Source: Fervidicoccaceae archaeon (lineage in GTDB: Archaea > Thermoproteota > Thermoprotei_A > Sulfolobales > Fervidicoccaceae). Taken from it: a stretch of 64,000 nucleotides of DNA. The notes under the pieces are model-generated. The model was not told the origin of the DNA and searched no databases. It saw only the letters and a list, made by a program, of their open reading frames with translations. The stretch spans positions 124,001-188,000 of the forward strand of contig JAVZVD010000001.1 of NCBI GenBank assembly GCA_038878695.1, read 5' to 3'. A program made the position numbers and the translations under genes. Of the stretch, positions 1-64,000 are shown one piece after another (position 1 is the stretch's first letter; every line of letters starts with the position of its first letter).

Positions 1-1590
1 ATCCTTCTCATAGCCTCATCCACCCAGCTCGCGCCCGGAATCCTGGCTCTCTCTCTGGACCTGCTCGAGGCTCCCGGCTCTAGGGAATCTATCACCGCTC
101 TAGCGTTCGTTGCGCTCTCGAGCTTTGTCGTCGCGTTCGTTGGGGCTCTCCGCTCGCTGAGGTCTTCGATCGCGTGCGCTCTGTTCTTATCGTGGGTCAT
201 TGGGGCGAGCCTGTCCGGGGCTCTCTCGCGCGTCTCTACGTGCTTCCTAGCGGTGGGGACTTCAACTCTGCTCGCCGGATTAACGCTGACGCGTCTCGAG
301 CGAGGGAGACGGGAGCCCGGCACGAGAGAGGCTATTCTCGTGGTGGTCCTCACCTGGTTTCTCGTTCCACCGATATCCGCGCTGCCCGCGTGGCTAGCGC
401 TGAGGATGCCCTTCGTCGATCTCTGGTTCGAGAGCGTGAGCGGCTTCACGACCACGGGTTTCACAATCTTCGATGGAGGCGTGGACCACGCCGGAGTTCG
501 CGTTCCGAGAGTCGAGGAGCTTCACCCGGCTCTGATCCTCTGGAGAGCCTTCGCCCAGTGGGTCGGTGGGCTCGGAATAGTAGTGCTAAGCCTAGTCCTC
601 TTCACGCGACCCGGTCTGGCCGTCGTCAGGCTCGCCGAAGCCGAGACGCGGTTGGAGCGCATAGGGCTGAGCGTGAGGGCCACGCTGAGGGAGATGCTCA
701 AGCTCTACGCCGTAATAACGGTGATAGCTCTGCTCGCTCTGACGGCCGCCGGATTGAGAGGCCTCGACTCTCTCGCGCTGGCCCTCGCCGGAGTGGCCAC
801 GGGAGGTTTCTCGACGAGTTCTAACAGCGTTCAGTCCATCGCCTCCGCCGAGGTCCTGAGCGCGCTGATCATTGCAATGGTGCTCGGGGCGAGCAACTTC
901 AACGACCTTCACAGAGCGGTGAGCGAGCGCAGGAGTCCCCTGGCGTCTCCGGAGCTTAAGGCCATGGCAGTTATAATAGCGCTCTGGACTCCGGTCGGCG
1001 CCGCGATCCTGTGGAGCCACGGTTGGGGGAGCATGTGGGACTCGCTAGAGGCCTCGCTCTTTCACGTCGTGAGCGCTCTCACCACAACGGGCTTCCAATC
1101 AATGGACCTGAGCTCCGCTCCTGTGCCCTTCAAGGCCCTGCTCCTCCCCCTCATGATCTCGGGAGGCAGCGTTTTCTCGACTGCTGGCGGGATCAAGCTG
1201 ATGCGAGTTCTGATCCTAGCGCGCGCGGCACTCGAAGAGGCCGCCGGGCTCGAGAGGCCGCCGGGCCTCCTCAGGTCAATGAGGCTCGGCCGCTACGAAT
1301 TCGCCGAGAGCGAGATCATGAGAGCCGCCGTGGTGCTGGCACTCTATCTCGGGCTCGCGCTGGCCGGCTACATCTACGCGGTGATCAGACTCGCGGAGAG
1401 CGCCCCGACCTTCGACTTGCTCTTCGACGTGGTGAGCGCCTCGTGCAACGTGGGATTGAGCGCTGGCGTGATCGGCTCGGGTCTGCCGGTCGACCTGAAG
1501 GTGTTGCTCGGGCTGATCTTCACCGCCGGGAGGCTCGAGGTCCTCCCTCTGCTGTACATAGCGGGCTCCGCGACTAGGAGGAGGATATGA
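1..1590 (+). CDS. trkH: Trk-type potassium transporter membrane subunit (5' truncated by window edge)
   Basis: Membrane pore subunit of a Trk/Ktr potassium uptake system. The reading frame is open from base 1, so the N-terminus lies outside the window; the GTG at 253 is only an internal codon. The protein is very hydrophobic and shows the repeated pore-loop pattern of the family: GFTTTGFTIF, GVATGGFSTS, ALTTTGFQS and SCNVGLSAG, the four selectivity-filter loops of the M1-P-M2 repeats. These filters belong to TrkH/KtrB proteins; potassium specificity and dependence on a TrkA-type regulator are family knowledge. No TrkA gene is in the window. It ends 15 bp before the convergent metallophosphoesterase. 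Confidence 0.9.
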   Translation: MLLIASSTQLAPGILALSLDLLEAPGSRESITALAFVALSSFVVAFVGALRSLRSSIACALFLSWVIGASLSGALSRVSTCFLAVGTSTLLAGLTLTRLERGRREPGTREAILVVVLTWFLVPPISALPAWLALRMPFVDLWFESVSGFTTTGFTIFDGGVDHAGVRVPRVEELHPALILWRAFAQWVGGLGIVVLSLVLFTRPGLAVVRLAEAETRLERIGLSVRATLREMLKLYAVITVIALLALTAAGLRGLDSLALALAGVATGGFSTSSNSVQSIASAEVLSALIIAMVLGASNFNDLHRAVSERRSPLASPELKAMAVIIALWTPVGAAILWSHGWGSMWDSLEASLFHVVSALTTTGFQSMDLSSAPVPFKALLLPLMISGGSVFSTAGGIKLMRVLILARAALEEAAGLERPPGLLRSMRLGRYEFAESEIMRAAVVLALYLGLALAGYIYAVIRLAESAPTFDLLFDVVSASCNVGLSAGVIGSGLPVDLKVLLGLIFTAGRLEVLPLLYIAGSATRRRI

Positions 1591-1604
1591 AGGTTCCTCG
1601 ACCC

Positions 1605-2357
1605 TCATGGGCCGACGAGCTCGAAGAGACTGCGGAGCGGGGGGAACTCGAGAGGGGCCTCGCCCGGCTCCACCACCACGGGCACGGCCTCCTCGAGCAC
1701 TCCGTACTTCCTTATTATCGGAGATAGATAGTGCTCTCGGATCAGAGTAACGACGTTGCCAACCTGATAGTAGCCGGCCGCTGGTAGCACCACAGCAACC
1801 GCGCCCGTCCGCAGAGGGACGAAGAGGAAGCTCCGAATCTTCACTACACCCCCCAGCTCGTCAGGTATCCTAAGAGCGGGGTGTTCGTGACCTATCACCA
1901 AGAGCTCCCCAGCACGGGGCTCGCGCTTGGGCTCGACGTGTCCGTGGAGGACCAGGACTCCTCCGCTGAGTCCGAGCTCGTCGACGAGAGGGATATCGAA
2001 GCGGGAGGCTATGAGGTTCACGTAGTTGTCGTGATTTCCGCGGACCAGCTCGACCCTCTCGAATCTGTCTTTCGCCTCGGCGAAGATTCTCGAGAGCTCC
2101 TCGCGCTCCTGAGAGCTCAGCCTAGAGAAGCACTGCTTCACGTCGCCGTCTATTACGAGCTTCTTGGGCTCTACGGCCTCGCTGAGCCCCCTTATCAGCT
2201 CAAGGGCTTTCCTAAGCTGGAGGCGCGGCAGGTATACTCCTTCTCTTTGGGCCTCGCTCTCGAAGCCTAGATGCAGGTCGGCTATTATCGCTGTCTTGTC
2301 TACTCTGTGATAGAGAGCCGGATAGCCCGATACGATAGAGAGCGGGCCGAAGTCCAT
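1605..2357 (-). CDS. metallophosphoesterase (calcineurin-like)
   Basis: 250-residue protein with the calcineurin-like metallophosphoesterase signatures in order: ADLHLGFE near residue 27 (D-x-H), a GDVK motif near 70, GNHDNY near 106 and HGH near 138. It resembles the archaeal family of predicted phosphoesterases (COG1407), whose substrates are unknown. In this copy the second motif reads GDVKQCF, as in that family. It is divergent from the cystathionine enzyme and shares a palindromic TTAAATTTAA promoter with it. The ATG at 2357 lies about 50 nt from that promoter on its strand. Confidence 0.8.
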   Translation of the reverse strand: MDFGPLSIVSGYPALYHRVDKTAIIADLHLGFESEAQREGVYLPRLQLRKALELIRGLSEAVEPKKLVIDGDVKQCFSRLSSQEREELSRIFAEAKDRFERVELVRGNHDNYVNLIASRFDIPLVDELGLSGGVLVLHGHVEPKREPRAGELLVIGHEHPALRIPDELGGVVKIRSFLFVPLRTGAVAVVLPAAGYYQVGNVVTLIREHYLSPIIRKYGVLEEAVPVVVEPGEAPLEFPPLRSLFELVGP

Positions 2358-2400
2358 AGCGGATCCGCTGCGTTAGCCAAACGCTTCTCGACACACATCG

Positions 2401-2414
2401 GCTTAAATTTAAAT
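2401..2414. promoter_or_regulatory. bidirectional TATA-type promoter
   Basis: The palindromic core TTAAATTTAA is a TATA-like box readable on both strands between divergent genes. On the plus strand it predicts transcription from about 2436. The ATG at 2413 therefore overlaps the promoter and cannot start the plus-strand gene. Confidence 0.6.
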
Positions 2415-2457
2415 GCAAAGGGGCCCCCTAACCCCCCGACGCTATTGGGGTGAGACC

Positions 2458-3636
2458 TTGAGGGATTCTACGATTTGCGTCCACGGGCACGGCTTTTACG
2501 ACGAGAAGCTGGGGCTCTTCATCCCCCCAATATACGTGTCAACGGTCTACGAGCAGAGAGGAGAGACTCTCGCGACCGATAGGGGGACCGAGCTCAAGTA
2601 CGGTAGAGAGGAGAACCCGACGACGAGGTTCCTCGAGAGAGCCCTGGCGAAGCTCGAGCGGGGAGCGGATTCCCTGGCGTTCAACAGCGGCATGGCCGCT
2701 ATATCGGCTCTCCTAGTCCACGAGCTCGGGCCCGGCTCGAGGCTCCTCGTCCCACTCGAGGCGTACGGCTCGACTCTACAACTGTCTCAGCTCCTCGAGG
2801 CTAAGATGGGGTGTCGCGTCCACTTCGCGTGGCCCGACACGAGCGGGTTCGTAGAGAAGCTCCTGGAAGTGAGGCCCCACGTGGCCTTCGTCGAGAGCAT
2901 CACCAACCCGACACTCCGAGTGGTGGACGTGGTGGAAGTGGCCAAGGCCTGCCGCGACGTGGGCTGCAGGCTCATCGTCGATAACACGTTCGCCACGCCG
3001 CTCCTTCTCAAGCCGCTAGAGCGAGGCGCTCATTATGTAGTACACAGCCTCACCAAATACCTCGCCGGCCACAACGACGTAGTGGGCGGAGTCGTCGTGG
3101 CGGGAAGCGCCGATGCTCTGGTGAGTCCTGGTCCAGATGGGGTGAGCCTGTGGGATTGGAGGAGGCTGCTCGGGTCGATTATCCAGCCGCTGGACGCCTT
3201 CCTCGCCCTCCGAGGCCTGAAGACTCTCGAGCCGCGCTTTGCCAAGGTCTCGGCGACCGCTATGGCCGTGGCCGAGTTCCTCGAAGATCACCCGGCCGTT
3301 TCGAGAGTCTGCTATCCCGGTCTCCCCTCGAGCCCCTACAAGAGCGTCGCTGACAGGCTATTCGAGCGTAGGCTCTATGGGGGCGTCGTCTCGTTCGAGG
3401 TGAAGGGAGGGCGCGAGAAGGCCGTGAGCGTCTTAAAGAGGCTCAAGCTGATCAGGCCCTCGCCGAGTCTCGGCGCCACAGAGTCCCTCATGACCTACCC
3501 GCTCATCAGTGCGTCTAGGACTATACCCGAGCACGTGAGGGCGAAGCTAGGCATAACCGATGGCCTCCTCAGGCTCTCGGTGGGGCTCGAGGACGCGGAG
3601 GACATAATAGAGGACCTCGGCGGCGCTCTCAGCTAG
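2458..3636 (+). CDS. cystathionine gamma-synthase / gamma-lyase family PLP enzyme
   Basis: PLP-dependent enzyme of methionine/cysteine trans-sulfuration (Cys/Met metabolism family), about 392 residues, the usual length. Family marks include FNSGMAAI near residue 80, VDNTFATP near 165 and the PLP-lysine segment HSLTKYLAGHND near 190-200. Sequence alone does not separate gamma-synthase, gamma-lyase and O-acylhomoserine sulfhydrylase. I chose TTG 2458 rather than ATG 2413 because GGGGTGAG, a good ribosome-binding site, lies just upstream and 2413 falls inside the TATA box. An alternative reading adds 15 residues. A T6 run follows the stop. Confidence 0.88.
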   Translation: MRDSTICVHGHGFYDEKLGLFIPPIYVSTVYEQRGETLATDRGTELKYGREENPTTRFLERALAKLERGADSLAFNSGMAAISALLVHELGPGSRLLVPLEAYGSTLQLSQLLEAKMGCRVHFAWPDTSGFVEKLLEVRPHVAFVESITNPTLRVVDVVEVAKACRDVGCRLIVDNTFATPLLLKPLERGAHYVVHSLTKYLAGHNDVVGGVVVAGSADALVSPGPDGVSLWDWRRLLGSIIQPLDAFLALRGLKTLEPRFAKVSATAMAVAEFLEDHPAVSRVCYPGLPSSPYKSVADRLFERRLYGGVVSFEVKGGREKAVSVLKRLKLIRPSPSLGATESLMTYPLISASRTIPEHVRAKLGITDGLLRLSVGLEDAEDIIEDLGGALS

Positions 3637-3654
3637 TTCTAGCCGAGTCGGACC

Positions 3655-3670
3655 CGGCGGCGGTTTTTTC
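3655..3670 (+). terminator. oligo-T terminator after the cystathionine enzyme
   Basis: A GGCGGCGG stretch followed by six T residues (3664-3669), 27 bp after the stop, in the style of archaeal intrinsic termination. Confidence 0.5.
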
Positions 3671-3685
3671 CCCTTTGCCCTCTCG

Positions 3686-4882
3686 TCATTCTACTTGGAG
3701 AATGAAGCCCTTAAGGTACCTTAGCTCCGCGTCTCGTAACCTAGTCCAGGGGGTGGCGTTGATCGGGGCGTGCTCGTAGATCACGCGGAGTTGCACTCCG
3801 AGCTCGCTGGCCGCCTCATCGAGTACCTCGAGCAGCTCGCTCCTCTTGAGGAAATAGCTACAGCTGGACGCGTAGACGAGTCCCCCCCGCTCCGTGACCT
3901 TGAGGACGCCCTCGTAGAGTCTCCGATAGGCCATTAGGCCCCGCTCGCGGTGAGCTCTCGATGGGATAAAGGCCGGAGGGTCCGCTATCACCACGTCGAA
4001 TTTCCTTCTTTTGGCAACGAGCGAGTCTAGGAATCTCTCCACGCGCGCTCTAAGCGGCATGCCGCGCCCCTCCAGCCCGTTCATTGCCAGGTTCCTCTGC
4101 ATCACCTCTAGAGCGTCGAGGTCTTCCTCCACCATGACGGCGTGAGAGGCTCCGGCGAGCAGAGCGTGAATGGCGAAAGCTCCCGTGTAAGAGAATAAAT
4201 CGAGCACGCTCATGCCGTCGAGCTTCATGCGCGAGAGCCTGAGCCTAGCCTCGCGTTGGTCTAAGTAGAAGCCCGTCTTGTGGCCTCGAGCTAGATCGAC
4301 GAGGAACCTCGCGCTCCCCTCGATTATCACGGTCTCGGGAGGCCCTTCCCCCATCAGGAAGCCCGAGAAGATCGGCATTCCGAAGGTCTTTCTAGCTCTC
4401 TGGTCGTTCTTCAGGTAAACCCTTCGGCACCCCGTCACCTCCACGAGAGAGCGGGCCAGAAGCTCTGCGTGCTTGTCCCACCCCCAGCTCGTCGACTGCA
4501 CCACCGCGACGTCGTTGTACACGTCCACTACGAGGCCCGGCATGCCGTCGCTATCAGCGTAGACGAGCCTGTAGCCGCTCTCCTCGCTTTCTCTCGACAT
4601 TTTCCTGCGAGCGAGAGCGGCCTCCAGCCTCCACGCTATCAACTCCTCCAGGTCCTCCGGTGGGTCCTCGCCCACGTAGGCCAGAAGGCGGAGCCCCACC
4701 GCTCCTATCTTCTCGTAGAATCCGTAGCCCACGAGCTCTCCGCGGTAGAGGACTCGGACGTATTCGCCGACACCTAACGAGGGGTCTCCGTTGACCCACT
4801 TCGAGTATATAGTGTAGGCTCTGCTCTTGAGAAAGCGCTCCGAGCCCTCGAGGAGTCTGACCTCGGAGACGGGCCTGGGCAT
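3686..4882 (-). CDS. class I SAM-dependent rRNA methyltransferase (RlmI-like, PUA domain)
   Basis: 398-residue protein with the architecture of the RlmI/COG1092 family: an N-terminal PUA-like RNA-binding domain (about residues 1-75), a middle domain, and a C-terminal Rossmann methyltransferase. Motif I is VLDLFSYTGAF near residue 225 and the catalytic-region motif is ADPPAFIP near 305. Bacterial relatives methylate C5 of 23S rRNA cytosine; the archaeal target site is not established by sequence. The ATG at 4882 is well placed. It lies 34 bp downstream of the PolB3 stop on the same strand, so the two may be cotranscribed. Confidence 0.85.
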   Translation of the reverse strand: MPRPVSEVRLLEGSERFLKSRAYTIYSKWVNGDPSLGVGEYVRVLYRGELVGYGFYEKIGAVGLRLLAYVGEDPPEDLEELIAWRLEAALARRKMSRESEESGYRLVYADSDGMPGLVVDVYNDVAVVQSTSWGWDKHAELLARSLVEVTGCRRVYLKNDQRARKTFGMPIFSGFLMGEGPPETVIIEGSARFLVDLARGHKTGFYLDQREARLRLSRMKLDGMSVLDLFSYTGAFAIHALLAGASHAVMVEEDLDALEVMQRNLAMNGLEGRGMPLRARVERFLDSLVAKRRKFDVVIADPPAFIPSRAHRERGLMAYRRLYEGVLKVTERGGLVYASSCSYFLKRSELLEVLDEAASELGVQLRVIYEHAPINATPWTRLRDAELRYLKGFILQVE

Positions 4883-4916
4883 GGTCGTGCTACCGGGACC
4901 GCTCTCGGTCGATTCT

Positions 4917-7304
4917 CTACTTCCCTCCTCGCAGGAAGTCGAAGAGAGAGCGCTGCCCCGAGCGGGCCGCGCTCTTGAGCGCCGACTCCGAGACGCCGAA
5001 GTACTCTAATATCCTCATGGCGGCCGGCACGATCTGGTGATCAACGTAGTAGTCCGAGTCTATCTCGTCAAGACTGACCTGAAAGAAGGGCCTGGCTCTA
5101 TCGCTTATCTTCCCGGCTCCTTTCACCACGACGTAGCCTATCTTGTCGCCCGGCGAGATCTTCAGCCCCGCTTCCACGTACCTCTTCGCGGCCATCACGT
5201 GAGGAGCGTCGACCTCATAGTCTTCGATCCTCCTCGTGAGGGTCTTCCATATGGTGAGCTTTTCTATCGGAACTTCGCGGCGTCTCAGCTTTTCGATGAG
5301 CTCTCTCACGTACTGCACGGCCCTCTCGGTTCTGCCCTCCTCGAGGACGAGCCTTGCCACCTCGAATTGCACCTCCTTCGCCACCTCGGCCCAATCGCCT
5401 CTGATTGCCTCGAAGCCTACCACGTCGGTGAGGCCCTCGACGGTCAGACCGACGTAGCGCTTCTTGGCCTCAGTGAAGAACACCTTCTTGTAGAGTTTGT
5501 CGAGCTTTATGTCGAAGCCGAGCTCCTCTTCGACCCACTTCGAGAACTCCTCGACCTTCTCGGGGTCGTATTTGACGAAGAGGCTGTCCGTGTCGCCGTA
5601 GACTACGTCGAGGCCGAGCTCGCGGGCCTTCTTTATGGCTGCCGTGATGCTGTGCCGGCCCCATGCCGTAACGGCCTCGGCGCACTCTCTGCAGTACCAC
5701 CTAGCGACCGCCCAGCCCATATAGCCGTAGGCCGCGTTCGCGAGGACCTTCATGGCCTTCTGGCGCTCGTCTAGCACCTGATACTCCGGCGAGTCTCGAG
5801 GCAGCTTCTTCAGTTCTTCCCTGATCCTCCGACGAGCCTCGAGGAGAGACTCGAGAACGCTCCTGAAGAGGCCGGGCGGGCTCTTCCTGAATTTGTGACC
5901 CACGTCGGGGGCCACGTAGACGTCGCTCTCCTCCTCGTCTCCCCTCACCAGGGTATCTGGCCCTATGTTGTACCTGACCATGATCGTGGGATACATGCTG
6001 GTAAAGTCTAGGACGGCGACGTTCTCGTGGACGCCGGGCCTCGGCTTCAGCACAACCGCGCCTTTGTAGGTCTCGTAGCCTCTCTCGACCCTATTGGGCA
6101 CGAGCTCCCCCCGCTTGCTGGCCTGGCGCATGAGATAGAACTCAAGCCTAAAGCCCACGCTGGCCGCCATGACCTGGTCGAGGGGGATCCCCGTCAGGCT
6201 CGAGAGCTGTACGCCGAAGGGCAGGAACTTATCGGCTAGAAGGCGCGTGGACACCACGTCGTCTCGATTATACTTGAGAAGCCTGGACCTACCCTCGAGC
6301 CCGGAGTCCCAGAGCCTCGGTATCTCGTACCAAGCCACGATCTCCCTCTCGCTGGATTTCATTACGCCGAGGTAATCACAGACCTCGTCGAGAGTCTTCA
6401 TCTTGACCTCGTGTATTTCCTCCGCGAAGTCGTAGAGGTCGACGTTTAGTCTGCCCTGAATGCTCACGTGGCCGTGGACGCTGGGCGAGGGCTCGGCCCC
6501 CGCTCTTCTCCCGACGTCGAGCTTTACGCCCAACCTCTTGGCTCTCTCCTGAAGATAAGGCCAGTCGAATCTGTTGCTGTTGTAACCTACTATTACGTCG
6601 GGGTCGTAGCGGAGGATCTCTTCGACGAATCTCCTAATGAGCTCCGCGTCGCCGTCGGCGGCTACGAGTTGGCGGACTTCTCCGTTCGCGATGCCGATTA
6701 TTATTATTTTATCTACCTCGGGCCTGGGGGTCCCGGCGGGGTTGTAGACCTCTATGTCGAACGCGAGGACTCTGAGATTGGGGGGGGTCTTGACCTCGGA
6801 GAGCTCGACGGGATCTGAGACGAGCTCGTAGACCTCGTCTACGCGTAGGTCGTGCCTCGGAGTCGAGACCCTCTCGGCCTCGGCCTCGTACCATCTCAGA
6901 GGCTTGAGGTCTTTATCGATCATGTACCTCAGCGTGAATCTCACGTCCGCCTCCAAGACCTCCTCCACCTCGGAGAGCTCGGCCACTTTCTCGCGATATT
7001 CTCTGACGGCCTCCGGGATCACCGTGGTTATCTTCAGAGCCTTAACGGGTCTCCCGTAGTACTTCCTATCGACGACTTCGACCCCGATTATCGGCGAACG
7101 GGGCACGCTGAGCGCGAGTATTTTCCTCTCGAGCTCGGCGAAGTCCCCGGCTCCGCGCCTCGGGATGACATAGAAGTAAGGCCTGAACCTCCTCTCGAGT
7201 AAGACTAGAGAGCGCCCCGTCTCGCTCTTCGCCCAGAGCAATAGGACGGGCTCTCTGCCTTCTATCTCGTAAGTCACGTCGAGCAGAGCGAATTTCACTC
7301 TCAA
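4917..7304 (-). CDS. family B DNA polymerase (PolB3-like)
   Basis: DNA-dependent DNA polymerase of 795 residues. The exonuclease domain has Exo I FDIEVYNP near 185 and Exo II around VGYNSNRFDWP near 240, indicating proofreading. The polymerase domain has motif A DFTSMYPTIM near 430, motif B KVLANAAYGYMGW near 520 and motif C VYGDTDS near 570. Its length and N-terminus (YEIEGREPVLLLW) match the crenarchaeal PolB3 group rather than the longer PolB1 protein also present here at 52.7 kb. The start is TTG 7304; GTG 7298 is the main alternative. A further small gene lies upstream on the same strand. Confidence 0.95.
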   Translation of the reverse strand: MRVKFALLDVTYEIEGREPVLLLWAKSETGRSLVLLERRFRPYFYVIPRRGAGDFAELERKILALSVPRSPIIGVEVVDRKYYGRPVKALKITTVIPEAVREYREKVAELSEVEEVLEADVRFTLRYMIDKDLKPLRWYEAEAERVSTPRHDLRVDEVYELVSDPVELSEVKTPPNLRVLAFDIEVYNPAGTPRPEVDKIIIIGIANGEVRQLVAADGDAELIRRFVEEILRYDPDVIVGYNSNRFDWPYLQERAKRLGVKLDVGRRAGAEPSPSVHGHVSIQGRLNVDLYDFAEEIHEVKMKTLDEVCDYLGVMKSSEREIVAWYEIPRLWDSGLEGRSRLLKYNRDDVVSTRLLADKFLPFGVQLSSLTGIPLDQVMAASVGFRLEFYLMRQASKRGELVPNRVERGYETYKGAVVLKPRPGVHENVAVLDFTSMYPTIMVRYNIGPDTLVRGDEEESDVYVAPDVGHKFRKSPPGLFRSVLESLLEARRRIREELKKLPRDSPEYQVLDERQKAMKVLANAAYGYMGWAVARWYCRECAEAVTAWGRHSITAAIKKARELGLDVVYGDTDSLFVKYDPEKVEEFSKWVEEELGFDIKLDKLYKKVFFTEAKKRYVGLTVEGLTDVVGFEAIRGDWAEVAKEVQFEVARLVLEEGRTERAVQYVRELIEKLRRREVPIEKLTIWKTLTRRIEDYEVDAPHVMAAKRYVEAGLKISPGDKIGYVVVKGAGKISDRARPFFQVSLDEIDSDYYVDHQIVPAAMRILEYFGVSESALKSAARSGQRSLFDFLRGGK

Positions 7305-7391
7305 CCAGGCACACCGCTGAGGGCCGGGGGAGCTCTACCGGTTTGACTCGCGGATCTAGTTGAAATCCGTTATCGGGCCGGCTCTCCGAGA

Positions 7392-7844
7392 TTACCTGCG
7401 AGACCTCGGGACGTGGGAGAGCTCCGCCTCGGCGTCCACGGTCGCCACCTTGGGTCTGAGCTTCTCCACGGCCACGCGCACTCTCTCTTTGAAGTCCTCT
7501 GGCACCGAGGCCTTCTCGAGCGCCTCTCTGCCCGCCCCAGTGAGCTTGAGCTTTCTCGCTCTGCCCGACACCTCGAGAAGCTCAACGTAGAGGAGGGAGA
7601 GTATGTCGTCGCGCAGCATTTTGTTAATGAGCGCCCCCCCGAGCTGAACGAAGGAGTACCCGAGGTCTATGCCTTGGCTCTTCAGCTCATTCAGCATGTA
7701 GGAGAGGGCCTTCTCGCTTATCTCGCCGTAGGCGTTCACTACGAAGAGCAGCTTCATTAGACGGTCGCTGCGTAGGACCTGGTCCAGAGTCACCATCTGC
7801 TTTGCCTCGATCTTTATCTCCTTCCGCTTCTCGGTGGTGGACAA
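7392..7844 (-). CDS. conserved archaeal protein, possible winged-helix
   Basis: 150 residues, not confidently recognised. It is rich in helix-forming segments. Residues about 25-110 could form a winged helix (LMKLLFVVNAYGEISEKA, then RARKLKLTGAGREALEKA, which resembles a wing and helix). The N-terminus is highly charged. It is divergent from the TIP49 gene and shares an inverted-repeat/TATA region with it, and precedes polB3 by about 90 bp. Normal codon use and conserved-looking composition support a real gene. A regulatory or DNA-associated role is only a guess. Confidence 0.65.
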   Translation of the reverse strand: MSTTEKRKEIKIEAKQMVTLDQVLRSDRLMKLLFVVNAYGEISEKALSYMLNELKSQGIDLGYSFVQLGGALINKMLRDDILSLLYVELLEVSGRARKLKLTGAGREALEKASVPEDFKERVRVAVEKLRPKVATVDAEAELSHVPRSRR

Positions 7845-7856
7845 TTGAACTCACCT

Positions 7857-7900
7857 TTAGCGCTCGCGCTAAGGCTTTACGCCTCTAGCCTTTAAATAAG
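7857..7900. promoter_or_regulatory. inverted repeat and TATA box between divergent genes
   Basis: TTAGCG-CTCG-CGCTAA (7857-7872) is a perfect 6-bp inverted repeat with a 4-bp spacer. It is followed by CCTTTAAATAAG (about 7889-7900), a strong TATA box placed about 30 nt ahead of the TIP49 start at 7931. The palindrome sits between this TATA box and the start of the minus-strand gene, so it could be an operator for either gene. Confidence 0.45.
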
Positions 7901-7930
7901 AAGCTCGAGCGCGCGGGGGGTCGACTCGCT

Positions 7931-9280
7931 TTGTCGGTCATCGAGGAGGTCAGGCCTAGGGTCTTCAAGAGAGTCGGCTTCCACAGTCACATCAAGGGCC
8001 TGGGCCTTGACGAGAGCGGCAAAGCGAAGAGAGTAGCGGACGGCATGGTCGGCCAAGAAGAGGCCAGAGAGGCCGCTGGCATAGTTGTCCAAATGATCCG
8101 AGAGGGCAAGATGGCGGGTCGCGGTATACTGCTGGTCGGTCCGAGTGGGACGGGCAAGACCGCTCTGGCGGTAGCGATAGCGAGGGAGCTGGGCGAGGAC
8201 ACCCCCTTCGTCGAGTTCGGGGGCTCCGAGGTCTTCTCGACGGATTTGAAGAAGACCGAGCTCCTGATGCAGACTCTCAGAAAGGCCATAGGAGTCAGAC
8301 TGAGAGAGAAGAGGCTCGTCTACGAGGGAGTGGTCAAGGACCTCAAAGTGAGGAGAGTCAGCCACCCCTTCAATCCCTACCTCAAGATACCCAGGGAGGC
8401 CAAGATAACGCTGGAGACAAAAGACGACAGCCTCACGCTTACGGTTACCGAGGAGATAGCTCGCCAGCTCATACAAGAGGGGGTCAGGATCAACGACGTC
8501 ATCTGGCTCGACGCAGAGACTGGGAGAGTCTTCAGAGAGGGAAGGGTCAGAGGAGACGGCGGATACGACGTGAGCGCCGTCAGAATAGTCGAGATGCCCA
8601 GAGGGCCCGTCAAGAAGGAGAAAGAGATCGTGAACACTGTGACGCTGCACGATCTAGACGTCTACGTGGCGAGCAAGAGAGTCGGGCTCGAGCTTCTGCT
8701 GGGCTTCGCTGCGCCCAGAGAGATAGGACACGAGGTCAGGAAGATGGTCGACGAGGAGGTCAAGAGGCTCGTCGAGTCGAGAAAGGCCGAGATGGTGCCG
8801 GGGGTCCTGTTCATAGACGACGCGCACATGTTGGACCTGGAGACGTTTAGCTTTCTGTCCGAGGCGATGGAGAGCGAGCTGGCTCCCATCCTGATCCTAG
8901 CGACGAATCGAGGCTTCACCAAGATTCGAGGGACGGATCTCGTGTCTCCTCACGGCATACCGCTCGACCTCCTCGATCGCCTCTTGATAATAGTGACGAG
9001 GCCGTACACGAGGGACGAGATACGAGAGATCCTCATGATAAGAGCCGACGAGGAGGAGGTCCCCCTAGAGAAGGAGGCCCTGGAGAGGCTGGCCGATGTG
9101 GGCATCGAGAGGAGCCTGCGGTACGCCGTTCAGCTCCTCGAGCCTGCTAGGATAATCGCAGCTAGAAAAGGGCGCCCAAAGGTGACCGTGGAGGATGTGG
9201 AGGAGGCCGCGAGGCTCTTCCTCGACTTGAAGCGCAGCACGGAGTATGTAGCGAAGCACGAGGAGCTTATGTTGAAGTGA
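7931..9280 (+). CDS. TIP49/RuvB-like AAA+ ATPase
   Basis: 449-residue homologue of eukaryotic RuvBL1/RuvBL2 (TIP49). Walker A is GPSGTGKTAL near residue 74 and Walker B is LFIDDAHML near 295. Between them lies the long OB-like insertion (about residues 120-280) that defines TIP49 proteins. Eukaryotic relatives act in chromatin remodelling and snoRNP/complex assembly; the archaeal role is unknown. Start TTG 7931 gives SVIEEVRP, the expected N-terminus. It is nearly leaderless from the TATA box at about 7889. gcvH follows after about 70 bp. Confidence 0.92.
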   Translation: MSVIEEVRPRVFKRVGFHSHIKGLGLDESGKAKRVADGMVGQEEAREAAGIVVQMIREGKMAGRGILLVGPSGTGKTALAVAIARELGEDTPFVEFGGSEVFSTDLKKTELLMQTLRKAIGVRLREKRLVYEGVVKDLKVRRVSHPFNPYLKIPREAKITLETKDDSLTLTVTEEIARQLIQEGVRINDVIWLDAETGRVFREGRVRGDGGYDVSAVRIVEMPRGPVKKEKEIVNTVTLHDLDVYVASKRVGLELLLGFAAPREIGHEVRKMVDEEVKRLVESRKAEMVPGVLFIDDAHMLDLETFSFLSEAMESELAPILILATNRGFTKIRGTDLVSPHGIPLDLLDRLLIIVTRPYTRDEIREILMIRADEEEVPLEKEALERLADVGIERSLRYAVQLLEPARIIAARKGRPKVTVEDVEEAARLFLDLKRSTEYVAKHEELMLK

Positions 9281-9349
9281 GCTAGGTAAAAACTCGATGG
9301 GAAAGTAGAAAAAGATCGGCGCGTGATGATGATCGGGTGAGCTGTGCTC

Positions 9350-9757
9350 TTGAAGGTCGGAGCCTACGAGGTTCCCGACGACAGGCTTTATACTGAGACG
9401 CACGAGTGGCTCAAGGTGGAGGGCTCGAGGGCTAGAGTAGGCGTGACGGATTACGCTCAGAGGCAGCTAAAGGACGTAGTCGGAGTCGAGCTCCCGCGCC
9501 CGCGAGCCCGCCTCAAGAGGGGGGACGTGGCGGCTGTGATCGACTCAATCAAGGCCACGGCCGAGGTCTATGCTCCAGTGAGCGGCGAGGTCTCGGAGGT
9601 AAACGAGGAGCTCCTCGAGAGGCCCGAGCTCATAAACAAAGACCCTTATGGGAGAGGGTGGATCTTCGTCCTGACGCTGGAGGACTCCGAAGAGCTAGGG
9701 GTGCTCCTGAGGCCCGAGGAATACGCCGAGAAGATCAGAGGGAGGGGTGGTGGGTGA
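9350..9757 (+). CDS. gcvH: glycine cleavage system H protein
   Basis: Lipoyl carrier of the glycine cleavage system, shuttling the aminomethyl group between P, T and L proteins. The lipoylation motif DSIKATAEVYAP is clear, with K as the attachment site; the family's ESVKA form appears here as DSIKA. About 135 residues, the usual length. I prefer TTG 9350 over GTG 9344 because the sequence ahead of it (GTGAGCT-G-TGCTCTTG) almost repeats that before gcvT at 17.8 kb. The next gene starts inside its stop codon (GTGA overlap). Confidence 0.93.
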   Translation: MKVGAYEVPDDRLYTETHEWLKVEGSRARVGVTDYAQRQLKDVVGVELPRPRARLKRGDVAAVIDSIKATAEVYAPVSGEVSEVNEELLERPELINKDPYGRGWIFVLTLEDSEELGVLLRPEEYAEKIRGRGGG

Positions 9758-10545
9758 GGGGCGTGCCGCGCGTGGTCCGCGAGGAGTCATACGACGGGGC
9801 CGTCATCATGGAGTACGAGGACTTCACGTTAGCCGAGAAGTCCTACATGGTGATCGGGCTCCCCGACGCGGGCCTCGTGGGGGGCATAACTGTGAGCCAC
9901 CTCGTTCGCGAGCTCTCCCCCAGAGAGGTCGGCGGCATAGATCTGGCGCGCGCGGTCCCACCGGTGGTGCTAATAAAGGGAGGAGAGCCCAGGCCGCCCA
10001 TTAGGATGTTCCTAAAAGACGATAACATACTGATGCTAGCCTCGGAGATCCCTCTGCCCCCGGCAGCCTTCTATCCCTTGAGCTACGCTATCTTAGACTA
10101 CTGCGCCAAGCGCAGAGTTGACATGTTGGTCTCCATCACCGGCCTGGGCTCCCCCGAGAGGATCAAGTCCGAGAGGCCGAGACCCTTCTGGGCCGCCAAC
10201 GGTAGGAGGGCTCAAGAGATCGCGGAGAAGCTAGGCGTTGAGAGGTTCGAGGACGGCGTTCTCATAGGACCCTACGCGGTGATGCTCAAAGAGGCCCTGA
10301 GGTACGGGCTCGACAACGTCGTCATTCTCGTCGAGAGCTTCCCCGACCTCCCCGACCCGGAAGCCGCCTCAGTCGCCGTCGGTCTACTCGGTAAGATGCT
10401 CGGGATCTCGGTCGACGTGAGCAAGCTCCTCGAGGAAGCCGAGCTGATAAGGCTCAGGACGAAAGAGCTCATGAAGTACACCTCTAGAATGCTCGAGCAG
10501 ATGGGCAAAAGCCTCGAGATGAGGCCTACATTACTCTACACGTGA
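9754..10545 (+). CDS. PAC2 family protein (proteasome assembly chaperone-like)
   Basis: 263-residue PAC2-family protein (COG1938/COG2047 type). Family-like segments are YMVIGLPDAGLVGG near the N-terminus and the SITGLGSPER region near residue 130. Eukaryotic PAC2 helps assemble the proteasome alpha ring; archaeal members are uncharacterised ATP-grasp-associated or chaperone proteins. The frame stays open to 9658 inside gcvH, but GTG 9754 overlaps the gcvH stop as GTGA, the standard coupling in this genome. GTG 9763 is an alternative. The C-terminal 40 residues are charged and helical. Confidence 0.85.
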   Translation: MRGVPRVVREESYDGAVIMEYEDFTLAEKSYMVIGLPDAGLVGGITVSHLVRELSPREVGGIDLARAVPPVVLIKGGEPRPPIRMFLKDDNILMLASEIPLPPAAFYPLSYAILDYCAKRRVDMLVSITGLGSPERIKSERPRPFWAANGRRAQEIAEKLGVERFEDGVLIGPYAVMLKEALRYGLDNVVILVESFPDLPDPEAASVAVGLLGKMLGISVDVSKLLEEAELIRLRTKELMKYTSRMLEQMGKSLEMRPTLLYT

Positions 10546-10560
10546 GGCGATGGCTCAGAG

Positions 10561-10983
10561 ATGTACTGGTTCGACGAATTAGAGAGGATGCGTAGAGCCT
10601 TGAGAGAGCGCGTGAGGGAGCTGCTAAGCGAGTTGGAGACCTCGACGGCGCTCTTCCTCGAGGAGGAGCGAGAGCCTAGGCTCGATGTCCCTCTACACAC
10701 TCTACTCGATCTCGGAGACCGCTACGCGGTCGTCGTGGACCTTCCCCTCTGCGACTCCTCGAGCGTGGAGATCCTAGTTCACGAGAACGGCCTGGAGATC
10801 AGAGCGAGGCTCCGAGAGGCCGTGGACGCAAGCGCCCTGGGTTACAGGTGCAGGGCCTCCCGCGTTAGCGAGTACGTTAAGAGAATAGCTCTGCCCCCAG
10901 ACGCCGACCCCGAGAAGGCCCGCTACCACCTGCGCTCGAGCAGAGTGTTCGTCGAGATTCCGAAGAAGCTCCAGATAGCTTAA
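10561..10983 (+). CDS. Hsp20/alpha-crystallin family small heat shock protein
   Basis: 140 residues. An N-terminal helix (YWFDELERMRRALRERV) is followed by a beta-rich alpha-crystallin domain from about residue 45 to the end (YAVVVDLPLCDSSSVEILV, then FVEIPKK). The sHSP arrangement of a charged N-terminal helix and a final strand supports an ATP-independent holdase role. The I-x-I tail motif is not obvious, so it is a divergent member. It lies 15 bp after the PAC2 gene and precedes rnhB, probably in one transcription unit. Confidence 0.75.
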   Translation: MYWFDELERMRRALRERVRELLSELETSTALFLEEEREPRLDVPLHTLLDLGDRYAVVVDLPLCDSSSVEILVHENGLEIRARLREAVDASALGYRCRASRVSEYVKRIALPPDADPEKARYHLRSSRVFVEIPKKLQIA

Positions 10984-11040
10984 GGCCCTCCCGGATACCG
11001 CGAGAGTATGCCCCGAGCCGAGGAGGTCGGTGCTCTGTAG

Positions 11041-11658
11041 ATGCGAGTCCTTGGCCTAGACGAGGCTGGGAGAGGCAGCTTAGTGGGTCCTCTAGTTGTG
11101 GCCGGCGTAGTGCTCAACGGCGGCGCGTCGGAGGAGCTCAAGGAGCTCGGCCTGAAAGACTCTAAGCTCCTCTCGAGAAGCGCGAGAGAGCGATTGTTCG
11201 AGGAGGTGCTGAGGAGAGCAGTCTGGCACCGAGTGATCCTCGTGCCGCCGAGGATCCTCGACGAGCGTAACATCAATAACGTGACGCTCGAGTGCTATGT
11301 TCTGCTAGCGAGGCTCTCTGCGGCTGAGGCTGGGGTGGAGGCCGTGGTGGCCGACATGGTTGGCGCGGGAGCCGCTCGACGAGAGCTGCCTCTCCCCGAG
11401 GGGCCTAAGATAATCATGGAGGCGCGAGCCGATAGGAGGTACGTTGAGGTCTCCGCCGCGAGCGTGATCGCGAAGGTCACTCGCGATAGGATCATCGAGA
11501 TCTACAGAATGGACGTAGGCCTGAGGGGGAGCGGTTACCCGAGCGACCCTAAGACCGTCGAATGGCTAGTAGAGCGGTGGTCGAAGGACCCCGCTCTCGA
11601 GGTGGTCAGGACCAAGTGGAAGACTCTGAGGAGGCTCGGCCTGGGGCCGAAGAGGTGA
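11041..11658 (+). CDS. rnhB: ribonuclease HII
   Basis: Removes RNA from RNA-DNA hybrids and excises misincorporated ribonucleotides. The 205-residue protein starts with the catalytic DEAGRGSLVGPLV motif (D and E of the D-E-D-D active site) near residue 7. It also has the LKDSKLLS segment and the AASVIAKVTRD segment near 140, and a further Asp in the ADMVGAG region near 105. The length is usual for archaeal RNase HII. The ATG at 11041 is unambiguous. The GTPase gene follows after 19 bp. Confidence 0.95.
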   Translation: MRVLGLDEAGRGSLVGPLVVAGVVLNGGASEELKELGLKDSKLLSRSARERLFEEVLRRAVWHRVILVPPRILDERNINNVTLECYVLLARLSAAEAGVEAVVADMVGAGAARRELPLPEGPKIIMEARADRRYVEVSAASVIAKVTRDRIIEIYRMDVGLRGSGYPSDPKTVEWLVERWSKDPALEVVRTKWKTLRRLGLGPKR

Positions 11659-11677
11659 GGGTCCCACGCCGACTAAC

Positions 11678-12835
11678 TTGCCTCCCGAGGCCAGGGCCAA
11701 GTGGCTCAGGGTCGTGGAGGCCAGGACGCTCGAGGAGAAGATCTCGGCGCTGGAGGAATTCATCTCCGCGGTCCCCAAGCATAAGGGCACGGAAAAGCTC
11801 CTCCACTGGGCCAGGAGAAGACTAAGCGAGCTGAGGGAGGAGCAAGAAGAGAGGAGGAGAAAGCGCGTTGGAGGAGGCTCTAGATTCTTCGTCGAGAAAG
11901 AGGGGGCGGCTCAGGTAGTTCTAGTCGGCGGGCCTGACTCGGGGAAGAGCGCGCTGCTCTCGAAACTCACCGGAGCTAGGAGCGAGCCAACGGATTACCC
12001 CTTCTCCACTAAGGTCCCAGTGCCGGGCATGCTCTTCGTCGGTGGGATCCCGCTGCAGCTGGTCGATACCCCCAGCTTGGTTCTCGATAACGAGGAGGGG
12101 CCCTCGTGGAGGGGCCGCGTCATAGGCCTGGCCAGAAACGCCGACGCGATCCTCCTCGTGGTCGATTTGACGCGAGATGCCGTGGCTCAAGTCCGCGGAG
12201 CCATCGAGTTGCTCTCTAACGGAGGCGTGCTCGTGACGAAGCCGAAGGCACGTGTGACGATATCGAAGATCAGCTCCGGTGGAATCAACGTAGTCCTCAA
12301 TGGCAAGCTGGTGGGATGCTCGGTCGATGAAGTCAAGCGCCTCCTCCGGGAGTACGGCGTGCATCACGCGATCGTCAGGATAAGCGGCGAGGCCACGATA
12401 GATGAGATCGAGAACTCCATACTGAGAGGGGCGGACTACAAGCCCACGATAATCTTAGCAAACAAAGTCGACGTTGAGGGGGCCGAGAAAAGACTAGAAG
12501 AGCTCAGTAGAGCTTACGGTCGGGACTTCAGAATAATACCCGTCTCGGCCGCGACGGGCCGCGGCCTCGACGAGGTGGGGCCGGCTCTCGTCGAAGAGCT
12601 AGAGCTCATTAGAGTCTACACGAAGCAGCCCAACGGGGAAGTGTCGAAGAGTCCGCTCGTTCTCAGGCGAGGAGCAACCGTGCTCGACGTGGCGAAAAGC
12701 ATACACTCATCGCTATGGAAGAATTTCAAGTACGCGAGAGTGTGGGGGAGAAGCGTCAGGTACCCGGGCGAGAGGGTCGGAGCGAGCCACCTGGTCGAGG
12801 ACGGCGATGTGGTCGAGATCCACGCACGCGGATAA
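11678..12835 (+). CDS. TGS-domain GTPase (Drg/Obg-related)
   Basis: 385-residue GTPase of the archaeal Drg/Rbg type. An N-terminal helical region (about 1-65) leads to G1 VLVGGPDSGKSALL near 85, a G3-region LVDTPSLV (DTPS in place of DxxG) near 128, and G4 NKVDV near 265. A C-terminal TGS domain (about 315-385) has VRYPGERVGASHLVEDGDV. Drg proteins associate with translating ribosomes in eukaryotes. The TTG start at 11678 follows rnhB closely. G4 is canonical, so nucleotide binding is expected. Confidence 0.9.
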   Translation: MPPEARAKWLRVVEARTLEEKISALEEFISAVPKHKGTEKLLHWARRRLSELREEQEERRRKRVGGGSRFFVEKEGAAQVVLVGGPDSGKSALLSKLTGARSEPTDYPFSTKVPVPGMLFVGGIPLQLVDTPSLVLDNEEGPSWRGRVIGLARNADAILLVVDLTRDAVAQVRGAIELLSNGGVLVTKPKARVTISKISSGGINVVLNGKLVGCSVDEVKRLLREYGVHHAIVRISGEATIDEIENSILRGADYKPTIILANKVDVEGAEKRLEELSRAYGRDFRIIPVSAATGRGLDEVGPALVEELELIRVYTKQPNGEVSKSPLVLRRGATVLDVAKSIHSSLWKNFKYARVWGRSVRYPGERVGASHLVEDGDVVEIHARG

Positions 12836-12843
12836 GCGCGAGC

Positions 12844-13245
12844 CTACGCGTGCTCGGCCAGATTATGCGGTCTACCAGCGAGCGTGATCTTCTGGGGCAA
12901 AGCGTCTGCGTATCTCTTAAGGAACTCGAGTTCTCGCTGTCTCTCCCTTGCTCTCAGCTCGTCGGGGAGCATATGCGGTATCGAGTCCATAACGGGGTAC
13001 CATCTACCGCACGAGGCACAGTACAGCGCTCCGCTGATTATTTCCTTCTTGATGCAATCGCCGCATGGGGGAGGAGCCGTCAACTCCTTCAGGGGGGTCC
13101 GGAGCAGTGCGCAATACAACTCGCAGAGAGGGGTCCTTCCGCTGACCCTTCTCTCGGGGTGTTCTTCGAGCTGCAGCACGAAGAGCTCGAGGGGGAATTG
13201 CTTACACATGGGGCACGCGAGCAAATCCACGAGCCTATATTTCAT
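12844..13245 (-). CDS. Trm112-like zinc protein
   Basis: 133 residues beginning MKYRLVDLLACPMCKQFPL, the hallmark of Trm112-family proteins. Zinc-binding cysteine pairs are CPMC (near 10), CGDC (near 62) and CASC (near 76), the last followed by GRWYPVMDSIPHMLPDE. Trm112 activates several RNA and protein methyltransferases by forming heterodimers. The partner cannot be inferred here. The gene overlaps the phosphohexomutase stop by 4 bp on the same strand, so translational coupling is likely. An extra internal CxxC pair makes it slightly longer than typical. Confidence 0.85.
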   Translation of the reverse strand: MKYRLVDLLACPMCKQFPLELFVLQLEEHPERRVSGRTPLCELYCALLRTPLKELTAPPPCGDCIKKEIISGALYCASCGRWYPVMDSIPHMLPDELRARERQRELEFLKRYADALPQKITLAGRPHNLAEHA

Positions 13246-14624
13246 TTGCGCTCCCTCTTCTCGACCTCTCTCACAACGAGCTCGGCTTCGCGGAGGATCT
13301 CGTGGGCTCTCTCACGCGTCGTAGCCTCGACCATGATTCTCAACACGGGCTCGGTCCCGCTGGGCCTCGCGAGGAGCCACCCGTCGCTGAAGAACACTTT
13401 GACTCCATCTATCATGACCTGCCTGTGCTCCGAGAACTTGGCCGAGATCTCGCGCACCACCTCCATGGCCTTGACTCTGTCCATCGGATACTTCGTTTTT
13501 AGAGCGTGAGCTCTCGGGAGCTCTCCGTAGAGCTCTGAGAGCGTTGCGCGCTCCGTGGCCAGGAGCTCCAGCACGAGGGCCACGGCCATAGCAGCGTCTC
13601 TCACGAACTGATGAGGAGGATACATGAGGCCTCCGTTTTCTTCGAAGCCCAAGAGCCCTCCGCGCTTCGCCAGCTCGCGAGATATATCGACGCTGCCCAC
13701 TCTCATCCACTCTACTCTGATGCCCCGCGAGCTCAGGTAGCTCTCAATGAAGGCGCTGCTGCTGACCCCCGTATATACCACCGGGGGAAGTTCCGCGTGT
13801 TTTTCTCTCAAGCGGGCCGCTAGCAGAGCCGCCGTCCTGTCGCCCCAATGAGCCTCGCCCCGCTCGTCAATCACTATGGCGCGGTCGGCGTCGCCGTCGA
13901 GCCCCACGCCGAGGTCTGCTCGAGCGCTCACCACGAGGCTCGAGGCCTCGACCAGAGTGTCGGGCGTGGGCTCCGGCTCTCTGCCGGGGAAGTACGGATC
14001 GAGGTGCGAGTTCAACGATATGGGTCTCCCGCCCAGAGCTCTCACGAGCTTGGGCACAACGAGCGAGCCGACGCTATTAGCGCAATCCACAACGACGACG
14101 GGCGCTCTCCGCTTTATGGCCTCGGAGTCCACGCATTCGACCACGCCCCTAGCGTAATGCTCCAACACGCCCGCGATCCTCTTAGCCGATATGTCGGCTC
14201 TGCTCCAGTGGATCCTCGCTAATCTCCCCTCGCGAAAGACCTCTTCCACCTCGCGCTCTTTTTCCCTTGAAATCTCTATGCCGTCTCCGTCTATCACCTT
14301 AATGCCATTGTACATCGGGGGGTTATGGCTGGCCGTCACCATAGCCCCGCCGTCGAAGCCTCCCAGGGTCTTGACGGCATATTGAACGGCTGGCGTTGGC
14401 GCGTAGCCGCAGTAAATGGGGGAACAGCCCGCGCTCTCTAACCCGGCCATCAGAGCATTGACGAGCATATCGCCCCCGAGCCTCACGTCGCGACCAACGA
14501 GAATGCGCGAGCCCTCGCCAAAGACCGTACATATCGAGGCGCCGAGCCTTAGAGCGAGCTCGGCGCTCATCGTCTCGTTTACCACTCCCCGCACTCCATC
14601 CGTCCCGAAGAGCCTCCACGACAT
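13242..14624 (-). CDS. phosphohexomutase (phosphomannomutase / phosphoglucosamine mutase family)
   Basis: 460-residue alpha-D-phosphohexomutase. The catalytic phosphoserine loop TASHNPPMYNG lies near residue 97, the metal-binding loop GLDGDADRA near 240, the sugar-binding loop FEENGGLMY near 325 and the phosphate-binding loop RPSGTEPVLRI near 420. The N-terminus FGTDGVRG is typical. It interconverts hexose 1- and 6-phosphates; mannose, glucose and glucosamine specificity cannot be separated by eye. ATG 14624 is the start. Its predicted leader is about 70 nt and contains a 9-bp hairpin. Confidence 0.92.
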   Translation of the reverse strand: MSWRLFGTDGVRGVVNETMSAELALRLGASICTVFGEGSRILVGRDVRLGGDMLVNALMAGLESAGCSPIYCGYAPTPAVQYAVKTLGGFDGGAMVTASHNPPMYNGIKVIDGDGIEISREKEREVEEVFREGRLARIHWSRADISAKRIAGVLEHYARGVVECVDSEAIKRRAPVVVVDCANSVGSLVVPKLVRALGGRPISLNSHLDPYFPGREPEPTPDTLVEASSLVVSARADLGVGLDGDADRAIVIDERGEAHWGDRTAALLAARLREKHAELPPVVYTGVSSSAFIESYLSSRGIRVEWMRVGSVDISRELAKRGGLLGFEENGGLMYPPHQFVRDAAMAVALVLELLATERATLSELYGELPRAHALKTKYPMDRVKAMEVVREISAKFSEHRQVMIDGVKVFFSDGWLLARPSGTEPVLRIMVEATTRERAHEILREAELVVREVEKRERK

Positions 14625-14658
14625 TTGCCCTTCACCGCGAAGACACGAGATCGGGAGC

Positions 14659-14726
14659 GCTCCGAGCTGCTCCTAGTGCTCGGAGCCCGTATCGAAATAG
14701 TCCCGAGGAGAGATAAATAATTCGTC
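14659..14726 (-). promoter_or_regulatory. promoter and leader hairpin of the phosphohexomutase gene
   Basis: On the minus strand AATTATTTATC (about 14714-14726) resembles a TATA box. Between it and the ATG at 14624 the leader contains GCTCCGAGC/GCTCGGAGC, a perfect 9-bp stem at 14659-14686 with a 10-nt loop. Confidence 0.4.
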
Positions 14727-14758
14727 TCCGAGGTGAGCGATCGGGTTTTCCCATTTCT

Positions 14759-15901
14759 CTATAATGCTTCGTACTCGCGAGCCCACGCCTCTATCTTCTT
14801 GACGATCTGATCATCCAAACTCGGCCTCCTGGCTCTGATCACCTCGAGGAAATCTGACATCGTCACGGGCCTCGGAGTTCCTTCGCCCCCGCGTTCGAGG
14901 AATTCACTTACCACCTTGCTATGGGCTTCTCTGACTATGTCCTCGATGTCGCTGCTGCTGTAGCCCTCCGTGTAATCGGCCAATCTATCGGGGAGCACGT
15001 CCTCGCTCACGTTGAGTCCCCTGAGGAACTTCTCAAAGAGCTTGGCTCTCGTCTCGCGATCAGGCGGCGGCACATAGATCCTCTTGTGGAATCTCCTTAT
15101 GAAGGCCTCGTCGAGCTTCCACGGTTTATTCGTCGCCCCAATGACGTAGACGTAGCTCTTTTTGCCCTTGTCGCGGAGCCCGTCCATCTCCTTGAGGAAC
15201 TGAGTCCTTACTCTCGCCTCGCCTCCGACTTCGCTCGAGTAGACGCCTAATAGATCTTCGACCTCGTCAATGAATATAACGACGGGGACCCCTTTCTCCG
15301 ACTTCTCGCGAGCGAACGCGAAGATCTTGGCGACGTTCTTCTCAGCCTCTCCAAGCCACTTCGACATTACCTTGGCCGCGTCCACGTAGAGGAATATCCC
15401 ATCTAGCTCTCTAGCCAGAGCGGCCGCGAGCAGGGTCTTACCGCAGCCAGGCGGGCCGAACAGCAGAATGCCTTTCGGCCATCCGAGCGGGTACAGGTCC
15501 GGCCTCTTAGTCGGGTAAATTATGCTCTCGCGTAGAGCTCTCTTCGCTTGCTCGAGGTCGACCACGTCGTCGAAGCGCACCTCGGGCTTCTCGGTGACGA
15601 TGCAGCTCTCCGGGAGGCCGTGATCGCTTGGGGCGCCGTCCTCGCTCGAGCCGGTCACGAGAAGTTCGGCCGCCTTTTTCTCGAGCTGCTCTATGCGCCG
15701 CTTGTAGCTCTGGAGGGCGCTTGCGTAGAGGGGAGCCGCTGGGGAATTCGGGTACAACCTGAGGATCTTCTCGAGAGCCGAGTACGCTATTTTGTAGTGC
15801 CTCAGGGCCCTCTCGAAGTCTCCGCTCCTATCCGCGCTTATTGCCTCGCGAGCGTGCTTCTCGGCTGCTTCTCTAAGATACTGAAAGGCCAGGCCAGACA
15901 C
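14759..15901 (-). CDS. cdvC: CdvC, Vps4-like AAA+ ATPase of cell division
   Basis: 380-residue AAA+ ATPase that disassembles ESCRT-III filaments at the division site. An N-terminal MIT domain (about 1-75, three helices, AISADRSGDFERALRHYK) binds the MIM motif of CdvB. The AAA module has Walker A GPPGCGKTLL near 150, Walker B VVIFIDEVEDLL near 205 and sensor-1 VIGATNKPW near 250. It is last of the cdvA-cdvB-cdvC cluster, 45 bp after cdvB. The length matches Sulfolobus CdvC. Confidence 0.96.
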   Translation of the reverse strand: MSGLAFQYLREAAEKHAREAISADRSGDFERALRHYKIAYSALEKILRLYPNSPAAPLYASALQSYKRRIEQLEKKAAELLVTGSSEDGAPSDHGLPESCIVTEKPEVRFDDVVDLEQAKRALRESIIYPTKRPDLYPLGWPKGILLFGPPGCGKTLLAAALARELDGIFLYVDAAKVMSKWLGEAEKNVAKIFAFAREKSEKGVPVVIFIDEVEDLLGVYSSEVGGEARVRTQFLKEMDGLRDKGKKSYVYVIGATNKPWKLDEAFIRRFHKRIYVPPPDRETRAKLFEKFLRGLNVSEDVLPDRLADYTEGYSSSDIEDIVREAHSKVVSEFLERGGEGTPRPVTMSDFLEVIRARRPSLDDQIVKKIEAWAREYEAL

Positions 15902-15946
15902 GGGGACTCGCCCTCACACGGGCCGCCACGATGAGGCTCGGCGTAC

Positions 15947-16933
15947 TTAGCGCTGAGCTTTCTCCACGATCTTTATCTTGCCCTTCCTCTCGAGGCTGCT
16001 CAGCGCCTCAAGCAACTTTTCCTTGGGAACGCCGTACTTCCTACTGCACTCGTCTAAGTTGAGCTTGCCACCGCAGGTCTTTATCTCGTTGAGCAGCACC
16101 TCCTCTAGATTCCCCGCAGACGCGTTCGCCGAGGCCGAGAGCGACCGGGCTGCTTCGACCCCGGTCTCCAGCTTCTCTCCGCTCAACGCCGGCGGCTTGG
16201 GAGAGCTCGTCAAGCTCACCTCCAGCGCAGCCCTCGAGCTCTTCTCATCTTTCTTGATCGGCTTCTGATCTAAACCGAGCAGCTTCGAGGGCTCGGGGAC
16301 GTTTCTCTCCACGCTCTCGTTGGCGGCGGCCCAAGCTTCGCTCAAAATCTTGTCGACGTCCTCGTCGCTCTTGAGAAAGCCGCTCGGGAGACCGCGCATG
16401 CCGGCGCTCGTATGCGCCATGAGCTCGTATATGCTCTTGTTTATTTCGTCGAGAGCTTGAGCGATGCTTGGGAATATCGGCGAGATCTCGTCCTTCACGT
16501 TCGCGAGCAGGACGGCTATGGGGCCTAGCACGCTGCGGAAGTCCTTTATATCGCGGACAGTTTGAAGCCTCATAGCAGCCCTCTCCAGCGATATCGACGT
16601 AAACCTCACCGCCTTGAGAAAGCGCCTTATCTCGTAGATCTCTTCCGCGCAGGTTTTGGCCAAATTGTAGTGGACCTTCTTCTCGTCCTCAGCTAGGCTG
16701 GGCCCGCGAGCCTTCTTGAGGTGTTCCACCGTCTTCTCGAATAGCTCGGCGGCTCTCTGCTCCATTCTGAAGGCGAGCTCGTCGAGTCTGCTCTGTTGCT
16801 CCTTGATTCTAAACACTATAGCCTGTATCTTGTCCTCCCACTCGTCTCTCTCTTCCCCCTCCTCGAGAGCTAAGAGCGACCTCAGCCAACCAAAGAGGCC
16901 GCGCCTTCTCCTCTCGGTCTCGGAGAGGCTCAC
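15947..16933 (-). CDS. cdvB: CdvB, ESCRT-III protein with C-terminal winged helix
   Basis: 328-residue ESCRT-III filament protein. The Snf7-like helical core covers about residues 25-200 (basic early helices, acidic later ones). A low-complexity linker (about 205-270) is expected to carry the Vps4-interacting MIM2 element. The C-terminal roughly 60 residues (CGGKLNLDECSRKYGVPKEK onward) form the winged-helix domain that binds CdvA. This domain is absent from the paralogue at 60953. CdvA-bound CdvB forms the division ring that CdvC remodels. The order cdvA-cdvB-cdvC on one strand is the canonical crenarchaeal arrangement. Confidence 0.95.
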   Translation of the reverse strand: MSLSETERRRRGLFGWLRSLLALEEGEERDEWEDKIQAIVFRIKEQQSRLDELAFRMEQRAAELFEKTVEHLKKARGPSLAEDEKKVHYNLAKTCAEEIYEIRRFLKAVRFTSISLERAAMRLQTVRDIKDFRSVLGPIAVLLANVKDEISPIFPSIAQALDEINKSIYELMAHTSAGMRGLPSGFLKSDEDVDKILSEAWAAANESVERNVPEPSKLLGLDQKPIKKDEKSSRAALEVSLTSSPKPPALSGEKLETGVEAARSLSASANASAGNLEEVLLNEIKTCGGKLNLDECSRKYGVPKEKLLEALSSLERKGKIKIVEKAQR

Positions 16934-17021
16934 TCGATATCACCTCGCTTCGAGGATCTCTCGCGACGCGGCCCTCCTCGAACAAAAACGGCGCCGCGAG
17001 CCGTTGAAGAGGGCATAGCGC

Positions 17022-17726
17022 TCAGGCCTCGGAGACCGCTCCTTCCTGCACGAGCTCGACGACTATCTGAGGCTCCGCCTGTCTCTCAACCTTGGCGGGC
17101 TGTTGGACCTCGCGCTCTATCTCTCCGCTCTCGAGCCGCCTTATCACCTCGAGGATGCGCTTCGCGTCGTTCTTCTCCTCGATGTTCCTATCTCTCCCCT
17201 GCCTAAGAATGTCGGCGGCCGGCTTGTAGCTCCTCTCGCCGATCTCGCCCGCTATGTAGCTCATCTTGAGGGCCGCGAGGGCCTTCTCGGCCTGCACTAT
17301 CTGGTCCTCAAGCTCGCCGATCCTCCTCTCGATCACGACTTTGACCTCCTTGGCCTCGGTCTTCAGCTTCTCCAGTTCCGACGAGACCTTTGCCTTGAAC
17401 TCCTCGTAGGCGTGCCTAGGTATCTCGCCCTTCGCGTAGAGGTCCTCCAACGCCTTAGCTCTCCTGCCGCTCCTTTCGAGTCTCTCGATGAGCCTGAGGG
17501 CCGCGAACTTCCACTCGGGGAGGAGGAGGACCTCGCCGCTCTGGATCATTATCCTGCCGACGTCAATCGTCTTGAAGGTCGTCTCGCCGAAGAGCATCTC
17601 CACGGCCTGGACTCTCCCGTCGAAATCGCTATATATACTAGCCAGCGTCCCCACGGTCCTACCGTAGGGGTCCTTCACTTTCTGGCCCACGTATCTCTCA
17701 AGAACGTCGACCGTGTAAACGAGCAC
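17022..17726 (-). CDS. cdvA: CdvA, membrane-associated division scaffold
   Basis: 234 residues with the CdvA layout: an N-terminal beta domain (about 1-68; VGQKVKDPYGRTVGTLASI resembles a PRC-barrel), a long coiled coil (about 70-190, rich in K/E/R/L heptads), and a short C-terminal hydrophobic tail (PQIVVELVQEG) corresponding to the ESCRT-III-binding peptide. In crenarchaea CdvA binds membrane and recruits CdvB. GTG 17726 gives LVYTVDVLERYVGQ. A TATA box CCTTTTAAAC lies about 45 nt upstream on its strand, shared with gcvT and nearly identical to the one before the second ESCRT-III gene. Confidence 0.95.
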   Translation of the reverse strand: MLVYTVDVLERYVGQKVKDPYGRTVGTLASIYSDFDGRVQAVEMLFGETTFKTIDVGRIMIQSGEVLLLPEWKFAALRLIERLERSGRRAKALEDLYAKGEIPRHAYEEFKAKVSSELEKLKTEAKEVKVVIERRIGELEDQIVQAEKALAALKMSYIAGEIGERSYKPAADILRQGRDRNIEEKNDAKRILEVIRRLESGEIEREVQQPAKVERQAEPQIVVELVQEGAVSEA

Positions 17727-17767
17727 TTCTCCGCACCTCAGCCCAGCGTTAGAGGCTCTCGCCCACG

Positions 17768-17779
17768 ATGCGTTTAAAA
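17768..17779. promoter_or_regulatory. bidirectional promoter of cdvA and gcvT
   Basis: GTTTAAAAGG on the plus strand (CCTTTTAAAC on the minus strand) is a TATA box between divergent cdvA and gcvT. It lies about 35 nt before the gcvT TTG and about 45 nt before the cdvA GTG. Confidence 0.6.
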
Positions 17780-17808
17780 GGAGGGGCGCGGAAATGTGAG
17801 CTCTGCTC

Positions 17809-18951
17809 TTGACGGCGGAGCGTGGGGGCGCGATAGCGAGGCCCGTTCCGCTCCTCGACCTACACGAGAGGCTTGGCGCTACTCCGGGTGAATTCGCCGG
17901 CTTCGTCGTTCCTATGGACTACGGCAGCGTCTTCGAGGAGCACATGGCGGTTCGGACCTCGGCGGGAGTCTTTGATCTCAGCCATATGACCTTGATCCGC
18001 GCTCGAGGACCCGGAGCTGAGGAGCTTCTCGAGCTCCTCGTGCCGAGGTCTCTCGAGCGAGGGGCCGAGGGAGTTATAGTGGGACCCACGGCTTTCCTGA
18101 ACGAGGGGGGAGGCATTAAGGACGACGTGATGATCTATGAGCTGGGGCCCGGGGACTTCCTGGTGGTTGGCAACGCGATCAATCTCGAGAAGGACCGAGA
18201 GTGGCTCGTGTCCAACGCTCGCTCTCGCTCTCTCGACGTGAATGTGGAGGTCCTCAACGGCAATTACTGCTTGCTGGCTCTCCAAGGGCCCTCCTCTGCT
18301 GAGATCGCGGAGAGGCTAAGCGATGGCCTCTCTCAGTTGAAGAGGTTGACTTTTGAGGTCGGGCGCTCCGTGGGGGGCTTCGAGACGCTTGTAACCAGTA
18401 GGAGCGGCTGGACTGGGGAAGACGGGTTCGAATTCGTGCTTAAGTGCTCGACTGCTCGAGGACTATTTGAGGAGCTGAGAAGAGCCGGAGCGAGGCCCTG
18501 CGGTATAGCCTCGAGAGACACGCTTCGGCTCGAGATGGGTTACGTGCTCTACGAGCAGGACATAGACGAGTCGATTTCTCCCGTCGAGGCCAGATATTGG
18601 GCCGTCTTCGAGCTGGGCAAAGTGAGGCGAGGAGAATGCATCGGCTGCGACGCTCTACTCGAGAGATTGAGGCGAGGGGCCGAGCGCGTCAGGGTCGGCG
18701 TGAAGCTCGGGAGGGGCGAGAAACTGGTTCCGAGGCGCGGTAGCAGAATCCTCGTGGAGAGCGAGACGGTGGGGGTCGTCACGAGCGGAGGCTACTCCCC
18801 GGTCCTCGGTAGGCCGATAGCTATGGGCTATGCGAGGGCCTCGCATGCTTTGATCGGGCTCGAGGTAGAGATCGAGGCCCGAGGTAGGAGGGCTCGAGGC
18901 AAGATAACGGATTTCCCCTTTGTTGAAGCGCGCGTAAAAGCGCCTAAGTAG
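17809..18951 (+). CDS. gcvT: glycine cleavage system T protein (aminomethyltransferase)
   Basis: 380-residue tetrahydrofolate-dependent aminomethyltransferase, the T component that works on GcvH-bound intermediate. Family segments are FVVPMDYGSVFEEHMAVR, FDLSHM, LALQGPSS near 150, SRSGWTGEDGFE near 200 and CGIASRDTLRLEMGY near 230; the C-terminal barrel ends near 370. The size is usual. The TTG 17809 start is preceded by TGTGAGCTCTGC, nearly matching the context of gcvH. GcvP genes are not in the window. It overlaps the convergent synthase gene by 8 bp. Confidence 0.93.
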   Translation: MTAERGGAIARPVPLLDLHERLGATPGEFAGFVVPMDYGSVFEEHMAVRTSAGVFDLSHMTLIRARGPGAEELLELLVPRSLERGAEGVIVGPTAFLNEGGGIKDDVMIYELGPGDFLVVGNAINLEKDREWLVSNARSRSLDVNVEVLNGNYCLLALQGPSSAEIAERLSDGLSQLKRLTFEVGRSVGGFETLVTSRSGWTGEDGFEFVLKCSTARGLFEELRRAGARPCGIASRDTLRLEMGYVLYEQDIDESISPVEARYWAVFELGKVRRGECIGCDALLERLRRGAERVRVGVKLGRGEKLVPRRGSRILVESETVGVVTSGGYSPVLGRPIAMGYARASHALIGLEVEIEARGRRARGKITDFPFVEARVKAPK

Positions 18952-19678
18952 AGCGCCGACGCTCTACCGCCCGAAGCAAGTTCAAGGCCTCTCTCGTCAC
19001 CTCGAGCGGATCGCTCGCCCCGACTATGGTCGAGCCCATCACCACTATATCGGCTCCGGCTCTCGCGAGCTTCTCGGCGTCGCTCAGTCTGACCCCACCG
19101 GCCACCGAGACCAGAGCTCGTTCTCCCACCCTGGCTTTCAGCTCGCGGACCAAGTCTATGAAATCGATCACTCTGGCTCCTCGAGCGCGTTGCTCGTCGA
19201 CTCCCACGTGTAACCCGACTATGTGAGCGCCGAGCTCGAGCGCCTCGACCGCCCTCCCAATGGGGTCCCTCACGTTTATCAGGTCAACCTCAACGAGCCC
19301 CCCGAGCTCGCCGGCTACTCTAACGGCCTCGGCCACGGTTGCGTCGCCGGCGGCTCCAAGCACGGTCATTACATCAGCACCGCTCTCGAAGGCGAGTCTC
19401 GCCTCGAGAGCCCCCGCGTCGGAGGTCTTGGTGTCAGCCAGAAGAATGGTCTCAGGAGACTCGTTTCTGAGCTCGATCGCGATCCTCACCCCGTGCGCCT
19501 TGATGAGAGGGGTCCCGAGCTCTATGATTACTCCTTCCAAATTCGCGAGAGCTCGAGCGAGGCTCAGAGCCCTAGCTCTATCCGTCAAGTCGAGCGCTAC
19601 TTGGAGCAGAGGACCCTCTCGAGCCAACTCGAGAATTCGCGACGATCTGCGTCCGCTACCCCAGGAGGTAGCGCTCAT
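18944..19678 (-). CDS. 3-hexulose-6-phosphate synthase-like (OMP decarboxylase superfamily)
   Basis: 244-residue TIM-barrel protein. The segments LQVALDL (near 25), LADTKTSDAG (near 78), VDLINVRDP (near 130) and HVGVDEQ (near 155) match hexulose-6-phosphate synthase better than OMP decarboxylase, which has a D-x-K-x-x-D pattern in a different context (here D-T-K-T-S-D is shared by the superfamily). In archaea this enzyme usually runs in reverse to supply ribulose 5-phosphate and formaldehyde from hexulose phosphate, replacing the pentose phosphate pathway. No 6-phospho-3-hexuloisomerase is visible nearby. It stands alone between convergent gcvT and the leuCD pair. Confidence 0.8.
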   Translation of the reverse strand: MSATSWGSGRRSSRILELAREGPLLQVALDLTDRARALSLARALANLEGVIIELGTPLIKAHGVRIAIELRNESPETILLADTKTSDAGALEARLAFESGADVMTVLGAAGDATVAEAVRVAGELGGLVEVDLINVRDPIGRAVEALELGAHIVGLHVGVDEQRARGARVIDFIDLVRELKARVGERALVSVAGGVRLSDAEKLARAGADIVVMGSTIVGASDPLEVTREALNLLRAVERRRST

Positions 19679-19771
19679 GGGCCTCTCAGGCCTCGCTTGG
19701 CATGACTCTCTTCATCCGTGCTCAGGTTTCGGGAGTTGAGGAAAATATTTCGTTGGCTCGGAACCCGGTCT

Positions 19772-20278
19772 TCACTCCCACGGGAAGCGGCGGTGCTTTT
19801 TATAATACTCGACGAGTCCTCCCTCGCTTAGGATCTCGAGGAGAAAGTCGGGGAGAGGCTTGAACCTTATCTCAACGTTCTTCGTCTCGTCAACCAATAC
19901 TCCCTCGCGCAGACTCAGACTGACCACGTCGCCTTCGTCGATCACGTCATAAGCCTCGGGAGATATCACTACGGGGAGGCCCACGTTCACAGAGTTCCTG
20001 AAGAATATTCTCGCGAAGGATTTCGCCACGACGGCCCCCACTCCAGCGTGCTTCAGCACCAGAGGCGCGTGCTCGCGACTCGAGCCGCAGCCGAAGTTCT
20101 TTCCCGCCACCACGACATCACCAGGTCGGACTTTCCGAGCGAATGCGGGGTCTGCCCCCTCCATGGCGTGTTTGGCCAGCTCCGCGAAATCTAACGTGCT
20201 GAATTTGTACTTGCCCGGTATTATCAGGTCTGTCGAGATGTTATCGCCGAATTTCCACGCTCTCCCGCGTACTATCAC
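19772..20278 (-). CDS. leuD: 3-isopropylmalate dehydratase small subunit
   Basis: 168-residue swivelling domain of the aconitase superfamily. The start RGRAWKFGDNISTDLIIPGKY and the GKNFGCGSSREHAPL motif near residue 60 are diagnostic of archaeal LeuD-type subunits. It pairs with LeuC to isomerise 2- to 3-isopropylmalate. Archaeal LeuCD-like pairs can also act in citramalate (isoleucine) or homocitrate (lysine) pathways, so the substrate is inferred from the neighbouring LeuA-like gene. ATG 20278 overlaps the leuC stop by 4 bp. Confidence 0.9.
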   Translation of the reverse strand: MIVRGRAWKFGDNISTDLIIPGKYKFSTLDFAELAKHAMEGADPAFARKVRPGDVVVAGKNFGCGSSREHAPLVLKHAGVGAVVAKSFARIFFRNSVNVGLPVVISPEAYDVIDEGDVVSLSLREGVLVDETKNVEIRFKPLPDFLLEILSEGGLVEYYKKHRRFPWE

Positions 20279-21531
20279 GACGTGCCCTCCTCCGGGTATT
20301 TTATAGCTCCATGCAGAGCCGCGTGCGCCGCCACTATGGGAGAGGCCAAGTATATCTTGGCTTCGGCGGAGCCCATCCGCCCCTTGAAGTTTCTATTGAT
20401 CGTCGCTACGACGGTCTCGCCTGGTGCGGGTATCCCGTGGTGGCCGCCAACGCAAGGGCCGCAGCCGGGCACTCCCACCGCGCAGCCGCTCTCGAGGAGC
20501 ACTCTTATCACCCCCTCCTCCAGCGCTTTGAGATAGACCTCGCGCGAAGCTGGCATAACGATGGTCCTAACCTTGACGCGCCTCCCTTTTAGAACCTTGG
20601 CAACCTGTCTGAGATCCTCGAGCCTTCCATTAGTGCAAGAGCCTATGAAGACTTGGTCAACGGGAGTGCCCTCGACCTCAGTCACGGACCTCACGTTGTC
20701 CACCTCGTGGGGAACGGCCACGAGGGGCTCGAGCCTGTCGGCCTCTACGACGAGCTCGTCCGCGTACTCCGCGTCCGGGTCTGAGGCGAGCTTTGAAAGA
20801 GGGGCGCTCACTCTGCCGGCGAGGAAGCTTAGCGTCTTCTCATCGGAGGGCATGAGGCCGGTCTTCGCCCCCATCTCGACGGCCATGTTAGTCAATGTCA
20901 TGCGACTGTCCACGGACATTTTCTCAACGGTCTCGCCGCCATACTCCACGGCCATGTAAGTTGCTCCGTCGGCTCCCACCTCACTCACCACGTAGAGAGC
21001 GACGTCTTTAGAGGTCACGTTGGGCTTCAACTCGCCAACAACGACTACTTTGAGCGACTCGGGGACTCTCAGCCAGATCCTCCCCGAGGCCATGACCGCT
21101 GCTAGCTCCGTCGACCCCACGCCCGTGCCGAAAGCGGCGAAGGCCCCGTGGGTGCAGGTGTGCGAGTCCGCTCCTATTACGACGGCACCCGGATAAACGT
21201 GCCCTCTCTCCACGAGGACCTGATGGCATATGCCCTCTCCCACGTCGTAGAGCCTGATACCGTGCCTCGCAGCAAATTCCCTCATGATCTTATGGAGGCG
21301 CGAAGTGCCCTCGTTAGAGCTGGGGGCCACGTGATCTATAACGAACACGATCCGCGAGCCGTCCCACACCTTCTCGGCTCCCATTGACTCGAACGACTTT
21401 ATCGCGAGAGGCGCTGTGCCGTCGTGCGCCATCGCCGTGTCGACGCGAGCTACCACTAAGTCGCCGGGCGATACTCTTCTCCCGACGTTGAGCGAGAGAA
21501 TCTTCTCGGCCAGCGTCTGCCCGGAACCCAC
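20275..21531 (-). CDS. leuC: 3-isopropylmalate dehydratase large subunit
   Basis: 418-residue aconitase-type subunit. [4Fe-4S] ligands are seen in GADSHTCTHGAFA near 145, GSCTNGR near 300 and GCGPCVGGH near 360. The N-terminus TLAEKILSLNVGRRVSPGD and the VDTAMAHDGTAPLA segment are typical of archaeal LeuC/homoaconitase-type proteins, which are shorter than bacterial LeuC. Start GTG 21531. It is followed by leuD with a 4-bp overlap. The substrate assignment shares the ambiguity noted for leuD. Confidence 0.9.
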   Translation of the reverse strand: MGSGQTLAEKILSLNVGRRVSPGDLVVARVDTAMAHDGTAPLAIKSFESMGAEKVWDGSRIVFVIDHVAPSSNEGTSRLHKIMREFAARHGIRLYDVGEGICHQVLVERGHVYPGAVVIGADSHTCTHGAFAAFGTGVGSTELAAVMASGRIWLRVPESLKVVVVGELKPNVTSKDVALYVVSEVGADGATYMAVEYGGETVEKMSVDSRMTLTNMAVEMGAKTGLMPSDEKTLSFLAGRVSAPLSKLASDPDAEYADELVVEADRLEPLVAVPHEVDNVRSVTEVEGTPVDQVFIGSCTNGRLEDLRQVAKVLKGRRVKVRTIVMPASREVYLKALEEGVIRVLLESGCAVGVPGCGPCVGGHHGIPAPGETVVATINRNFKGRMGSAEAKIYLASPIVAAHAALHGAIKYPEEGTS

Positions 21532-21635
21532 AGAGGAGACCTCCTCCGCTCATGCGCCGTCGAGGGACTAATTAGTGTTATAGCCTTCTGCGCGCTCCCG
21601 GCGGCTCCCTCGTCGATGCTCGCGCCGCTCGCGAC

Positions 21636-21648
21636 GGAAAGTTTAATA
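21636..21648 (+). promoter_or_regulatory. TATA box of the leuA-like gene
   Basis: AGTTTAATAG precedes the GTG at 21684 by about 40 nt, predicting transcription from about 21664 and a 20-nt leader. No in-frame alternative start lies between. Confidence 0.45.
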
Positions 21649-21683
21649 GTGCGAGAGGGGACGCAAGATGGTCGATTGTTGGG

Positions 21684-23153
21684 GTGCCCTTTATTGCCGG
21701 AGCCGGGGAAATTCGAGCCAGGAAAGCCCGCGAGGAGTTCCTGCGCTTCGCGCGCAGAGAGTCCATAGATTTCCCCGATTACGACGTAGTGGAAGTAGAG
21801 GCCCCCGAGCTCTTCGAGGATCTCTTCCCCTGGCCAGATCCTCCGCTCGCAGTCTTCGACGGAGTTCGCGTCCCGATGGAGCTGCCGGAGCGGCTGTGGA
21901 TAACCGACACTACGTTCAGAGACGGGCAGCAGGCGCGTAAGCCCTTCACCGTCGAGCAGATCACGAGGCTCTACGAATTCCTACACGCCATTGGGGGGCC
22001 TCAGGGTAAGATTCTGTTCACAGAATTCTTCACCTATACCTCGAGAGATAGAGAGGCCCTGAGGAGAGTGCGCGAATTAGGCTACGAGTATCCCATGGTG
22101 ACCGGCTGGATCAGAGCTAGCCTCGAGGAGCTGAGGAGGTTGGCCGAGCTCGGGCTGAGTGAGACCGGCATGCTCGCCTCGATCAGCGACTATCACATCT
22201 TCCTGAAGCTGAGAGAGGCTGGCAGAAGACGTGCCATCGAGAAGTACCTGACCGTGTTGGAGGAGGGGCTCAAGAGGGGCATAACGATGAGAGTGCACCT
22301 CGAGGACTGCACTAGAGCCAACATCTTCGAGGTGGTCGTCCCCTTCGTTAGGAGAGTCCTGAGGCTCTCCGAGAAATACGGCGTAGCGGTGCGCGTCAGA
22401 GTTCCCGACACGCTGGGCGTGGGTCTGCCCTGGCCCGAGGCTTCTCTGCCCCGCAGTGTGCCTAAGATAATGTGGGTTCTCAGGCACGTTTGTGGCGTGC
22501 CTAGCGAGAACCTCGAGTTCCACGGTCACAACGACTTCTACTTGGGGGTAGCCAACGCGGTCGCGGCGTGGCTCTACGGAGCGGCGCTGAACAACACCAC
22601 GCTCCTCGGCATAGGAGAGAGGGCGGGGAACGTGCCGCTCGAGGCCATGGTGTTCGCGCACGCCTCGCTCAAGGGCTCGTTCGATGGGATGAACCCTCGG
22701 GTTCTGCGTGAGGTCGCCGAGTACTTCGAGAGAGAGCTCGGGCACCGCGTGCCGGACCTGCAGCCCCTCTTAGGCAGGAACTTCTTCGTGACTCGAGCGG
22801 GGATCCACATAGACGGCACGCTCAAGGATGTCAGGATTTACCTGCCCTTCGATACTAAACTGCTGCTCGGAGTGGAGCCAGGGGTGGAGATAACGCCATA
22901 CTCGGGAGCGGCCGGCGTGGCCTTCTGGATAAATAATTTCTTCAAGTTGGACGGAAGCAAGAAGGTGAGCAAAGACCATCCGGCCGTGCAGAGGATCCAC
23001 GCGGAGCTCGTGAGCTACTTCGAGGGCTCAGGAGCCTTGAGCGCGCCCGAGTCGCTCATGTTAGAGCTCGTCAGGAGGCACATGCCAGAGCTCTTAGTCG
23101 AGCGACAAGAGGACCTCGGTATGCATCGATCACGAAGCAGCGCCGAGGCGTGA
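21684..23153 (+). CDS. 2-isopropylmalate synthase / homocitrate synthase family protein
   Basis: 489-residue HMG-CoA-lyase-like TIM-barrel enzyme that condenses acetyl-CoA with a 2-oxo acid. The catalytic region ITDTTFRDGQQARKPF is at about residue 73, a metal-binding HGHND at about 276, and GIGERAGNVPLEAM near 310. A roughly 70-residue N-terminal extension precedes the barrel. The protein ends near residue 489 without an obvious LeuA allosteric domain. The usual DTTLRDG reads DTTFRDG here. It is divergent from leuCD, which supports a role in leucine synthesis, but homocitrate or citramalate synthesis cannot be excluded. Confidence 0.8.
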   Translation: MPFIAGAGEIRARKAREEFLRFARRESIDFPDYDVVEVEAPELFEDLFPWPDPPLAVFDGVRVPMELPERLWITDTTFRDGQQARKPFTVEQITRLYEFLHAIGGPQGKILFTEFFTYTSRDREALRRVRELGYEYPMVTGWIRASLEELRRLAELGLSETGMLASISDYHIFLKLREAGRRRAIEKYLTVLEEGLKRGITMRVHLEDCTRANIFEVVVPFVRRVLRLSEKYGVAVRVRVPDTLGVGLPWPEASLPRSVPKIMWVLRHVCGVPSENLEFHGHNDFYLGVANAVAAWLYGAALNNTTLLGIGERAGNVPLEAMVFAHASLKGSFDGMNPRVLREVAEYFERELGHRVPDLQPLLGRNFFVTRAGIHIDGTLKDVRIYLPFDTKLLLGVEPGVEITPYSGAAGVAFWINNFFKLDGSKKVSKDHPAVQRIHAELVSYFEGSGALSAPESLMLELVRRHMPELLVERQEDLGMHRSRSSAEA

Positions 23154-23182
23154 CCTAGGACCGCGGAGCGCGAATCACCGAA

Positions 23183-23192
23183 ACTTTAAAAA
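23183..23192 (+). promoter_or_regulatory. TATA box of the histidine operon
   Basis: CTTTAAAAAG about 25 nt before a predicted transcription start near 23210. It is the only clear promoter ahead of hisC; the downstream his genes abut or overlap. Confidence 0.5.
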
Positions 23193-23239
23193 GCCGAGCC
23201 TCAGCGAAAGCGAGTGGTGCGCTCCATGCGCCAACACGC

Positions 23240-24313
23240 CTGAGAGGAGGGGTCTTTTATCCATCGACTCCTTCGCTCGAGAGTTACACCCCTCCCCCCC
23301 GAGCTGTCCTGGCGAGACTTGATAGGAACGAGAACCTCTTCGGCCCTTCCCCCCTAGTCTTAGAGGAGATTGTGTCGGCTCTAACTTCTGCTCACTTATA
23401 CCCGGCTCGCGAGGACTTCGAGGAGCTCGAAGAGGCCGTCGCTAGGTACTGCGGGGTGAGCCCCGAGAACGTCGTCCTCACCTGCGGCTCCGACTGCGCC
23501 TTAGACCTCTTCTCGAAGTGTTTTGTTGGGCCCGGCGATAGGGTCGTGGTGACTCCGCCGACATTCTCGATGTACGAGCGAGTAGCGCTCACGCGAGGCG
23601 CTAGAGTAGAGAAAGTGCCTTTGACTCGAGAGAGGTTCGAGCTAGACCTGCAAGCCGTCTCGAGCAGGCTCAAAGAGTCCAAGGTCCTCTTCTTGGCTAA
23701 CCCCAACAATCCCACGGGCAATCTACTGATCGACTCGAGGGAGCTCGAGGAGCTCTTGTCCTTCGAGGGTCTCGTGGTGCTCGACGAAGCTTACTACGAA
23801 TATAGCGGCGTTACTTTCGTCGAGCTCGTGCGCCACTATCCGAACCTTGTTGTCCTGAGGACTTTCTCGAAGGCCTTCGGTCTAGCTGGTCTGCGGGTCG
23901 GCTACGTCGTAGCGGCCGAGGAGACGGCGAACGCAATGAGGAGAATTAAGCTGCCCTACGACGTGAGCCTCCCAGCCGCTCGAGCGGCGCTGGCTGCCCT
24001 GAGAGACCTCCCCTACGTGAGGTGGGTAACGCTGGTGACGACCAGAGAGAGGGAGAAGCTCGGCTCTAGGCTGAGAGAGTTGGGTCTCAGGGTCTATCCT
24101 AGCCTGGCCAATTTCCTCTTGATCAGCACGGAGAGGACCTCGATCTCAGCGAGCGAGCTCGCCTCTTCTCTCCTGGAGAGAGGCGTGGCCGTGCGCGACC
24201 TCTCCGGCGTCGAGGGCCTCACGATTTATCACGCGCGTGTGACCATTGGTAGGCCCATCGATAACGCGCTGCTGCTGGACGCGCTCGAGGAGGTGCTGAG
24301 AGCTCAACGTTGA
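23240..24313 (+). CDS. hisC: histidinol-phosphate aminotransferase, start codon uncertain
   Basis: PLP enzyme converting imidazole-acetol phosphate to histidinol phosphate. Typical motifs: ARLDRNENLFGPSP, NPNNPTGNLL near the middle, DEAYYEYSG, and the PLP-lysine segment RTFSKAFGLAGLRVGY. The N-terminal motif RLDRNENLFG is encoded at about 23315-23344, upstream of the first in-frame ATG/GTG/TTG (GTG 23372). No such codon lies between 23183 and 23372 in this frame, so initiation must use CTG (23240 or 23309) or be affected by a frameshift. I give CTG 23240, which overlaps a short upstream ORF stop. First gene of the his operon. Confidence 0.85.
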   Translation: MRGGVFYPSTPSLESYTPPPRAVLARLDRNENLFGPSPLVLEEIVSALTSAHLYPAREDFEELEEAVARYCGVSPENVVLTCGSDCALDLFSKCFVGPGDRVVVTPPTFSMYERVALTRGARVEKVPLTRERFELDLQAVSSRLKESKVLFLANPNNPTGNLLIDSRELEELLSFEGLVVLDEAYYEYSGVTFVELVRHYPNLVVLRTFSKAFGLAGLRVGYVVAAEETANAMRRIKLPYDVSLPAARAALAALRDLPYVRWVTLVTTREREKLGSRLRELGLRVYPSLANFLLISTERTSISASELASSLLERGVAVRDLSGVEGLTIYHARVTIGRPIDNALLLDALEEVLRAQR

Positions 24314-24318
24314 GGTGA

Positions 24319-25191
24319 TTGGCCGTGGAGCAGCTGAAAGTGGCTCTGCCCAGCCGCGGGAGGCTGAGGCGCCCCACGCTGGCGCTCCTGGCGCGAGCGG
24401 GTCTGGCGGTTCAGCACGCTAACAACAGATCGCTCATATCTCCCACGATTGATCCCAGGTTCTTGGCCTTCTTCGTGAGGCCGAGCGACGTCCCAGCCAT
24501 AGTGTCCTCGGGAGCGGCCGACGTCGGGATAACCGGTCACGACTACGTAGTCGAGAGCGGCGCCGACGTCGTGGAGCTCCTCGACTTGGGCTTCGGTAAA
24601 GCTAGGCTGGTCGTGGCGGCGCCCACGTGGAGCGAGCTGCGCTCTCTAGAGGACTTCCGCGAGGGGACTAGGGTGGCCACGAAGTACCCGAGAATAGCCT
24701 CGCGCTTCTTCGAGGAAGTCGGCAAGAGCGTTAAGATAGTCAAAGTCTCGGGCTCCGTCGAGGTCATGCCCGCTCTGGGCGTGGCTGATGCCGTCCTCGA
24801 CGTGGAGTCCAGCGGAGCTACTCTGAGGCTGCACGGCTTGGAGCCCCTGGTCAAGGTCATGGACACGAGCGCGAGACTCATAGCGAATTCCTCGGCCCTC
24901 GAGACGAAAAGGGGGCTCATCGAAGAGCTAAGGCTCGCTCTGAAGAGCGTCGTCGATGCCGAGGAGAAAGTCTGGATCTTAATGAACGTGCCCGAGCGCT
25001 CGCTCAGAGAAGTACTATCAGTGCTGCCCTCGATGGCTGGCCCCACTCTGGCTAAAGTGGAAGCCCCCGAGCCCATGTGGGAGGTCAACACGGTGGTCCC
25101 GATGGAGAGCGTTTACCGAGTGATCCTCGAGGCCAAGAAGCGAGGAGCTCGGGACATCCTGGTCCTGCACCTCGAGAGAGTGATACCTTAG
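24319..25191 (+). CDS. hisG: ATP phosphoribosyltransferase (long form)
   Basis: First committed step of histidine synthesis: ATP plus PRPP to phosphoribosyl-ATP. 290 residues, so the long HisG form with a C-terminal ACT-like regulatory domain (about 215-290), usually feedback-inhibited by histidine and independent of HisZ. Seen segments: LKVALPSRGRLRRPTL, VGITGHDYVVE near 75 and the PRPP-site DAVLDVESSGATLR near 160. TTG 24319 lies 5 bp after hisC; an internal GTG 24325 is possible. Confidence 0.93.
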   Translation: MAVEQLKVALPSRGRLRRPTLALLARAGLAVQHANNRSLISPTIDPRFLAFFVRPSDVPAIVSSGAADVGITGHDYVVESGADVVELLDLGFGKARLVVAAPTWSELRSLEDFREGTRVATKYPRIASRFFEEVGKSVKIVKVSGSVEVMPALGVADAVLDVESSGATLRLHGLEPLVKVMDTSARLIANSSALETKRGLIEELRLALKSVVDAEEKVWILMNVPERSLREVLSVLPSMAGPTLAKVEAPEPMWEVNTVVPMESVYRVILEAKKRGARDILVLHLERVIP

Positions 25192-25200
25192 CGATAGCAT

Positions 25201-25944
25201 TTGGGAGGGACTTGGTCCTTGCTCGTGATCCCCTCTATCGACTTAAGTCGCGGCATCGCGGTGAAGCGTGTGAGAGGGGAGCCCGGGACCGGGCTATCGC
25301 TGGGCGATCCTGTGGCTCTAGCTCTACGGTGGGCCGAGGCTGGAGCCGAGAGACTACACGTCGTTGACCTGGATGGAGCCCACGAAGGGAGGCCCCTCCA
25401 CCTCGACGTCGTGTCACGCATAGCCGCCGCGAGTCGGATACCGATTCAGTACGGCGGAGGACTGAGAAGCGTCGAGGACTGTCTGAAAGCTCGAGAGGCC
25501 GGAGCAGCCTACTTGGTCCTTGGCACAGGCGCCGCGACGAGTCGCCTCGTTGATGTGGTAGTCGAAGAAATTGGCGCCTCGTCCCTTATCGTAGCGCTCG
25601 ATGTGCGCGGGGGAAAGCTGGCCGTCGATGGTTGGAGGAGAGACATCAGCAAGAGCCCCGATGAGCTGATCGATGAACTGGACGGGCTCGGGCTGCACGC
25701 TTTCCTCGTCACGTGTGTCGACGTCGAGGGCTCGCTGCGGGGCCCCTGCCTAGACCTAGTTCGCGGCCTGGTGCGGAGAGCGTCAACGCCTATATTTTAT
25801 GCGGGAGGGGTCTCCAGCCTCGAGGACCTGATCGAGCTAGGGAGAGCGGGGGTAGCCGGCGTGATCCTCGGGATGGCTCTTTACGCCGGCAAGTTCTCAT
25901 TACAAGAGGCGAAACGCGTGGCCGAGAAGGTGATCACGTCGTGA
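25201..25944 (+). CDS. hisA: ProFAR isomerase
   Basis: TIM-barrel isomerase of about 245 residues acting on ProFAR. LVIPSIDLSRGIAVKRV contains the catalytic Asp of the first half-barrel, and LVTCVDVEGSLRG the Asp/Thr of the second. The phosphate-binding GGGLRSVED and GGVSSLED loops mark the HisA/HisF half-barrel repeat. TTG 25201 or TTG 25216 may start the protein. It ends in a GTGA overlap with hisB. Confidence 0.92.
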   Translation: MGGTWSLLVIPSIDLSRGIAVKRVRGEPGTGLSLGDPVALALRWAEAGAERLHVVDLDGAHEGRPLHLDVVSRIAAASRIPIQYGGGLRSVEDCLKAREAGAAYLVLGTGAATSRLVDVVVEEIGASSLIVALDVRGGKLAVDGWRRDISKSPDELIDELDGLGLHAFLVTCVDVEGSLRGPCLDLVRGLVRRASTPIFYAGGVSSLEDLIELGRAGVAGVILGMALYAGKFSLQEAKRVAEKVITS

Positions 25945-26519
25945 GGAGAGCGCGGCTCGGCAGGACCACGAGAGAGGTCTCGGTGGAGGTCTCCGTCTCT
26001 CTCGAGGGGTCGGGGATCGCCGAAGTTAAGACGGGGATCCCTATGCTCGACCACTTGCTCGAAACTCTGGCCTTCTACGCTAGGTTCGACTTAAGCGTCG
26101 TCGCGAGTGAGTTGAAGCTCGTGGATGATCACCACGTGGTCGAGGAAGTAGCCCTAGCTATCGGGCGAGCGCTCGACGAGGCTCTCAGCGATAGACGCGG
26201 AGTAAGGCGATTCGGAAGCGCCGTAGTTCCCATGGACGATGCCTTGGCCTTAGCCGCGGTCGACTTGGGGGGCAGGCCCTTCGCGCGCGTCGAAACGCGT
26301 CTGACGCGTGAAAGCATTGGGGGTCTATCCGCCGAGAGCGCGTCTCACTTCGTGAGGTCTCTCGCTTCGTCATCGAGATCGACGATTCACGCTCTCGTGC
26401 TCTACGGCGAGAACGACCACCACAAGATCGAGGCCCTCTTCAAAGCGCTAGGCCTAGCTCTCGGAGAGGCTTGCAGAATAGAGGGCTCGGTCGTGCCCTC
26501 GCTCAAGGGGGCGATATGA
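25941..26519 (+). CDS. hisB: imidazoleglycerol-phosphate dehydratase
   Basis: Monofunctional HisB (192 residues), Mn-dependent dehydratase of imidazoleglycerol phosphate. Metal-binding motifs are [14 protein letters not shown] near residue 60 and [14 protein letters not shown] near 165, with [10 protein letters not shown] near 35. The N-terminus [16 protein letters not shown] is typical. The frame is open back to 25713, but GTG 25941 overlaps the hisA stop and gives the standard protein. It lacks the histidinol phosphatase domain of bacterial bifunctional HisB. Confidence 0.93.
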
Positions 26520-26520
26520 G

Positions 26521-27282
26521 GTGCAACCCGTTAAGCGCGTGATCCCCTGCCTGGACGTACTCCACGGGCGTGTGGTCAAGGGGGTCAGGTTCGGGGATCT
26601 GAAACCTGTTGGGGAGCCGAGCGAGCTGGCCGCCACCTACGAGTCTCAGGGGGCAGATGAGTTGGCGCTCCTCGACGTGAGCGCTTCGTTAGAGGGGAGG
26701 CTCGCGCTGCTAGACGTCGTAGAGAGGACTCGCGACGTCCTCTCGATCCCCCTAATAGTCGGAGGAGGGGTCAGGCGATTAGAGGATATCAGAGCCCTCC
26801 TATTAGCCGGAGCGGATAGAGTCAGCATAAACACCGCAGCCGTCGAGAGGCCCGAGCTGGTTAGAGAGGCCTCCGAGCTCTTTGGGTCGCAGTGCATAGT
26901 CGTCGCCATAGACGCCAAGAGATCCGCGGAAGGCGCGTGGGAGGTCTATACGCACGGGGGCCGGAGACCGACTGGGATAGACGCCGTGGAGCACGCTAAG
27001 AGGATGTGCGACCTCGGGGCGGGCGAGCTCCTCGTCACGAGCATAGACGCCGATGGTACGAGGGTCGGCTACGACATCGAGCTCCTCAAAGCGATCGTGG
27101 AATCGGTCGATATCCCGGTAATAGCCTCGGGTGGAGCCGGGGGGCCCGAGCACATGTTGGAGGCCATCGTGAAGGGCGGGGCCGACGCGGTACTGGCGGC
27201 ATCGGTCTTCCACTACGGCGAATATACCGTGGCCGACGTGAAGAGATTCCTGAAAGAGAGGGGGGTGAGGGTAAGGCTTTGA
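26521..27282 (+). CDS. hisF: imidazole glycerol phosphate synthase cyclase subunit
   Basis: 253-residue TIM barrel that uses ammonia from HisH to form imidazoleglycerol phosphate and [23 protein letters not shown] near the start carries the catalytic Asp; [13 protein letters not shown] near 168 carries the second. Phosphate loops are GGGVRRLED and [13 protein letters not shown] 26521 sits 1 bp after the hisB stop. The C-terminus overlaps hisD as TTGA. Confidence 0.95.
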
Positions 27283-28559
27283 CTCTGATAGGACCAAAGA
27301 GAATCTCCGAGCTCTCGCCGAGCGAGCGCTCTCTACTCATTGAACGCTTCGCGGACCTCGAATCCGTCTCTGAGAAAGTGAGGAAGATCCTTGACGACGT
27401 CAGAAGAGGAGGCGACGAGGCTCTCATAAAATATACTGAGCTCTTCGATAAGGTCAAACTGGAGCCGCACCAACTGTTAGTCCACGAGGACGAGATCGAG
27501 AGAGCGCGAGACCTCGTCGACGCGAGGCTCCTGCGCTCCTTAGAGCGTGTAGTCGAGGCTCTCGGCAGATTCCACTCGAGGCAGCTACCTCCCCGCGAGC
27601 TATGCGTTGAGACCGCGCCCGGCTGCGTCACGAGATTGCTGGCTCTCCCCCTCGACTCTGTCGGCATCTACGTGCCCGGGGGCCTACACCCTTATCCCTC
27701 GACAGCTCTCATGCTAGCGGTCCCGGCGAGAGTAGCTGGCGTCAACGAGATCGCCGCCTGCACTCCGCCGCGCAGAGACGGGAGCGTCGATCCGAGCGTG
27801 CTCGCGGCTCTGGCCCTGGCGGGAGTCAAGCGCGTGTATAGGGTAGGAGGAGTACAGGCTCTAGCGGCGTTGGCCTTCGGCACGGAGACCGTGAAGCGCG
27901 TGGACAAGATAGTTGGGCCGGGCAACGTCTACGTTGCGGCCGCGAAGAGAGAACTCTATGGCAGAGTCGGTGTGGAAATGCTAGCCGGGCCGAGCGAGAT
28001 AGTGGTGGTGGCTGACGAGTCTGTCGATCCCAAGCTCGTGGTGCTTGACATGCTAGCGCAGCTCGAGCACGGGCCCGGCTCTCTGGCAGCGTTGATCGCG
28101 TTGCACGAAGGCCTCGCGAGAAGCGTGAGCGAGGAGTTGAGGAGCTCCCTCTCGAGACTCGGTCTAACGGGAGCTCGTGTCGCGGTGCTCATCGCGGAGA
28201 GCGTTGAAGAAGCGGCGCTGTTCGTCAACGAGATCGCCCCCGAGCACGTGGAGTTGCTGCTTGAGCAGCCCGAGGCCCTCGCTTATAAGATCAAGAAGGC
28301 GGGCTCGGTGGCTCTAGGACTCAACACGCCGATCGCGTTGTGCGATTACCTCACTGGGGCCAATCACGTCCTCCCCACGAGCGGGGCGGCGCGCTTCAGG
28401 GGGGCTCTCACCGTCTATGATTTCCTCTCCTTCGTGCAATTCCAGGAGGCCTCGCCTCAGTGTCTCCGGGAGGCCGCCCCATTCTTAGAGGCCCTGGCCG
28501 AGGCCGAGGGCATGAAACTCCACGCTCTCTCCGTGAGAGCTAGGGTGGGGAGCTCTTGA
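27279..28559 (+). CDS. hisD: histidinol dehydrogenase
   Basis: 426-residue NAD-dependent enzyme for the last two steps to histidine. Clear segments: [14 protein letters not shown] near 125, [16 protein letters not shown] near 195, [19 protein letters not shown] near 210, [11 protein letters not shown] near 235 and [12 protein letters not shown] near 365 with the zinc/catalytic region. TTG 27279 overlaps the hisF stop (TTGA); the longer open frame to 27006 runs through hisF in another frame and is spurious. Confidence 0.94.
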
Positions 28560-28846
28560 GCTCGGAGATCTTGTTGGAGCTCTGCGAAGTGGTCGAGGAG
28601 AGGCTGAGAGAGCCCAGACCCGGTTCCTATACTTCCATGCTCGCCGCTCAGGGTCTCAACGGTATAGCCAAGAAGCTCGGCGAGGAGTGGGTCGAGCTCT
28701 TGCTCGCCGCCTCTTCGGGCTCCACCGATGACCTAATCAACGAGGCCGCCGACGTCGTCTACCACATGACGGTTCTACTAGCTCGTCGCGGAGTATGTTG
28801 GAGAGAGGTGCTAACGGAGCTGGAGCGCAGGAGGCGTGAGAGATGA
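28556..28846 (+). CDS. hisE: phosphoribosyl-ATP pyrophosphatase
   Basis: 96-residue all-helical MazG-like pyrophosphatase acting after HisG. GIAKKLGEEWVELLLAA and NEAADVVYHMTVLLA carry the acidic metal-binding residues of the family. In this genome it is separate from HisI. TTG 28556 overlaps the hisD stop and the stop overlaps hisH by 4 bp. Confidence 0.93.
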   Translation: MSSEILLELCEVVEERLREPRPGSYTSMLAAQGLNGIAKKLGEEWVELLLAASSGSTDDLINEAADVVYHMTVLLARRGVCWREVLTELERRRRER

Positions 28847-29469
28847 AGAGGGTCGCTCTCATTGACTACGGGGTCGGGAACATTGCCTCTATAGCGTTGG
28901 CTTTGCAGCGAGTGGGGGCCTTTGTCGAGATAGTTCGAGACCCGGCGAGCGCCTCTCAGATCAGCTCGAGCTGCCTCGTATTACCGGGCCAGGGCACCTT
29001 CGCTGCGGCAGTTCGCTGGCTCGAGCGCGGAGGGGTAAGGCTCGTGGAGAGGCTTCTCGAGAGGGGAGCGTCGCTCCTGGGCATATGCCTAGGTCTTCAA
29101 CTGCTCTTCGAGGAAAGCGAGGAGGGGCCAGGCCGAGGACTCGGACTGCTGAGGGGTAGAGTAGCTCGCCTGCCTCGAGGCTGCAAGAGGATACACATCG
29201 GCTGGAGCGCTATCGAGGTGGTCAGGCGCGATTGCCCTCTTCTCGAAGGGATAGAGTCGGGCCAAATGTTCTATTTCGCCCACTCTTATCGTGCCCACGC
29301 CGAAGACCCGGAGCACGTCGCCGCCACAACGAGCTACTGCGGAGTTGAGTTCCCCAGCGTGATCTGGAAAGGTTCAATTTACGGAACGCAGTTCCACCCC
29401 GAGAAGAGCGGCTCAATTGGGCTGAGGCTCCTCGAGAACTTCGCTGAACTCTGCGGTGACGACGCTTGA
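28843..29469 (+). CDS. hisH: imidazole glycerol phosphate synthase glutaminase subunit
   Basis: 208-residue class I glutamine amidotransferase partner of HisF. The nucleophile loop is LLGICLGLQLLFE near residue 80, and the catalytic His-Glu are in YGTQFHPEKSG near 185. The N-terminal VALIDYGVGNIASIALAL and the VLPGQGTFAAA oxyanion region are typical of HisH. Start ATG 28843, overlapping hisE by 4 bp. Confidence 0.95.
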   Translation: MKRVALIDYGVGNIASIALALQRVGAFVEIVRDPASASQISSSCLVLPGQGTFAAAVRWLERGGVRLVERLLERGASLLGICLGLQLLFEESEEGPGRGLGLLRGRVARLPRGCKRIHIGWSAIEVVRRDCPLLEGIESGQMFYFAHSYRAHAEDPEHVAATTSYCGVEFPSVIWKGSIYGTQFHPEKSGSIGLRLLENFAELCGDDA

Positions 29470-29873
29470 GCCTAAGGCTCAGCAGAGAGGAGGCGGAGAG
29501 GATAGCCGACCTCCTGGACTACAAGCGCGGAGGCTTCGTCGTGGCCGTGGCTCAAGATGTCGAGAGCGGCGCCGTCCTGATGGTAGGTTTCATGACGAGA
29601 GAGGCGGTGATCGCGACCCTGACCTCCGGCTACGCGCACTATTGGAGCACGTCACGAGGGAGGCTGTGGATGAAAGGGGAGACCTCGGGCAATGTCCAGG
29701 AGCTCGTGGACTTCATCGTTGATTGCGACGGCGACGCGGTCTTATTGAAGGTGAGACAACGCGGGGCAGCCTGTCACACGGGGAGTTTCTCCTGCTTCTA
29801 TCGTCCCACGAGAGAGCTCCTACGAGGGTCTTTGCGCTGGGGTCCGAGCTCTAGGTCTGAGTCCTCGCTCTAG
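29466..29873 (+). CDS. hisI: phosphoribosyl-AMP cyclohydrolase
   Basis: 135-residue zinc enzyme opening the adenine ring of phosphoribosyl-AMP. WMKGETSGNVQELVDFIVDCD, with Asp and Cys ligands (residues about 62-85), and AACHTGSFSCFYR near 100 contain the conserved cysteine ligands. It is the last gene of the his operon. TTG 29466 overlaps the hisH stop. Its 3' end overlaps a small convergent gene by about 54 bp. Confidence 0.93.
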   Translation: MSLRLSREEAERIADLLDYKRGGFVVAVAQDVESGAVLMVGFMTREAVIATLTSGYAHYWSTSRGRLWMKGETSGNVQELVDFIVDCDGDAVLLKVRQRGAACHTGSFSCFYRPTRELLRGSLRWGPSSRSESSL

Positions 29874-30038
29874 CTTGGCAAAGAGCAACTGTTTCACGAG
29901 GCTAGCTTTACTGAGCAGGGGACTGCACAGCCTCCTGCAATACAGGAGGGCCTCCCGCTCACTAGCTTGATAGACTTCCATAGAATACTCCACGCAGGCC
30001 TCCATGCAATAGCCGTATAATCTCTTCTTCGGACTCAT
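29820..30038 (-). CDS. small twin CX3C protein, unknown function
   Basis: 72-residue protein not recognised. It has two CX3C motifs, GYCMEAC near residue 10 and YCRRLC near 33, separated by 18 residues in an apparently helical hairpin, followed by a basic tail (LRPRARTPAQR). The ATG at 30038 lies about 45 nt downstream of a good TATA box on the same strand (TTATAAA near 30074-30086), which supports expression. It overlaps the end of hisI antisense. The arrangement could hold a metal or disulfides; no function is proposed. Confidence 0.5.
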   Translation of the reverse strand: MSPKKRLYGYCMEACVEYSMEVYQASEREALLYCRRLCSPLLSKASLVKQLLFAKLERGLRPRARTPAQRPS

Positions 30039-30072
30039 CTCGCTTCTCGAGCTTCTCTGCGCGGCTGGAGTT

Positions 30073-30086
30073 TATAACAAGTTGCA
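30073..30086 (-). promoter_or_regulatory. TATA box of the twin CX3C gene
   Basis: Minus-strand TTGTTATAAACTCC, about 45 nt ahead of the ATG at 30038. The rest of the gap to 30273 holds a small hairpin (CACGG/CCGTG near 30148) and no other coding signal. Confidence 0.45.
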
Positions 30087-30272
30087 CGGTCAAATTAAGT
30101 CGATAGTCGAATGAGGTCCCCTCGACACCTTTTTCAAAGGCGCCTCACGGCTCCGTGACGCTCCAGCTCTTCGACTAGAACAATGAGAAGCCACGGTGAG
30201 AGGCCTTAGCGTCACGCGTTGAGCCGTTAAGCTTTTCAGAGACGCTCTCCCAGGCCACCGAGGTCGAGACTC

Positions 30273-31376
30273 TTGGGTCGAAAGACCACCTTGAGCGTCA
30301 TCAAGGCCGATGTCGGGAGCCTCGCTGGCCATCACGTCGTTCACCCGGATCTCCTAGCTACTGCCACGAGAGTTCTCGCCGAGGGAAGGGAGGAGGGCAT
30401 CATCGAAGACTTCTACGTGACGAACGTAGGCGACGATCTCCAGCTAATAATGACTCACTTCAGGGGCGTGGACAACAGCGAAGTCCACGGCCTGGCCTGG
30501 AGGGCGTTCCAAGAGGCGACCAAGGTAGCGAAGGAGCTAGGCCTCTACGGCGCTGGTCAGGACCTACTCAGCGACGCCTTCTCCGGGAACGTGCGAGGCT
30601 TAGGGCCCGGCGTAGCGGAAATGGAGTTTGTCGAGAGACCGAGCGAGCCCGTGGTCGTATTCATGGCCGACAAAACCGAGCCTGGCGCCTTTAATCTGCC
30701 CTTCTATAGGATCTTCGCCGACCCATTCAACACAGCCGGCCTCGTCATCGATCCGAAGCTCCACGAGGGCTTCAAGTTCGAGGTTCTAGACCTCATAGAG
30801 CACAAGGTCTACGAGCTCAACGCGCCCGAGGACTCCTACGATATTCTGGCTCTCATAGGGACTCCGGGCAGGTTTACTGTTAAGAGGATCCATAGAAGAG
30901 CAGACGGCGAGATTGCTGCCGTCGTGAGCAGCGAGAGATTGAGCCTCATAGCCGGGCGCTACGTGGGCAAGGACGATCCCGTAGCCGTGGCGAGGGCTCA
31001 GGCCGGCTTCCCGGCGCTTGGAGAGCTCCTCGAGCCCTTCGCGTTTCCCCACCTCGTGGCGGGCTGGATGCGAGGCAGCCACCACGGACCTCTGATGCCG
31101 GTCTCTCAGAAAGACGCCAGACCCACTAGATTCGATGGGCCTCCGCGAATCGTCGCTCTGGGCTTCAACGTGAAGGACGGCAAATTGATAGGACCAGCCG
31201 ATCTATTCGACGACCCGGCATTCGATGAGGCTCGTCGACAGGCCCTATTGATAGCGGATTACATGAGGAGGCACGGGCCATTCATGCCTCACAGGCTCGG
31301 GCCCGAGGAGATGGAATATACTACTCTACCTCAGGTGCTGAAGAAGCTGGCAGCAAGAGCACGCCCGGCCGCGTGA
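30273..31376 (+). CDS. fbp: bifunctional fructose-1,6-bisphosphate aldolase/phosphatase
   Basis: Archaeal gluconeogenic enzyme that condenses triose phosphates and dephosphorylates FBP in one active site. 367 residues. TLSVIKADVGSLAGHHVVHP at the N-terminus carries metal-binding Asp/His. GDDLQLIMTH, GLGPGVAEMEFVERPSEP, ADPFNTAGLVID and GRYVGKDDPVAVARAQ follow; the YxxK in the last motif, near residue 230, corresponds to the catalytic Tyr/Schiff-base Lys. TTG 30273 is the start. tpiA, the next gene, supplies its triose phosphate substrate balance, which is a meaningful pairing. Confidence 0.96.
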   Translation: MGRKTTLSVIKADVGSLAGHHVVHPDLLATATRVLAEGREEGIIEDFYVTNVGDDLQLIMTHFRGVDNSEVHGLAWRAFQEATKVAKELGLYGAGQDLLSDAFSGNVRGLGPGVAEMEFVERPSEPVVVFMADKTEPGAFNLPFYRIFADPFNTAGLVIDPKLHEGFKFEVLDLIEHKVYELNAPEDSYDILALIGTPGRFTVKRIHRRADGEIAAVVSSERLSLIAGRYVGKDDPVAVARAQAGFPALGELLEPFAFPHLVAGWMRGSHHGPLMPVSQKDARPTRFDGPPRIVALGFNVKDGKLIGPADLFDDPAFDEARRQALLIADYMRRHGPFMPHRLGPEEMEYTTLPQVLKKLAARARPAA

Positions 31377-31402
31377 CCGTCTAGAGCTGGTAGCTAGATT
31401 CG

Positions 31403-32104
31403 GTGCGAGGGTTGCCGGCGCGGAACCCAATATTGATCCTAAACTACAAGACCTTTTCCTCGGGGCTAGGTCAGAGCGGGCTCGCCATAGCTCGGGGCGC
31501 CGAGCGCGCTTCGAGAGAGTGGGGGGTGGCGATTATGGTGGCCGTGCCTTACACAATGATTCACAGAATCGCCAGCTCCGTCGAGATTCCCGTTCTGGCT
31601 CAACACGTCGACCCGGTGGAGCCAGGCAGGGGCACAGGCTACGTGACGGTCGAGGCCGTGCGCGAGGCCGGCGGCAGAGGCAGCCTCGTGAATCACAGCG
31701 AGCGTAAGCTCGCGCTGAGCGAGTCCCAGAGGGTCATAGAGCTCCTCCGAGCCAGCTCGTTGACCAGCGTAGCTTGTGGAGATACCCCTCGCGCTGCGGC
31801 GGCTATGGCGTTGCTCGGAGCCGACATCGTGGCCGTCGAGCCGCCCGAGCTCATAGGCACTGGGATAGCCGTGTCGAGGGCGAGGCCCGAGGTCGTGACG
31901 AACTCTATAGAGCTCATTCGGGGAGAGCTGAAGCTCGCTCTCCCGATACTAGTTGGAGCAGGTGTAGTGAGCGAGGAGGATTGCAGGAGAGCGATCGAGC
32001 TGGGAGCCGACGGAGTGCTCGTGGCCAGCGCCGTCATGAACGCCAAGGATCCTCTCTCCAAGATAAACGAGCTATGTCGCGGCTTAACGAGCTCGCCTCG
32101 GTGA
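31403..32104 (+). CDS. tpiA: triosephosphate isomerase
   Basis: 233-residue archaeal-type TIM. PILILNYKTFSSGLGQ contains the catalytic Lys region (NYK), LVNHSERKL the catalytic His, and VAVEPPELIGTG the catalytic Glu. Archaeal TIMs are about 225-235 residues, shorter than bacterial ones. GTG 31403 starts it, 26 bp after the FBP aldolase/phosphatase, so the two probably form a gluconeogenic pair. The 3' end overlaps the convergent cyclo-ligase gene by 21 bp. Confidence 0.95.
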   Translation: MRGLPARNPILILNYKTFSSGLGQSGLAIARGAERASREWGVAIMVAVPYTMIHRIASSVEIPVLAQHVDPVEPGRGTGYVTVEAVREAGGRGSLVNHSERKLALSESQRVIELLRASSLTSVACGDTPRAAAAMALLGADIVAVEPPELIGTGIAVSRARPEVVTNSIELIRGELKLALPILVGAGVVSEEDCRRAIELGADGVLVASAVMNAKDPLSKINELCRGLTSSPR

Positions 32105-32872
32105 GATCCTCTCTAGCTCTGCGAGAATTGGGATCCTCGCCCTCATCTCGTCATCGACGCATTCCCAGAGCACTCCGAGAGGTCTAATCGCGGCTCTATC
32201 GCATCTCAGCAGCCTCGAGTTCGTGGCTATGATATCTACGGGAACGTCCCAGGGGTCCTGCGGTAACTCGATCTCCAGGAGTTGCATTTCGTGCACTGTG
32301 GTGGCTATCGGCGTCGAATCATCGACTAGCTCCAATTCTCGAAGCACCGCGAATTCGAGCTCGCCGTAGCCTTCCCCCTTACCCAACCTCTCTCCTCTCT
32401 TGTTTACGGCCACACTTCCCTCCACGATGAGGTCCACGCGTCCCAGCGATCTCAGCTCGCCGAGCGAGATCCTCCGCCCATACTTGAACGACCCGGCTAT
32501 TGTCGCCGCGCGGTCGATCTCTCGACGCGTGAGACGAGAGGGTTCCAGTAGAATGAATCCCTCCCGCAGCCTGGGCGTGGGAACGACCAGAGTCTTGCCT
32601 TCTAAGAGGGTAGCTCGTCTGACGTGCTTCTGCGGGGAATCCGGGTTGACCTTCACCGTCTCGGCCCGCTGCCACTCGGGCGTGGAGAGGAGAGCGAGAG
32701 CCGCCCTCTCCGCTCCAATGAAGTTGGGTATCCTCCCGCGAACTGGTCTAGGCGGTGCCGTCACGCCAGCCTCCTCGAGCGCTCTCCAGACGCTCTCGCG
32801 GATCTCGGCCTTGAGCCTCTTGATCTCCTCGTTGCGCTTGCAAAGTGAGCCCAAACGAGAGTCACCGACCAA
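32084..32872 (-). CDS. 5-formyltetrahydrofolate cyclo-ligase family protein
   Basis: 262 residues of the MTHFS fold. A helical N-terminus with IKRLKAEIRESVWRALEE is followed by VKVNPDSPQKHVRRATLLEGK and the nucleotide-binding loop GKGEGYGELEFAVLRELEL near residue 165, then TTVHEMQLL. Archaeal members are often longer than the bacterial enzyme and may act on folate-like or methanopterin-like C1 carriers; the true substrate is unknown. Presence of gcvT/gcvH shows C1 carrier chemistry in this cell. The start may be ATG or GTG near 32872. Confidence 0.75.
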   Translation of the reverse strand: MVGDSRLGSLCKRNEEIKRLKAEIRESVWRALEEAGVTAPPRPVRGRIPNFIGAERAALALLSTPEWQRAETVKVNPDSPQKHVRRATLLEGKTLVVPTPRLREGFILLEPSRLTRREIDRAATIAGSFKYGRRISLGELRSLGRVDLIVEGSVAVNKRGERLGKGEGYGELEFAVLRELELVDDSTPIATTVHEMQLLEIELPQDPWDVPVDIIATNSRLLRCDRAAIRPLGVLWECVDDEMRARIPILAELERISPRRAR

Positions 32873-32946
32873 GTCTCTCGCCCTCCACTTGAGCTCCCTC
32901 GAAGATAATTACCTTCTCTCGCAACTAACTCGCCGAGGAGCTCTCC

Positions 32947-33348
32947 ATGCCGACCGTCGGACTGAGAGGCTTAAAGTTCGACGCCGCACACTACACGTCC
33001 GGCTCGAGTTCCAAGTGCGGTAATCTACACGGACATACCTTCAAAGTGACCGTCGAGGTCGAGAGGCCTATAGACCCTGAGACGGGTATGGTGCTCGATT
33101 TCGATTTCTTGAGACGCGTCGTGGTGGATGTGCTCTCAGAATACGACCACAAAGTTCTCCTGCCATCGTCGGGAGCTCGAAAGCTCGAGTGCCTCGACCG
33201 GGGCGAGGTCAAGCTTCTCAAGTACCCCCACGCGACGACGGAATACATAGCCATGGAATTAGCCGAGGAAATTAGCAGAAGACTGGGGACTCGAGTGCGG
33301 CTCGAGCTGCAAGAGGGCGAAGGAGGCTATGTCCGCGTGGAGGTGTGA
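32947..33348 (+). CDS. 6-pyruvoyltetrahydropterin synthase / QueD family
   Basis: 133 residues of the T-fold PTPS/QueD family. Zinc-binding histidines are seen in FDAAHYTSG near 11 and NLHGHTFKVTVEV near 26-30. A Cys in SSKCGNLHGH and the ATTEYIAMELAEEI segment near 100 are also typical. Members act in tetrahydropterin or 7-deazaguanine (archaeosine) synthesis. The following gene is a GTP cyclohydrolase, 6 bp away, so the pair can start a pterin or deazapurine route from GTP. Which product is made is not decided by sequence. Confidence 0.88.
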   Translation: MPTVGLRGLKFDAAHYTSGSSSKCGNLHGHTFKVTVEVERPIDPETGMVLDFDFLRRVVVDVLSEYDHKVLLPSSGARKLECLDRGEVKLLKYPHATTEYIAMELAEEISRRLGTRVRLELQEGEGGYVRVEV

Positions 33349-33354
33349 GCCGCG

Positions 33355-34176
33355 GTGAGCTCGAAGTCGGTTCCGGATGTGCACTCGGAGAGTCCCGAGC
33401 ACCCCGTGGCTCTGAACCTCGTCGGCCTCAGCCGCTACCCTGTGCTGCTGCGCTTCGAGTCGAGCAGAGGCTCTTGCAGCGAGAGCCCCGGTCTCGCGGA
33501 GGCTCACGTCGATCTGCCGGCTCACGTGCGCGGACTGCACGCCTCTAGGACCTCGAGAGCTCTGCGCGAGGTACTCTACGAGAAGGGGGATTGCCGCCGA
33601 TTAGAGGAGCAGGCCCTCCTTGCAGCGGAGAGGCTGCTCGACTTGCACGAGTATTCTAGCAGAGCTCTTGTGAGACTACGCTCGCGCTTGATAATCGGTG
33701 ACCAGGCCATCGACGTCTCGGGCGGAGCGATCGTTGATCGACGAGGCGAGAGAGTCGTGAGCCTCGGCGTGTCCTTCGAAGGCCTGACCTCCTGTCCCTC
33801 GGCTCGGGAGATCTTCGCCTACTTCGAGGGGCTCGACAGGAATAAAGCACCGACGCACACTCAGAGAGCGAGGCTGACAGTGGATCTCGAGTTCGTAGAT
33901 GGTCTCCTCGCCATTACCCCCGTCGAGCTCTACGAGATGCTCGCGAGGGTCTTCGTCAAGCTGCCGGCTGGCTCCTTGAGCAGGGTAGAGGAGTACGAGG
34001 TGGTGAAGAGTCTCGTCGAGAGGGCGCTGTTCGCCGAAGACGTGGCCAGGAGAGCGGCCAAGATCATCGAAGAGGGCTTCGCCGGCTCGAGGCGAGGGCG
34101 CGCCCACATTGTGGTGAGGGCCGAGGAGTCCGTGCACAGCTACGACCTCCTCGCCTCGACTCTCGTTCAATTTTGA
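33355..34176 (+). CDS. GTP cyclohydrolase (MptA/FolE2 family)
   Basis: 273-residue type IB GTP cyclohydrolase family protein. SVPDVHSESPEHPVALNLVG at the start is the diagnostic opening of the family. ADLPAHVRGLHASR-type residues, GVSFEGLTSCPSAREIF with the active-site Cys, and APTHTQRARLTV near 160 follow. MptA gives 7,8-dihydroneopterin cyclic phosphate from GTP with Fe(II); FolE2-like proteins give dihydroneopterin triphosphate. The GTG at 33355 follows the QueD-like gene closely, so they are probably cotranscribed. Confidence 0.88.
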   Translation: MSSKSVPDVHSESPEHPVALNLVGLSRYPVLLRFESSRGSCSESPGLAEAHVDLPAHVRGLHASRTSRALREVLYEKGDCRRLEEQALLAAERLLDLHEYSSRALVRLRSRLIIGDQAIDVSGGAIVDRRGERVVSLGVSFEGLTSCPSAREIFAYFEGLDRNKAPTHTQRARLTVDLEFVDGLLAITPVELYEMLARVFVKLPAGSLSRVEEYEVVKSLVERALFAEDVARRAAKIIEEGFAGSRRGRAHIVVRAEESVHSYDLLASTLVQF

Positions 34177-34233
34177 GTCGACAGAGAAGGGCAAGCGATT
34201 CACGTCTCGAAGCGCGAAAGCGAGAGAGCGTTC

Positions 34234-35586
34234 TCAACATAAGCCAGCGGGCGCTCGCTCGCGCGCGGTGAAATGTCTCTCGAAGTATTCGACGTATTTG
34301 AAACCCGAGTCGGGGAAGATCAAGACGTAGGCGCCAGGTCCATCACGCCGCGAGACTTCCTCGAACGCTTTCACGACGGCGCCCGAGCTCAGCCCAACGA
34401 TTAGGCCGTCGCCCCGCGCGACGCGTAGCGCTCCTTCTATCGCCTCGGCCTGAGTTACGTCGACTATCTCGTCGAACTCGACCCAGTGTATCCACTTCAT
34501 CCCTGTCTCCTTCCTCCTTATCCCCGGTATGGTCTCGCCAACCGCGGGCTGCACCCCCACGACCTTCACGTCTCTGTACTTGCTCTTGAAGTAAAGCGCC
34601 AGAGCGCTCATGTGGCCGGACGTGCCTATCCCCCCTATGACGTGAGTGGGCCTCAGCCCCACCGAGGCCAACTGCTCGTCGAGCTCTCTGGCTGTTTGCT
34701 TGAGATGCACCTCCAGATTAGCGTCGTTCTCGAACTGATTCAAGTGGACCGCGCCGTCTCGCTTAGAAACTTCCTCGACTTCTCTCACAGCCTCAATGGT
34801 CAGGTTGACTGGGACCCTGACCACATCCGCTCCCAGGACCCTCAGGAAGACGTCGGAGGCTCTCTGGATCGTCTGCGGAATGAAGAGTTTGACCCTCGCC
34901 CCCAGCACGTTGCCTATCGCCGTCAGGGCTATCCCAGTATTCGTCGAGGTGGCCTCGTAGAGCGCGCCTCTCAGCGTCCCCTCTCTCAGCGCCCTCATCA
35001 TCATGGACCAGCCTATCCTGTCCTTGACGCTATTGCTGAAGGGATTGTAGCACTCGAGCTTGGCCCAAGCTTGGACCTCGCCCGAGGAGAGGGACCTCAG
35101 CCTCACCAGCGGCGTGGGCCAGCCGCGATAAAGGAGCTCCAACGTGCTTTCATACACTCTGAGCCTGAGGCGCGGGCTCTGCTCCTCGGGCAGCCTCAGC
35201 CTCTCTAGCTCGACTGGCGAGATCCTCGGGAGCTCTCTGCGAAAACGCACATTGACCTCTTCCGGTGCGAGCTTGGGCCCGAGGAGAGCTGCTCTGGCTA
35301 TCCTCGAGAGCGACGAGGGCTCGGCCTCCACGTCCGAGAGGTCCACCTCAATCGTAGGCGCGAGGTCCGCGGCCAATAGCTCCAGAGCGCGCAGGACTTC
35401 GAAGCCGCCCAGGACTATCATCGAGGAGCTCTCCGCGATCACGGGCTGATCGACCACGCCAGTTCCCACTATGGAGCGGTAGATGGGGAGAGCGCGGCTC
35501 AGGGGGACCTCGACGGGCGACTTGAGGGCCCGGATCGGCACCAGGGATGGTTTCGTCGACAACGATGGTCCCTCCACCGGAAGCAC
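34234..35586 (-). CDS. PLP-dependent cysteine synthase-like protein with N-terminal ParB-like domain
   Basis: 450-residue two-domain protein. The C-terminal part (about 150-440) is a fold-type II PLP enzyme of the cysteine synthase/O-phosphoserine sulfhydrylase family: NPFSNSVKDRIG holds the PLP lysine, TSTNTGIALTAIG the substrate loop, GGIGTSGHMSA the phosphate loop and SSGAV the C-terminal loop. The first roughly 125 residues (VPIRALKSPVEVPLSRALPI, then VVDQPVIAESSSMIVLGGFE) resemble a ParB/Srx-like domain. The related archaeal serine kinase SerK also has this fold, but the usual DGHHR motif reads GGFEV here, so kinase activity is doubtful. Neighbours handle sulfur transfer. Confidence 0.82.
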   Translation of the reverse strand: MLPVEGPSLSTKPSLVPIRALKSPVEVPLSRALPIYRSIVGTGVVDQPVIAESSSMIVLGGFEVLRALELLAADLAPTIEVDLSDVEAEPSSLSRIARAALLGPKLAPEEVNVRFRRELPRISPVELERLRLPEEQSPRLRLRVYESTLELLYRGWPTPLVRLRSLSSGEVQAWAKLECYNPFSNSVKDRIGWSMMMRALREGTLRGALYEATSTNTGIALTAIGNVLGARVKLFIPQTIQRASDVFLRVLGADVVRVPVNLTIEAVREVEEVSKRDGAVHLNQFENDANLEVHLKQTARELDEQLASVGLRPTHVIGGIGTSGHMSALALYFKSKYRDVKVVGVQPAVGETIPGIRRKETGMKWIHWVEFDEIVDVTQAEAIEGALRVARGDGLIVGLSSGAVVKAFEEVSRRDGPGAYVLIFPDSGFKYVEYFERHFTARERAPAGLC

Positions 35587-35602
35587 TCCAAGAGGTGAGG
35601 GC

Positions 35603-35935
35603 TCACAGCGTCTTCTCGCCGACCATTATTGGCGCGCATTTTTTCCTGAAGGTCATGCAAACGTCGCACATGTCGACGACTTTGCCCAAGTTAATGGCGT
35701 CGGCTACCCTTCTAATGATCTCGGAGGCCTCGTTGCTTTTCTCGATCTCGCTCAGACCGCGTATTCTCCTCTTGCCCTTGAGCACGTAGTTCAGCAGAGG
35801 CTGAGAGATCCCAACGAGCTTTGCAGCTTCGGTCTGGCTGTAGCCGTATTTGTTTATCAGCTCCTTGGCCACGGCGACTCTTATGGCGGTGGCGCACCTC
35901 TTCAGGTAGAGCTCGCAGAACGAGCGCGTGAGCAT
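35603..35935 (-). CDS. HTH transcriptional regulator with C-terminal cysteine motif (COG2522-like)
   Basis: 110 residues. An HTH spans about residues 24-60 (YGYSQTEAAKLVGISQPLLN, then KGKRR), of the Cro/C1 type. The C-terminus has CDVCMTFRKKC, a possible metal or Fe-S cluster site; the N-terminal CELYLKRC adds two cysteines. The layout matches a family of archaeal predicted regulators also represented at 46744. Position between the cysteine synthase and the iscS genes suggests control of sulfur or Fe-S metabolism, which is inference. Only 16 bp separates it from the cysteine synthase gene. Confidence 0.8.
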   Translation of the reverse strand: MLTRSFCELYLKRCATAIRVAVAKELINKYGYSQTEAAKLVGISQPLLNYVLKGKRRIRGLSEIEKSNEASEIIRRVADAINLGKVVDMCDVCMTFRKKCAPIMVGEKTL

Positions 35936-36066
35936 GTTCTCAGCTCTATTACTTGTCTTCTATTGTTCGAGCCTTATCTTAGTTATGGTCAGCTCGTAGC
36001 AGCCCTCTTTCTTTTTTACCTCGACTGAGCCGAGGCCTCCTTAGGCTACACACTCTCTGTTATGAG

Positions 36067-36205
36067 CTAGACGCATTCTTTCTCGTCTGTCAGAACCTTC
36101 AGAGCGTCGCCGTAGTCCATTCGAGCGAGTCTCCTCTCCTGACAACCTTGACGAGCGGAGCAGGGCATTCCTCGCCACGCAGGTCGAGCGTCTCCGTCGA
36201 CCTCG
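36067..36205 (-). pseudogene. frameshifted TusA/SirA-like sulfur carrier remnant
   Basis: On the minus strand just after iscS, one frame encodes LDLRGEECPAPLVKVV, the start of a TusA protein with its active-site CPxP motif. About 30 nt later the match jumps to another frame, MDYGDALKVLTDEKECV, which is the following TusA strand and helix, and then ends in TAG at 36067-36069. No ATG/GTG/TTG starts the first frame. This is a degraded sulfur carrier gene of the iscS cluster, or a sequencing indel in a live gene. Confidence 0.65.
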
Positions 36206-36211
36206 ACTCAC

Positions 36212-37429
36212 CTACGCGGGGCTAATGCTCCTCAGTCTCGCGACGGCCCGCCGCAGGACGTCGAGCGCGTAGTCTACGTCCTCGTCCTCGTGATAGCGGG
36301 AGACCTTCATCAGCAGGCTACCGTGCGCTTCCTCGTGTCTCCTGCCTATGGCCAGCAGGACGTGGCTGGGCTCCAGGATCCTGCTGGTGCAGGCGCTCCC
36401 GCTCGATACGTAGACGCCATTTAAGCTGAGCTCTACGCTGAGCGCCTCGCCCTCTACTCTGAGGAAGCTCGCGTTGACGTTGTCCGGAGCTCTCTTCTCT
36501 CCGAGGGGACCGTTTACGAGGGTCTCGTCGATCGTCTCGAGGATCCCGCGCAGCATCTTGTCCCTGAGGGTCCTCATCTTCGACGCGTTGCCGTCGAGAT
36601 CACGGAAGGCTAGCTCGATAGCGCGCTTGAAGCCAGCCACTAGGGGGACGTTCTCGACGCCGGGCCAGAGCTTCTCTCCACTGAGCTGCCCGCGGAGCGG
36701 AGACTCTAGGGATACCCCGGGCCGCGCGTAGAGCACCCCAACTCCCCGCGGCCCATGTATCTTGTGCGAGCTGAGCGTGAGCATGTCTACTCCAAGCTTC
36801 TCTACATCGATGGACAGCCTGCCGTATGCGTCGGCCGCGTCCATGTGGAAGACGGCATCGGGGTTCGCGCTCTTCACCACATCGACCAGTTCTTTGATCC
36901 TCTGGATCGTGCCTATTTCGTGGTTGACGAGTTGCACGCTGACCAACGCGACGTCTCTGCTCACGTAGTATTTGAGGATCTCGGGATCCACGAAGCCCTC
37001 GCCGTCGACAGGGACTCGGACCACCTTAGTCCCAAGAAGCTCCGAAGCCAGCTCCGCGGGGAATATGACGCTCAGGTGCTCAACCGCGGACACCAATACT
37101 CTGCCGCCTCTCTTCCTATTGGCCAAGAGGTAGCCCAACACCGCCAGGTTGTTCGCCTCAGTCCCGCTGTGAGTGAAATTTATCGCCTCGTAAGACTCTG
37201 CTCCTATGGTCTCGGCGATCAGCTCCTTAGTCGAGAGCAGCAGCTCTTGCGCCTCCCAGCCCGGTCTGTGCGTTATCGATGGGTGGCCGTAGCCCCGCTC
37301 GTTGAAGTAGGGGAGCATCGCGTCAATTACTTCTCGCGGGACCCAGCCGCTGTTCTCGAGGTCGAAGTACACCTCGCGCTCCGGTCTGCCGTGGGCCTCG
37401 AGTAACGCTCGAACCTTCTCGCTGGCCAT
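36212..37429 (-). CDS. cysteine desulfurase (IscS/NifS family)
   Basis: 405-residue PLP enzyme that takes sulfur from cysteine as a protein persulfide. PLP lysine lies in TLSSHKIHGPRGVGVLYA near 210. The catalytic cysteine loop is SSGSACTSR near 330. HMDAADAYG and NFTHSGTEANNLA are also conserved, and the loop length suggests the IscS-like (group I) type. ATG 37429 precedes the TusA-like gene stop by 4 bp. Together with iscU and TusA-like genes it forms an Fe-S and thiolation unit on the minus strand. Confidence 0.95.
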   Translation of the reverse strand: MASEKVRALLEAHGRPEREVYFDLENSGWVPREVIDAMLPYFNERGYGHPSITHRPGWEAQELLLSTKELIAETIGAESYEAINFTHSGTEANNLAVLGYLLANRKRGGRVLVSAVEHLSVIFPAELASELLGTKVVRVPVDGEGFVDPEILKYYVSRDVALVSVQLVNHEIGTIQRIKELVDVVKSANPDAVFHMDAADAYGRLSIDVEKLGVDMLTLSSHKIHGPRGVGVLYARPGVSLESPLRGQLSGEKLWPGVENVPLVAGFKRAIELAFRDLDGNASKMRTLRDKMLRGILETIDETLVNGPLGEKRAPDNVNASFLRVEGEALSVELSLNGVYVSSGSACTSRILEPSHVLLAIGRRHEEAHGSLLMKVSRYHEDEDVDYALDVLRRAVARLRSISPA

Positions 37430-37433
37430 GACC

Positions 37434-37688
37434 TCAACCTCCTCCCCCAGCTCTCCTAGCCTCGATTCTCAGCCAGTCCTCCACTCGTTCGACCCGCACC
37501 ATCGCGTAGCCTGCGCTCTTCAGATACATCTCAACGACCTCGAGGGGTAGGTCGCTGGGATTCACGAGCACTGTGAGCTCGGCCACCCCCTCCTCCCTGC
37601 TCGCGCGGATCCGAGTCGCTAGAGCATAGACCGGGTGATCTGTGCAGCTCTTGCCCCCGCTTCTGAGGTCCAGCGTCCTAGAGGTCAA
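37434..37688 (-). CDS. divergent TusA-like sulfur carrier
   Basis: 84-residue protein starting LTSRTLDLRSGGKSC. The initial strand TLDLR, then a helix (VYALATRIRASREE), TVLVNPSDLPLEVVEMY and a final helix fit the TusA/SirA fold. The usual CPxP active site is replaced: only one cysteine, in GGKSCTDHP, remains near position 14. TTG 37688 overlaps the iscU stop (TTGA), so the longer open frame up to 37790 is not needed. Whether it still carries persulfide is unclear. A conventional TusA fragment is decayed at 36.1 kb. Confidence 0.6.
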   Translation of the reverse strand: MTSRTLDLRSGGKSCTDHPVYALATRIRASREEGVAELTVLVNPSDLPLEVVEMYLKSAGYAMVRVERVEDWLRIEARRAGGGG

Positions 37689-38197
37689 GTTTTTTCCCCC
37701 TCGGCCGACGCGCTCCGCCGCAGAAGCCTCTCCATCAGCTCCTCCTCGAGAGCCTGCTTCTCCTCTTGGGTCAGCTCGGAGGGGAGCCACGCCGGTCTGG
37801 AGCCCGCGCGCCTCTCGAAGTAAGTCCTAATGGCTCTCTTGAGGGCGCCCACCGCCAAGATGCTGCAATGATATTTTATCGGGGGCAGCCCGCCCAGTTC
37901 GTTGGAGATTTCCCTCCACGAGATCCTCCAGGCTTCCTCCAGGCCACGCCCGGCGACCTTCTCCGTCAATATGCTCGCCGCCGCTATGTTCGCGGCGCAC
38001 CCGTAGCTCTCGAAGGTCACGCGCTCTATCTTCTCTCCCCGAGGATCCACCTTGAGATAGAGCTTTATCATGTCGCCGCATGCCGGGCTCCCGGCCGTGG
38101 CGACTACGTCAGCGTCCTCCATCGGTCCAGCGTTCAACGGCTTCCGGAAGAGCTCCAGCACTTTGGGGCCGTAGGGTAGAGGGACCCTAGTGCTCAC
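37685..38197 (-). CDS. Fe-S cluster assembly scaffold IscU/NifU-like
   Basis: 170 residues. The three cluster-ligand cysteines appear in AGSPACGDMIKLYL near 40, SYGCAANIAAAS near 66 and IKYHCSILAVGAL near 110. PLNAGPMEDADVVAT is the typical N-terminus. The C-terminal roughly 45 residues (LTQEEKQALEEELMERLLRR) are a charged extension. It works with the IscS-type desulfurase two genes downstream. The ATG or GTG at 38197 is the first gene of the unit. Confidence 0.93.
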   Translation of the reverse strand: MSTRVPLPYGPKVLELFRKPLNAGPMEDADVVATAGSPACGDMIKLYLKVDPRGEKIERVTFESYGCAANIAAASILTEKVAGRGLEEAWRISWREISNELGGLPPIKYHCSILAVGALKRAIRTYFERRAGSRPAWLPSELTQEEKQALEEELMERLLRRSASAEGEKT

Positions 38198-38238
38198 TGC
38201 TATCTCCTAACACTGTTATAGATGCCGCGTTATTATAT

Positions 38239-39003
38239 CTATTTGTTGCCTTCGAGCGATCGACCCTCGAGAGGGCGAAGCGCTCCCTCGACCGCGCGCC
38301 TGAAGATATAGACTGCGAGCAGATTCAGAGGTACGAAGGCGAGCTTCACGGAGCTCAGCCCCACGATTATATCCAAGAGCACGTCGCTGGGCAGAGCGCC
38401 ATAGAAGGCTATCGGGGTGAATACGAGCGTGTCGATTATCAGCGCGAAGGGGTCGCTGTAGAGGGTCCTCGCCCACCACACTCTCCTATATCTGTGGGTC
38501 ACGTAGGCGTTGAAGAGCTCGGCCGCGAGATACGCCACGGGGCTCGCCACAGCCACCCTAGCTGAGATGGCCAGGAAGGCGTTGACCGCCTCCTCGCTCA
38601 CCCACTCCGGGCTAGGCGTCTTGATCGTTGAGAGGTTCGAGACGGTCAGGAGAACCTGGAGAAGGAATCCCGAGAATATGACCTGCCTGGCCACGCTGAG
38701 GCCCGCCGATATTACTATGGCGTCCATTAGGGCCACCGTTGCTACGAAGGCGATATTGCCTCCAGGTACGGTCAAGCCCAAGAAGTAAGTGTACTTCGGG
38801 GAGAGATACTGGCAGATCACGTAGCTCCCTATGTAAAACGAGACGAGAGGGTGAACGCTCCTGTAGCGCCTCACGAGCGGAACGACGAGCATCAACATGA
38901 TCGAATAGTAAACTAGCGCTAGGATCGGCTGATTGAGGTCGCGCCAAATCTCCAAGGCGGCCCGCCTCGATGAGGGCGTGAAGCGTGAGCTCGGCGGAGA
39001 CAA
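38239..39003 (-). CDS. queuosine-precursor transporter (YhhQ/VUT family)
   Basis: 254-residue integral membrane protein with about six predicted helices. VSFYIGSYVICQYLSPKY and the conserved polar residues of AYLAAELFNAYV, then LYSDPFALIIDTLVFTPIAFYG, resemble the VUT family (YhhQ/COG1738), which takes up preQ0/preQ1. In archaea imported preQ0 can feed archaeosine in tRNA. A QueD-like gene and a GTP cyclohydrolase lie 5 kb away. It is separated from iscU by 42 bp, so cotranscription is possible. Start at 39003. Confidence 0.78.
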   Translation of the reverse strand: MSPPSSRFTPSSRRAALEIWRDLNQPILALVYYSIMLMLVVPLVRRYRSVHPLVSFYIGSYVICQYLSPKYTYFLGLTVPGGNIAFVATVALMDAIVISAGLSVARQVIFSGFLLQVLLTVSNLSTIKTPSPEWVSEEAVNAFLAISARVAVASPVAYLAAELFNAYVTHRYRRVWWARTLYSDPFALIIDTLVFTPIAFYGALPSDVLLDIIVGLSSVKLAFVPLNLLAVYIFRRAVEGALRPLEGRSLEGNK

Positions 39004-39114
39004 AATAGTCTTCTTTTTAATCCGGCGCGTGCGAGTTGAGCCGCATCTCCGCTTTATAGCCGTTTCTCGAGAAGACGGGCTCGAGGCTGCGCGAAAACGT
39101 TAAATTCGCATTGC

Positions 39115-39256
39115 ACCTAGAGCGTAGGGGTGCCCGGGGGGTGGCGGAGGACCTCCAATTGGAAGTAGCGAGGCGGAGAGGAGGCTAGCGCCTCGAGCTC
39201 CTTCTAGCGAACCCTGCGAGACGCGAGACGTCCTCCCGGGCGGAGCGCGATGAGAA
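39115..39256 (+). promoter_or_regulatory. structured leader of the ilv operon
   Basis: A TATA-like GTTAAATTC near 39090-39100 predicts a transcript starting about 39115-39125, giving an unusually long leader before ilvB. It contains nested complementarities: GCCCG (39132-39136) with CGGGC (39237-39241), GGAGGAC (39146-39152) with GTCCTCC (39230-39236), CGAGGCG (39169-39175) with CGCCTCG (39189-39195), and the 10-nt palindrome TCCAATTGGA at 39154. The 5' arm leaves a 9-nt bulge. No tRNA T-arm is present. Confidence 0.5.
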
Positions 39257-40954
39257 TTGATCTCGGGAGCGAGAGCTCTAGTCGAGTCTCTCGAGAGGCT
39301 CAAGGTGAGAGTAGTCTTCGGGGTCCCCGGCGGCGCGGTGCTTCCTCTCTACGACTCTCTACTTGAATCCAATATCAGGCACGTGCTCGCTCGCCACGAG
39401 CAACAGGCGGCACACATGGCCGATGGATACGCCAGAGCGGGCGGGCGCCTCGGAGTCTGCATAGCCACCTCGGGTCCAGGAGCCATGAACCTCGTGACGG
39501 GTCTGGCCACGGCCTATATGGACAGCTCGCCCATTCTAGCGATAACGGGTCAGGTCGCGAGGCACCTCATAGGTCGAGACGCGTTCCAAGAGGCCGATAC
39601 GGTCGGCGTGGTCACGCCGATAACCAAATACGCATTCCAAGCGCGAGCCGCTAGAGAGATACCGTCGATAATAAAGACGGCTGCCGAAGTGGCGACTACG
39701 AGGAGACCGGGCCCGGTCCTAGTCGACGTCCCTGTCGACGTTCAGAGAGAGTTAGCCGATGAGAGTGAGTTCGACGACGGACCATATCTTGCGGGCTATG
39801 ACCCTAACCCGCCAGAGCTCGACCGAGAGAGTGTGAGAAGAGCGGCGGCCGCTTTGGCTGAGGCCGAGAGGCCCCTAATATTGGCCGGGGGAGGAGTCGT
39901 GGCCTCGGGTGCTCACGAGGAGCTAAGAGCGCTCGCCGAAATGCTGGGAGCGCCCGTCGCCACGACTCTCATGGGCAAGGGAGCGTTTCCCGAGGACCAT
40001 CCGCTGGCCCTCGGCATGATAGGGATGCACGGGAGACCGAGCGCCAATGTCGCCGTGAACGAGTGCGACGTCCTGCTGGCCGTTGGGACTAGATTCTCTG
40101 ATAGGAGCACGGGCAAGCTAGACGAGTTCGCTAAGCAGGCCCTCAAGATTCACATAGATGTGGACTCCTCGGAGATAAATAAGAACGTGCGAGTCGACGT
40201 GGGAATAACGGCCGACGCCAAGGAGGCCCTCTCCGCGCTCTTGAAGGAGCTCTCGAGACTCGCCAAGAGAGGAGCGAGTGAAGCCTGGAGAGCGAGGCTC
40301 GGCGGTCTCCGCGAGGTCCTGAGCACGAGAAGCTCCGGAGAATTGGACCCCCCCTCGGTGATAAAGCTCATAGAGTCGACGCTCGATCCGGGCCGTCTCA
40401 TTGTGACCACCGGCGTCGGCCAGAACCAGATGTGGGCGGCTCTATACTTCACCGCTAAGCACCCTAGAACCTTCATCACGTCGGGTGGGCTCGGGACCAT
40501 GGGTTTCGGATTACCGGCCGCGATTGGAGCTAAAGTAGCGAGGCCCGACAAGATCGTGGTTGATATAGATGGCGACGGGAGCTTCCTGATGACCGCTCAG
40601 GCCTTGGCCACTTCGGTCTCCGAGAACATCCAAGTGATAGCGGTGGTCCTCAAGAACGACGCGCTAGGCATGGTGAGGCAGTGGCAACATCTATTCTACG
40701 CGAGAAGATTCATTGCGACGGACTTTGAGCGGTCCCACGACTTCGTCAAGCTGGCCGAGGCCTTCGGGGCCGAGGGGGTGAGGGTGGAGAGCTTAGGGGA
40801 GCTCGAGAGGGCTCTGAGAAGAGCTGCCGGTAACGAAGTCACCACCGTCATCGAGGTGCCCATCTCGAGAGAGGAGAGAGTCTTTCCCATGGTCTTCCCG
40901 GGCAGGTCTCTACGCGAGGTGATGATCGATGAACGGCAGAGACTCCTCTTCTAA
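39257..40954 (+). CDS. ilvB: acetolactate synthase large subunit
   Basis: 565-residue TPP enzyme of branched-chain amino-acid synthesis. FGVPGGAVLPLYDSL near residue 22 and HEQQAAHMADGYARA near 45 (catalytic Glu) form the pyrimidine-binding side. The TPP/Mg motif IDGDGSFLMTAQ near 440 continues to LKNDALGMV. TTG 39257 is the in-frame start. An ATG at 39250 is in another frame. The next gene, ilvN, starts 25 bp before its stop. Confidence 0.94.
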   Translation: MISGARALVESLERLKVRVVFGVPGGAVLPLYDSLLESNIRHVLARHEQQAAHMADGYARAGGRLGVCIATSGPGAMNLVTGLATAYMDSSPILAITGQVARHLIGRDAFQEADTVGVVTPITKYAFQARAAREIPSIIKTAAEVATTRRPGPVLVDVPVDVQRELADESEFDDGPYLAGYDPNPPELDRESVRRAAAALAEAERPLILAGGGVVASGAHEELRALAEMLGAPVATTLMGKGAFPEDHPLALGMIGMHGRPSANVAVNECDVLLAVGTRFSDRSTGKLDEFAKQALKIHIDVDSSEINKNVRVDVGITADAKEALSALLKELSRLAKRGASEAWRARLGGLREVLSTRSSGELDPPSVIKLIESTLDPGRLIVTTGVGQNQMWAALYFTAKHPRTFITSGGLGTMGFGLPAAIGAKVARPDKIVVDIDGDGSFLMTAQALATSVSENIQVIAVVLKNDALGMVRQWQHLFYARRFIATDFERSHDFVKLAEAFGAEGVRVESLGELERALRRAAGNEVTTVIEVPISREERVFPMVFPGRSLREVMIDERQRLLF

Positions 40955-41417
40955 AGCCATAGTAGCCGTGGTCGAGGACAGGCCCGGCGTGCTGTACAGG
41001 GTGAGCTCTAGCATTAGAAGGAGAGGAATCAACATAGACTCTATGAACGTCTCACCCATCGGGAACTCGGGCTTTTCCAAGATGGTCTTCATAGTGAGGG
41101 CGGAGGAAGAGACCGCGGAGCATCTCGTCAAGAGCATAGCCAAGACCCCCAGCGTCCTATCGGTCGAGCTCCTAGAACTCGGAGAGAGCGTGGTCAGAGA
41201 ACTGGCGCTCCTGAAGGTCGCGGTCCACGGTAAGAGGCGCGAGGTCGTCGAGGTCTTGAGGCGCTGCGATGCCAAGGTGCTCATCGATGAAGGAGAGACC
41301 CTGATCGCCGAAGTCGTCGGAGCCCCAGAAGAGTTAAATGCCGTGGTTGAATTGCTGGATAGCCTAGCGGTCCTTTTGGACGTGTCGAGGAGCGGGCCGC
41401 TCGCTCTGAGGAGGTGA
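40929..41417 (+). CDS. ilvN: acetolactate synthase regulatory subunit
   Basis: 162 residues with an N-terminal ACT domain (about 10-85: [20 protein letters not shown], then [10 protein letters not shown]) and a C-terminal ferredoxin-like domain. It binds IlvB and usually confers valine feedback. The start ATG 40929 overlaps the ilvB end by 25 bp, an overlap that favours coupled translation. The usual length is 160-175 residues. Confidence 0.93.
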
Positions 41418-41424
41418 AGCGCGC

Positions 41425-42417
41425 TTGGCGAGAATCTTCTTACAGAACGAGATAGACGAGAGCATCCTGAGAGGCTCAACCATAGCGGTCCTAGGCTATG
41501 GGAGTCAGGGCAGGGCTCAGGCTCTAAATCTCAGAGATAGCGGCTTCAACGTAGTGGTCGGGCTGAGGAGAGGAGGGGCCTCGTGGGTCAAAGCGTCGGA
41601 GGAGGGCTTCGAGGTGATGGAGATGGACGAGGCCGTCAAGAGGGCTGACGTTGTCCTAATGCTCATCCCCGATATGGAACAACCGAGAGTCTACGAATCT
41701 AAGATAGCGCCCAACCTGAGGCCCGGCCAGGGGCTCTGCTTCGCTCACGGGTTCAACGTACACTTCGGTCTAATCAAACCCCCCGACTACGTCGACGTCT
41801 TCATGGTGGCTCCTAAGGGGCCTGGACCTAAAGTTAGAGAGGAATACCTACGCGGGCGCGGGGTGCCCGCCTTGGTAGCCGTAGCCAACGACTATACGCG
41901 GAGAGCTCTCGATAGAGCTCTGGCCATCGCCAAGGGCATAGGGAGTGCGAGAGCCGGCGTCCTCCTGACCACGTTCAAGGAAGAGACCGAGACAGACCTA
42001 ATGGGTGAACAATGCGTGCTCGTGGGAGGTCTCATGGAGTTGATAAAGAGGGGCTTCGAGGTCCTCGTGGAGGCTGGCTATCAGCCCGAGGTCGCGTACT
42101 TCGAGGTCTGCAACGAAGCGAAGCTCATCATGGATTTGATCTATAGCGGGGGGCTCCTCTACATGTTGAGGAGCGTGAGCGATACCGCGAAGTATGGGGG
42201 ACTCACGGTCGGGCCGAGAGTGATCGACGAGAGCGTTAAAGAGAGAATGAGAGAGGCTCTTCGCAGGATCCAGAGCGGGGAGTTCGCTCGAGAGTGGGTC
42301 GAGGAGTATTCCTCCGGCTCGAGAAGGTTGAGGAGCCTCCTCGAGGCTGTGGCCGCTCACCCGATAGAGTCTACGGGAGCGCTCGTGAGGAGGCTAAGCG
42401 GAGCGGAGAGCCAATGA
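41425..42417 (+). CDS. ilvC: ketol-acid reductoisomerase (class I)
   Basis: 330-residue class I enzyme: isomerisation and NAD(P)H reduction of acetolactate. The Rossmann loop is [16 protein letters not shown] near residue 23. The KARI domain has [32 protein letters not shown] (metal-binding Asp/Glu) and ISEF-region equivalents. TTG 41425 starts it, 7 bp after ilvN. The cofactor loop reads [10 protein letters not shown], whose arginines could favour NADPH; this is a guess. The stop overlaps ilvD (ATGA). Confidence 0.95.
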
Positions 42418-44090
42418 GAAGGTTTTTGAAAAGCGAAGCGCTCAAGGTCTTCCCCGAAAGGGCGCCTCACAGGAGCCTCTTGAAGGCTCTGGGGCTCTCC
42501 GACGAGGACCTCCGCAGACCTTTCGTGGCAGTGATCAACTCTTATGCCGAGGCCGTGCCCGGCCACTTCCACCTCAGGGCCGTCGCCGAGGCCGTGAAGA
42601 GGGGGGTATTGAGGGCGGGCGGGTTTCCCTTCGAGTTCAACACCATAGCCATATGCGACGGCCTTGCCATGGGTCACGAGGGCATGAGGTATTCTCTGCC
42701 CTCGAGAGAGATCGTGGCCGATTCCATCGAAGTGGTCTTGAAAGCCCACGCTTTCGACGCAGCAGTGCTCGTAGTGTCGTGTGACAAGATGGTGCCCGGA
42801 GCTCTCATGGCGGCCGCCAGGCTCGATATTCCGGCCGTCATGGTCACGGGAGGACCCATGCTCCCCGGCCGCTTCCGAGGAATGAACGTGACCCTCGCTC
42901 ACGTTTTCGAGGCGGTGGGCCGTCACAGGGTCGGAGAGCTCGACGACGAAGATTTGCTCGAGCTCGAGGCCAGAGCTTGCCCGGGCCCCGGCTCCTGCAG
43001 CGGGATGTTCACCGCGAACACTATGGCCTGTCTAGTAGAGGCCATGGGCATGGGGCTACCCGGAGTAGCTACGGCCCCCGCTGTCTCAGCCGAGAGGCTG
43101 AGGATAGCCGAGGAATCGGGCGCGCTGGCGGCGAGGCTCGCCGAGACAGGGCTCACTCCCAGGGAGATATTGAGGCGCGAGTCTTTCCTCAACGCGATAG
43201 CAGTCGATGTGGCGCTCGGTGGCTCAACCAATACGGTGTTGCACCTGATGGCCGTAGCACGCGAAACTGGAGTCGAGCTCGAGCTCGAGGACTTCGACGC
43301 TATCAGCAGGAGGGTGCCGCAGCTCTGCTCCATTTCGCCAAACGGTCCTCACACGATGCTCGACCTCCACGAGGCGGGAGGCGTGATGGCTCTGATGAGC
43401 GAGCTGAGAGACCTAATACACCTGAACGCGCCGACCGTCACCGGCAAGAAGATCGGAGAGCTCTTAGTCGAGGCCAGAGTCTCGAGACGCGACGTGATAC
43501 GAAGCATCAACGAGCCCGTCTCGAGAGAGGGGGGGCTGGCCGTGCTCCGCGGATCGCTCGCCCCAGAGGGCTCGGTAGTTAAGCTCGCCGGAGTGCCGAA
43601 GAGCATGAGGTTCTTCCGCGGAGAGGCCGTAGTCTTCGACTCCGAGGAAGAGTGCGTCGAGGCTCTCAGAGGAGGGAGGGTGAGCAGAGGAAGCGTCGTG
43701 GTAGTGAGATACGAAGGTCCGCGCGGGGGGCCGGGCATGAGAGAGATGCTAACCGCGACTTCCATGCTCGTGGGAATGAATCTGTGGGAGTCCGTGGCGC
43801 TCGTCACGGACGGTAGATTCTCGGGAGCCAGCCGAGGCCTCGTGGTGGGTCACGTGGCTCCGGAAGCCGCCGCTGGAGGCCCCATAGCCAGAGTGGTCGA
43901 TGGCGACCTCATCACGATAGACATAGAACGGAGGAGGCTCGACGTAGACTTCGTCGTCGATGAGCAGGAGAGGGAGAAGAGGCTCGAGAAATCGGGACCT
44001 AGGTGGAGGCCGAGCCTTGGCTACTTAGTCCGATACGCTCGCTCGGTCGGCTCGGCTAGCAGAGGAGCTACCCTGGAGATAGCCCCATGA
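42414..44090 (+). CDS. ilvD: dihydroxy-acid dehydratase
   Basis: 558-residue Fe-S dehydratase producing 2-oxoisovalerate/2-oxo-3-methylvalerate. Cluster cysteines are in [12 protein letters not shown] near 120 and [16 protein letters not shown] near 190. [14 protein letters not shown] near 270 and [17 protein letters not shown] near 465 are hallmark segments. ATG 42414 overlaps the ilvC stop; the longer open frame to 42294 is not needed. Last gene of the ilvB-N-C-D operon. Confidence 0.95.
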
Positions 44091-44121
44091 GGGGGAAAAC
44101 ATAGCGTATCGAGCTCGAGCC

Positions 44122-45210
44122 CTAGCGTCGCTCCCTGAGGATCACGACGGCTCTCGGGTTCCTCGCTCTCAACGCGTAGAACGACCACAGTCTGAAGACG
44201 TGGAGCCCGTCCTCGGGTCCAACATAGTTTATCTCGTAGTCAACGCCGACGACCAGATCCACGGAACTCTGATCTCTAGCGATCAGAAGGGCCACATCGT
44301 CCGGCAGGTCGGGTAACATCACCACGTCCTCGACGAGAGCTTTGAGCCTCGCGAGCTCTGTGAGACCCGTCTTCTCATAGATCGCTAGGAGCCTCGCGTA
44401 TCTGGTCGTGCCAACCAAGAGCACGTAAGGTCTAGGCATGCGCTCGCGGAGCAGAGCAGCTAGCGCCTTAGAGACGTCGAGGAGAGCCTCCCCCGGGGCC
44501 TCCCAGCTCCCCAGAGCCTCCTCCAATGCTCCCGGCAGAGCTAGGAGGGTCTTAGTCAAGTCCTCATCCTCTCGCCGCGCCAAGATGGCTGCCGCCCTCG
44601 ACGCCGGGGCCGTCAACTCTGCGGATGATCCCAGCCTTCTGGCCGCGTCGATAGACCTCTGAGACAACGCGAAGAGCTCCTCGAGCTCCCTCAGTTCCAC
44701 CAATTCCCTCCCGCCGGGGACCACGCGCTCCCCCTCGCTCAGCTTCTCGACGACCAGAGCATCAACTCCTCTCCCGACCCGCGTGACAGGCAGATAGCGC
44801 CTCAGCACCCGCGCTCTACTGAGGACTTCCTCTACGGCTCTGCTCAGATGCTCGACCTCTTCGCGCGTCAGAGGGCCCTCCAAGGCGGGCGGATCCCCCG
44901 AGCTCTGCTCGGCGACGTGCTTCCCTCTCGTCAGCTCCATCACTTCTCTCTCGCCGGCCTCTAGCTCGGCCGCCTGCTGCGGGTCGAGCTCCTTGAGCAG
45001 AGCGAGGAACTCGCCGACGTGAGTCTTCTCCTCTCTAGCTATGTCTTCGAGAACCCTCTTTACCCTCTCGTCGCCGACCGCATCGGCCAGCTGAAGATAG
45101 AGGCTCACCGCGTCGAGCTCCGCTATTATCGAAAGCCTGAGGGCGTCGGCCGTCCTCTCGGGGCCTAGCTTCTTGTCTCGGAGCAGCTCGAGAGGGTGCT
45201 TCGATAACAC
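44122..45210 (-). CDS. encapsulin shell protein fused to N-terminal ferritin-like cargo domain
   Basis: 362-residue fusion. Residues about 18-75 form a two-helix encapsulated-ferritin domain with metal-site residues AELDAVSLYLQ and REEKTHVGEF. A linker of about 35 residues leads to the HK97-fold encapsulin shell (about 110-362): GGRELVELRELEELFALSQR, RPYVLLVGTTRYARLL, then DLVVGVDYEINYVG and ALRARNPRAVVILR. Pyrococcus furiosus has the same fused architecture, in which the ferritin sits inside the shell and stores iron. GTG 45210 has a GATGAG site upstream. It is divergent from a DUF438/PAS gene across an operator-like region. Confidence 0.92.
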   Translation of the reverse strand: MLSKHPLELLRDKKLGPERTADALRLSIIAELDAVSLYLQLADAVGDERVKRVLEDIAREEKTHVGEFLALLKELDPQQAAELEAGEREVMELTRGKHVAEQSSGDPPALEGPLTREEVEHLSRAVEEVLSRARVLRRYLPVTRVGRGVDALVVEKLSEGERVVPGGRELVELRELEELFALSQRSIDAARRLGSSAELTAPASRAAAILARREDEDLTKTLLALPGALEEALGSWEAPGEALLDVSKALAALLRERMPRPYVLLVGTTRYARLLAIYEKTGLTELARLKALVEDVVMLPDLPDDVALLIARDQSSVDLVVGVDYEINYVGPEDGLHVFRLWSFYALRARNPRAVVILRERR

Positions 45211-45278
45211 TTCTCATCTCCCACGCTATCTTGAGAGGCCTCGTTAAGTATTCGTATCGCGCTACTTACTATAGAAAA

Positions 45279-45329
45279 GTTTATATAATGCTAGCTACGA
45301 ATCAACACGTGGTGTTGACGCATGTCAAC
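45279..45329. promoter_or_regulatory. promoter with overlapping palindromic half-sites, encapsulin/DUF438 gap
   Basis: TATA box GTTTATATA (45279-45287) on the plus strand. About 20-40 nt later come CAACAC-GTG-GTGTTG (45303-45317) and GTTGAC-GCAT-GTCAAC (45314-45329), two overlapping inverted repeats built on TCAAC/GTTGA half-sites. They cover the expected transcription start near 45310, the position for a repressor site. Confidence 0.55.
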
Positions 45330-45456
45330 AACGAGGTTCAGCTCGAAAGGTAAAGCCAACGCCCCGAGCCTATTCCTAGTCGAGGGGCTCTCGCCGCTGG
45401 GGGGAGGCTCAAGAGGCTCTGAGCAGCTTGAGGGTGAGGAGCTTGAACGACACTAA
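45322..45456 (+). CDS. possible 44-residue leader ORF
   Basis: ATG 45322 opens 44 codons beginning MSTTRFSSKGKANAPSLFLV and ending in TAA at 45456. It lies just downstream of the TATA box and inside the operator-like repeats, and overlaps the first codons of the DUF438 gene in another frame. No family is recognised. It could be a coupled leader peptide or chance. Confidence 0.25.
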   Translation: MSTTRFSSKGKANAPSLFLVEGLSPLGGGSRGSEQLEGEELERH

Positions 45457-46741
45457 GACCGCGATCAAAGAGGCTCTGAAGGCCATCCATCGAGGAGAGA
45501 ACGTTGAGGAGCTCAAGAAGAGACTATCCGGCTTGCTCTCGAAGATCTCCCCGACCGACATACCTCTCATAGAGCAGGAGCTCATCAAGGAGGGCGTCTC
45601 CGTCCGTGAGATCCTGAAGCTCTGCGACCTGCACGTGGCTCTCTTCCGAGAGCACCTGGCCGGCAGAGAGCTGGCGGGCGTGCCTCAAGGACACCCGCTC
45701 GACCTGCTCTTACGGGAGAACGAGAAGATAACAGCGCTCGCCGAGGCCCTGGGGCTCTACGCGAAGGCCCTCGAGAGGGCCGAGGAGGTCGAGAAGGCGA
45801 AGATCCTGGCCGAGCTGAGGGCGCTCGAGGGGGAGCTGAGGTCTCTGAGGTCTCACTATAGCAAGATCCAGATGCTGTTGTTCCCCTATTTGGAGAAGAT
45901 GGGCCTGATCGCTGTGCCTAGAGTCCTGTGGGGCAAAGAGGACGAGGTCCTCCTCAAGGTGAGAAAGTTGTTGGGTTCGCTGCGAGGAGAGCGGGTAGAT
46001 CCCGGCGAACTGGCGGCTCTGGCATCAGAGGTCTCTAGGGGCCTGCAGGATCTTGTTTTCAGGGAGAACAAGATCTTGTTCCCCTCCCTGTGGGCCCTGC
46101 TCGACGAGTCGGCGTGGTCGGCCATACTCGAGGAGATGAGGAGGTCGCGCCTCGGCTCCCTAGTCGAAGGACTCGAGGAGGGTTGGGCGCCCTCAGTCGA
46201 ACCGAGGCTCCCCCACGAGTGGGGGCTTGAGCTTAGCCCCTCTAAGATAGCGGGGCTGGCGCCGGAGATACACCTCATACTGTCATCGCGCGGCCTATCG
46301 CCGGACAACTACGAGCTGCGCCGAGACGGTGACCTGGAGCTGGGGACGGGCTACCTATCGCCGAGGGAGCTCGCCGGGATTCTAGCGAGTCTACCGCTCG
46401 AGCTCACGTTCGCCGACGCCGAGGGGAGAGTGAGGTTCTACTCCGAGAGTAAGTTGGCGAAGGCCTTCCCGAGAGCCAGAACCGTGCTGGGGAGGAGGCT
46501 CGAATTCTGCCACCCGCCTAGGCTCGAGCGCTTCGTTGGGGAGATCTTCGAGGAGCTGCGAAGGGGCAAGAGGGACGTCGTCGAGTTCTGGACTCGGAGA
46601 GAGGGCAGAACGTACAGGGTGCTCGTCGTGGCGGTCAGAGGGGAGAGAGGAGAGTTCCTGGGAGCGCTCGAGATCGCCGAGGACCTGACCAATGTCATCG
46701 AGAGAGCGAGCGAGATCGAGAGCGAAGTCCTGGTGGTCTGA
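45443..46741 (+). CDS. DUF438/hemerythrin-like/PAS sensor protein
   Basis: About 430-residue multidomain protein. Residues 1-65 are the DUF438 domain (SGLLSKISPTDIPLIEQELI, then ILKLCDLHVALFREHL). Residues about 75-240 are a helical hemerythrin-like HHE domain with several His/Glu positions (HYSKIQML, FRENKILFPSLW). The C-terminal about 330-430 is a PAS domain (LTFADAEGRVRFYS, FWTRREGRTYRVLV). Such proteins are thought to sense redox, O2 or NO; the mechanism is not proven. The start may be TTG 45428, GTG 45434 or TTG 45443; I choose 45443. The gene is followed by a regulator 3 bp away. Confidence 0.78.
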   Translation: MNDTKTAIKEALKAIHRGENVEELKKRLSGLLSKISPTDIPLIEQELIKEGVSVREILKLCDLHVALFREHLAGRELAGVPQGHPLDLLLRENEKITALAEALGLYAKALERAEEVEKAKILAELRALEGELRSLRSHYSKIQMLLFPYLEKMGLIAVPRVLWGKEDEVLLKVRKLLGSLRGERVDPGELAALASEVSRGLQDLVFRENKILFPSLWALLDESAWSAILEEMRRSRLGSLVEGLEEGWAPSVEPRLPHEWGLELSPSKIAGLAPEIHLILSSRGLSPDNYELRRDGDLELGTGYLSPRELAGILASLPLELTFADAEGRVRFYSESKLAKAFPRARTVLGRRLEFCHPPRLERFVGEIFEELRRGKRDVVEFWTRREGRTYRVLVVAVRGERGEFLGALEIAEDLTNVIERASEIESEVLVV

Positions 46742-46743
46742 GC

Positions 46744-47145
46744 GTGCTCACTCCCCTTGAATTGGGCGAGAGATACGTGTTGCCCGCTTTTAGGAGGAGG
46801 CTCGTCGAGCTTCTACGCGAGAAGGGGATGAGCTACTCCGACATAGCCTCGGTCCTCGGAATAACGCGCTCGGCGGTGGCCAGATACCTCTCGGCCGAGA
46901 GGGGGGCGCGCTTCGAGCCGGCGGAACTGCGCGACGTAGACACGCGGCTCGCGAAGCTGGCCGAGGACATATCGTTGAGGAGAATCGGGAGGAGGGAGAT
47001 CGAGATGGGGCTGATCGAGGAAGCGCTCCGAGCAATGGGTCGCGGCTACGTTTGCCGGCTCCACTCCTCCCTCGAGCCAGGCGCTACTAGAGGCTGCAGA
47101 CTGTGCGTCGAACTCTTCGGGAGCTACTCTAGGGAATCACGGTAA
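46744..47145 (+). CDS. HTH transcriptional regulator (COG2522-like)
   Basis: 133 residues. A strong HTH lies at about 25-52 (KGMSYSDIASVLGITRSAVARY). The C-terminus has conserved Cys/His (YVCRLHSS, GCRLCVELF), possibly metal-binding. This is the same layout as the regulator at 35603. It lies directly after the PAS/hemerythrin-like gene, so a pathway from a redox sensor to a repressor acting on the divergent promoter is an attractive inference. GTG 46744 is the start. A T6 run follows. Confidence 0.8.
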   Translation: MLTPLELGERYVLPAFRRRLVELLREKGMSYSDIASVLGITRSAVARYLSAERGARFEPAELRDVDTRLAKLAEDISLRRIGRREIEMGLIEEALRAMGRGYVCRLHSSLEPGATRGCRLCVELFGSYSRESR

Positions 47146-47150
47146 TACGA

Positions 47151-47160
47151 ATATTTTTTC
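47151..47160 (+). terminator. oligo-T terminator after the regulator
   Basis: ATATTTTTTC lies about 8 bp after the stop of the regulator, with six T residues. Confidence 0.45.
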
Positions 47161-47224
47161 GCGTTGAAGAGCTCCGGGGGGAGCTCCTTCAATCGATGGA
47201 AAGTCAGCCCGTCGGAAGCTCAAC

Positions 47225-47234
47225 ATTTATAAGC
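47225..47234 (+). promoter_or_regulatory. TATA box of the CC1-like gene
   Basis: TTTATAAGC lies 25-30 nt before the GTG at 47257, so transcription is nearly leaderless. Confidence 0.5.
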
Positions 47235-47256
47235 ATCCGATGCAGAGCTCTCTCTG

Positions 47257-47442
47257 GTGGAGGGATTGCCCGAGAAGCTGAAGTTCTTCGATATCAAGGC
47301 CAAGAAGGCCTTCGAGACCAGCGACTACGAAGTGGTCGTGAAGGAGCAGCCCAAGAGAGGGAGGAAAGTCAAGATAGCCATCACCAAGAGCCCGTACACT
47401 GGGATTCGGGTGGCCAGGATACTCGGACCCGTCAAGGAGTGA
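47257..47442 (+). CDS. CC1-like small crenarchaeal DNA-binding protein
   Basis: 61-residue basic protein. The core FFDIKAKKAFETSDYEVV followed by a lysine/arginine-rich turn (KRGRKVKIA) and KSPYTGIRVARILG matches my recollection of CC1, a 6 kDa crenarchaeal protein that binds single- and double-stranded DNA. The identification is by eye and not verified. TATA box TTTATAAGC lies 25-30 nt before GTG 47257; TTG 47266 is an alternative start. Net charge is positive, as expected for a nucleic acid binder. Confidence 0.72.
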   Translation: MEGLPEKLKFFDIKAKKAFETSDYEVVVKEQPKRGRKVKIAITKSPYTGIRVARILGPVKE

Positions 47443-47540
47443 ACGCGCCCCTCACCCGCGCCGACTCGATGCTTTTTGTCCCTCTTTTCCCTCCTTTCCC
47501 CATTCGCGATTTCGAGTGCGCGAGGCGTGTTTGCCTCCGC

Positions 47541-47873
47541 TCAAGCGGATGGCTGGTCTCTCCTCCCAGCCTCGAGCTCTTCCTCGACGAGCTTCCTGAA
47601 CGCGATTTTTAGCTCGACCGGGTGCACCCTCATCACGTGTAGATAAAAGCCTAGATTTGTGAAGGGCCCTCGGTCGCATAGGGCGCAGGAGAGCCCCTGG
47701 CGACCTCGCTCGGCCAGAGAAGCGAGGAGGAGGCGCGACAGCTCCGTAGCAGATTGCCTCAGGAAAGGCGGTAGATGCTCTAAGAGCTCCTCCAGCTCTA
47801 CTCCGAGCCTGAGCTCATATCTCAGCGCGAGCTCTGCTGCCTCATCCAGTCGACTCCCGGCAGATCTCTCCAA
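47541..47873 (-). CDS. hypothetical protein with C2H2-like zinc finger
   Basis: 110 residues, unrecognised. The N-terminal 60 residues are helical and acidic. Then CALC and, after a short loop, HVMRVH give a C-x2-C-x12-H-x4-H pattern (about residues 62-84), which could bind one zinc. The C-terminus is a charged helix (LKIAFRKLVEEELEAGR). The start overlaps the next upstream gene on the same strand by about 50 bp, suggesting a two-gene unit. Confidence 0.55.
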   Translation of the reverse strand: MERSAGSRLDEAAELALRYELRLGVELEELLEHLPPFLRQSATELSRLLLASLAERGRQGLSCALCDRGPFTNLGFYLHVMRVHPVELKIAFRKLVEEELEAGRRDQPSA

Positions 47874-48376
47874 GGCTCTTCCGTCCTTGCGCGGAGAGCT
47901 CTATTCAATATATGCGCCCACACAGCGCTCAAAACCTTGTGCCTCGGAAAGCCGGCCGCTTCCATTGAGTCGACCAGGCTCAGCAGCTTCTCTTCTTCAT
48001 CCTCGTCTACGAGCGCAAATAGGATGGCCTCCCTCTCCTCGACGTCCTCCAACGATGGAGCAGAGGATGACAGTAGCTCGAGGAGCGCCTTGACTCCTTC
48101 CTCGCCGACTCTCTCGAATACTTCGTTGAGGCTCTTGTAACGTAGTCCCTCGTAGATTAGCTCGTTGAGTCTCGGGTCGTAGGGTAACGGCGCGGACCTC
48201 TCTATCAGGAGAGCGAAGAGCGCATCAGACACGCGCTCCGTCTCTCCACCAAGCTCGACTATGGCTGATTCTATGGACAGCACCTCAGCGAGGAGCTCTA
48301 CGAGAGCTCCGTCGAGTTCCGCAGAATCGAGCTCCGGGCCTCGAGGCTGGGTGGGCTGGGTCTCTGCCTCGGTCAA
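47822..48376 (-). CDS. acidic helical hypothetical protein
   Basis: 184 residues, unrecognised. Composition is rich in Glu, Leu, Ala and Ser, with helices predicted through most of the length (LVELLAEVLSIESAIVELGG, EAILFALVDEDEEEKLLSLV) and no transmembrane segment or cysteine. The N-terminal 18 residues look disordered. It precedes the zinc-finger gene with an overlap of about 50 bp on the minus strand. Function unknown. Confidence 0.55.
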   Translation of the reverse strand: MTEAETQPTQPRGPELDSAELDGALVELLAEVLSIESAIVELGGETERVSDALFALLIERSAPLPYDPRLNELIYEGLRYKSLNEVFERVGEEGVKALLELLSSSAPSLEDVEEREAILFALVDEDEEEKLLSLVDSMEAAGFPRHKVLSAVWAHILNRALRARTEEPWRDLPGVDWMRQQSSR

Positions 48377-48529
48377 TCTCGACGCCGGTCGGGATCCTCG
48401 GCTGGTCTTTGGTTTAAATCCGACCGCAGAGTATTACCCACGCTGGAGTCGCCGGTCTGACGTTTCCAGGAGATGCTGCGTCTGCGCTTCTCTCGACGTT
48501 CCTGCTAATTCTCTCGTGCGCGAGGCTTT

Positions 48530-48955
48530 TTAGCTAGGTCTCTCCGGAGCGCTCGGAGCTCCGGCTCCGCCCCCCGCGGCCTGACTGCTCAGCCTCTTCA
48601 GGACCTCTTTGGTCAGCGCTCTACTGAGAAGCTCGTCTCGGTTCCACAGTTCAATGAGAACGTTCTTCACGACGACGACGCTCTCTCTCTCCTCGAGCTC
48701 CACCTGTACGTTCACGATGGACTCCTTGGGGATCTCGTAGCGTCCCACCATCACGTCGTAGATCACGCGGTTCAGCTCAGTTATAGTCTGATTGACTTGC
48801 CTCGAATCCAGCCTCCCGCTCTTATAGGCGTCTCTCAGAACCGCATTGACGGCTCTCCGTAGCTTGAGGGCGTATCCGCTCGTTCTCACGGGCCCGGTCC
48901 TGACCAAGTGGAGGCGACCCGCCGGGGGAGATACCTCCACCTGCTCCGCGACCAT
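48530..48955 (-). CDS. DUF2258-like conserved archaeal protein
   Basis: 141 residues. A beta-rich first part (LHLVRTGPVRTSGYALKLRR) leads to a helical core with SRQVNQTITELNRVIYDVM and YEIPKESIVNVQVELEE. I associate it with the archaeal DUF2258 family, whose function is unknown. The C-terminal roughly 15 residues are low complexity (AAGGGAGAPSAPERP). ATG 48955 is the start. Confidence 0.65.
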   Translation of the reverse strand: MVAEQVEVSPPAGRLHLVRTGPVRTSGYALKLRRAVNAVLRDAYKSGRLDSRQVNQTITELNRVIYDVMVGRYEIPKESIVNVQVELEERESVVVVKNVLIELWNRDELLSRALTKEVLKRLSSQAAGGGAGAPSAPERPS

Positions 48956-49030
48956 ATTACTCTCCCGTAAATATATACCAGGAAAGACGATAATAATATC
49001 CCTTACCTTTTCTCCATCGAGCCCTTATGA

Positions 49031-50218
49031 ATGTGCCCGGTGATTCGGGGAAGAAGAAATCGGAGGAGAAGAAAAATTATTCCTCTCGTCGGCGAGGAGT
49101 CGCTTCGGAGTCCGCTCTTGTCGCGAATAGACGACCTCGTGAAAAAACTCGAGACCTACCACCGAGAGCTCGGGCCGCTTCCCATCGAGTGGCGCGATGG
49201 TAAGCTCAGATGGCTCGACGTCTCTCGCTTACCTTGGGAGGAGAAGTATGTGGAGAGCGACGTCGTCGAGAGAGTAGCCGAGGCGATAAAGAGGCTCGAG
49301 ATTCGCGGAGCCCCGGCCATAGGCGTGGCAGCTGCTCTAGCGGTGGCCCTCGCCGCGTTCAAAGCCAGGGGGGGAGAGGAGGCCGTCGCCTCGGCCGCGA
49401 AGAGAGCCGCGGAGCTGCTCGCCCGAACTAGGCCGACCGCTCGCAATCTCTTCTGGGCTCTCGAGAGGATGGAAAAGGCTCTGAGAGAGGGCTCGGGCTC
49501 CGGGGCCGAAGCTCTGCGCGAGAGGTTGCTCGAGGAGGCGCTCAAAATACAAGTCGAGGACGTGGAGACGAACCTGAAAATAGGAGAGTACGGCGAAAAG
49601 CTGCTCGAGGACGGAGATAGAGTCCTGACGCACTGCAACGCGGGCTCTCTGGCGACCGCCGGCCACGGCACAGCGCTCGGCATCATCAAGACTGCGTGGA
49701 AGAAAGGGAAAAGAATCGAGGTAATAGCCACGGAGACGAGGCCTCTGCTCCAGGGGGCCAGGCTCACGGCTTGGGAGCTAGCCAAAGAGGGTATACCCTT
49801 TAAGCTCGTGGTCGACGGCGCGGTGGGCTACGTCTTCTCGGCGAGGCTCGTTGACAAGGTGATCGTCGGGGCCGACAGGATCTTGCTCAGTGGTCATGTG
49901 GTCAACAAGATAGGCACATACATGATCGCGGTCCTCGCCGCGAGGCACGGCCGAGACTTTTACGTGGCCGCCCCGATCTCGACCGTGGACCCGCGAGCTG
50001 GCCCGAGCGACATCGTGATAGAGGTGCGGGACCCCGAAGAGGTCCTCACGATCCTTGATAGGGTCCGTGTAGCGCCCGAGAAAGCCGACGCGCTTAACCC
50101 GGCCTTCGACGTGACCCCGCCGGAGCTGATCAGCGCCATCGTGACAGAGCGCGGCGTGGCGCGCCACCCGCTCGGGAGCAGCCTAAGGAGGATGCTCGAG
50201 CATCCCCCGAGTGAATAG
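49031..50218 (+). CDS. mtnA: S-methyl-5-thioribose-1-phosphate isomerase / eIF2B-like family
   Basis: Aldose-ketose isomerase of methionine salvage, in the eIF2B alpha/beta/delta superfamily. RGAPAIGVAAALAVAL near residue 93, LTHCNAGSLATAGHGTALG near 200 (catalytic Cys) and VIGAD-type VIVGADRILLSGHVVNKIGT near 280 (catalytic Asp) fit MtnA better than ribose-1,5-bisphosphate isomerase. The ATG at 49031 gives a basic N-terminal extension of about 50 residues before LGPLPIEWRDGKL, where family members usually begin; an internal TTG or GTG start is possible. Confidence 0.88.
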   Translation: MCPVIRGRRNRRRRKIIPLVGEESLRSPLLSRIDDLVKKLETYHRELGPLPIEWRDGKLRWLDVSRLPWEEKYVESDVVERVAEAIKRLEIRGAPAIGVAAALAVALAAFKARGGEEAVASAAKRAAELLARTRPTARNLFWALERMEKALREGSGSGAEALRERLLEEALKIQVEDVETNLKIGEYGEKLLEDGDRVLTHCNAGSLATAGHGTALGIIKTAWKKGKRIEVIATETRPLLQGARLTAWELAKEGIPFKLVVDGAVGYVFSARLVDKVIVGADRILLSGHVVNKIGTYMIAVLAARHGRDFYVAAPISTVDPRAGPSDIVIEVRDPEEVLTILDRVRVAPEKADALNPAFDVTPPELISAIVTERGVARHPLGSSLRRMLEHPPSE

Positions 50219-50313
50219 CGAGAGCGGACTCAAGCCAGTTAAGAGCGCGTCGCTTCGGGTCCTCGGGGCAGCGCGGCCTACGACAATTTACTTCGAACGG
50301 GGCTCGGCTTCGA

Positions 50314-50357
50314 AAAATACACTCTTATGAGAAGGAAAATACACTCTTATGAGAAGG
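50314..50357. repeat. 22-bp perfect tandem duplication
   Basis: Two consecutive identical copies of a 22-bp unit containing ACACTCTTATGAGAAGG (50314-50335 and 50336-50357) lie about 95 bp after the mtnA stop in an otherwise gene-free 0.8 kb stretch. Nothing further extends the array, so it is not CRISPR-like. Confidence 0.85.
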
Positions 50358-50707
50358 GCCCTATCCTCCTACCAATGCGGCCAAGGCGGCCAAGAGCCTA
50401 TCTACGTGTCTACATGCCAGATGTACGCTCGGAGTACGCGGTGAGAAGAGGTCTCTCCTCGCGACTAGAGGAAAAAGGTAAGTGCCCTCTTTAGAGTAGA
50501 ATGCCGTGCGTCTAAAGGACGCGGAATGATTGAGACAATAACCGATGCAGCTCCTGATCGAAGACGAATAGGAGAGCCGAGTAGGCCGTTCAACGTTGTA
50601 TCCGAGCACAAAAGAAGCCATTGTCGTAGCCTATAGAGATAGGCTTACCGGATTTGGCCTCGAGTACCTGGGACGATCATTTCGCCAGGGCCCTCGATTC
50701 TATCCGC

Positions 50708-50834
50708 TCACCGCTCAATTTCTGAGGCGCGGCCGAGAGGAAGCTTATTCTCAGACACGCAGGTCACGGCGCACACGTAGCAGCCGTAGCACTTACTAGA
50801 GTCATCGAATGCGACGTTACGCTTAGACTCGCTT
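50708..50834 (-). pseudogene. decayed 4Fe-4S ferredoxin-like gene fragment
   Basis: The minus strand encodes VAFDDSSKCYGCYVCAVTC followed by VSENKLPLGR and then a TGA. The CxxCxxCxxxC pattern with the SSKCYGC opening is the first cluster domain of oxidoreductase iron-sulfur subunits. An in-frame TAA lies 5' of it and no start codon is present, so this is a remnant. Adjacent sequence to about 50360 has only fragmentary, frame-broken similarity. The rest of the 50.2-51.0 kb gap holds no gene I can support. Confidence 0.6.
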
Positions 50835-51027
50835 TAGGCCCCCGGACTACCCTTATCGGTATCTCGGAAAGTGCCTCGGCGCCGAGAATAGCCTAGGCAA
50901 TTGAGGCTTTTAGGAGCTCTTAAGGGGCTCTCGCTGTCCTATGGAGAGCTCTGAGTCGCGCGCTCTCAAGTTATGTAAAGCATTCTCTGGGCTAGTTACG
51001 TAAATAACTTATAACTAACTTAACTAC

Positions 51028-52074
51028 TTAAGATTGAGATCTCTTGCCCCTTTCTAGCGCTATCTCGACACACGCACGCGAAAGCTCCCGCTTCAACTTC
51101 TGCAAGTCGACCCCGGCGGCGAGTCTTGCCACAGCGACGTTCCTGTGCCCACCCAAATCTGTAGCTAGCCTCTCTCGTATCATCTTCTCGCCGAGGAGCT
51201 TGGCCGAGCCGTCTCGCGTCTTGATCACTAGGATCTCGGATTCGCCGATCTTGGTTAGGAGGGCGACGGGGGCCCCGAGTATTCTGCTCAGTCTGTTCGC
51301 CAAACTCGTAGCGCCGCGCCTTCTCCACCTCTTTCTCGCGTCAACGAATCTGAGGCAGGCCAGCTTCTCCGCCGAGAGAGCCAAGTTGACGGCCGCTTCC
51401 TCGAGCTCTCTGTCGCGCTCCCCGATTTCTTTCTCGATCCGCTTCAGCGCCTCGAGCTCCGCTCTGCCCAAAGGCATGGGGAGAGGGTTAGTCATCCAAT
51501 TGACTAGCCTGAGCCAGAGCTCCTCATCGCGCTCCAGTTTGAGGACCCTAGAGATCGAGGCGACGAACTTCACCAGACCGGCCCGCTCGTCGGGCGGCCT
51601 GAGACCCAACTCCATGATCTTAACGGCCTCGACGTGTTTCGCGAGCTTCTCGTGAACTTGGGCTCCTCGCCTCGAGGCCTCCTCGGCCAATAGTTGCGCC
51701 GTGGGAGCCTCCCCTTGGACCGCGAATTTCACCGCGAGCTCCTCGAGTAGGGCCCTCCTTTCAATCGTGAGAGGATGGTGGTCTACGTAAATTATCTCGG
51801 AGCCTCGACAGGTCTCTGAGAAGCGCCTCAGGCCCGCCGCGACGTTATCGGTTAGGGGGATGTCCAACAGGAGCAAACCATCCGGACACTCCTTCGCTAC
51901 CTCGCTCAAAATAGAGCCAGCTTGTCGGGGTCCTGCGGGTCGAGCGCGGACTTCGACCTCCTTCCCGCCCCAGCAACTCAGAGGAGGCTGACCAGTCTTG
52001 AGGAGATAGAGCGCGAGAGCTGCGGAGACGCAGCCGTCGGCGTCCCAATCGGCTATTATGATCACTCTCTTCAC
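51028..52074 (-). CDS. DHH family phosphoesterase (RecJ/GAN-like)
   Basis: About 348-residue phosphoesterase. IIADWDADGCVSAALALY at the start (motif I, D-x-D), LLLDIPLTDN near 75 and IYVDHHPLTI near 100 (the DHH motif) are the metal-binding active-site segments. The C-terminal half contains a DHHA1-like region. Relatives include RecJ-like nucleases and oligoribonucleases. The open frame runs on to 52545 through a GC-rich structured stretch with no family homology, so I start at GTG 52074, just before VKRVIIIAD. Archaeal RecJ homologues associate with the replisome; this is not shown here. Confidence 0.85.
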   Translation of the reverse strand: MKRVIIIADWDADGCVSAALALYLLKTGQPPLSCWGGKEVEVRARPAGPRQAGSILSEVAKECPDGLLLLDIPLTDNVAAGLRRFSETCRGSEIIYVDHHPLTIERRALLEELAVKFAVQGEAPTAQLLAEEASRRGAQVHEKLAKHVEAVKIMELGLRPPDERAGLVKFVASISRVLKLERDEELWLRLVNWMTNPLPMPLGRAELEALKRIEKEIGERDRELEEAAVNLALSAEKLACLRFVDARKRWRRRGATSLANRLSRILGAPVALLTKIGESEILVIKTRDGSAKLLGEKMIRERLATDLGGHRNVAVARLAAGVDLQKLKRELSRACVEIALERGKRSQS

Positions 52075-52159
52075 GCATCCCCCTCTCTCGACTCTCAAAT
52101 GCCCACCTACCTGAGCCGGGAGGGATCCCCTCGGAAGGAGGGATTCGCGGATAATATGC

Positions 52160-52480
52160 CGTAAATAAGAATGGCCAGGCGCTCTCCCGAGGCGCTCGGC
52201 TTCTCCTCGTCGCTCGGCCCCCCGGCCCCCGCAAGCCCTCGACCTTGGGGGGCTAAGGGCCGAGGGCCCGCAGGAGCCCGAGCGACGAGGACCCGAAGAT
52301 CCCTCGGAGCTCGAAAGAAGCCGCCGGGTCGCGCGGTGGTCTACGGAGATCGTGTCCCCGAGCTCTCTCCGGAGCTCGGGGGACTCTCTCCGAGCCCCGC
52401 GAGACCGCCTCGGCTTCTCTCTCGCTCCAGGGGACCTCGGGTTTTCGGCCAAGCGCCTCGGGAGAGCGCCTGGCGCGGGG
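52160..52480 (-). ncRNA. candidate structured non-coding RNA of about 310 nt, family unknown
   Basis: Between the DHH gene and polB1. A perfect 21-bp inverted repeat (52175-52195 with 52453-52473) would pair the RNA ends. Inside are a 13-bp stem (52205-52217 with 52278-52290), a 12-bp hairpin (52354-52365 with about 52372-52384), and nested pairs 52291-52296/52437-52442 and 52317-52323/52411-52417. On the minus strand a TATA box TTATATA (about 52501-52508) predicts a start near 52478-52480, and TTCTTATTT follows the 3' arm at 52161-52171. The size resembles SRP or RNase P RNA, but I do not find their conserved motifs. Confidence 0.6.
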
Positions 52481-52709
52481 AAAGATTGAGCGCCATCAAC
52501 TATATAATTAATGCTGAGCTTGTTACCATCTTTTCTCGTGACCAAACGCTTCTTGGTAGCTCTTCAGCCCGGGGATCCTTGTCTAGTCGGCGAAGGTAAT
52601 AACGCTCCTCCCTCTTTATTTCCGCTCTCGAAGGCTGCGAGCTTTATTTTCGACCGCGTCATTGGAGTCTCCCGAGTTGCGAGTGTGAGCTAGCCAGCGG
52701 GATGCTCCT

Positions 52710-55334
52710 ATGATAGCATCGGGCATGCCGAGGATTTCGCCTCTCACCAACTACGCCGAGGTGAGGCGCGAGAGCAAAGCTCGTTGTCGCACCAAGATCG
52801 TGCCGTGGTACGTCGTGACCGACGCGGCGCGCGTGAGCAACGGCTACCTACTGGCGTGCTACTATGACGCGGACAGGAACTCGGCCGTGCTGGCGTTTTA
52901 CGACGTGGACGAACGCAGAGTGAAGTACTGGTTCGACAAGTCGGGCCACAAGCCCTACTTCCTAGTGAGAGAGAGAAACGGCGAGATCATTAAGAAAATT
53001 CCGCAGAACCTGAGGCAGAGGATCGTCGAGACGGAACTCGTGAAGAAGTTCGACCTCCTCAGGTCGAAGCACGAGATCCTCACGAGAGTGAAGGTGTCGG
53101 ATCCTCTAGCGGTCAGAGAGTTGAGAGGGTATTTCGCTGCAACGTGGGAGAGCGATATAAAATATCACCAGAACTACATCTACGACCTAGGCCTTGTCCC
53201 AGGGACCAGGTACGAAGTTAGAGAGAAGCTCCTCGTGCCCAAGCTCGATTCGATTGAGTCATTGGAACTCGACGAGCTGATGGGGGAGGCCGGCAGCCTC
53301 TCGAAAGACGTGATGAGGGGTCTGGCCTCGATATTGGAGTCCGAGCCCCCGATGCCCACCATGGTCGCGCTCGACGTGGAGGTATTCACCCCGTTGGAGG
53401 GCCGAGTGCCCGATCCTAAGACGGCACCTTATCCCGTGATCAGCGCCGCGCTGGTCGACTCCGACGGCAGGAAGATCGTACTAATGCTGAGCCACGAGCG
53501 ACTCAGAGGTCTGCGGGCGGACGAGCTAAGAGACTTCGAGCTCTTGCTCTTCGATAGTGAGGCGGCGCTCCTCGAGGCCCTCTTCGCGGAGCTCTCGAAT
53601 TATCCTGTCGTCTTTACGTTCAACGGCGACAACTTCGATTTGCCGTACCTCCTAAGACGAGCGGAGAGGTTAGGCTTCAGACCCGAGGAGGCTCCCATAA
53701 GGAGAGCTCAAGATTACTACACGTTTAAGACGGGTATTCACATAGACCTCTATCACGTCTTCGACAACAAGGCGTTGAAGACCTACGCTTTCGGTGGCAC
53801 ATATAGAGAGACCACTCTGGACGCCGTGGCTCGGGCCCTACTCGGGGTCGGAAAGCTAGAAACCGGAGAAGTAGTGAGCCAATTATCTGCCGAGGAGCTG
53901 GCCCGCTACAATCTCAACGACGCTCTATTGACGCTTAGACTGGCAATGTGGAGAGGGGGCCTAACGTGGAAGCTACTCGTGGTTCTCTCTAGGCTCGCCA
54001 AGACCTGCGTGGAAGATCTGTCTCGTTCTCAGATCAGTGCCTGGATCAGGAACATGTTGTACTGGGAACACAGGAGAAGAGGCTATCTCATTCCTCGGCG
54101 CGAGGACCTGCTGCGCGAGAAGGGAGAAACGAAGAGCAAGGCAGCTATCAAGGGCAAGAAGTACGCTGGAGCCATAGTCTTAGATCCTCCAGTAGGAGTT
54201 TTCTTTGATGTGCGGGTGCTAGACTTCGCCAGCCTGTATCCCTCTATCATTAAGCTCTGGAACCTCAGCTACGAGACCGTGAACCCCAGCTACGAGTGCC
54301 GCAGCGTTCGAGAAGTACCCGAAGTGGGGCACAGAGTCTGTCTGGACAGAGAGGGCATAATGTCGAGCATCATAGGGGCGCTCAGGGACCTCAGGGTCAA
54401 GGTGTACAAGAGGAGAAGCAAAGCCGAGGGTTTGCCGGAGGACAAGCGTCAGTGGTACTCCGTCGTCCAGTCCTCTCTCAAGGTCTTTCTCAATGCGAGC
54501 TACGGAGTCTTCGGGAGCGAAAGCTTCGCCCTCTACACGCCGCCCGTGGCCGAGAGCGTTACGGCTGTGGGCAGATACCTCGTCAAGCGGACCCTCGAGA
54601 AGGCCTCGCGGCTCGGCTTATTGGTGATATATGGAGACACTGACAGCATGTTTGTATGGAGCCCGAGCGAAGAACTTCTCGAGAACTTCATCGAGGAGAT
54701 AGAGCGGGAGAGTGGGTTGGACTTAGAGGTCGATAAAGTCTTCAAGTATGTGGCTTTCAGCGGCCTCAAGAAGAACTACCTGGGGCTCACGAGGGAGAGC
54801 GAGGTGATCATCAAGGGCCTGCTCGGCAAGAAGAGGAATCAACCGCCCTTCGTGAAGAGGGCCTTCGAGGAGGTCATAAGAGAGCTATCCTTGATCGAGA
54901 GGCCCGAAGACTTCGAACGTAGGAAGAGCGAGATCGTCGGAAGGATCAAGAGAGTCTTCGATGCGCTCAGAAATCGTGAGTACACGCTTAACGAGTTAGC
55001 GTTCAATGTAATAATCAGCAAGCCTCTAGACGAATACGATAAGAATACGCCGCAGCACGTCAAGGCCGCCGAGATGTTGCGTGCTTTGGGGCGGAGGGTT
55101 GGGAAGGGCGACATCATCTCTTACGTGAAGGTAAGAGGGAGGGAGGGCGTGAAGCCGGTTCAGCTAGCCAAGCTTGCTGAGATAGACTTCGGGAAATACG
55201 TGGAGGTTCTGAGGTCTACATTCGAGCAGGTGCTGTTGGCACTCAACGTCGAGTGGAAAGAGATAGAAGGCGTGCTCAGGTTGGAATACTACATGAACTT
55301 GACGCCCACCTCGGGGGATTTCGAGCGGCGCTGA
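52710..55334 (+). CDS. family B DNA polymerase (PolB1-like)
   Basis: 874-residue replicative-type DNA polymerase. Exonuclease motif I is VALDVEVFTP near 222, Exo II is FTFNGDNFDLPYL near 305. Motif A is DFASLYPSIIK near 510, motif B KVFLNASYGVFG near 590 and motif C VIYGDTDSMF near 640. The length and motifs resemble Sulfolobus Dpo1/PolB1. It is distinct from the PolB3-like enzyme at 4.9 kb. ATG 52710 lies about 70 nt after the TATA-like GCTTTATTTTC. ATG 52725 is possible. A roughly 13-bp gap follows to the convergent kinase-like gene. Confidence 0.95.
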   Translation: MIASGMPRISPLTNYAEVRRESKARCRTKIVPWYVVTDAARVSNGYLLACYYDADRNSAVLAFYDVDERRVKYWFDKSGHKPYFLVRERNGEIIKKIPQNLRQRIVETELVKKFDLLRSKHEILTRVKVSDPLAVRELRGYFAATWESDIKYHQNYIYDLGLVPGTRYEVREKLLVPKLDSIESLELDELMGEAGSLSKDVMRGLASILESEPPMPTMVALDVEVFTPLEGRVPDPKTAPYPVISAALVDSDGRKIVLMLSHERLRGLRADELRDFELLLFDSEAALLEALFAELSNYPVVFTFNGDNFDLPYLLRRAERLGFRPEEAPIRRAQDYYTFKTGIHIDLYHVFDNKALKTYAFGGTYRETTLDAVARALLGVGKLETGEVVSQLSAEELARYNLNDALLTLRLAMWRGGLTWKLLVVLSRLAKTCVEDLSRSQISAWIRNMLYWEHRRRGYLIPRREDLLREKGETKSKAAIKGKKYAGAIVLDPPVGVFFDVRVLDFASLYPSIIKLWNLSYETVNPSYECRSVREVPEVGHRVCLDREGIMSSIIGALRDLRVKVYKRRSKAEGLPEDKRQWYSVVQSSLKVFLNASYGVFGSESFALYTPPVAESVTAVGRYLVKRTLEKASRLGLLVIYGDTDSMFVWSPSEELLENFIEEIERESGLDLEVDKVFKYVAFSGLKKNYLGLTRESEVIIKGLLGKKRNQPPFVKRAFEEVIRELSLIERPEDFERRKSEIVGRIKRVFDALRNREYTLNELAFNVIISKPLDEYDKNTPQHVKAAEMLRALGRRVGKGDIISYVKVRGREGVKPVQLAKLAEIDFGKYVEVLRSTFEQVLLALNVEWKEIEGVLRLEYYMNLTPTSGDFERR

Positions 55335-55345
55335 GGAGTGGCAAC

Positions 55346-56497
55346 TCAGAGAGCTTCGATCTTCTTCACGGCGAACTCGCCGTAGCCCACCACAACCCTC
55401 TTGTAGCCCGAGAACTTCTTACTCAGTTCCCAGTCGTCGAGATCTACGAAAAGCTTATCGATTTTGGCTAGCTTACTCCACGCCGAGACTATTATCAGCG
55501 AGTCCGGGTCTATCTTAGATAGCACGCGCTTAGTGAGAGCCCCCGAGCCTCTCCCTAGCACGAAGCCTGATCGCCCGAGAGGGGACACCACCAGCTTCAC
55601 TGGGCCTGACCAGCTCTCGACTATCGAGCTCAGCTCACGCGACTCGCAGCTCGCGCAGAAGAGGTCGGGCGGGTTACCGCAGGCCAGACCAATGAGAGGC
55701 TTGCTCCAACCTAATCTCTCGGCCACTTTTCGGACCGTAGAGCCCGGGCCCAAAAGTACGAGGTCGCCGGGCTCCAAGAGCTCTCTAGCGACGAACTCGG
55801 CCACGGCCTCTTTCTCCTCGTCTGTACCGGAGTAGAGTTCTTTCGTGAATTGATGGAAGCCCTCCGAGGTCTCCAGCGTATTGACCGGCAGTACGTCTAT
55901 GACTTCGAAGAGGCCCCGAGCCAGGGAGGCCTCGTTCACGAGAACTATCTCTGATTCGCTCACGTGGGCCGAGTCCTCGAGGTAAGCCACGAGCAACTCA
56001 ACTGCCGCCCTTAACGATCGAGCGAAGACGCCGCTGTAGGTTTTCGTCCCCCCTGGCACCCCAACGAGAGGCTTATCGGAGCCTAGGCTCCTCGCTACCA
56101 GGTGAGCGGTGCCGTCTCCTCCGACGAAGAAAATGACGTCGGTCGTCGAGCCTATCGTCCTGGCGGCGATCTCCATATGAGCCGGGGTCGTTGGCGTGGA
56201 CCCGTCGTAAACATCGATTATCTCCGCTTCGAGCTTCACGCCAGCGCGGCTGAGGGCCTCTTCTCCCAGAAATCCGTTGGGCATTACTATCTCGAGCTCC
56301 GCTCTCTCGCTTCTCTGGCGTCGCTCGAGGACTGAGCCAAGCTCCCTCAGGAAGAGAGCTGCTCTCTTGAGGGCGGGGCCCACGCTAGGGCTTATCTCGA
56401 GGGGGATGTCATCGCTGCCAGGCAGACCGAGCCTGCCGCCTATACCGGCTATGGGATTCACCAGGAAGCCGACTCGCCTCCTCTCGCGCGACATCAC
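55346..56497 (-). CDS. ATP-NAD kinase-like protein (COG3199 type)
   Basis: 383-residue member of the NAD kinase/diacylglycerol kinase superfamily. VGFLVNPIAGIGGRLGLPGS at the N-terminus and VIFFVGGDGTAHLVARSLG near 120 (GGDGT motif) are the nucleotide-binding signatures; GVPGGTKTYSGVFA near 145 follows. The family is annotated as ATP-NAD kinase-like; enzymatic activity has rarely been shown. The protein is divergent from a methyltransferase gene, with about 80 bp between them. Start ATG 56497 or the one 3 bp later. Confidence 0.82.
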   Translation of the reverse strand: MMSRERRRVGFLVNPIAGIGGRLGLPGSDDIPLEISPSVGPALKRAALFLRELGSVLERRQRSERAELEIVMPNGFLGEEALSRAGVKLEAEIIDVYDGSTPTTPAHMEIAARTIGSTTDVIFFVGGDGTAHLVARSLGSDKPLVGVPGGTKTYSGVFARSLRAAVELLVAYLEDSAHVSESEIVLVNEASLARGLFEVIDVLPVNTLETSEGFHQFTKELYSGTDEEKEAVAEFVARELLEPGDLVLLGPGSTVRKVAERLGWSKPLIGLACGNPPDLFCASCESRELSSIVESWSGPVKLVVSPLGRSGFVLGRGSGALTKRVLSKIDPDSLIIVSAWSKLAKIDKLFVDLDDWELSKKFSGYKRVVVGYGEFAVKKIEAL

Positions 56498-56580
56498 GAT
56501 TAGCTCACCGACCGGCCTCAGCGCTCTACTGGTTTTAGCTCTGCTGGAGCGTTATAAGATGAGGCCTCGGGGCCTCCCGC

Positions 56581-57525
56581 TTGTCCATCATCGATGGCCT
56601 AAGCTCGGTGGAGCTTGCGCGCTATTACAGCAGCGGACGCATGGAGCAGATAACGTTCGAGGACTTCGTGGCATATAGTTCCGGAGTAGAGCACGTCAAG
56701 ATAGGCGGCGAGGTGCTGCGGCTCAAGATAGAGCCTCCTAGCTCTCTCGAGCCCGAGGACTTCACGTTGGAGAGCACCACCGTGTGGAGCTTCCCGGAGA
56801 GAGGCAAGTGGGCCACGCACGCTCACAATGCGCGCTACAGAGGCAATTGGGCCCCGCAGGTCCCGCGCAACCTGATCCTGAGGTACACCGAGCCCGGCGA
56901 CCTGGTCCTCGACCCGTTCGTCGGGAGCGGCACGACTCTCATCGAGTGCGTCCTGTTGAAGAGGCGTTGTATTGGAGTCGATATCAACATCAACGCCGTC
57001 ATGTTAACGTGGAGCAGGCTCCAGCACTTAGAGGAGGCGAGACAACGCGTCAGGCTCTACGTGGGGGACGCGAGGAACCTGGAGGCAATCGAGGATTCAA
57101 GCGTAGACCTCATAGTGACGCACCCGCCCTACGCCAACATCATCAGATACAGCGAGAGGGGGTGCTCAAAAGGCGACCTTAGCCACGCTGGGACCATTGA
57201 GGAGTTCGTGCGCGATATGAGAGACGTGGCCAAAGAGATGTTCAGAGTGTTGAGGCCCGGCGGACACGCCGCCGTAATGATCGGCGACACCAGGCGCAGA
57301 AAATTCATCGTCCCGGTGAGCTATAGGGTCCTCGACGTCTTCCTATCGGAGGGCTTCGCCATCAGAGAGCACATAATAAAGGTGCAGCACAACATGCGAG
57401 GAACCAAGAAGTGGGCGAGGCGCGACAGGGATTTCCTGTTATTGGCGCACGAGCACATATTCGTCTTCAGAAAACTCGCCGAGGGCGAGGAAAAGCTCTA
57501 CAAGCTGAGCCTCAAGTGGTGGTAG
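56581..57525 (+). CDS. DNA methyltransferase (N4/N6 amino-methylase type)
   Basis: 314-residue SAM-dependent methylase. Motif I is LVLDPFVGSGTTLIE near residue 112 and motif IV is VTHPPYANIIRYS near 178, the catalytic loop of amino-methyltransferases (usually D/N/S-PPY; here H-PPY). Motif I precedes IV without a long domain between them. No restriction endonuclease gene is seen beside it, so it could be solitary. RNA substrates cannot be excluded since H-PPY also occurs in RNA methyltransferases. TTG 56581 starts it, with a GGCCTCCC context. Confidence 0.78.
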   Translation: MSIIDGLSSVELARYYSSGRMEQITFEDFVAYSSGVEHVKIGGEVLRLKIEPPSSLEPEDFTLESTTVWSFPERGKWATHAHNARYRGNWAPQVPRNLILRYTEPGDLVLDPFVGSGTTLIECVLLKRRCIGVDININAVMLTWSRLQHLEEARQRVRLYVGDARNLEAIEDSSVDLIVTHPPYANIIRYSERGCSKGDLSHAGTIEEFVRDMRDVAKEMFRVLRPGGHAAVMIGDTRRRKFIVPVSYRVLDVFLSEGFAIREHIIKVQHNMRGTKKWARRDRDFLLLAHEHIFVFRKLAEGEEKLYKLSLKWW

Positions 57526-57571
57526 AGCAAGGCTGCGTTAATAAGTAGGAAGAACGAACACCCGTCGGAGA

Positions 57572-57661
57572 GCCGCCGTAGCTCAGCGGGTAGGCCTGCG
57601 CGGGGCTTAAAGCGCCGGCCTTGTAAGCCGGTGGTCGCGGGTTCGAATCCCGCCGGCGGCT
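57572..57661 (+). tRNA. tRNA-Thr (TGT) with a 17-nt D-arm intron
   Basis: Acceptor GCCGCCG pairs with CGGCGGC at the 3' end, discriminator T, no encoded CCA. Anticodon stem CCGGCCTTGTAAGCCGG gives anticodon TGT. T arm GCGGGTTCGAATCCCGC is standard. The D arm is interrupted: after G22 comes a 17-nt insert (57594-57610), without which the D stem GCTC/GAGC pairs. The mature RNA is 73 nt. D-arm introns require the archaeal splicing endonuclease. Confidence 0.9.
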
Positions 57662-58040
57662 CTAGTGGCGTCCATGTGAACTGGAACCTTTCACTTCGAG
57701 CCTTCTCGACTCATCGAGTGAGAGAGCCTCTCGAGATCTCGCCGACCCCCCACGAGGCGCAACTCTCGTCGCGACCCTCACAACGTGAGCACACAAAAAA
57801 CCCTTCAATAGAGGCTACGCCCGCGCCCTCGCTAGCTTAAGCACCAATATGTTGCGCGCGTTTGAGTCGATGCCGAACTAACGCGGTCTCCGGGACTTTT
57901 GCTAACGTATCGGCGAGGAGAGGGCCCAATCTTCATGGGAGAATCTTCGCCGAGTAGTTGGCGAACGCTCGAGCGCAATCTTTATTAATAGGATAGGCGA
58001 GGGTCGAGCAACCACATAGCGTAGCACGAGATGGAAAAGT
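57662..58040. other. gene-free stretch between tRNA-Thr and ssb
   Basis: I see no supported gene here. It contains a short inverted repeat near 57706-57725, an A6 run near 57790, and a TATA-like CTTTATTAATAG near 57978-57990 about 55 nt ahead of ssb, which is the likely ssb promoter. Confidence 0.4.
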
Positions 58041-58490
58041 TTGAATATAGCCGAGAGTTCTGGAGGAACTAAAAAGATATCCCAATTGAAAGAAGGCGAG
58101 CAGGACGTTGCGGTCAAGGGAAGAGTGATAGAGGCGGGCGAGCCCAGGACTATAATAACGAAGCGGGGCCAGCGCACAATAAGCGATGCCGTGTTGGGGG
58201 ACGAGACTGGGCGCGTCCGCGTGACATTATGGGGAGATAAGGCAGGCAGCCTCGAAGCGGGCCAAGCAGTGAAGATAGAGGGGGCCTGGACCACCGCCTT
58301 TAAGGGCAAAGTTCAGCTCAACGTCGGCGCGAGATCCAAGATCGAGGCCCTAGAAAATTCCGAGGCTCCCGAAGCAGACGAGATCCCGGAGAACGAGCCG
58401 AAAGCGACGAGCGGATTTTCCGGCGGATTTGAGGGGAGGCCAGCGGGGAGGAGCTTCCGTGGGCCTCCCAGGAGAAGGCGACAGTGGTGA
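58041..58490 (+). CDS. ssb: crenarchaeal single-stranded DNA-binding protein
   Basis: 149 residues. A single OB fold occupies about 12-95 (KGRVIEAGEPRTIITKRGQR, LGDETGRVRVTLWGDKAG). An acidic linker and a glycine/arginine-rich tail (GFEGRPAGRSFRGPPRRRR) follow. This is the simple one-OB crenarchaeal SSB design, like Sulfolobus SSB. It coats ssDNA in replication and repair. TTG 58041 is used. The next gene overlaps its stop. Thermoproteales are known to lack this SSB, which is informative for taxonomy. Confidence 0.9.
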   Translation: MNIAESSGGTKKISQLKEGEQDVAVKGRVIEAGEPRTIITKRGQRTISDAVLGDETGRVRVTLWGDKAGSLEAGQAVKIEGAWTTAFKGKVQLNVGARSKIEALENSEAPEADEIPENEPKATSGFSGGFEGRPAGRSFRGPPRRRRQW

Positions 58491-58780
58491 GCTCCGTGGA
58501 GTACGAGAAGGTCAAAGACAAAATATACGTCAAGCGAGGACAGAGCGTTGGAATGACTGACGAGAACTTCGTTGTGGCTCTCAGCGACGAAGACGTCTAC
58601 GAGCTCTCTCCGGCCGCCTACTACATTTGGGAGCTTATGGAAGGCGATAAGACGGTAGAGCAGGTGGTTGCGCGCATAGTAGAGGAGCTGGAGATGAGTC
58701 CGGAGGAGCTTAAAGAGCCTGTAGCAGCGATGGTAGAGAAACTAGCCGAAGTAGGTCTCCTAGAGGAGCTCGAAGGATAA
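58487..58780 (+). CDS. PqqD-like small protein
   Basis: About 97 residues. ALSDEDVYELSPAAYYIWEL and MEGDKTVEQVVARIVEEL match the PqqD-type fold, which in RiPP pathways binds precursor peptides. The C-terminal helix (VAAMVEKLAEVGLLEELEG) is typical. No radical SAM maturase or precursor gene is near. The gene overlaps ssb (GTGA at 58487), so it may be translated from the ssb mRNA. GTG 58484 is an alternative start. The role is unknown. Confidence 0.75.
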   Translation: MSSVEYEKVKDKIYVKRGQSVGMTDENFVVALSDEDVYELSPAAYYIWELMEGDKTVEQVVARIVEELEMSPEELKEPVAAMVEKLAEVGLLEELEG

Positions 58781-58919
58781 TCTTCTGCGGAGAGTTCTCG
58801 TGGCGAGTAGCCGATAAATCGACCACGCGGTCGGCGAGCGCCGGTTTTTCACCGCCGCTCCAGACGCTTTAAATTAAATAGCCCTCTCTATACTAAAAAC
58901 CAGGCTGGCGGGGTAAAAC

Positions 58920-59063
58920 AGCGGGGTAGGGCAGCCAGGCAGCCCGCGGGAGGAGGGGGGGAACCCTCCCGCGAAGCTCATAAGCGGCTGCTCGCTCGGA
59001 GAAACCCCGAGGTCGGTGGTTCAAAGCCGAGCCATAGGCTCGGTGAGAATCCACCCCCCGCTA
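58920..59063 (+). tRNA. initiator tRNA-Met (CAT) with three introns
   Basis: Acceptor AGCGGGG/CCCCGCT with A1-T72 marks an archaeal initiator. D arm is GGGC/GCCC. Removing three segments restores a 74-nt cloverleaf: intron 1 58951-58975 (25 nt) between positions 30 and 31; intron 2 58983-59003 (21 nt) after A37; intron 3 about 59026-59049 (24 nt) in the T loop. Mature anticodon arm CGGGG-CTCATAA-CCCCG has the three G-C pairs of initiators, and the T arm reads GGTGG-TTCAAAT-CCACC. Intron 1 and intron 3 form hairpins. Confidence 0.9.
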
Positions 59064-59650
59064 TCACGCGGGGCCCCGCCGCCAAGCTCTTCGGCGCACT
59101 CTTCGTTTATCGCGCGATCCGCTCTCTCGGCGAATTCGGCGCACTTGTCTCTCAACTCATCAAGAGTCAACGTCTTCTCCAGGCTATCGCACCAGCGGGG
59201 CAGCAGCGAATAACCGCGCGCTCTCCCCACCGATTCAACGAAGATCACGTGAGGCGCGGCGCCGCGCATCGGCACGAGCTCGACCTCTCTGGTAGCGTTT
59301 ATCAAGCTCTCCTCGACCTCGCGATAGCTGCGGAGTTCCCCTCTCAGCTCGCGTTTAATACTCACGAGAGACCCCTTGGGCAACAGTGCGCGAGCGACGC
59401 AGAGCAGAGACCTCAGGCTCGGCAGAAGCGGCAGAATTCGAGCAGCGCCAGCGAGACGAGTTTTCAGCAATACTCCGTAGGCCTTATAGGAGTTGATCCT
59501 CGTGTAAACCACGGCAGCTCCTCGATGGGAGATCTCTATCGAGATGCCCGAGTCCTTAGGAAAGAGCGCGTCGGCTACCTCCAGGGCGGCTTCTCTCTCG
59601 CGTCCGACCTTACTCGTGACGATCAGCGCCCACCGAGCGGCGCCGCTCAC
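59021..59650 (-). CDS. THUMP-domain RNA-binding protein (Tan1-like)
   Basis: 209 residues. ARWALIVTSKVGREREAALE at the start is a typical THUMP-family opening, continuing through VVYTRINSYKAYGVLLKTRL and ending the domain near 170. Archaeal COG1818 proteins are relatives of Tan1, which helps N4-acetylate tRNA cytidine. The C-terminal 14 codons lie antisense to the 3' end of the initiator tRNA gene, including its T-loop intron, so the annotated end should be treated with care. It overlaps the nth gene by about 41 bp. Confidence 0.72.
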   Translation of the reverse strand: MSGAARWALIVTSKVGREREAALEVADALFPKDSGISIEISHRGAAVVYTRINSYKAYGVLLKTRLAGAARILPLLPSLRSLLCVARALLPKGSLVSIKRELRGELRSYREVEESLINATREVELVPMRGAAPHVIFVESVGRARGYSLLPRWCDSLEKTLTLDELRDKCAEFAERADRAINEECAEELGGGAPRDSGGWILTEPMARL

Positions 59651-60359
59651 GTCCTATACCTCGGCGACGCGCTGAGCCTCTGAGCGCGTACTCGCAGTAA
59701 GAGCGCAAGGGGCAGTTCGTACAATGCGGATCTCTAGGTCTGCAAAATCTTCTCCCGACCTCTATGAGGCCCAGATGGGCCTCTTCGACTTCGGTAACAC
59801 GATAGTCCGAAGCTCTGGCCCAGAGCTCTGAAGTTTCGTCATAGCTCGCCCGGCGACCGAGCAACCTCATTGTTATCCGCACGATGTGCCTGTCCACGGG
59901 CATCACTGGGCGCCTACAATGAAAGAGCAGATATATGTCGGCCGTCTTGCGCCCTACTCCGGGCAACTCCATTAGAGATCTTCTAGCCTTGTCGACCTCT
60001 TCTGCGCACACTTCCTCGAGCAGTCTCGCGTTGACCGCGAGACGCACGGAGAGGTCTTTCAAATTAGACGCCCTCACATTGTGCAGTCCAGCCGGCTCGA
60101 TCAAACGCGCAATCTCCTCGAGAGGGGTAGCCGCCAGCGCCTCGGGGCTGGTTAGGCCGGCATCGATTAGGTTCTCCAGCGCCCTGCTCGAATTCTTATC
60201 GCTCGTGTTCTGGCTGAGCACCGCCCCCACGAGAAGCACGAAAGGACCGCGACCACGCGCCCGCAGCACGGAGAAGCCCTCTACTCTTAGCCTGAGCGAG
60301 GCGAGCGCCGCGTTGAGCGCTCGGCGCGCTCTTTCGATCTCTTCGCGAGCTGGGCTCAC
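59610..60359 (-). CDS. endonuclease III-type DNA glycosylase
   Basis: 249-residue base-excision repair enzyme. A helix-hairpin-helix motif LPGVGRKTADIYLLF near 135 contains the catalytic Lys. VDRHIVRITMRLLG near 157 contains the catalytic Asp. The C-terminal CRPRDPHCTNCPLRSYC is the C-x6-C-x2-C-x5-C [4Fe-4S] cluster. The overall layout fits the Nth/MutY superfamily, and the K-D pair indicates bifunctional Nth-like activity. GTG 60359 starts it; the last 41 bp overlap the THUMP gene. Confidence 0.9.
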   Translation of the reverse strand: MSPAREEIERARRALNAALASLRLRVEGFSVLRARGRGPFVLLVGAVLSQNTSDKNSSRALENLIDAGLTSPEALAATPLEEIARLIEPAGLHNVRASNLKDLSVRLAVNARLLEEVCAEEVDKARRSLMELPGVGRKTADIYLLFHCRRPVMPVDRHIVRITMRLLGRRASYDETSELWARASDYRVTEVEEAHLGLIEVGRRFCRPRDPHCTNCPLRSYCEYALRGSARRRGIGRERRRSVGADRHE

Positions 60360-60372
60360 GTCGAGCGTTCCT

Positions 60373-60633
60373 CTACTCGGACGAGTCTGACCGCTCTGTC
60401 TCCGCTTCTCCGCTTAAGAGACCATAAGACCACACGAGCCAGGCCGGCACACGCTTCGCCAATTCGTAGGCCTCTTCCCAGCTCTCCAGGCCAAGGTCTT
60501 TAGCCAGCTCCTCCAACGTCATCTGCGTCTCGAAGTACCTCCTCAACGTCGCGAGGACCTTGGCTTCTAGCTCCACTTCTCTATCGTTCGTTTTAACACG
60601 CAGCGGGGGGTTCCTCGCGCTCAAGAGGATCAC
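60373..60633 (-). CDS. small hypothetical protein, possible wHTH
   Basis: About 86 residues. LRRYFETQMTLEELAKDLGL followed by ESWEEAYELAKRVPAWLVW suggests a winged-helix or similar DNA-binding fold. The open frame extends to a TTG at 60699, but an AT-rich TATA-like stretch (minus-strand AAAATAAGCC near 60660-60672) lies inside it, so GTG 60633 is a better start. It is followed after 13 bp by nth, suggesting cotranscription. Function unknown. Confidence 0.55.
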   Translation of the reverse strand: MILLSARNPPLRVKTNDREVELEAKVLATLRRYFETQMTLEELAKDLGLESWEEAYELAKRVPAWLVWSYGLLSGEAETERSDSSE

Positions 60634-60711
60634 CGGGGCTTCATCTCGACACAACGCTTTCGGCTTATTTTGTGTTTTAGGTGCCAATTCGATAGACAAG
60701 AGCGTACTTGG

Positions 60712-60822
60712 TGGGGCCGCCGGGATTTGAACCCGGGACCACCAGCGCTCCGGTGGCCACCGAGGTGGCTAGGCGGGTCTCATCCCCAGGCTGGCATCCT
60801 CGCCAAGCTAGACGACGGCCCC
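60712..60822 (-). tRNA. tRNA-Pro (GGG) with a 36-nt anticodon-loop intron
   Basis: On the minus strand: acceptor GGGGCCG/CGGCCCC with discriminator A73, followed by an encoded CCA at 60709-60711. D arm GTCT/GGAT. Anticodon stem CCAGC/GCTGG. The loop is CTGGGGC after removing a 36-nt intron at the canonical site 37/38 (60748-60783). T arm CCGGGTTCAAATCCCGG. The mature length is 75 nt. The anticodon GGG is read from the loop before the intron. Confidence 0.88.
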
Positions 60823-60904
60823 GCGGTCTTCTCGTTTCACCTCGTTGCACTTTATTACGATTTTCGTCTTCATTCGCAGCGCTGGAGGCTCGGACCCCGC
60901 GCCC

Positions 60905-60917
60905 GACCCCTTTTAAA
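60905..60917 (+). promoter_or_regulatory. TATA box of the second ESCRT-III gene
   Basis: CCCCTTTTAAACTTA lies about 40 nt before the GTG at 60953. It contains CCTTTTAAAC, the same ten-base core as the cdvA promoter. Confidence 0.5.
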
Positions 60918-60952
60918 CTTACACTAGGTGATATGCGATGTGGTGAAGCGAC

Positions 60953-61618
60953 GTGGGCTCCATCGACGCATTCGCCAAGAAGTGGGCTCCAGTCGAGGAT
61001 AAGCCCGGCGCGTGGAAGAGGCTAAGAGAGGCTGTAGCGCCGCCTCCCCCCATAAGGCACAGACTGGCCATGGCTCTCTTCAAGATAAGAGTGCAGAAAA
61101 ACAAGATGGAGTACACGCTGAATAAGCTGCAGAGCAGGAGCGCCTCGCTTTTCGAGAAAGTTGTAGACGCCCAGATCAAGAGGGACAACGCTAGGGCGTC
61201 TATGTACGCCGCCGAGGTCGCGGAGATCCGCAAGATAGCTAAGGCCATCTTAAGCGCTCTCTTCGCCCTCGAGAGGATAGAGTTAAGGCTCGAGACGATA
61301 CAGGACGTTGGCGACTTGGTGAAAGCCCTCGGGCCGGCTGTCAATGTTGTTAGAGAGATCCGGGGCTCTCTCATGGGCATAATGCCGGAGGTGGCCTTCG
61401 AGCTCATGGAGGTGGATGAGATGCTGCAGACCACGATAGTTGAGCTGGGCGAGTTCGCCGGAATACAATTGACCGAGGTCGCTACCGGGGAAGAGGCCAA
61501 GAAGGTCTTAGAGGAAGCCTCCGCCATAGCGGAGCAGAGAGTGAGAGAGCAGTTCCCGGAGATCCCGGCCGCTCTCGGGGAGAAGGGCTCTTTGCCCTCC
61601 ACAGGCACGAGAGCTTGA
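60953..61618 (+). CDS. second ESCRT-III (CdvB paralogue) protein
   Basis: 221 residues, with a Snf7-type helical core (MEYTLNKLQSRSASLFEKVV, ELRLETIQDVGDLVKALG, MPEVAFELMEVDEMLQTTIV) that aligns by eye with CdvB at 16 kb. It lacks the C-terminal winged helix and long linker, so it resembles Sulfolobus CdvB1/B2-type subunits, which act in late constriction, vesicle release and virus egress. GTG 60953 starts it. It shares a promoter core with cdvA. Confidence 0.9.
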   Translation: MGSIDAFAKKWAPVEDKPGAWKRLREAVAPPPPIRHRLAMALFKIRVQKNKMEYTLNKLQSRSASLFEKVVDAQIKRDNARASMYAAEVAEIRKIAKAILSALFALERIELRLETIQDVGDLVKALGPAVNVVREIRGSLMGIMPEVAFELMEVDEMLQTTIVELGEFAGIQLTEVATGEEAKKVLEEASAIAEQRVREQFPEIPAALGEKGSLPSTGTRA

Positions 61619-61654
61619 GTCAAGAGTTCTCTCGAGATACATCTAACTTACTTC

Positions 61655-61697
61655 AAAAATTTTAGAATAATTCTAGACATTTTTACTTATTTTTATC
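61655..61697 (+). terminator. AT-rich terminator region
   Basis: After the second ESCRT-III gene comes an AT-rich run including AAAAATTTTAG, TTTTTAC and TTATTTTTATC (about 61655-61697), with several T5 tracts. It is likely the terminator for the plus strand gene. Confidence 0.45.
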
Positions 61698-61836
61698 GTG
61701 GTGTTGGTCGCTCTCCTAGAGGTGCCCGGGGGGCCGCGAGGCGGGCTCAGCAGCCTGGTCGCAGTCATCGTTCAAGCGAACTCCTCGCTTTTGACCCTCA
61801 TCACGAGGGGGTACAATGAGTTTACCGAGGCTCTGG

Positions 61837-61909
61837 CGCCGGGGGGAGGGCTCGAACCTCCGACCACCGGGTTAACAGCCCGGCGCTCTACCCGCTGAGC
61901 TACCCCGGC
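61837..61909 (-). tRNA. tRNA-Asn (GTT), intronless
   Basis: Minus strand: acceptor GCCGGGG/CCCCGGC, discriminator G, with an encoded CCA at 61834-61836. D arm GCTC/GAGC, anticodon arm CCGGG-CTGTTAA-CCCGG, T arm GGAGGTTCGAGCCCTCC. The length is 73 nt, with no intron. Confidence 0.93.
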
Positions 61910-62033
61910 AGTCTCACGGATACGCTAAGGTCGTTTCCACGATTTTTATCGTTAACTCCAACGATCGTCGGCATCGAGACTAGGCAAAAAATATGATGCT
62001 CCAAGACGATAAAAGAGTCCGGAGATCGTCGAG

Positions 62034-62309
62034 TTGAGCGACCTCTTCCCGACCTTACTATCGGTGGGACTGCTGCTAGTATTGCTCGGAGTAGTGGTGC
62101 TAATAGCGGGCTCCTTAGCGTTGACGTTCAAGACCCTCAGAGAGGGGGGCGGCGAAGTGGAGACGGGCGGCATCATATTCGTGGGCCCGATACCGATCGT
62201 CTGGGGCACCACGAGGAAGATCGCTCTGTCCATGCTTCTCTTAGCTCTGGTCCTGACCGCGGCTCTAGCCTTGGTTTACCTGTTGCTCGCGCGGGGAGCG
62301 AGGATCTGA
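62034..62309 (+). CDS. DUF131-like (TIGR00304) membrane protein
   Basis: 91 residues with two transmembrane segments: about 8-32 (LLSVGLLLVLLGVVVLIAGS) and about 65-88. Between them is GGIIFVGPIPIVWGTTRK, the typical archaeal DUF131/TIGR00304 segment. Function unknown. Start TTG 62034, 18 bp upstream of the acetyltransferase gene, so it may share its transcript. Confidence 0.78.
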   Translation: MSDLFPTLLSVGLLLVLLGVVVLIAGSLALTFKTLREGGGEVETGGIIFVGPIPIVWGTTRKIALSMLLLALVLTAALALVYLLLARGARI

Positions 62310-62326
62310 GGATCGGGGCGAGGGGG

Positions 62327-62827
62327 TTGATCGCAATAAGTGGGCCTAAATGCTCCGGTCTCTTCAAGATCAGGAGGGCCTCTCTCGAGGACCTGCCGGC
62401 GGTGATAGAAATAAACCGTTCTTCTCTACCCGAGAACTACCCCTTTTACTTCTTTCGTGAACATCTCGAGAACTGGCCCGAAGCGTTTCTCGTGGCCGAG
62501 ATAGAGGGTAAGGTCGTCGGTTACGTAATGTGTCGAGTGGAGGTGGGCTTCGGTCATCTCAACAAGGTCCCAATGAGGAGAGGTCACGTGATCTCGCTGG
62601 CTGTGGCTGAGAGGTACAGGAGGCTCGGGATAGGCACCGCGCTAATGAAGGAGGCAATCGAGGCGTTGAAAAATGTGTACAAAGCGCGCGAAGTGTATCT
62701 CGAGGTCAGGGTCTCTAACAAACCAGCGATAAGTTTGTACGAGAAATTGGGATTCGAGGTGACGCGCAGAATTCCGGCGTATTACCACGATGGTGAGGAC
62801 GCTTTCCTCATGGCTAGGGCCCTCTGA
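62327..62827 (+). CDS. GNAT N-acetyltransferase (archaeal N-terminal acetyltransferase-like)
   Basis: 166-residue GNAT protein. The acetyl-CoA pyrophosphate loop is RYRRLGIGTALM near 100 (R/Q-x-x-G-x-G/A). VISLAVAERYRR and SNKPAISLYEKLGFE are the RimI/Ard1 signatures. The sequence resembles Sulfolobus Ard1 (N-terminal protein acetylation of Met/Ser/Ala). The N-terminal 12 residues could be an over-extension; FKIRRASLEDLPAV starts the fold. The stop overlaps the convergent ferredoxin gene by 14 bp. Confidence 0.85.
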   Translation: MIAISGPKCSGLFKIRRASLEDLPAVIEINRSSLPENYPFYFFREHLENWPEAFLVAEIEGKVVGYVMCRVEVGFGHLNKVPMRRGHVISLAVAERYRRLGIGTALMKEAIEALKNVYKAREVYLEVRVSNKPAISLYEKLGFEVTRRIPAYYHDGEDAFLMARAL

Positions 62828-63047
62828 GCGCTTCCAGTCTCCACTCCAACCTCAGCGCCCCACGTTCGCACAAGAGAACGCAAGCGTAGCACGCGATACA
62901 CTTCTCGCTCTCCACGACGAGCGAGGAGCGGCCCATAGCGAGACATCGGGCTGGGCATACCTCAACGCACTTCCCGCATAGATCGCACTTCTCACGGTCC
63001 ACTATCAGCGAGTAGCTTGCTCTGAAGACTCTAAAGGTCTCCGCCAA
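62814..63047 (-). CDS. 2[4Fe-4S] ferredoxin
   Basis: 77 residues with two CxxCxxCxxxC clusters: CDLCGKCVEVC near 21 followed by PARC, and CIACYACVLLC near 50. The spacing is that of low-potential bacterial-type ferredoxins. The N-terminal 15 residues extend before the first cluster. It overlaps the upstream PHP gene by 17 bp, so the two are likely cotranscribed. Redox partners are unknown. Confidence 0.9.
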   Translation of the reverse strand: MAETFRVFRASYSLIVDREKCDLCGKCVEVCPARCLAMGRSSLVVESEKCIACYACVLLCERGALRLEWRLEALRGP

Positions 63048-63738
63048 AGCCTCTTAGCTCCCTAACAACGCTCCAAGCGATCCTCTCTAAAAGAGCCGTT
63101 GAGCTTGCCTTCCTAAGACGCAACCTTAGCTTTCCTCGTCTGATCAATTCGAGTGCCTCTCCTACGGACTCGGGCTTCGAGGGGAACTCCGAAGAGTAGA
63201 CGCCGACGTAGCTCAGCACGTGGGCATCGCTCGACGCGATACACGGCTTGCCGAGAACTAGAGAGGCGCTCCTAGCTCTTTCGTTGAGGCGAGAAAAAGT
63301 CTGAGCGTTGTAGCACTCGATAGCGTCTAGATGGCGTGCTATCTCGTAGATTCGCGAACCCACGCCCATCCTAGAGAGATCGAAGGGATGCGCGGCTACG
63401 GTGAGGCACCCATTCTCCTCGGCCTCGTCCATTAGCTCCACCCAAGCTCGAGGCAGGGTGGCGAGGGGCTCCTCGCAATACACGAGGATGTCGCCTATGT
63501 CGGTCCTAACCTCAGACCCATATACTACCAATACGTCGTCACCGAGCCCTCTCGCACGCGCATAAGTCGAAGCCAGAACCGAGCCCTTGAAAGTGTTGTG
63601 ATCCGTGACGCTGAGTACGCCGAGCCCTCTCCTCCTGGCCTCCTCCACGAGCTCCGCGGGACTGGGGCGACCGTCGCTGACCGAGCTGTGCACGTGTAGG
63701 TCAGCGAGAGAGTAGGGGCCGCTGGAGCTGCTCTTCAT
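63031..63738 (-). CDS. PHP-domain phosphoesterase
   Basis: 235 residues. The PHP metal motifs are ADLHVHSSVSDG near 14 (H-x-H), VTDHNTF near 48, AHPFD near 125 and SDAHVLS near 175. It is most like the stand-alone PHP phosphoesterases (YciV/RNase AM-like or histidinol phosphatase-like). The his operon here lacks a recognisable histidinol phosphatase, so this is a possible supplier, though distant. ATG 63738. A palindromic TATA box at 63775-63785 also serves the divergent truncated gene. Confidence 0.85.
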   Translation of the reverse strand: MKSSSSGPYSLADLHVHSSVSDGRPSPAELVEEARRRGLGVLSVTDHNTFKGSVLASTYARARGLGDDVLVVYGSEVRTDIGDILVYCEEPLATLPRAWVELMDEAEENGCLTVAAHPFDLSRMGVGSRIYEIARHLDAIECYNAQTFSRLNERARSASLVLGKPCIASSDAHVLSYVGVYSSEFPSKPESVGEALELIRRGKLRLRLRKASSTALLERIAWSVVRELRGFGGDL

Positions 63739-63819
63739 CTTGCACTCGCCCGCCTTGCTCAGCTCTTCGTCGAAGGTATATATTCGAGCGACCTCTCTAG
63801 CCGCTCAGGGAGAGGGCTT

Positions 63820-64000
63820 TTGTGGAGAACTATCAATGCCGAGCGCGAGGGCTTAGTAGAGCCTCTAAAGACTGTGGCGGAGAGAGTCAAGGCTTTCCTC
63901 GCAGCTTACGGCGAGCGGGGCGAGCTAGTGCTGAGGGCCGCTCTCGAGAGGGCCTGGGAGCTGGAAGCTAGCGGGGCCAGGGTTCTCGGAGACTTCGATA
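63820..64000 (+). CDS. unidentified protein, truncated by window end
   Basis: Open frame from TTG 63820 to the window end, beginning LWRTINAEREGLVEPL and continuing helical and charged (TVAERVKAFLAAYGERGELV, RAALERAWELEASGARVLGD). GTATATATTC about 40 nt upstream is a promoter. I do not recognise the family. Confidence 0.6.
   Translation, partial: MWRTINAEREGLVEPLKTVAERVKAFLAAYGERGELVLRAALERAWELEASGARVLGDFD

Follow-up and report, generated by a model that had tools for sequence, protein, structure and literature searches.

A ferritin-fused encapsulin gene beside a DUF438-PAS/HTH operon with its own conserved operator in a Fervidicoccaceae archaeon

Introduction

Encapsulins of the Flp-fusion type occur only in archaea, for the most part in Crenarchaeota, they often share operons with ferritin-like or rubrerythrin genes, and structural work has been cited for those of Pyrococcus furiosus and Sulfolobus solfataricus (Heinemann 2011, cited in PMC8346489). 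In the P. furiosus protein (VLP/encapsulin; PDB 2e0z, ferritin domain 5n5e) an N-terminal encapsulated-ferritin (EncFtn) domain, a linker and an HK97-fold shell follow one another on a single chain. The ferritin domain of the archaeal fusion type carries the motif D-x3-EE-x-TH (PMC11202242).

Among proteins of solved structure the closest to the sensor-like product described below is P. furiosus PF0695 (PDB 3cax), which is uncharacterised and combines a hemerythrin-like region with a PAS region bearing a CHPP motif. In hemerythrins the di-iron ligands are provided by HxxxE and further histidine. In the literature searched on DUF438, on hemerythrin-PAS iron sensors and on ThiR/ThiN, no description of the DUF438-PAS/HTH cassette was found.

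Here we analyse a window of 64,000 nucleotides on contig C1 of a Fervidicoccaceae archaeon (genome of 1.11 Mb in five contigs), in which a gene of the first kind lies divergent to an operon containing one of the second. A first-pass annotation had suggested that they form one functional unit, an iron-store nanocompartment under redox or iron control, for which it knew of no description in Thermoprotei.

Results

Table 1. Features of the locus, in coordinates of the window
Feature	Position	Strand	Basis
Flp-fusion family 1 encapsulin, 362 aa, GTG start	44122..45210	-	family, structure and relatives' matches
HK97-fold encapsulin shell domain, residues 113-341	44188..44874	-	Linocin_M18 and Foldseek
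Encapsulated-ferritin (EncFtn) domain, residues ~17-94	44929..45162	-	Pfam and 2e0z/5n5e matches
Candidate TATA element of encapsulin gene, ATACTTAA	45244..45251	-	sequence inspection only
TATA-like box of DUF438 operon, TTTATATAA	45280..45288	+	sequence inspection
Extra dyad TCAACACGTGGTGTTGA overlapping the operator; conservation in relatives not established	45302..45318		string search
Conserved operator core TTGACGCATGTCAA, located at the predicted transcription start of DUF438 operon	45315..45328		comparison with relatives
44-codon ORF from the ATG equivalent to the relatives' start codon, in a frame other than that of the DUF438 ORF	45322..45456	+	sequence reading
DUF438 / hemerythrin-like / PAS_10 protein, 437 aa, TTG start	45428..46741	+	family search
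HTH regulator, 133 aa, second gene of DUF438 operon	46744..47145	+	family search, relatives

The minus-strand gene (Table 1) is an ordinary archaeal iron-storage nanocompartment gene of the well-known fused type, and its architecture equals that of the crenarchaeal Flp-fusion encapsulins, including the one of S. solfataricus (PMC8346489). Relatives that open MLSKHPLEL support the GTG start, and in relatives, as in the window, the ferritin and shell domains form one continuous ORF. The family search matched residues 22-91 to Rubrerythrin (4.8e-8) and EncFtn-like (2e-6), Pfam matched residues 113-341 to Linocin_M18 (4.7e-29), and the product scored 104.6 bits with NCBIfam encap_f1, above the cut-off of 100. 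The P. furiosus VLP 2e0z was matched over the full length (E 2.9e-47, alignment over residues 1-358), yet the two sequences are divergent. Residues 134-141, R-V-L-R-R-Y-L-P, resemble the fusion peptide RSLLKHLP (PMC11202242). An AlphaFold model (mean pLDDT 85.6) matched the shell of 2e0z_A in Foldseek with E 1.2e-21, TMt 0.91 and rmsd 1.9, and only encapsulins were among the matches listed (prob 1.00); both the P. furiosus-type fusion and the HK97 shell proposed in the first-pass annotation are thus borne out.

At the ferroxidase site, E31, Y38, E61 and H64 do not vary in an alignment of the encapsulin with 19 relatives (20 sequences), and the D-x3-EE-x-TH motif is present, with D56 and E60 invariant as well. 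Sequence and model thus establish the fold and the active site; by analogy with the P. furiosus encapsulin the shell domain would assemble into an icosahedral cage, each subunit of which would bear a ferritin-like ferroxidase domain on its inner side, where Fe(II) would be oxidised and Fe(III) stored.

Fused forms make up 39 of the 80 named ferritin/encapsulin loci retained, among them loci of Pyrobaculum, Caldivirga, Vulcanisaeta, Thermofilales, Ignisphaera and Pyrodictium. Flp-fusion encapsulins are common in Thermoproteota, and in view of this frequency and of the P. furiosus and crenarchaeal precedents the encapsulin belongs to an already known family; for the fusion protein, the earlier impression that Thermoprotei held no described case was mistaken (PMC8346489).

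Unlike the fusion encapsulins that share operons with ferritin-like or rubrerythrin genes (PMC8346489), the window gene has ilv-type genes and the DUF438 operon as neighbours. The former (39257-44090, plus strand) are acetolactate synthase-like, ketol-acid reductoisomerase-like and dihydroxy-acid dehydratase genes, of the branched-chain amino acid biosynthesis type and convergent with the encapsulin gene; the family search covered the dehydratase only. In several relatives (L002, L041, L044, L051) the next gene after the encapsulin codes for a ferritin-like, weakly rubrerythrin-like protein of ~160 aa; the window has no such gene there.

Many genomes carry standalone encapsulin-type ferritins of ~92-106 aa, which end where the linker of the fused form starts and show no evident targeting peptide. 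A detectable shell gene is missing for those at L121-L161 and in G013, G023, G024, G025, G033, G043 and G044, and several near-complete single-contig genomes among the 59 relatives have a standalone ferritin and zero Linocin_M18 matches. A tree of the ferritin domain, built from few sites and with a bootstrap that had not yet converged, requires seven changes between fused and standalone forms, at least three of them forced by well-supported branches, and some standalone forms are nested among fused ones. It seems that fusion or separation of shell and cargo took place on several occasions. Internal stops in G010, G014, G033 and G035 were considered as sites of readthrough from ferritin into shell, and this was set aside: in the one fused case read at the sequence level (G010, locus L007) the stop is the normal gene end, and in the other genomes the match is confined, or nearly so, to the ferritin part.

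Facing the encapsulin gene, the product of the divergent gene contains DUF438 (2.8e-23), Hemerythrin (5e-10) and PAS_10 (1.1e-19) domains in that order. Like PF0695, to which it aligns over residues 85-421 (E 3.8e-61), it has hemerythrin-like and PAS regions with a CHPP motif. PF0695 keeps HxxxE and KHDE, whereas the window protein has HYSKIQ and KEDE at those places. HxxxE is absent from all 19 hemerythrin-like domains aligned (the window protein and 18 homologs); the motifs conserved instead are C-D/N-x-H, within DUF438, and CHPP, within the PAS domain. As this iron ligand motif is lost, an intact di-iron site appears unlikely and a role as di-iron sensor doubtful. The domain make-up given in the first-pass annotation is supported, and its metal-sensor label is weakened by this loss.

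The second gene of the operon encodes a small HTH protein in which C104-x2-H107 and C118-x2-C121 are invariant, in agreement with the cysteine-bearing regulator noted in the first-pass annotation. Of the 19 loci read in detail, 14 have it next to the DUF438 gene, and a hand count of coordinates gives about 53 of 71 genomes; some DUF438 loci have no HTH gene or no dyad. Judged by this gene order, DUF438 and HTH form a conserved two-gene operon. A Foldseek comparison of the HTH model with the PDB gave no match with E < 0.3, and the alignment profile matched mainly generic HTH and zinc-finger entries.

Upstream of the DUF438 gene two overlapping dyads, TCAACACGTGGTGTTGA and, at 45314-45329, GTTGACGCATGTCAAC, lie about 15-40 bp downstream of the TATA-like TTTATATAA; they were located by string search, and a general repeat search did not list them. 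The second dyad is beyond chance, for it recurs at the orthologous DUF438 promoter in other genera; relatives carry it as TTGACACATGTCAA, TTGACACGTGTCAA or TTGACGCGTGTCAA, in most cases with its first base 7 bases ahead of the start codon. The operator-like repeats that the first-pass annotation placed where transcription of the sensor gene is predicted to begin are thus supported as an operator. The consensus TTGACRYRYGTCAA was written from the relatives' sites, and the 14 DUF438-associated sites from the further class genomes played no part in it. Exact matches occur in 10 of the 59 relatives, one site each, and every one directly precedes the DUF438 gene. Across the 229 class genomes 29 exact sites were counted; 24 fall no more than ~125 bp upstream of a DUF438 gene, and the remaining five equal the count for a reversed control pattern (5 in the same 229 genomes). 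In 21 orthologous and 34 named upstream regions of fused encapsulins, the window excepted, the best match to the dyad had three mismatches, which is the level of shuffled sequence. By comparison of genomes the operator is real and occurs at nearly one site per genome. As 24 of the 29 sites lie at DUF438 genes and the other five are at control level, the dyad is most likely a single-target autoregulatory site of the DUF438-HTH operon.

Discussion

We propose that the encapsulin gene and the DUF438-HTH operon are independent units and that the HTH protein represses its own operon via the dyad, a reading that we hold to be probable. In this scheme the 133-aa HTH product, probably dimeric, would bind TTGAC-RYRY-GTCAA where transcription and translation of its operon begin and would so repress the operon, and the DUF438-PAS protein most likely would pass a redox or small-molecule signal to the HTH protein.

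It is conceivable, though unlikely, that in this lineage the encapsulin is controlled by DUF438/HTH via a shared operator, so that iron storage would answer to redox state or iron. The divergent promoters are confined to an intergenic gap of 217 bp (not 230 bp, as first given), the functions are alike in theme on paper, both touching on iron and redox, and the extra dyad extends the operator to the encapsulin side. Its additional half-site lies ~50 bp from the encapsulin's candidate TATA element, so that the encapsulin could, physically, be affected. The comparison with other genomes speaks against such control. Adjacency of the two genes was found in this genome only among the 59 relatives and the 229 genomes of the class, the nearest other arrangement being that of G140 with the loci ~4.7 kb apart, and none of the 80 named ferritin/encapsulin loci had a DUF438 or HTH relative nearby (flanks being short for some). 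Elsewhere the operator is tied to DUF438 throughout, and the hemerythrin-like domain has lost its HxxxE ligand motif. Within families, co-occurrence of DUF438 and encapsulin reached z = 3.1 when every genome was counted and fell to z = -0.07 when only those of 90% completeness or more were kept; as the signal vanishes in the latter, we regard it as an artefact of MAG completeness. Linkage in relatives was the point on which the first-pass annotation had staked the pairing, and the neighbourhood comparison went against it: the operator follows the DUF438 gene and not the encapsulin. That the encapsulin lies beside the DUF438 operon is most likely due to chance in this lineage.

A broader version of this idea, that DUF438-PAS/HTH is an undescribed archaeal single-operator sensing circuit whose operator was extended in a Fervidicoccaceae-like lineage to drive the nanocompartment too, we consider quite unlikely.

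Could the dyad act on RNA, as a translation-control element at the start codon, rather than as a DNA operator? The start codon of the relatives does fall inside it. Against this, a loopless palindrome of 14 nt cannot form a stable hairpin on itself, its left half precedes the start codon, close to where transcription is expected to begin, and the partner in the operon is an HTH gene, which leaves an RNA element very improbable. As the dyad has no loop, a protein-bound DNA site suits it better than an RNA hairpin.

That the HK97-fold gene is the capsid of a relic or live provirus can hardly be credited: HK97 capsids and encapsulins do have common ancestry and the P. furiosus relative 2e0z was originally named a virus-like particle, but here a ferroxidase domain with an active site invariant in 20 sequences is fused to the shell, the score exceeds the encapsulin-specific family cut-off, and the neighbours examined, such as dihydroxy-acid dehydratase, are non-viral.

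The encapsulin extends a known archaeal iron-storage family by one genome. A DUF438-PAS gene, an HTH gene and, as a rule, a single operator in each genome are kept together across an archaeal order, and this cassette offers a minimal autoregulatory circuit that can be put to the test for a domain family without an assigned function. The locus also illustrates that divergent neighbours, even when they match in theme, need not have common regulation.

The beginning of the DUF438 gene in the window is peculiar. Its TTG at 45428 lies 106 bases past the ATG at 45322, which is the counterpart, within the dyad, of the relatives' start codon. Between the two lies a run of GGGGGG (45399-45404), and with one G fewer the frames would be joined and the protein would gain an N-terminal extension, as in G140. 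The upstream stretch may be either a genuine long leader or a sequence error.

The HTH and Cys/His module of the window regulator recurs in HTH-ThiN proteins of ~300 aa in G002, G018 and G043, which we take to be ThiR-type thiamine regulators. An N-terminal HTH and a C-x2-H...C-x2-C module are common to both, whereas the ThiN domain, found at 1e-43 or better in the HTH-ThiN relatives of 300-311 aa, is missing from the 133-aa window regulator, whose chain stops just past the shared module. One DNA-binding module thus seems to have been paired with different sensors.
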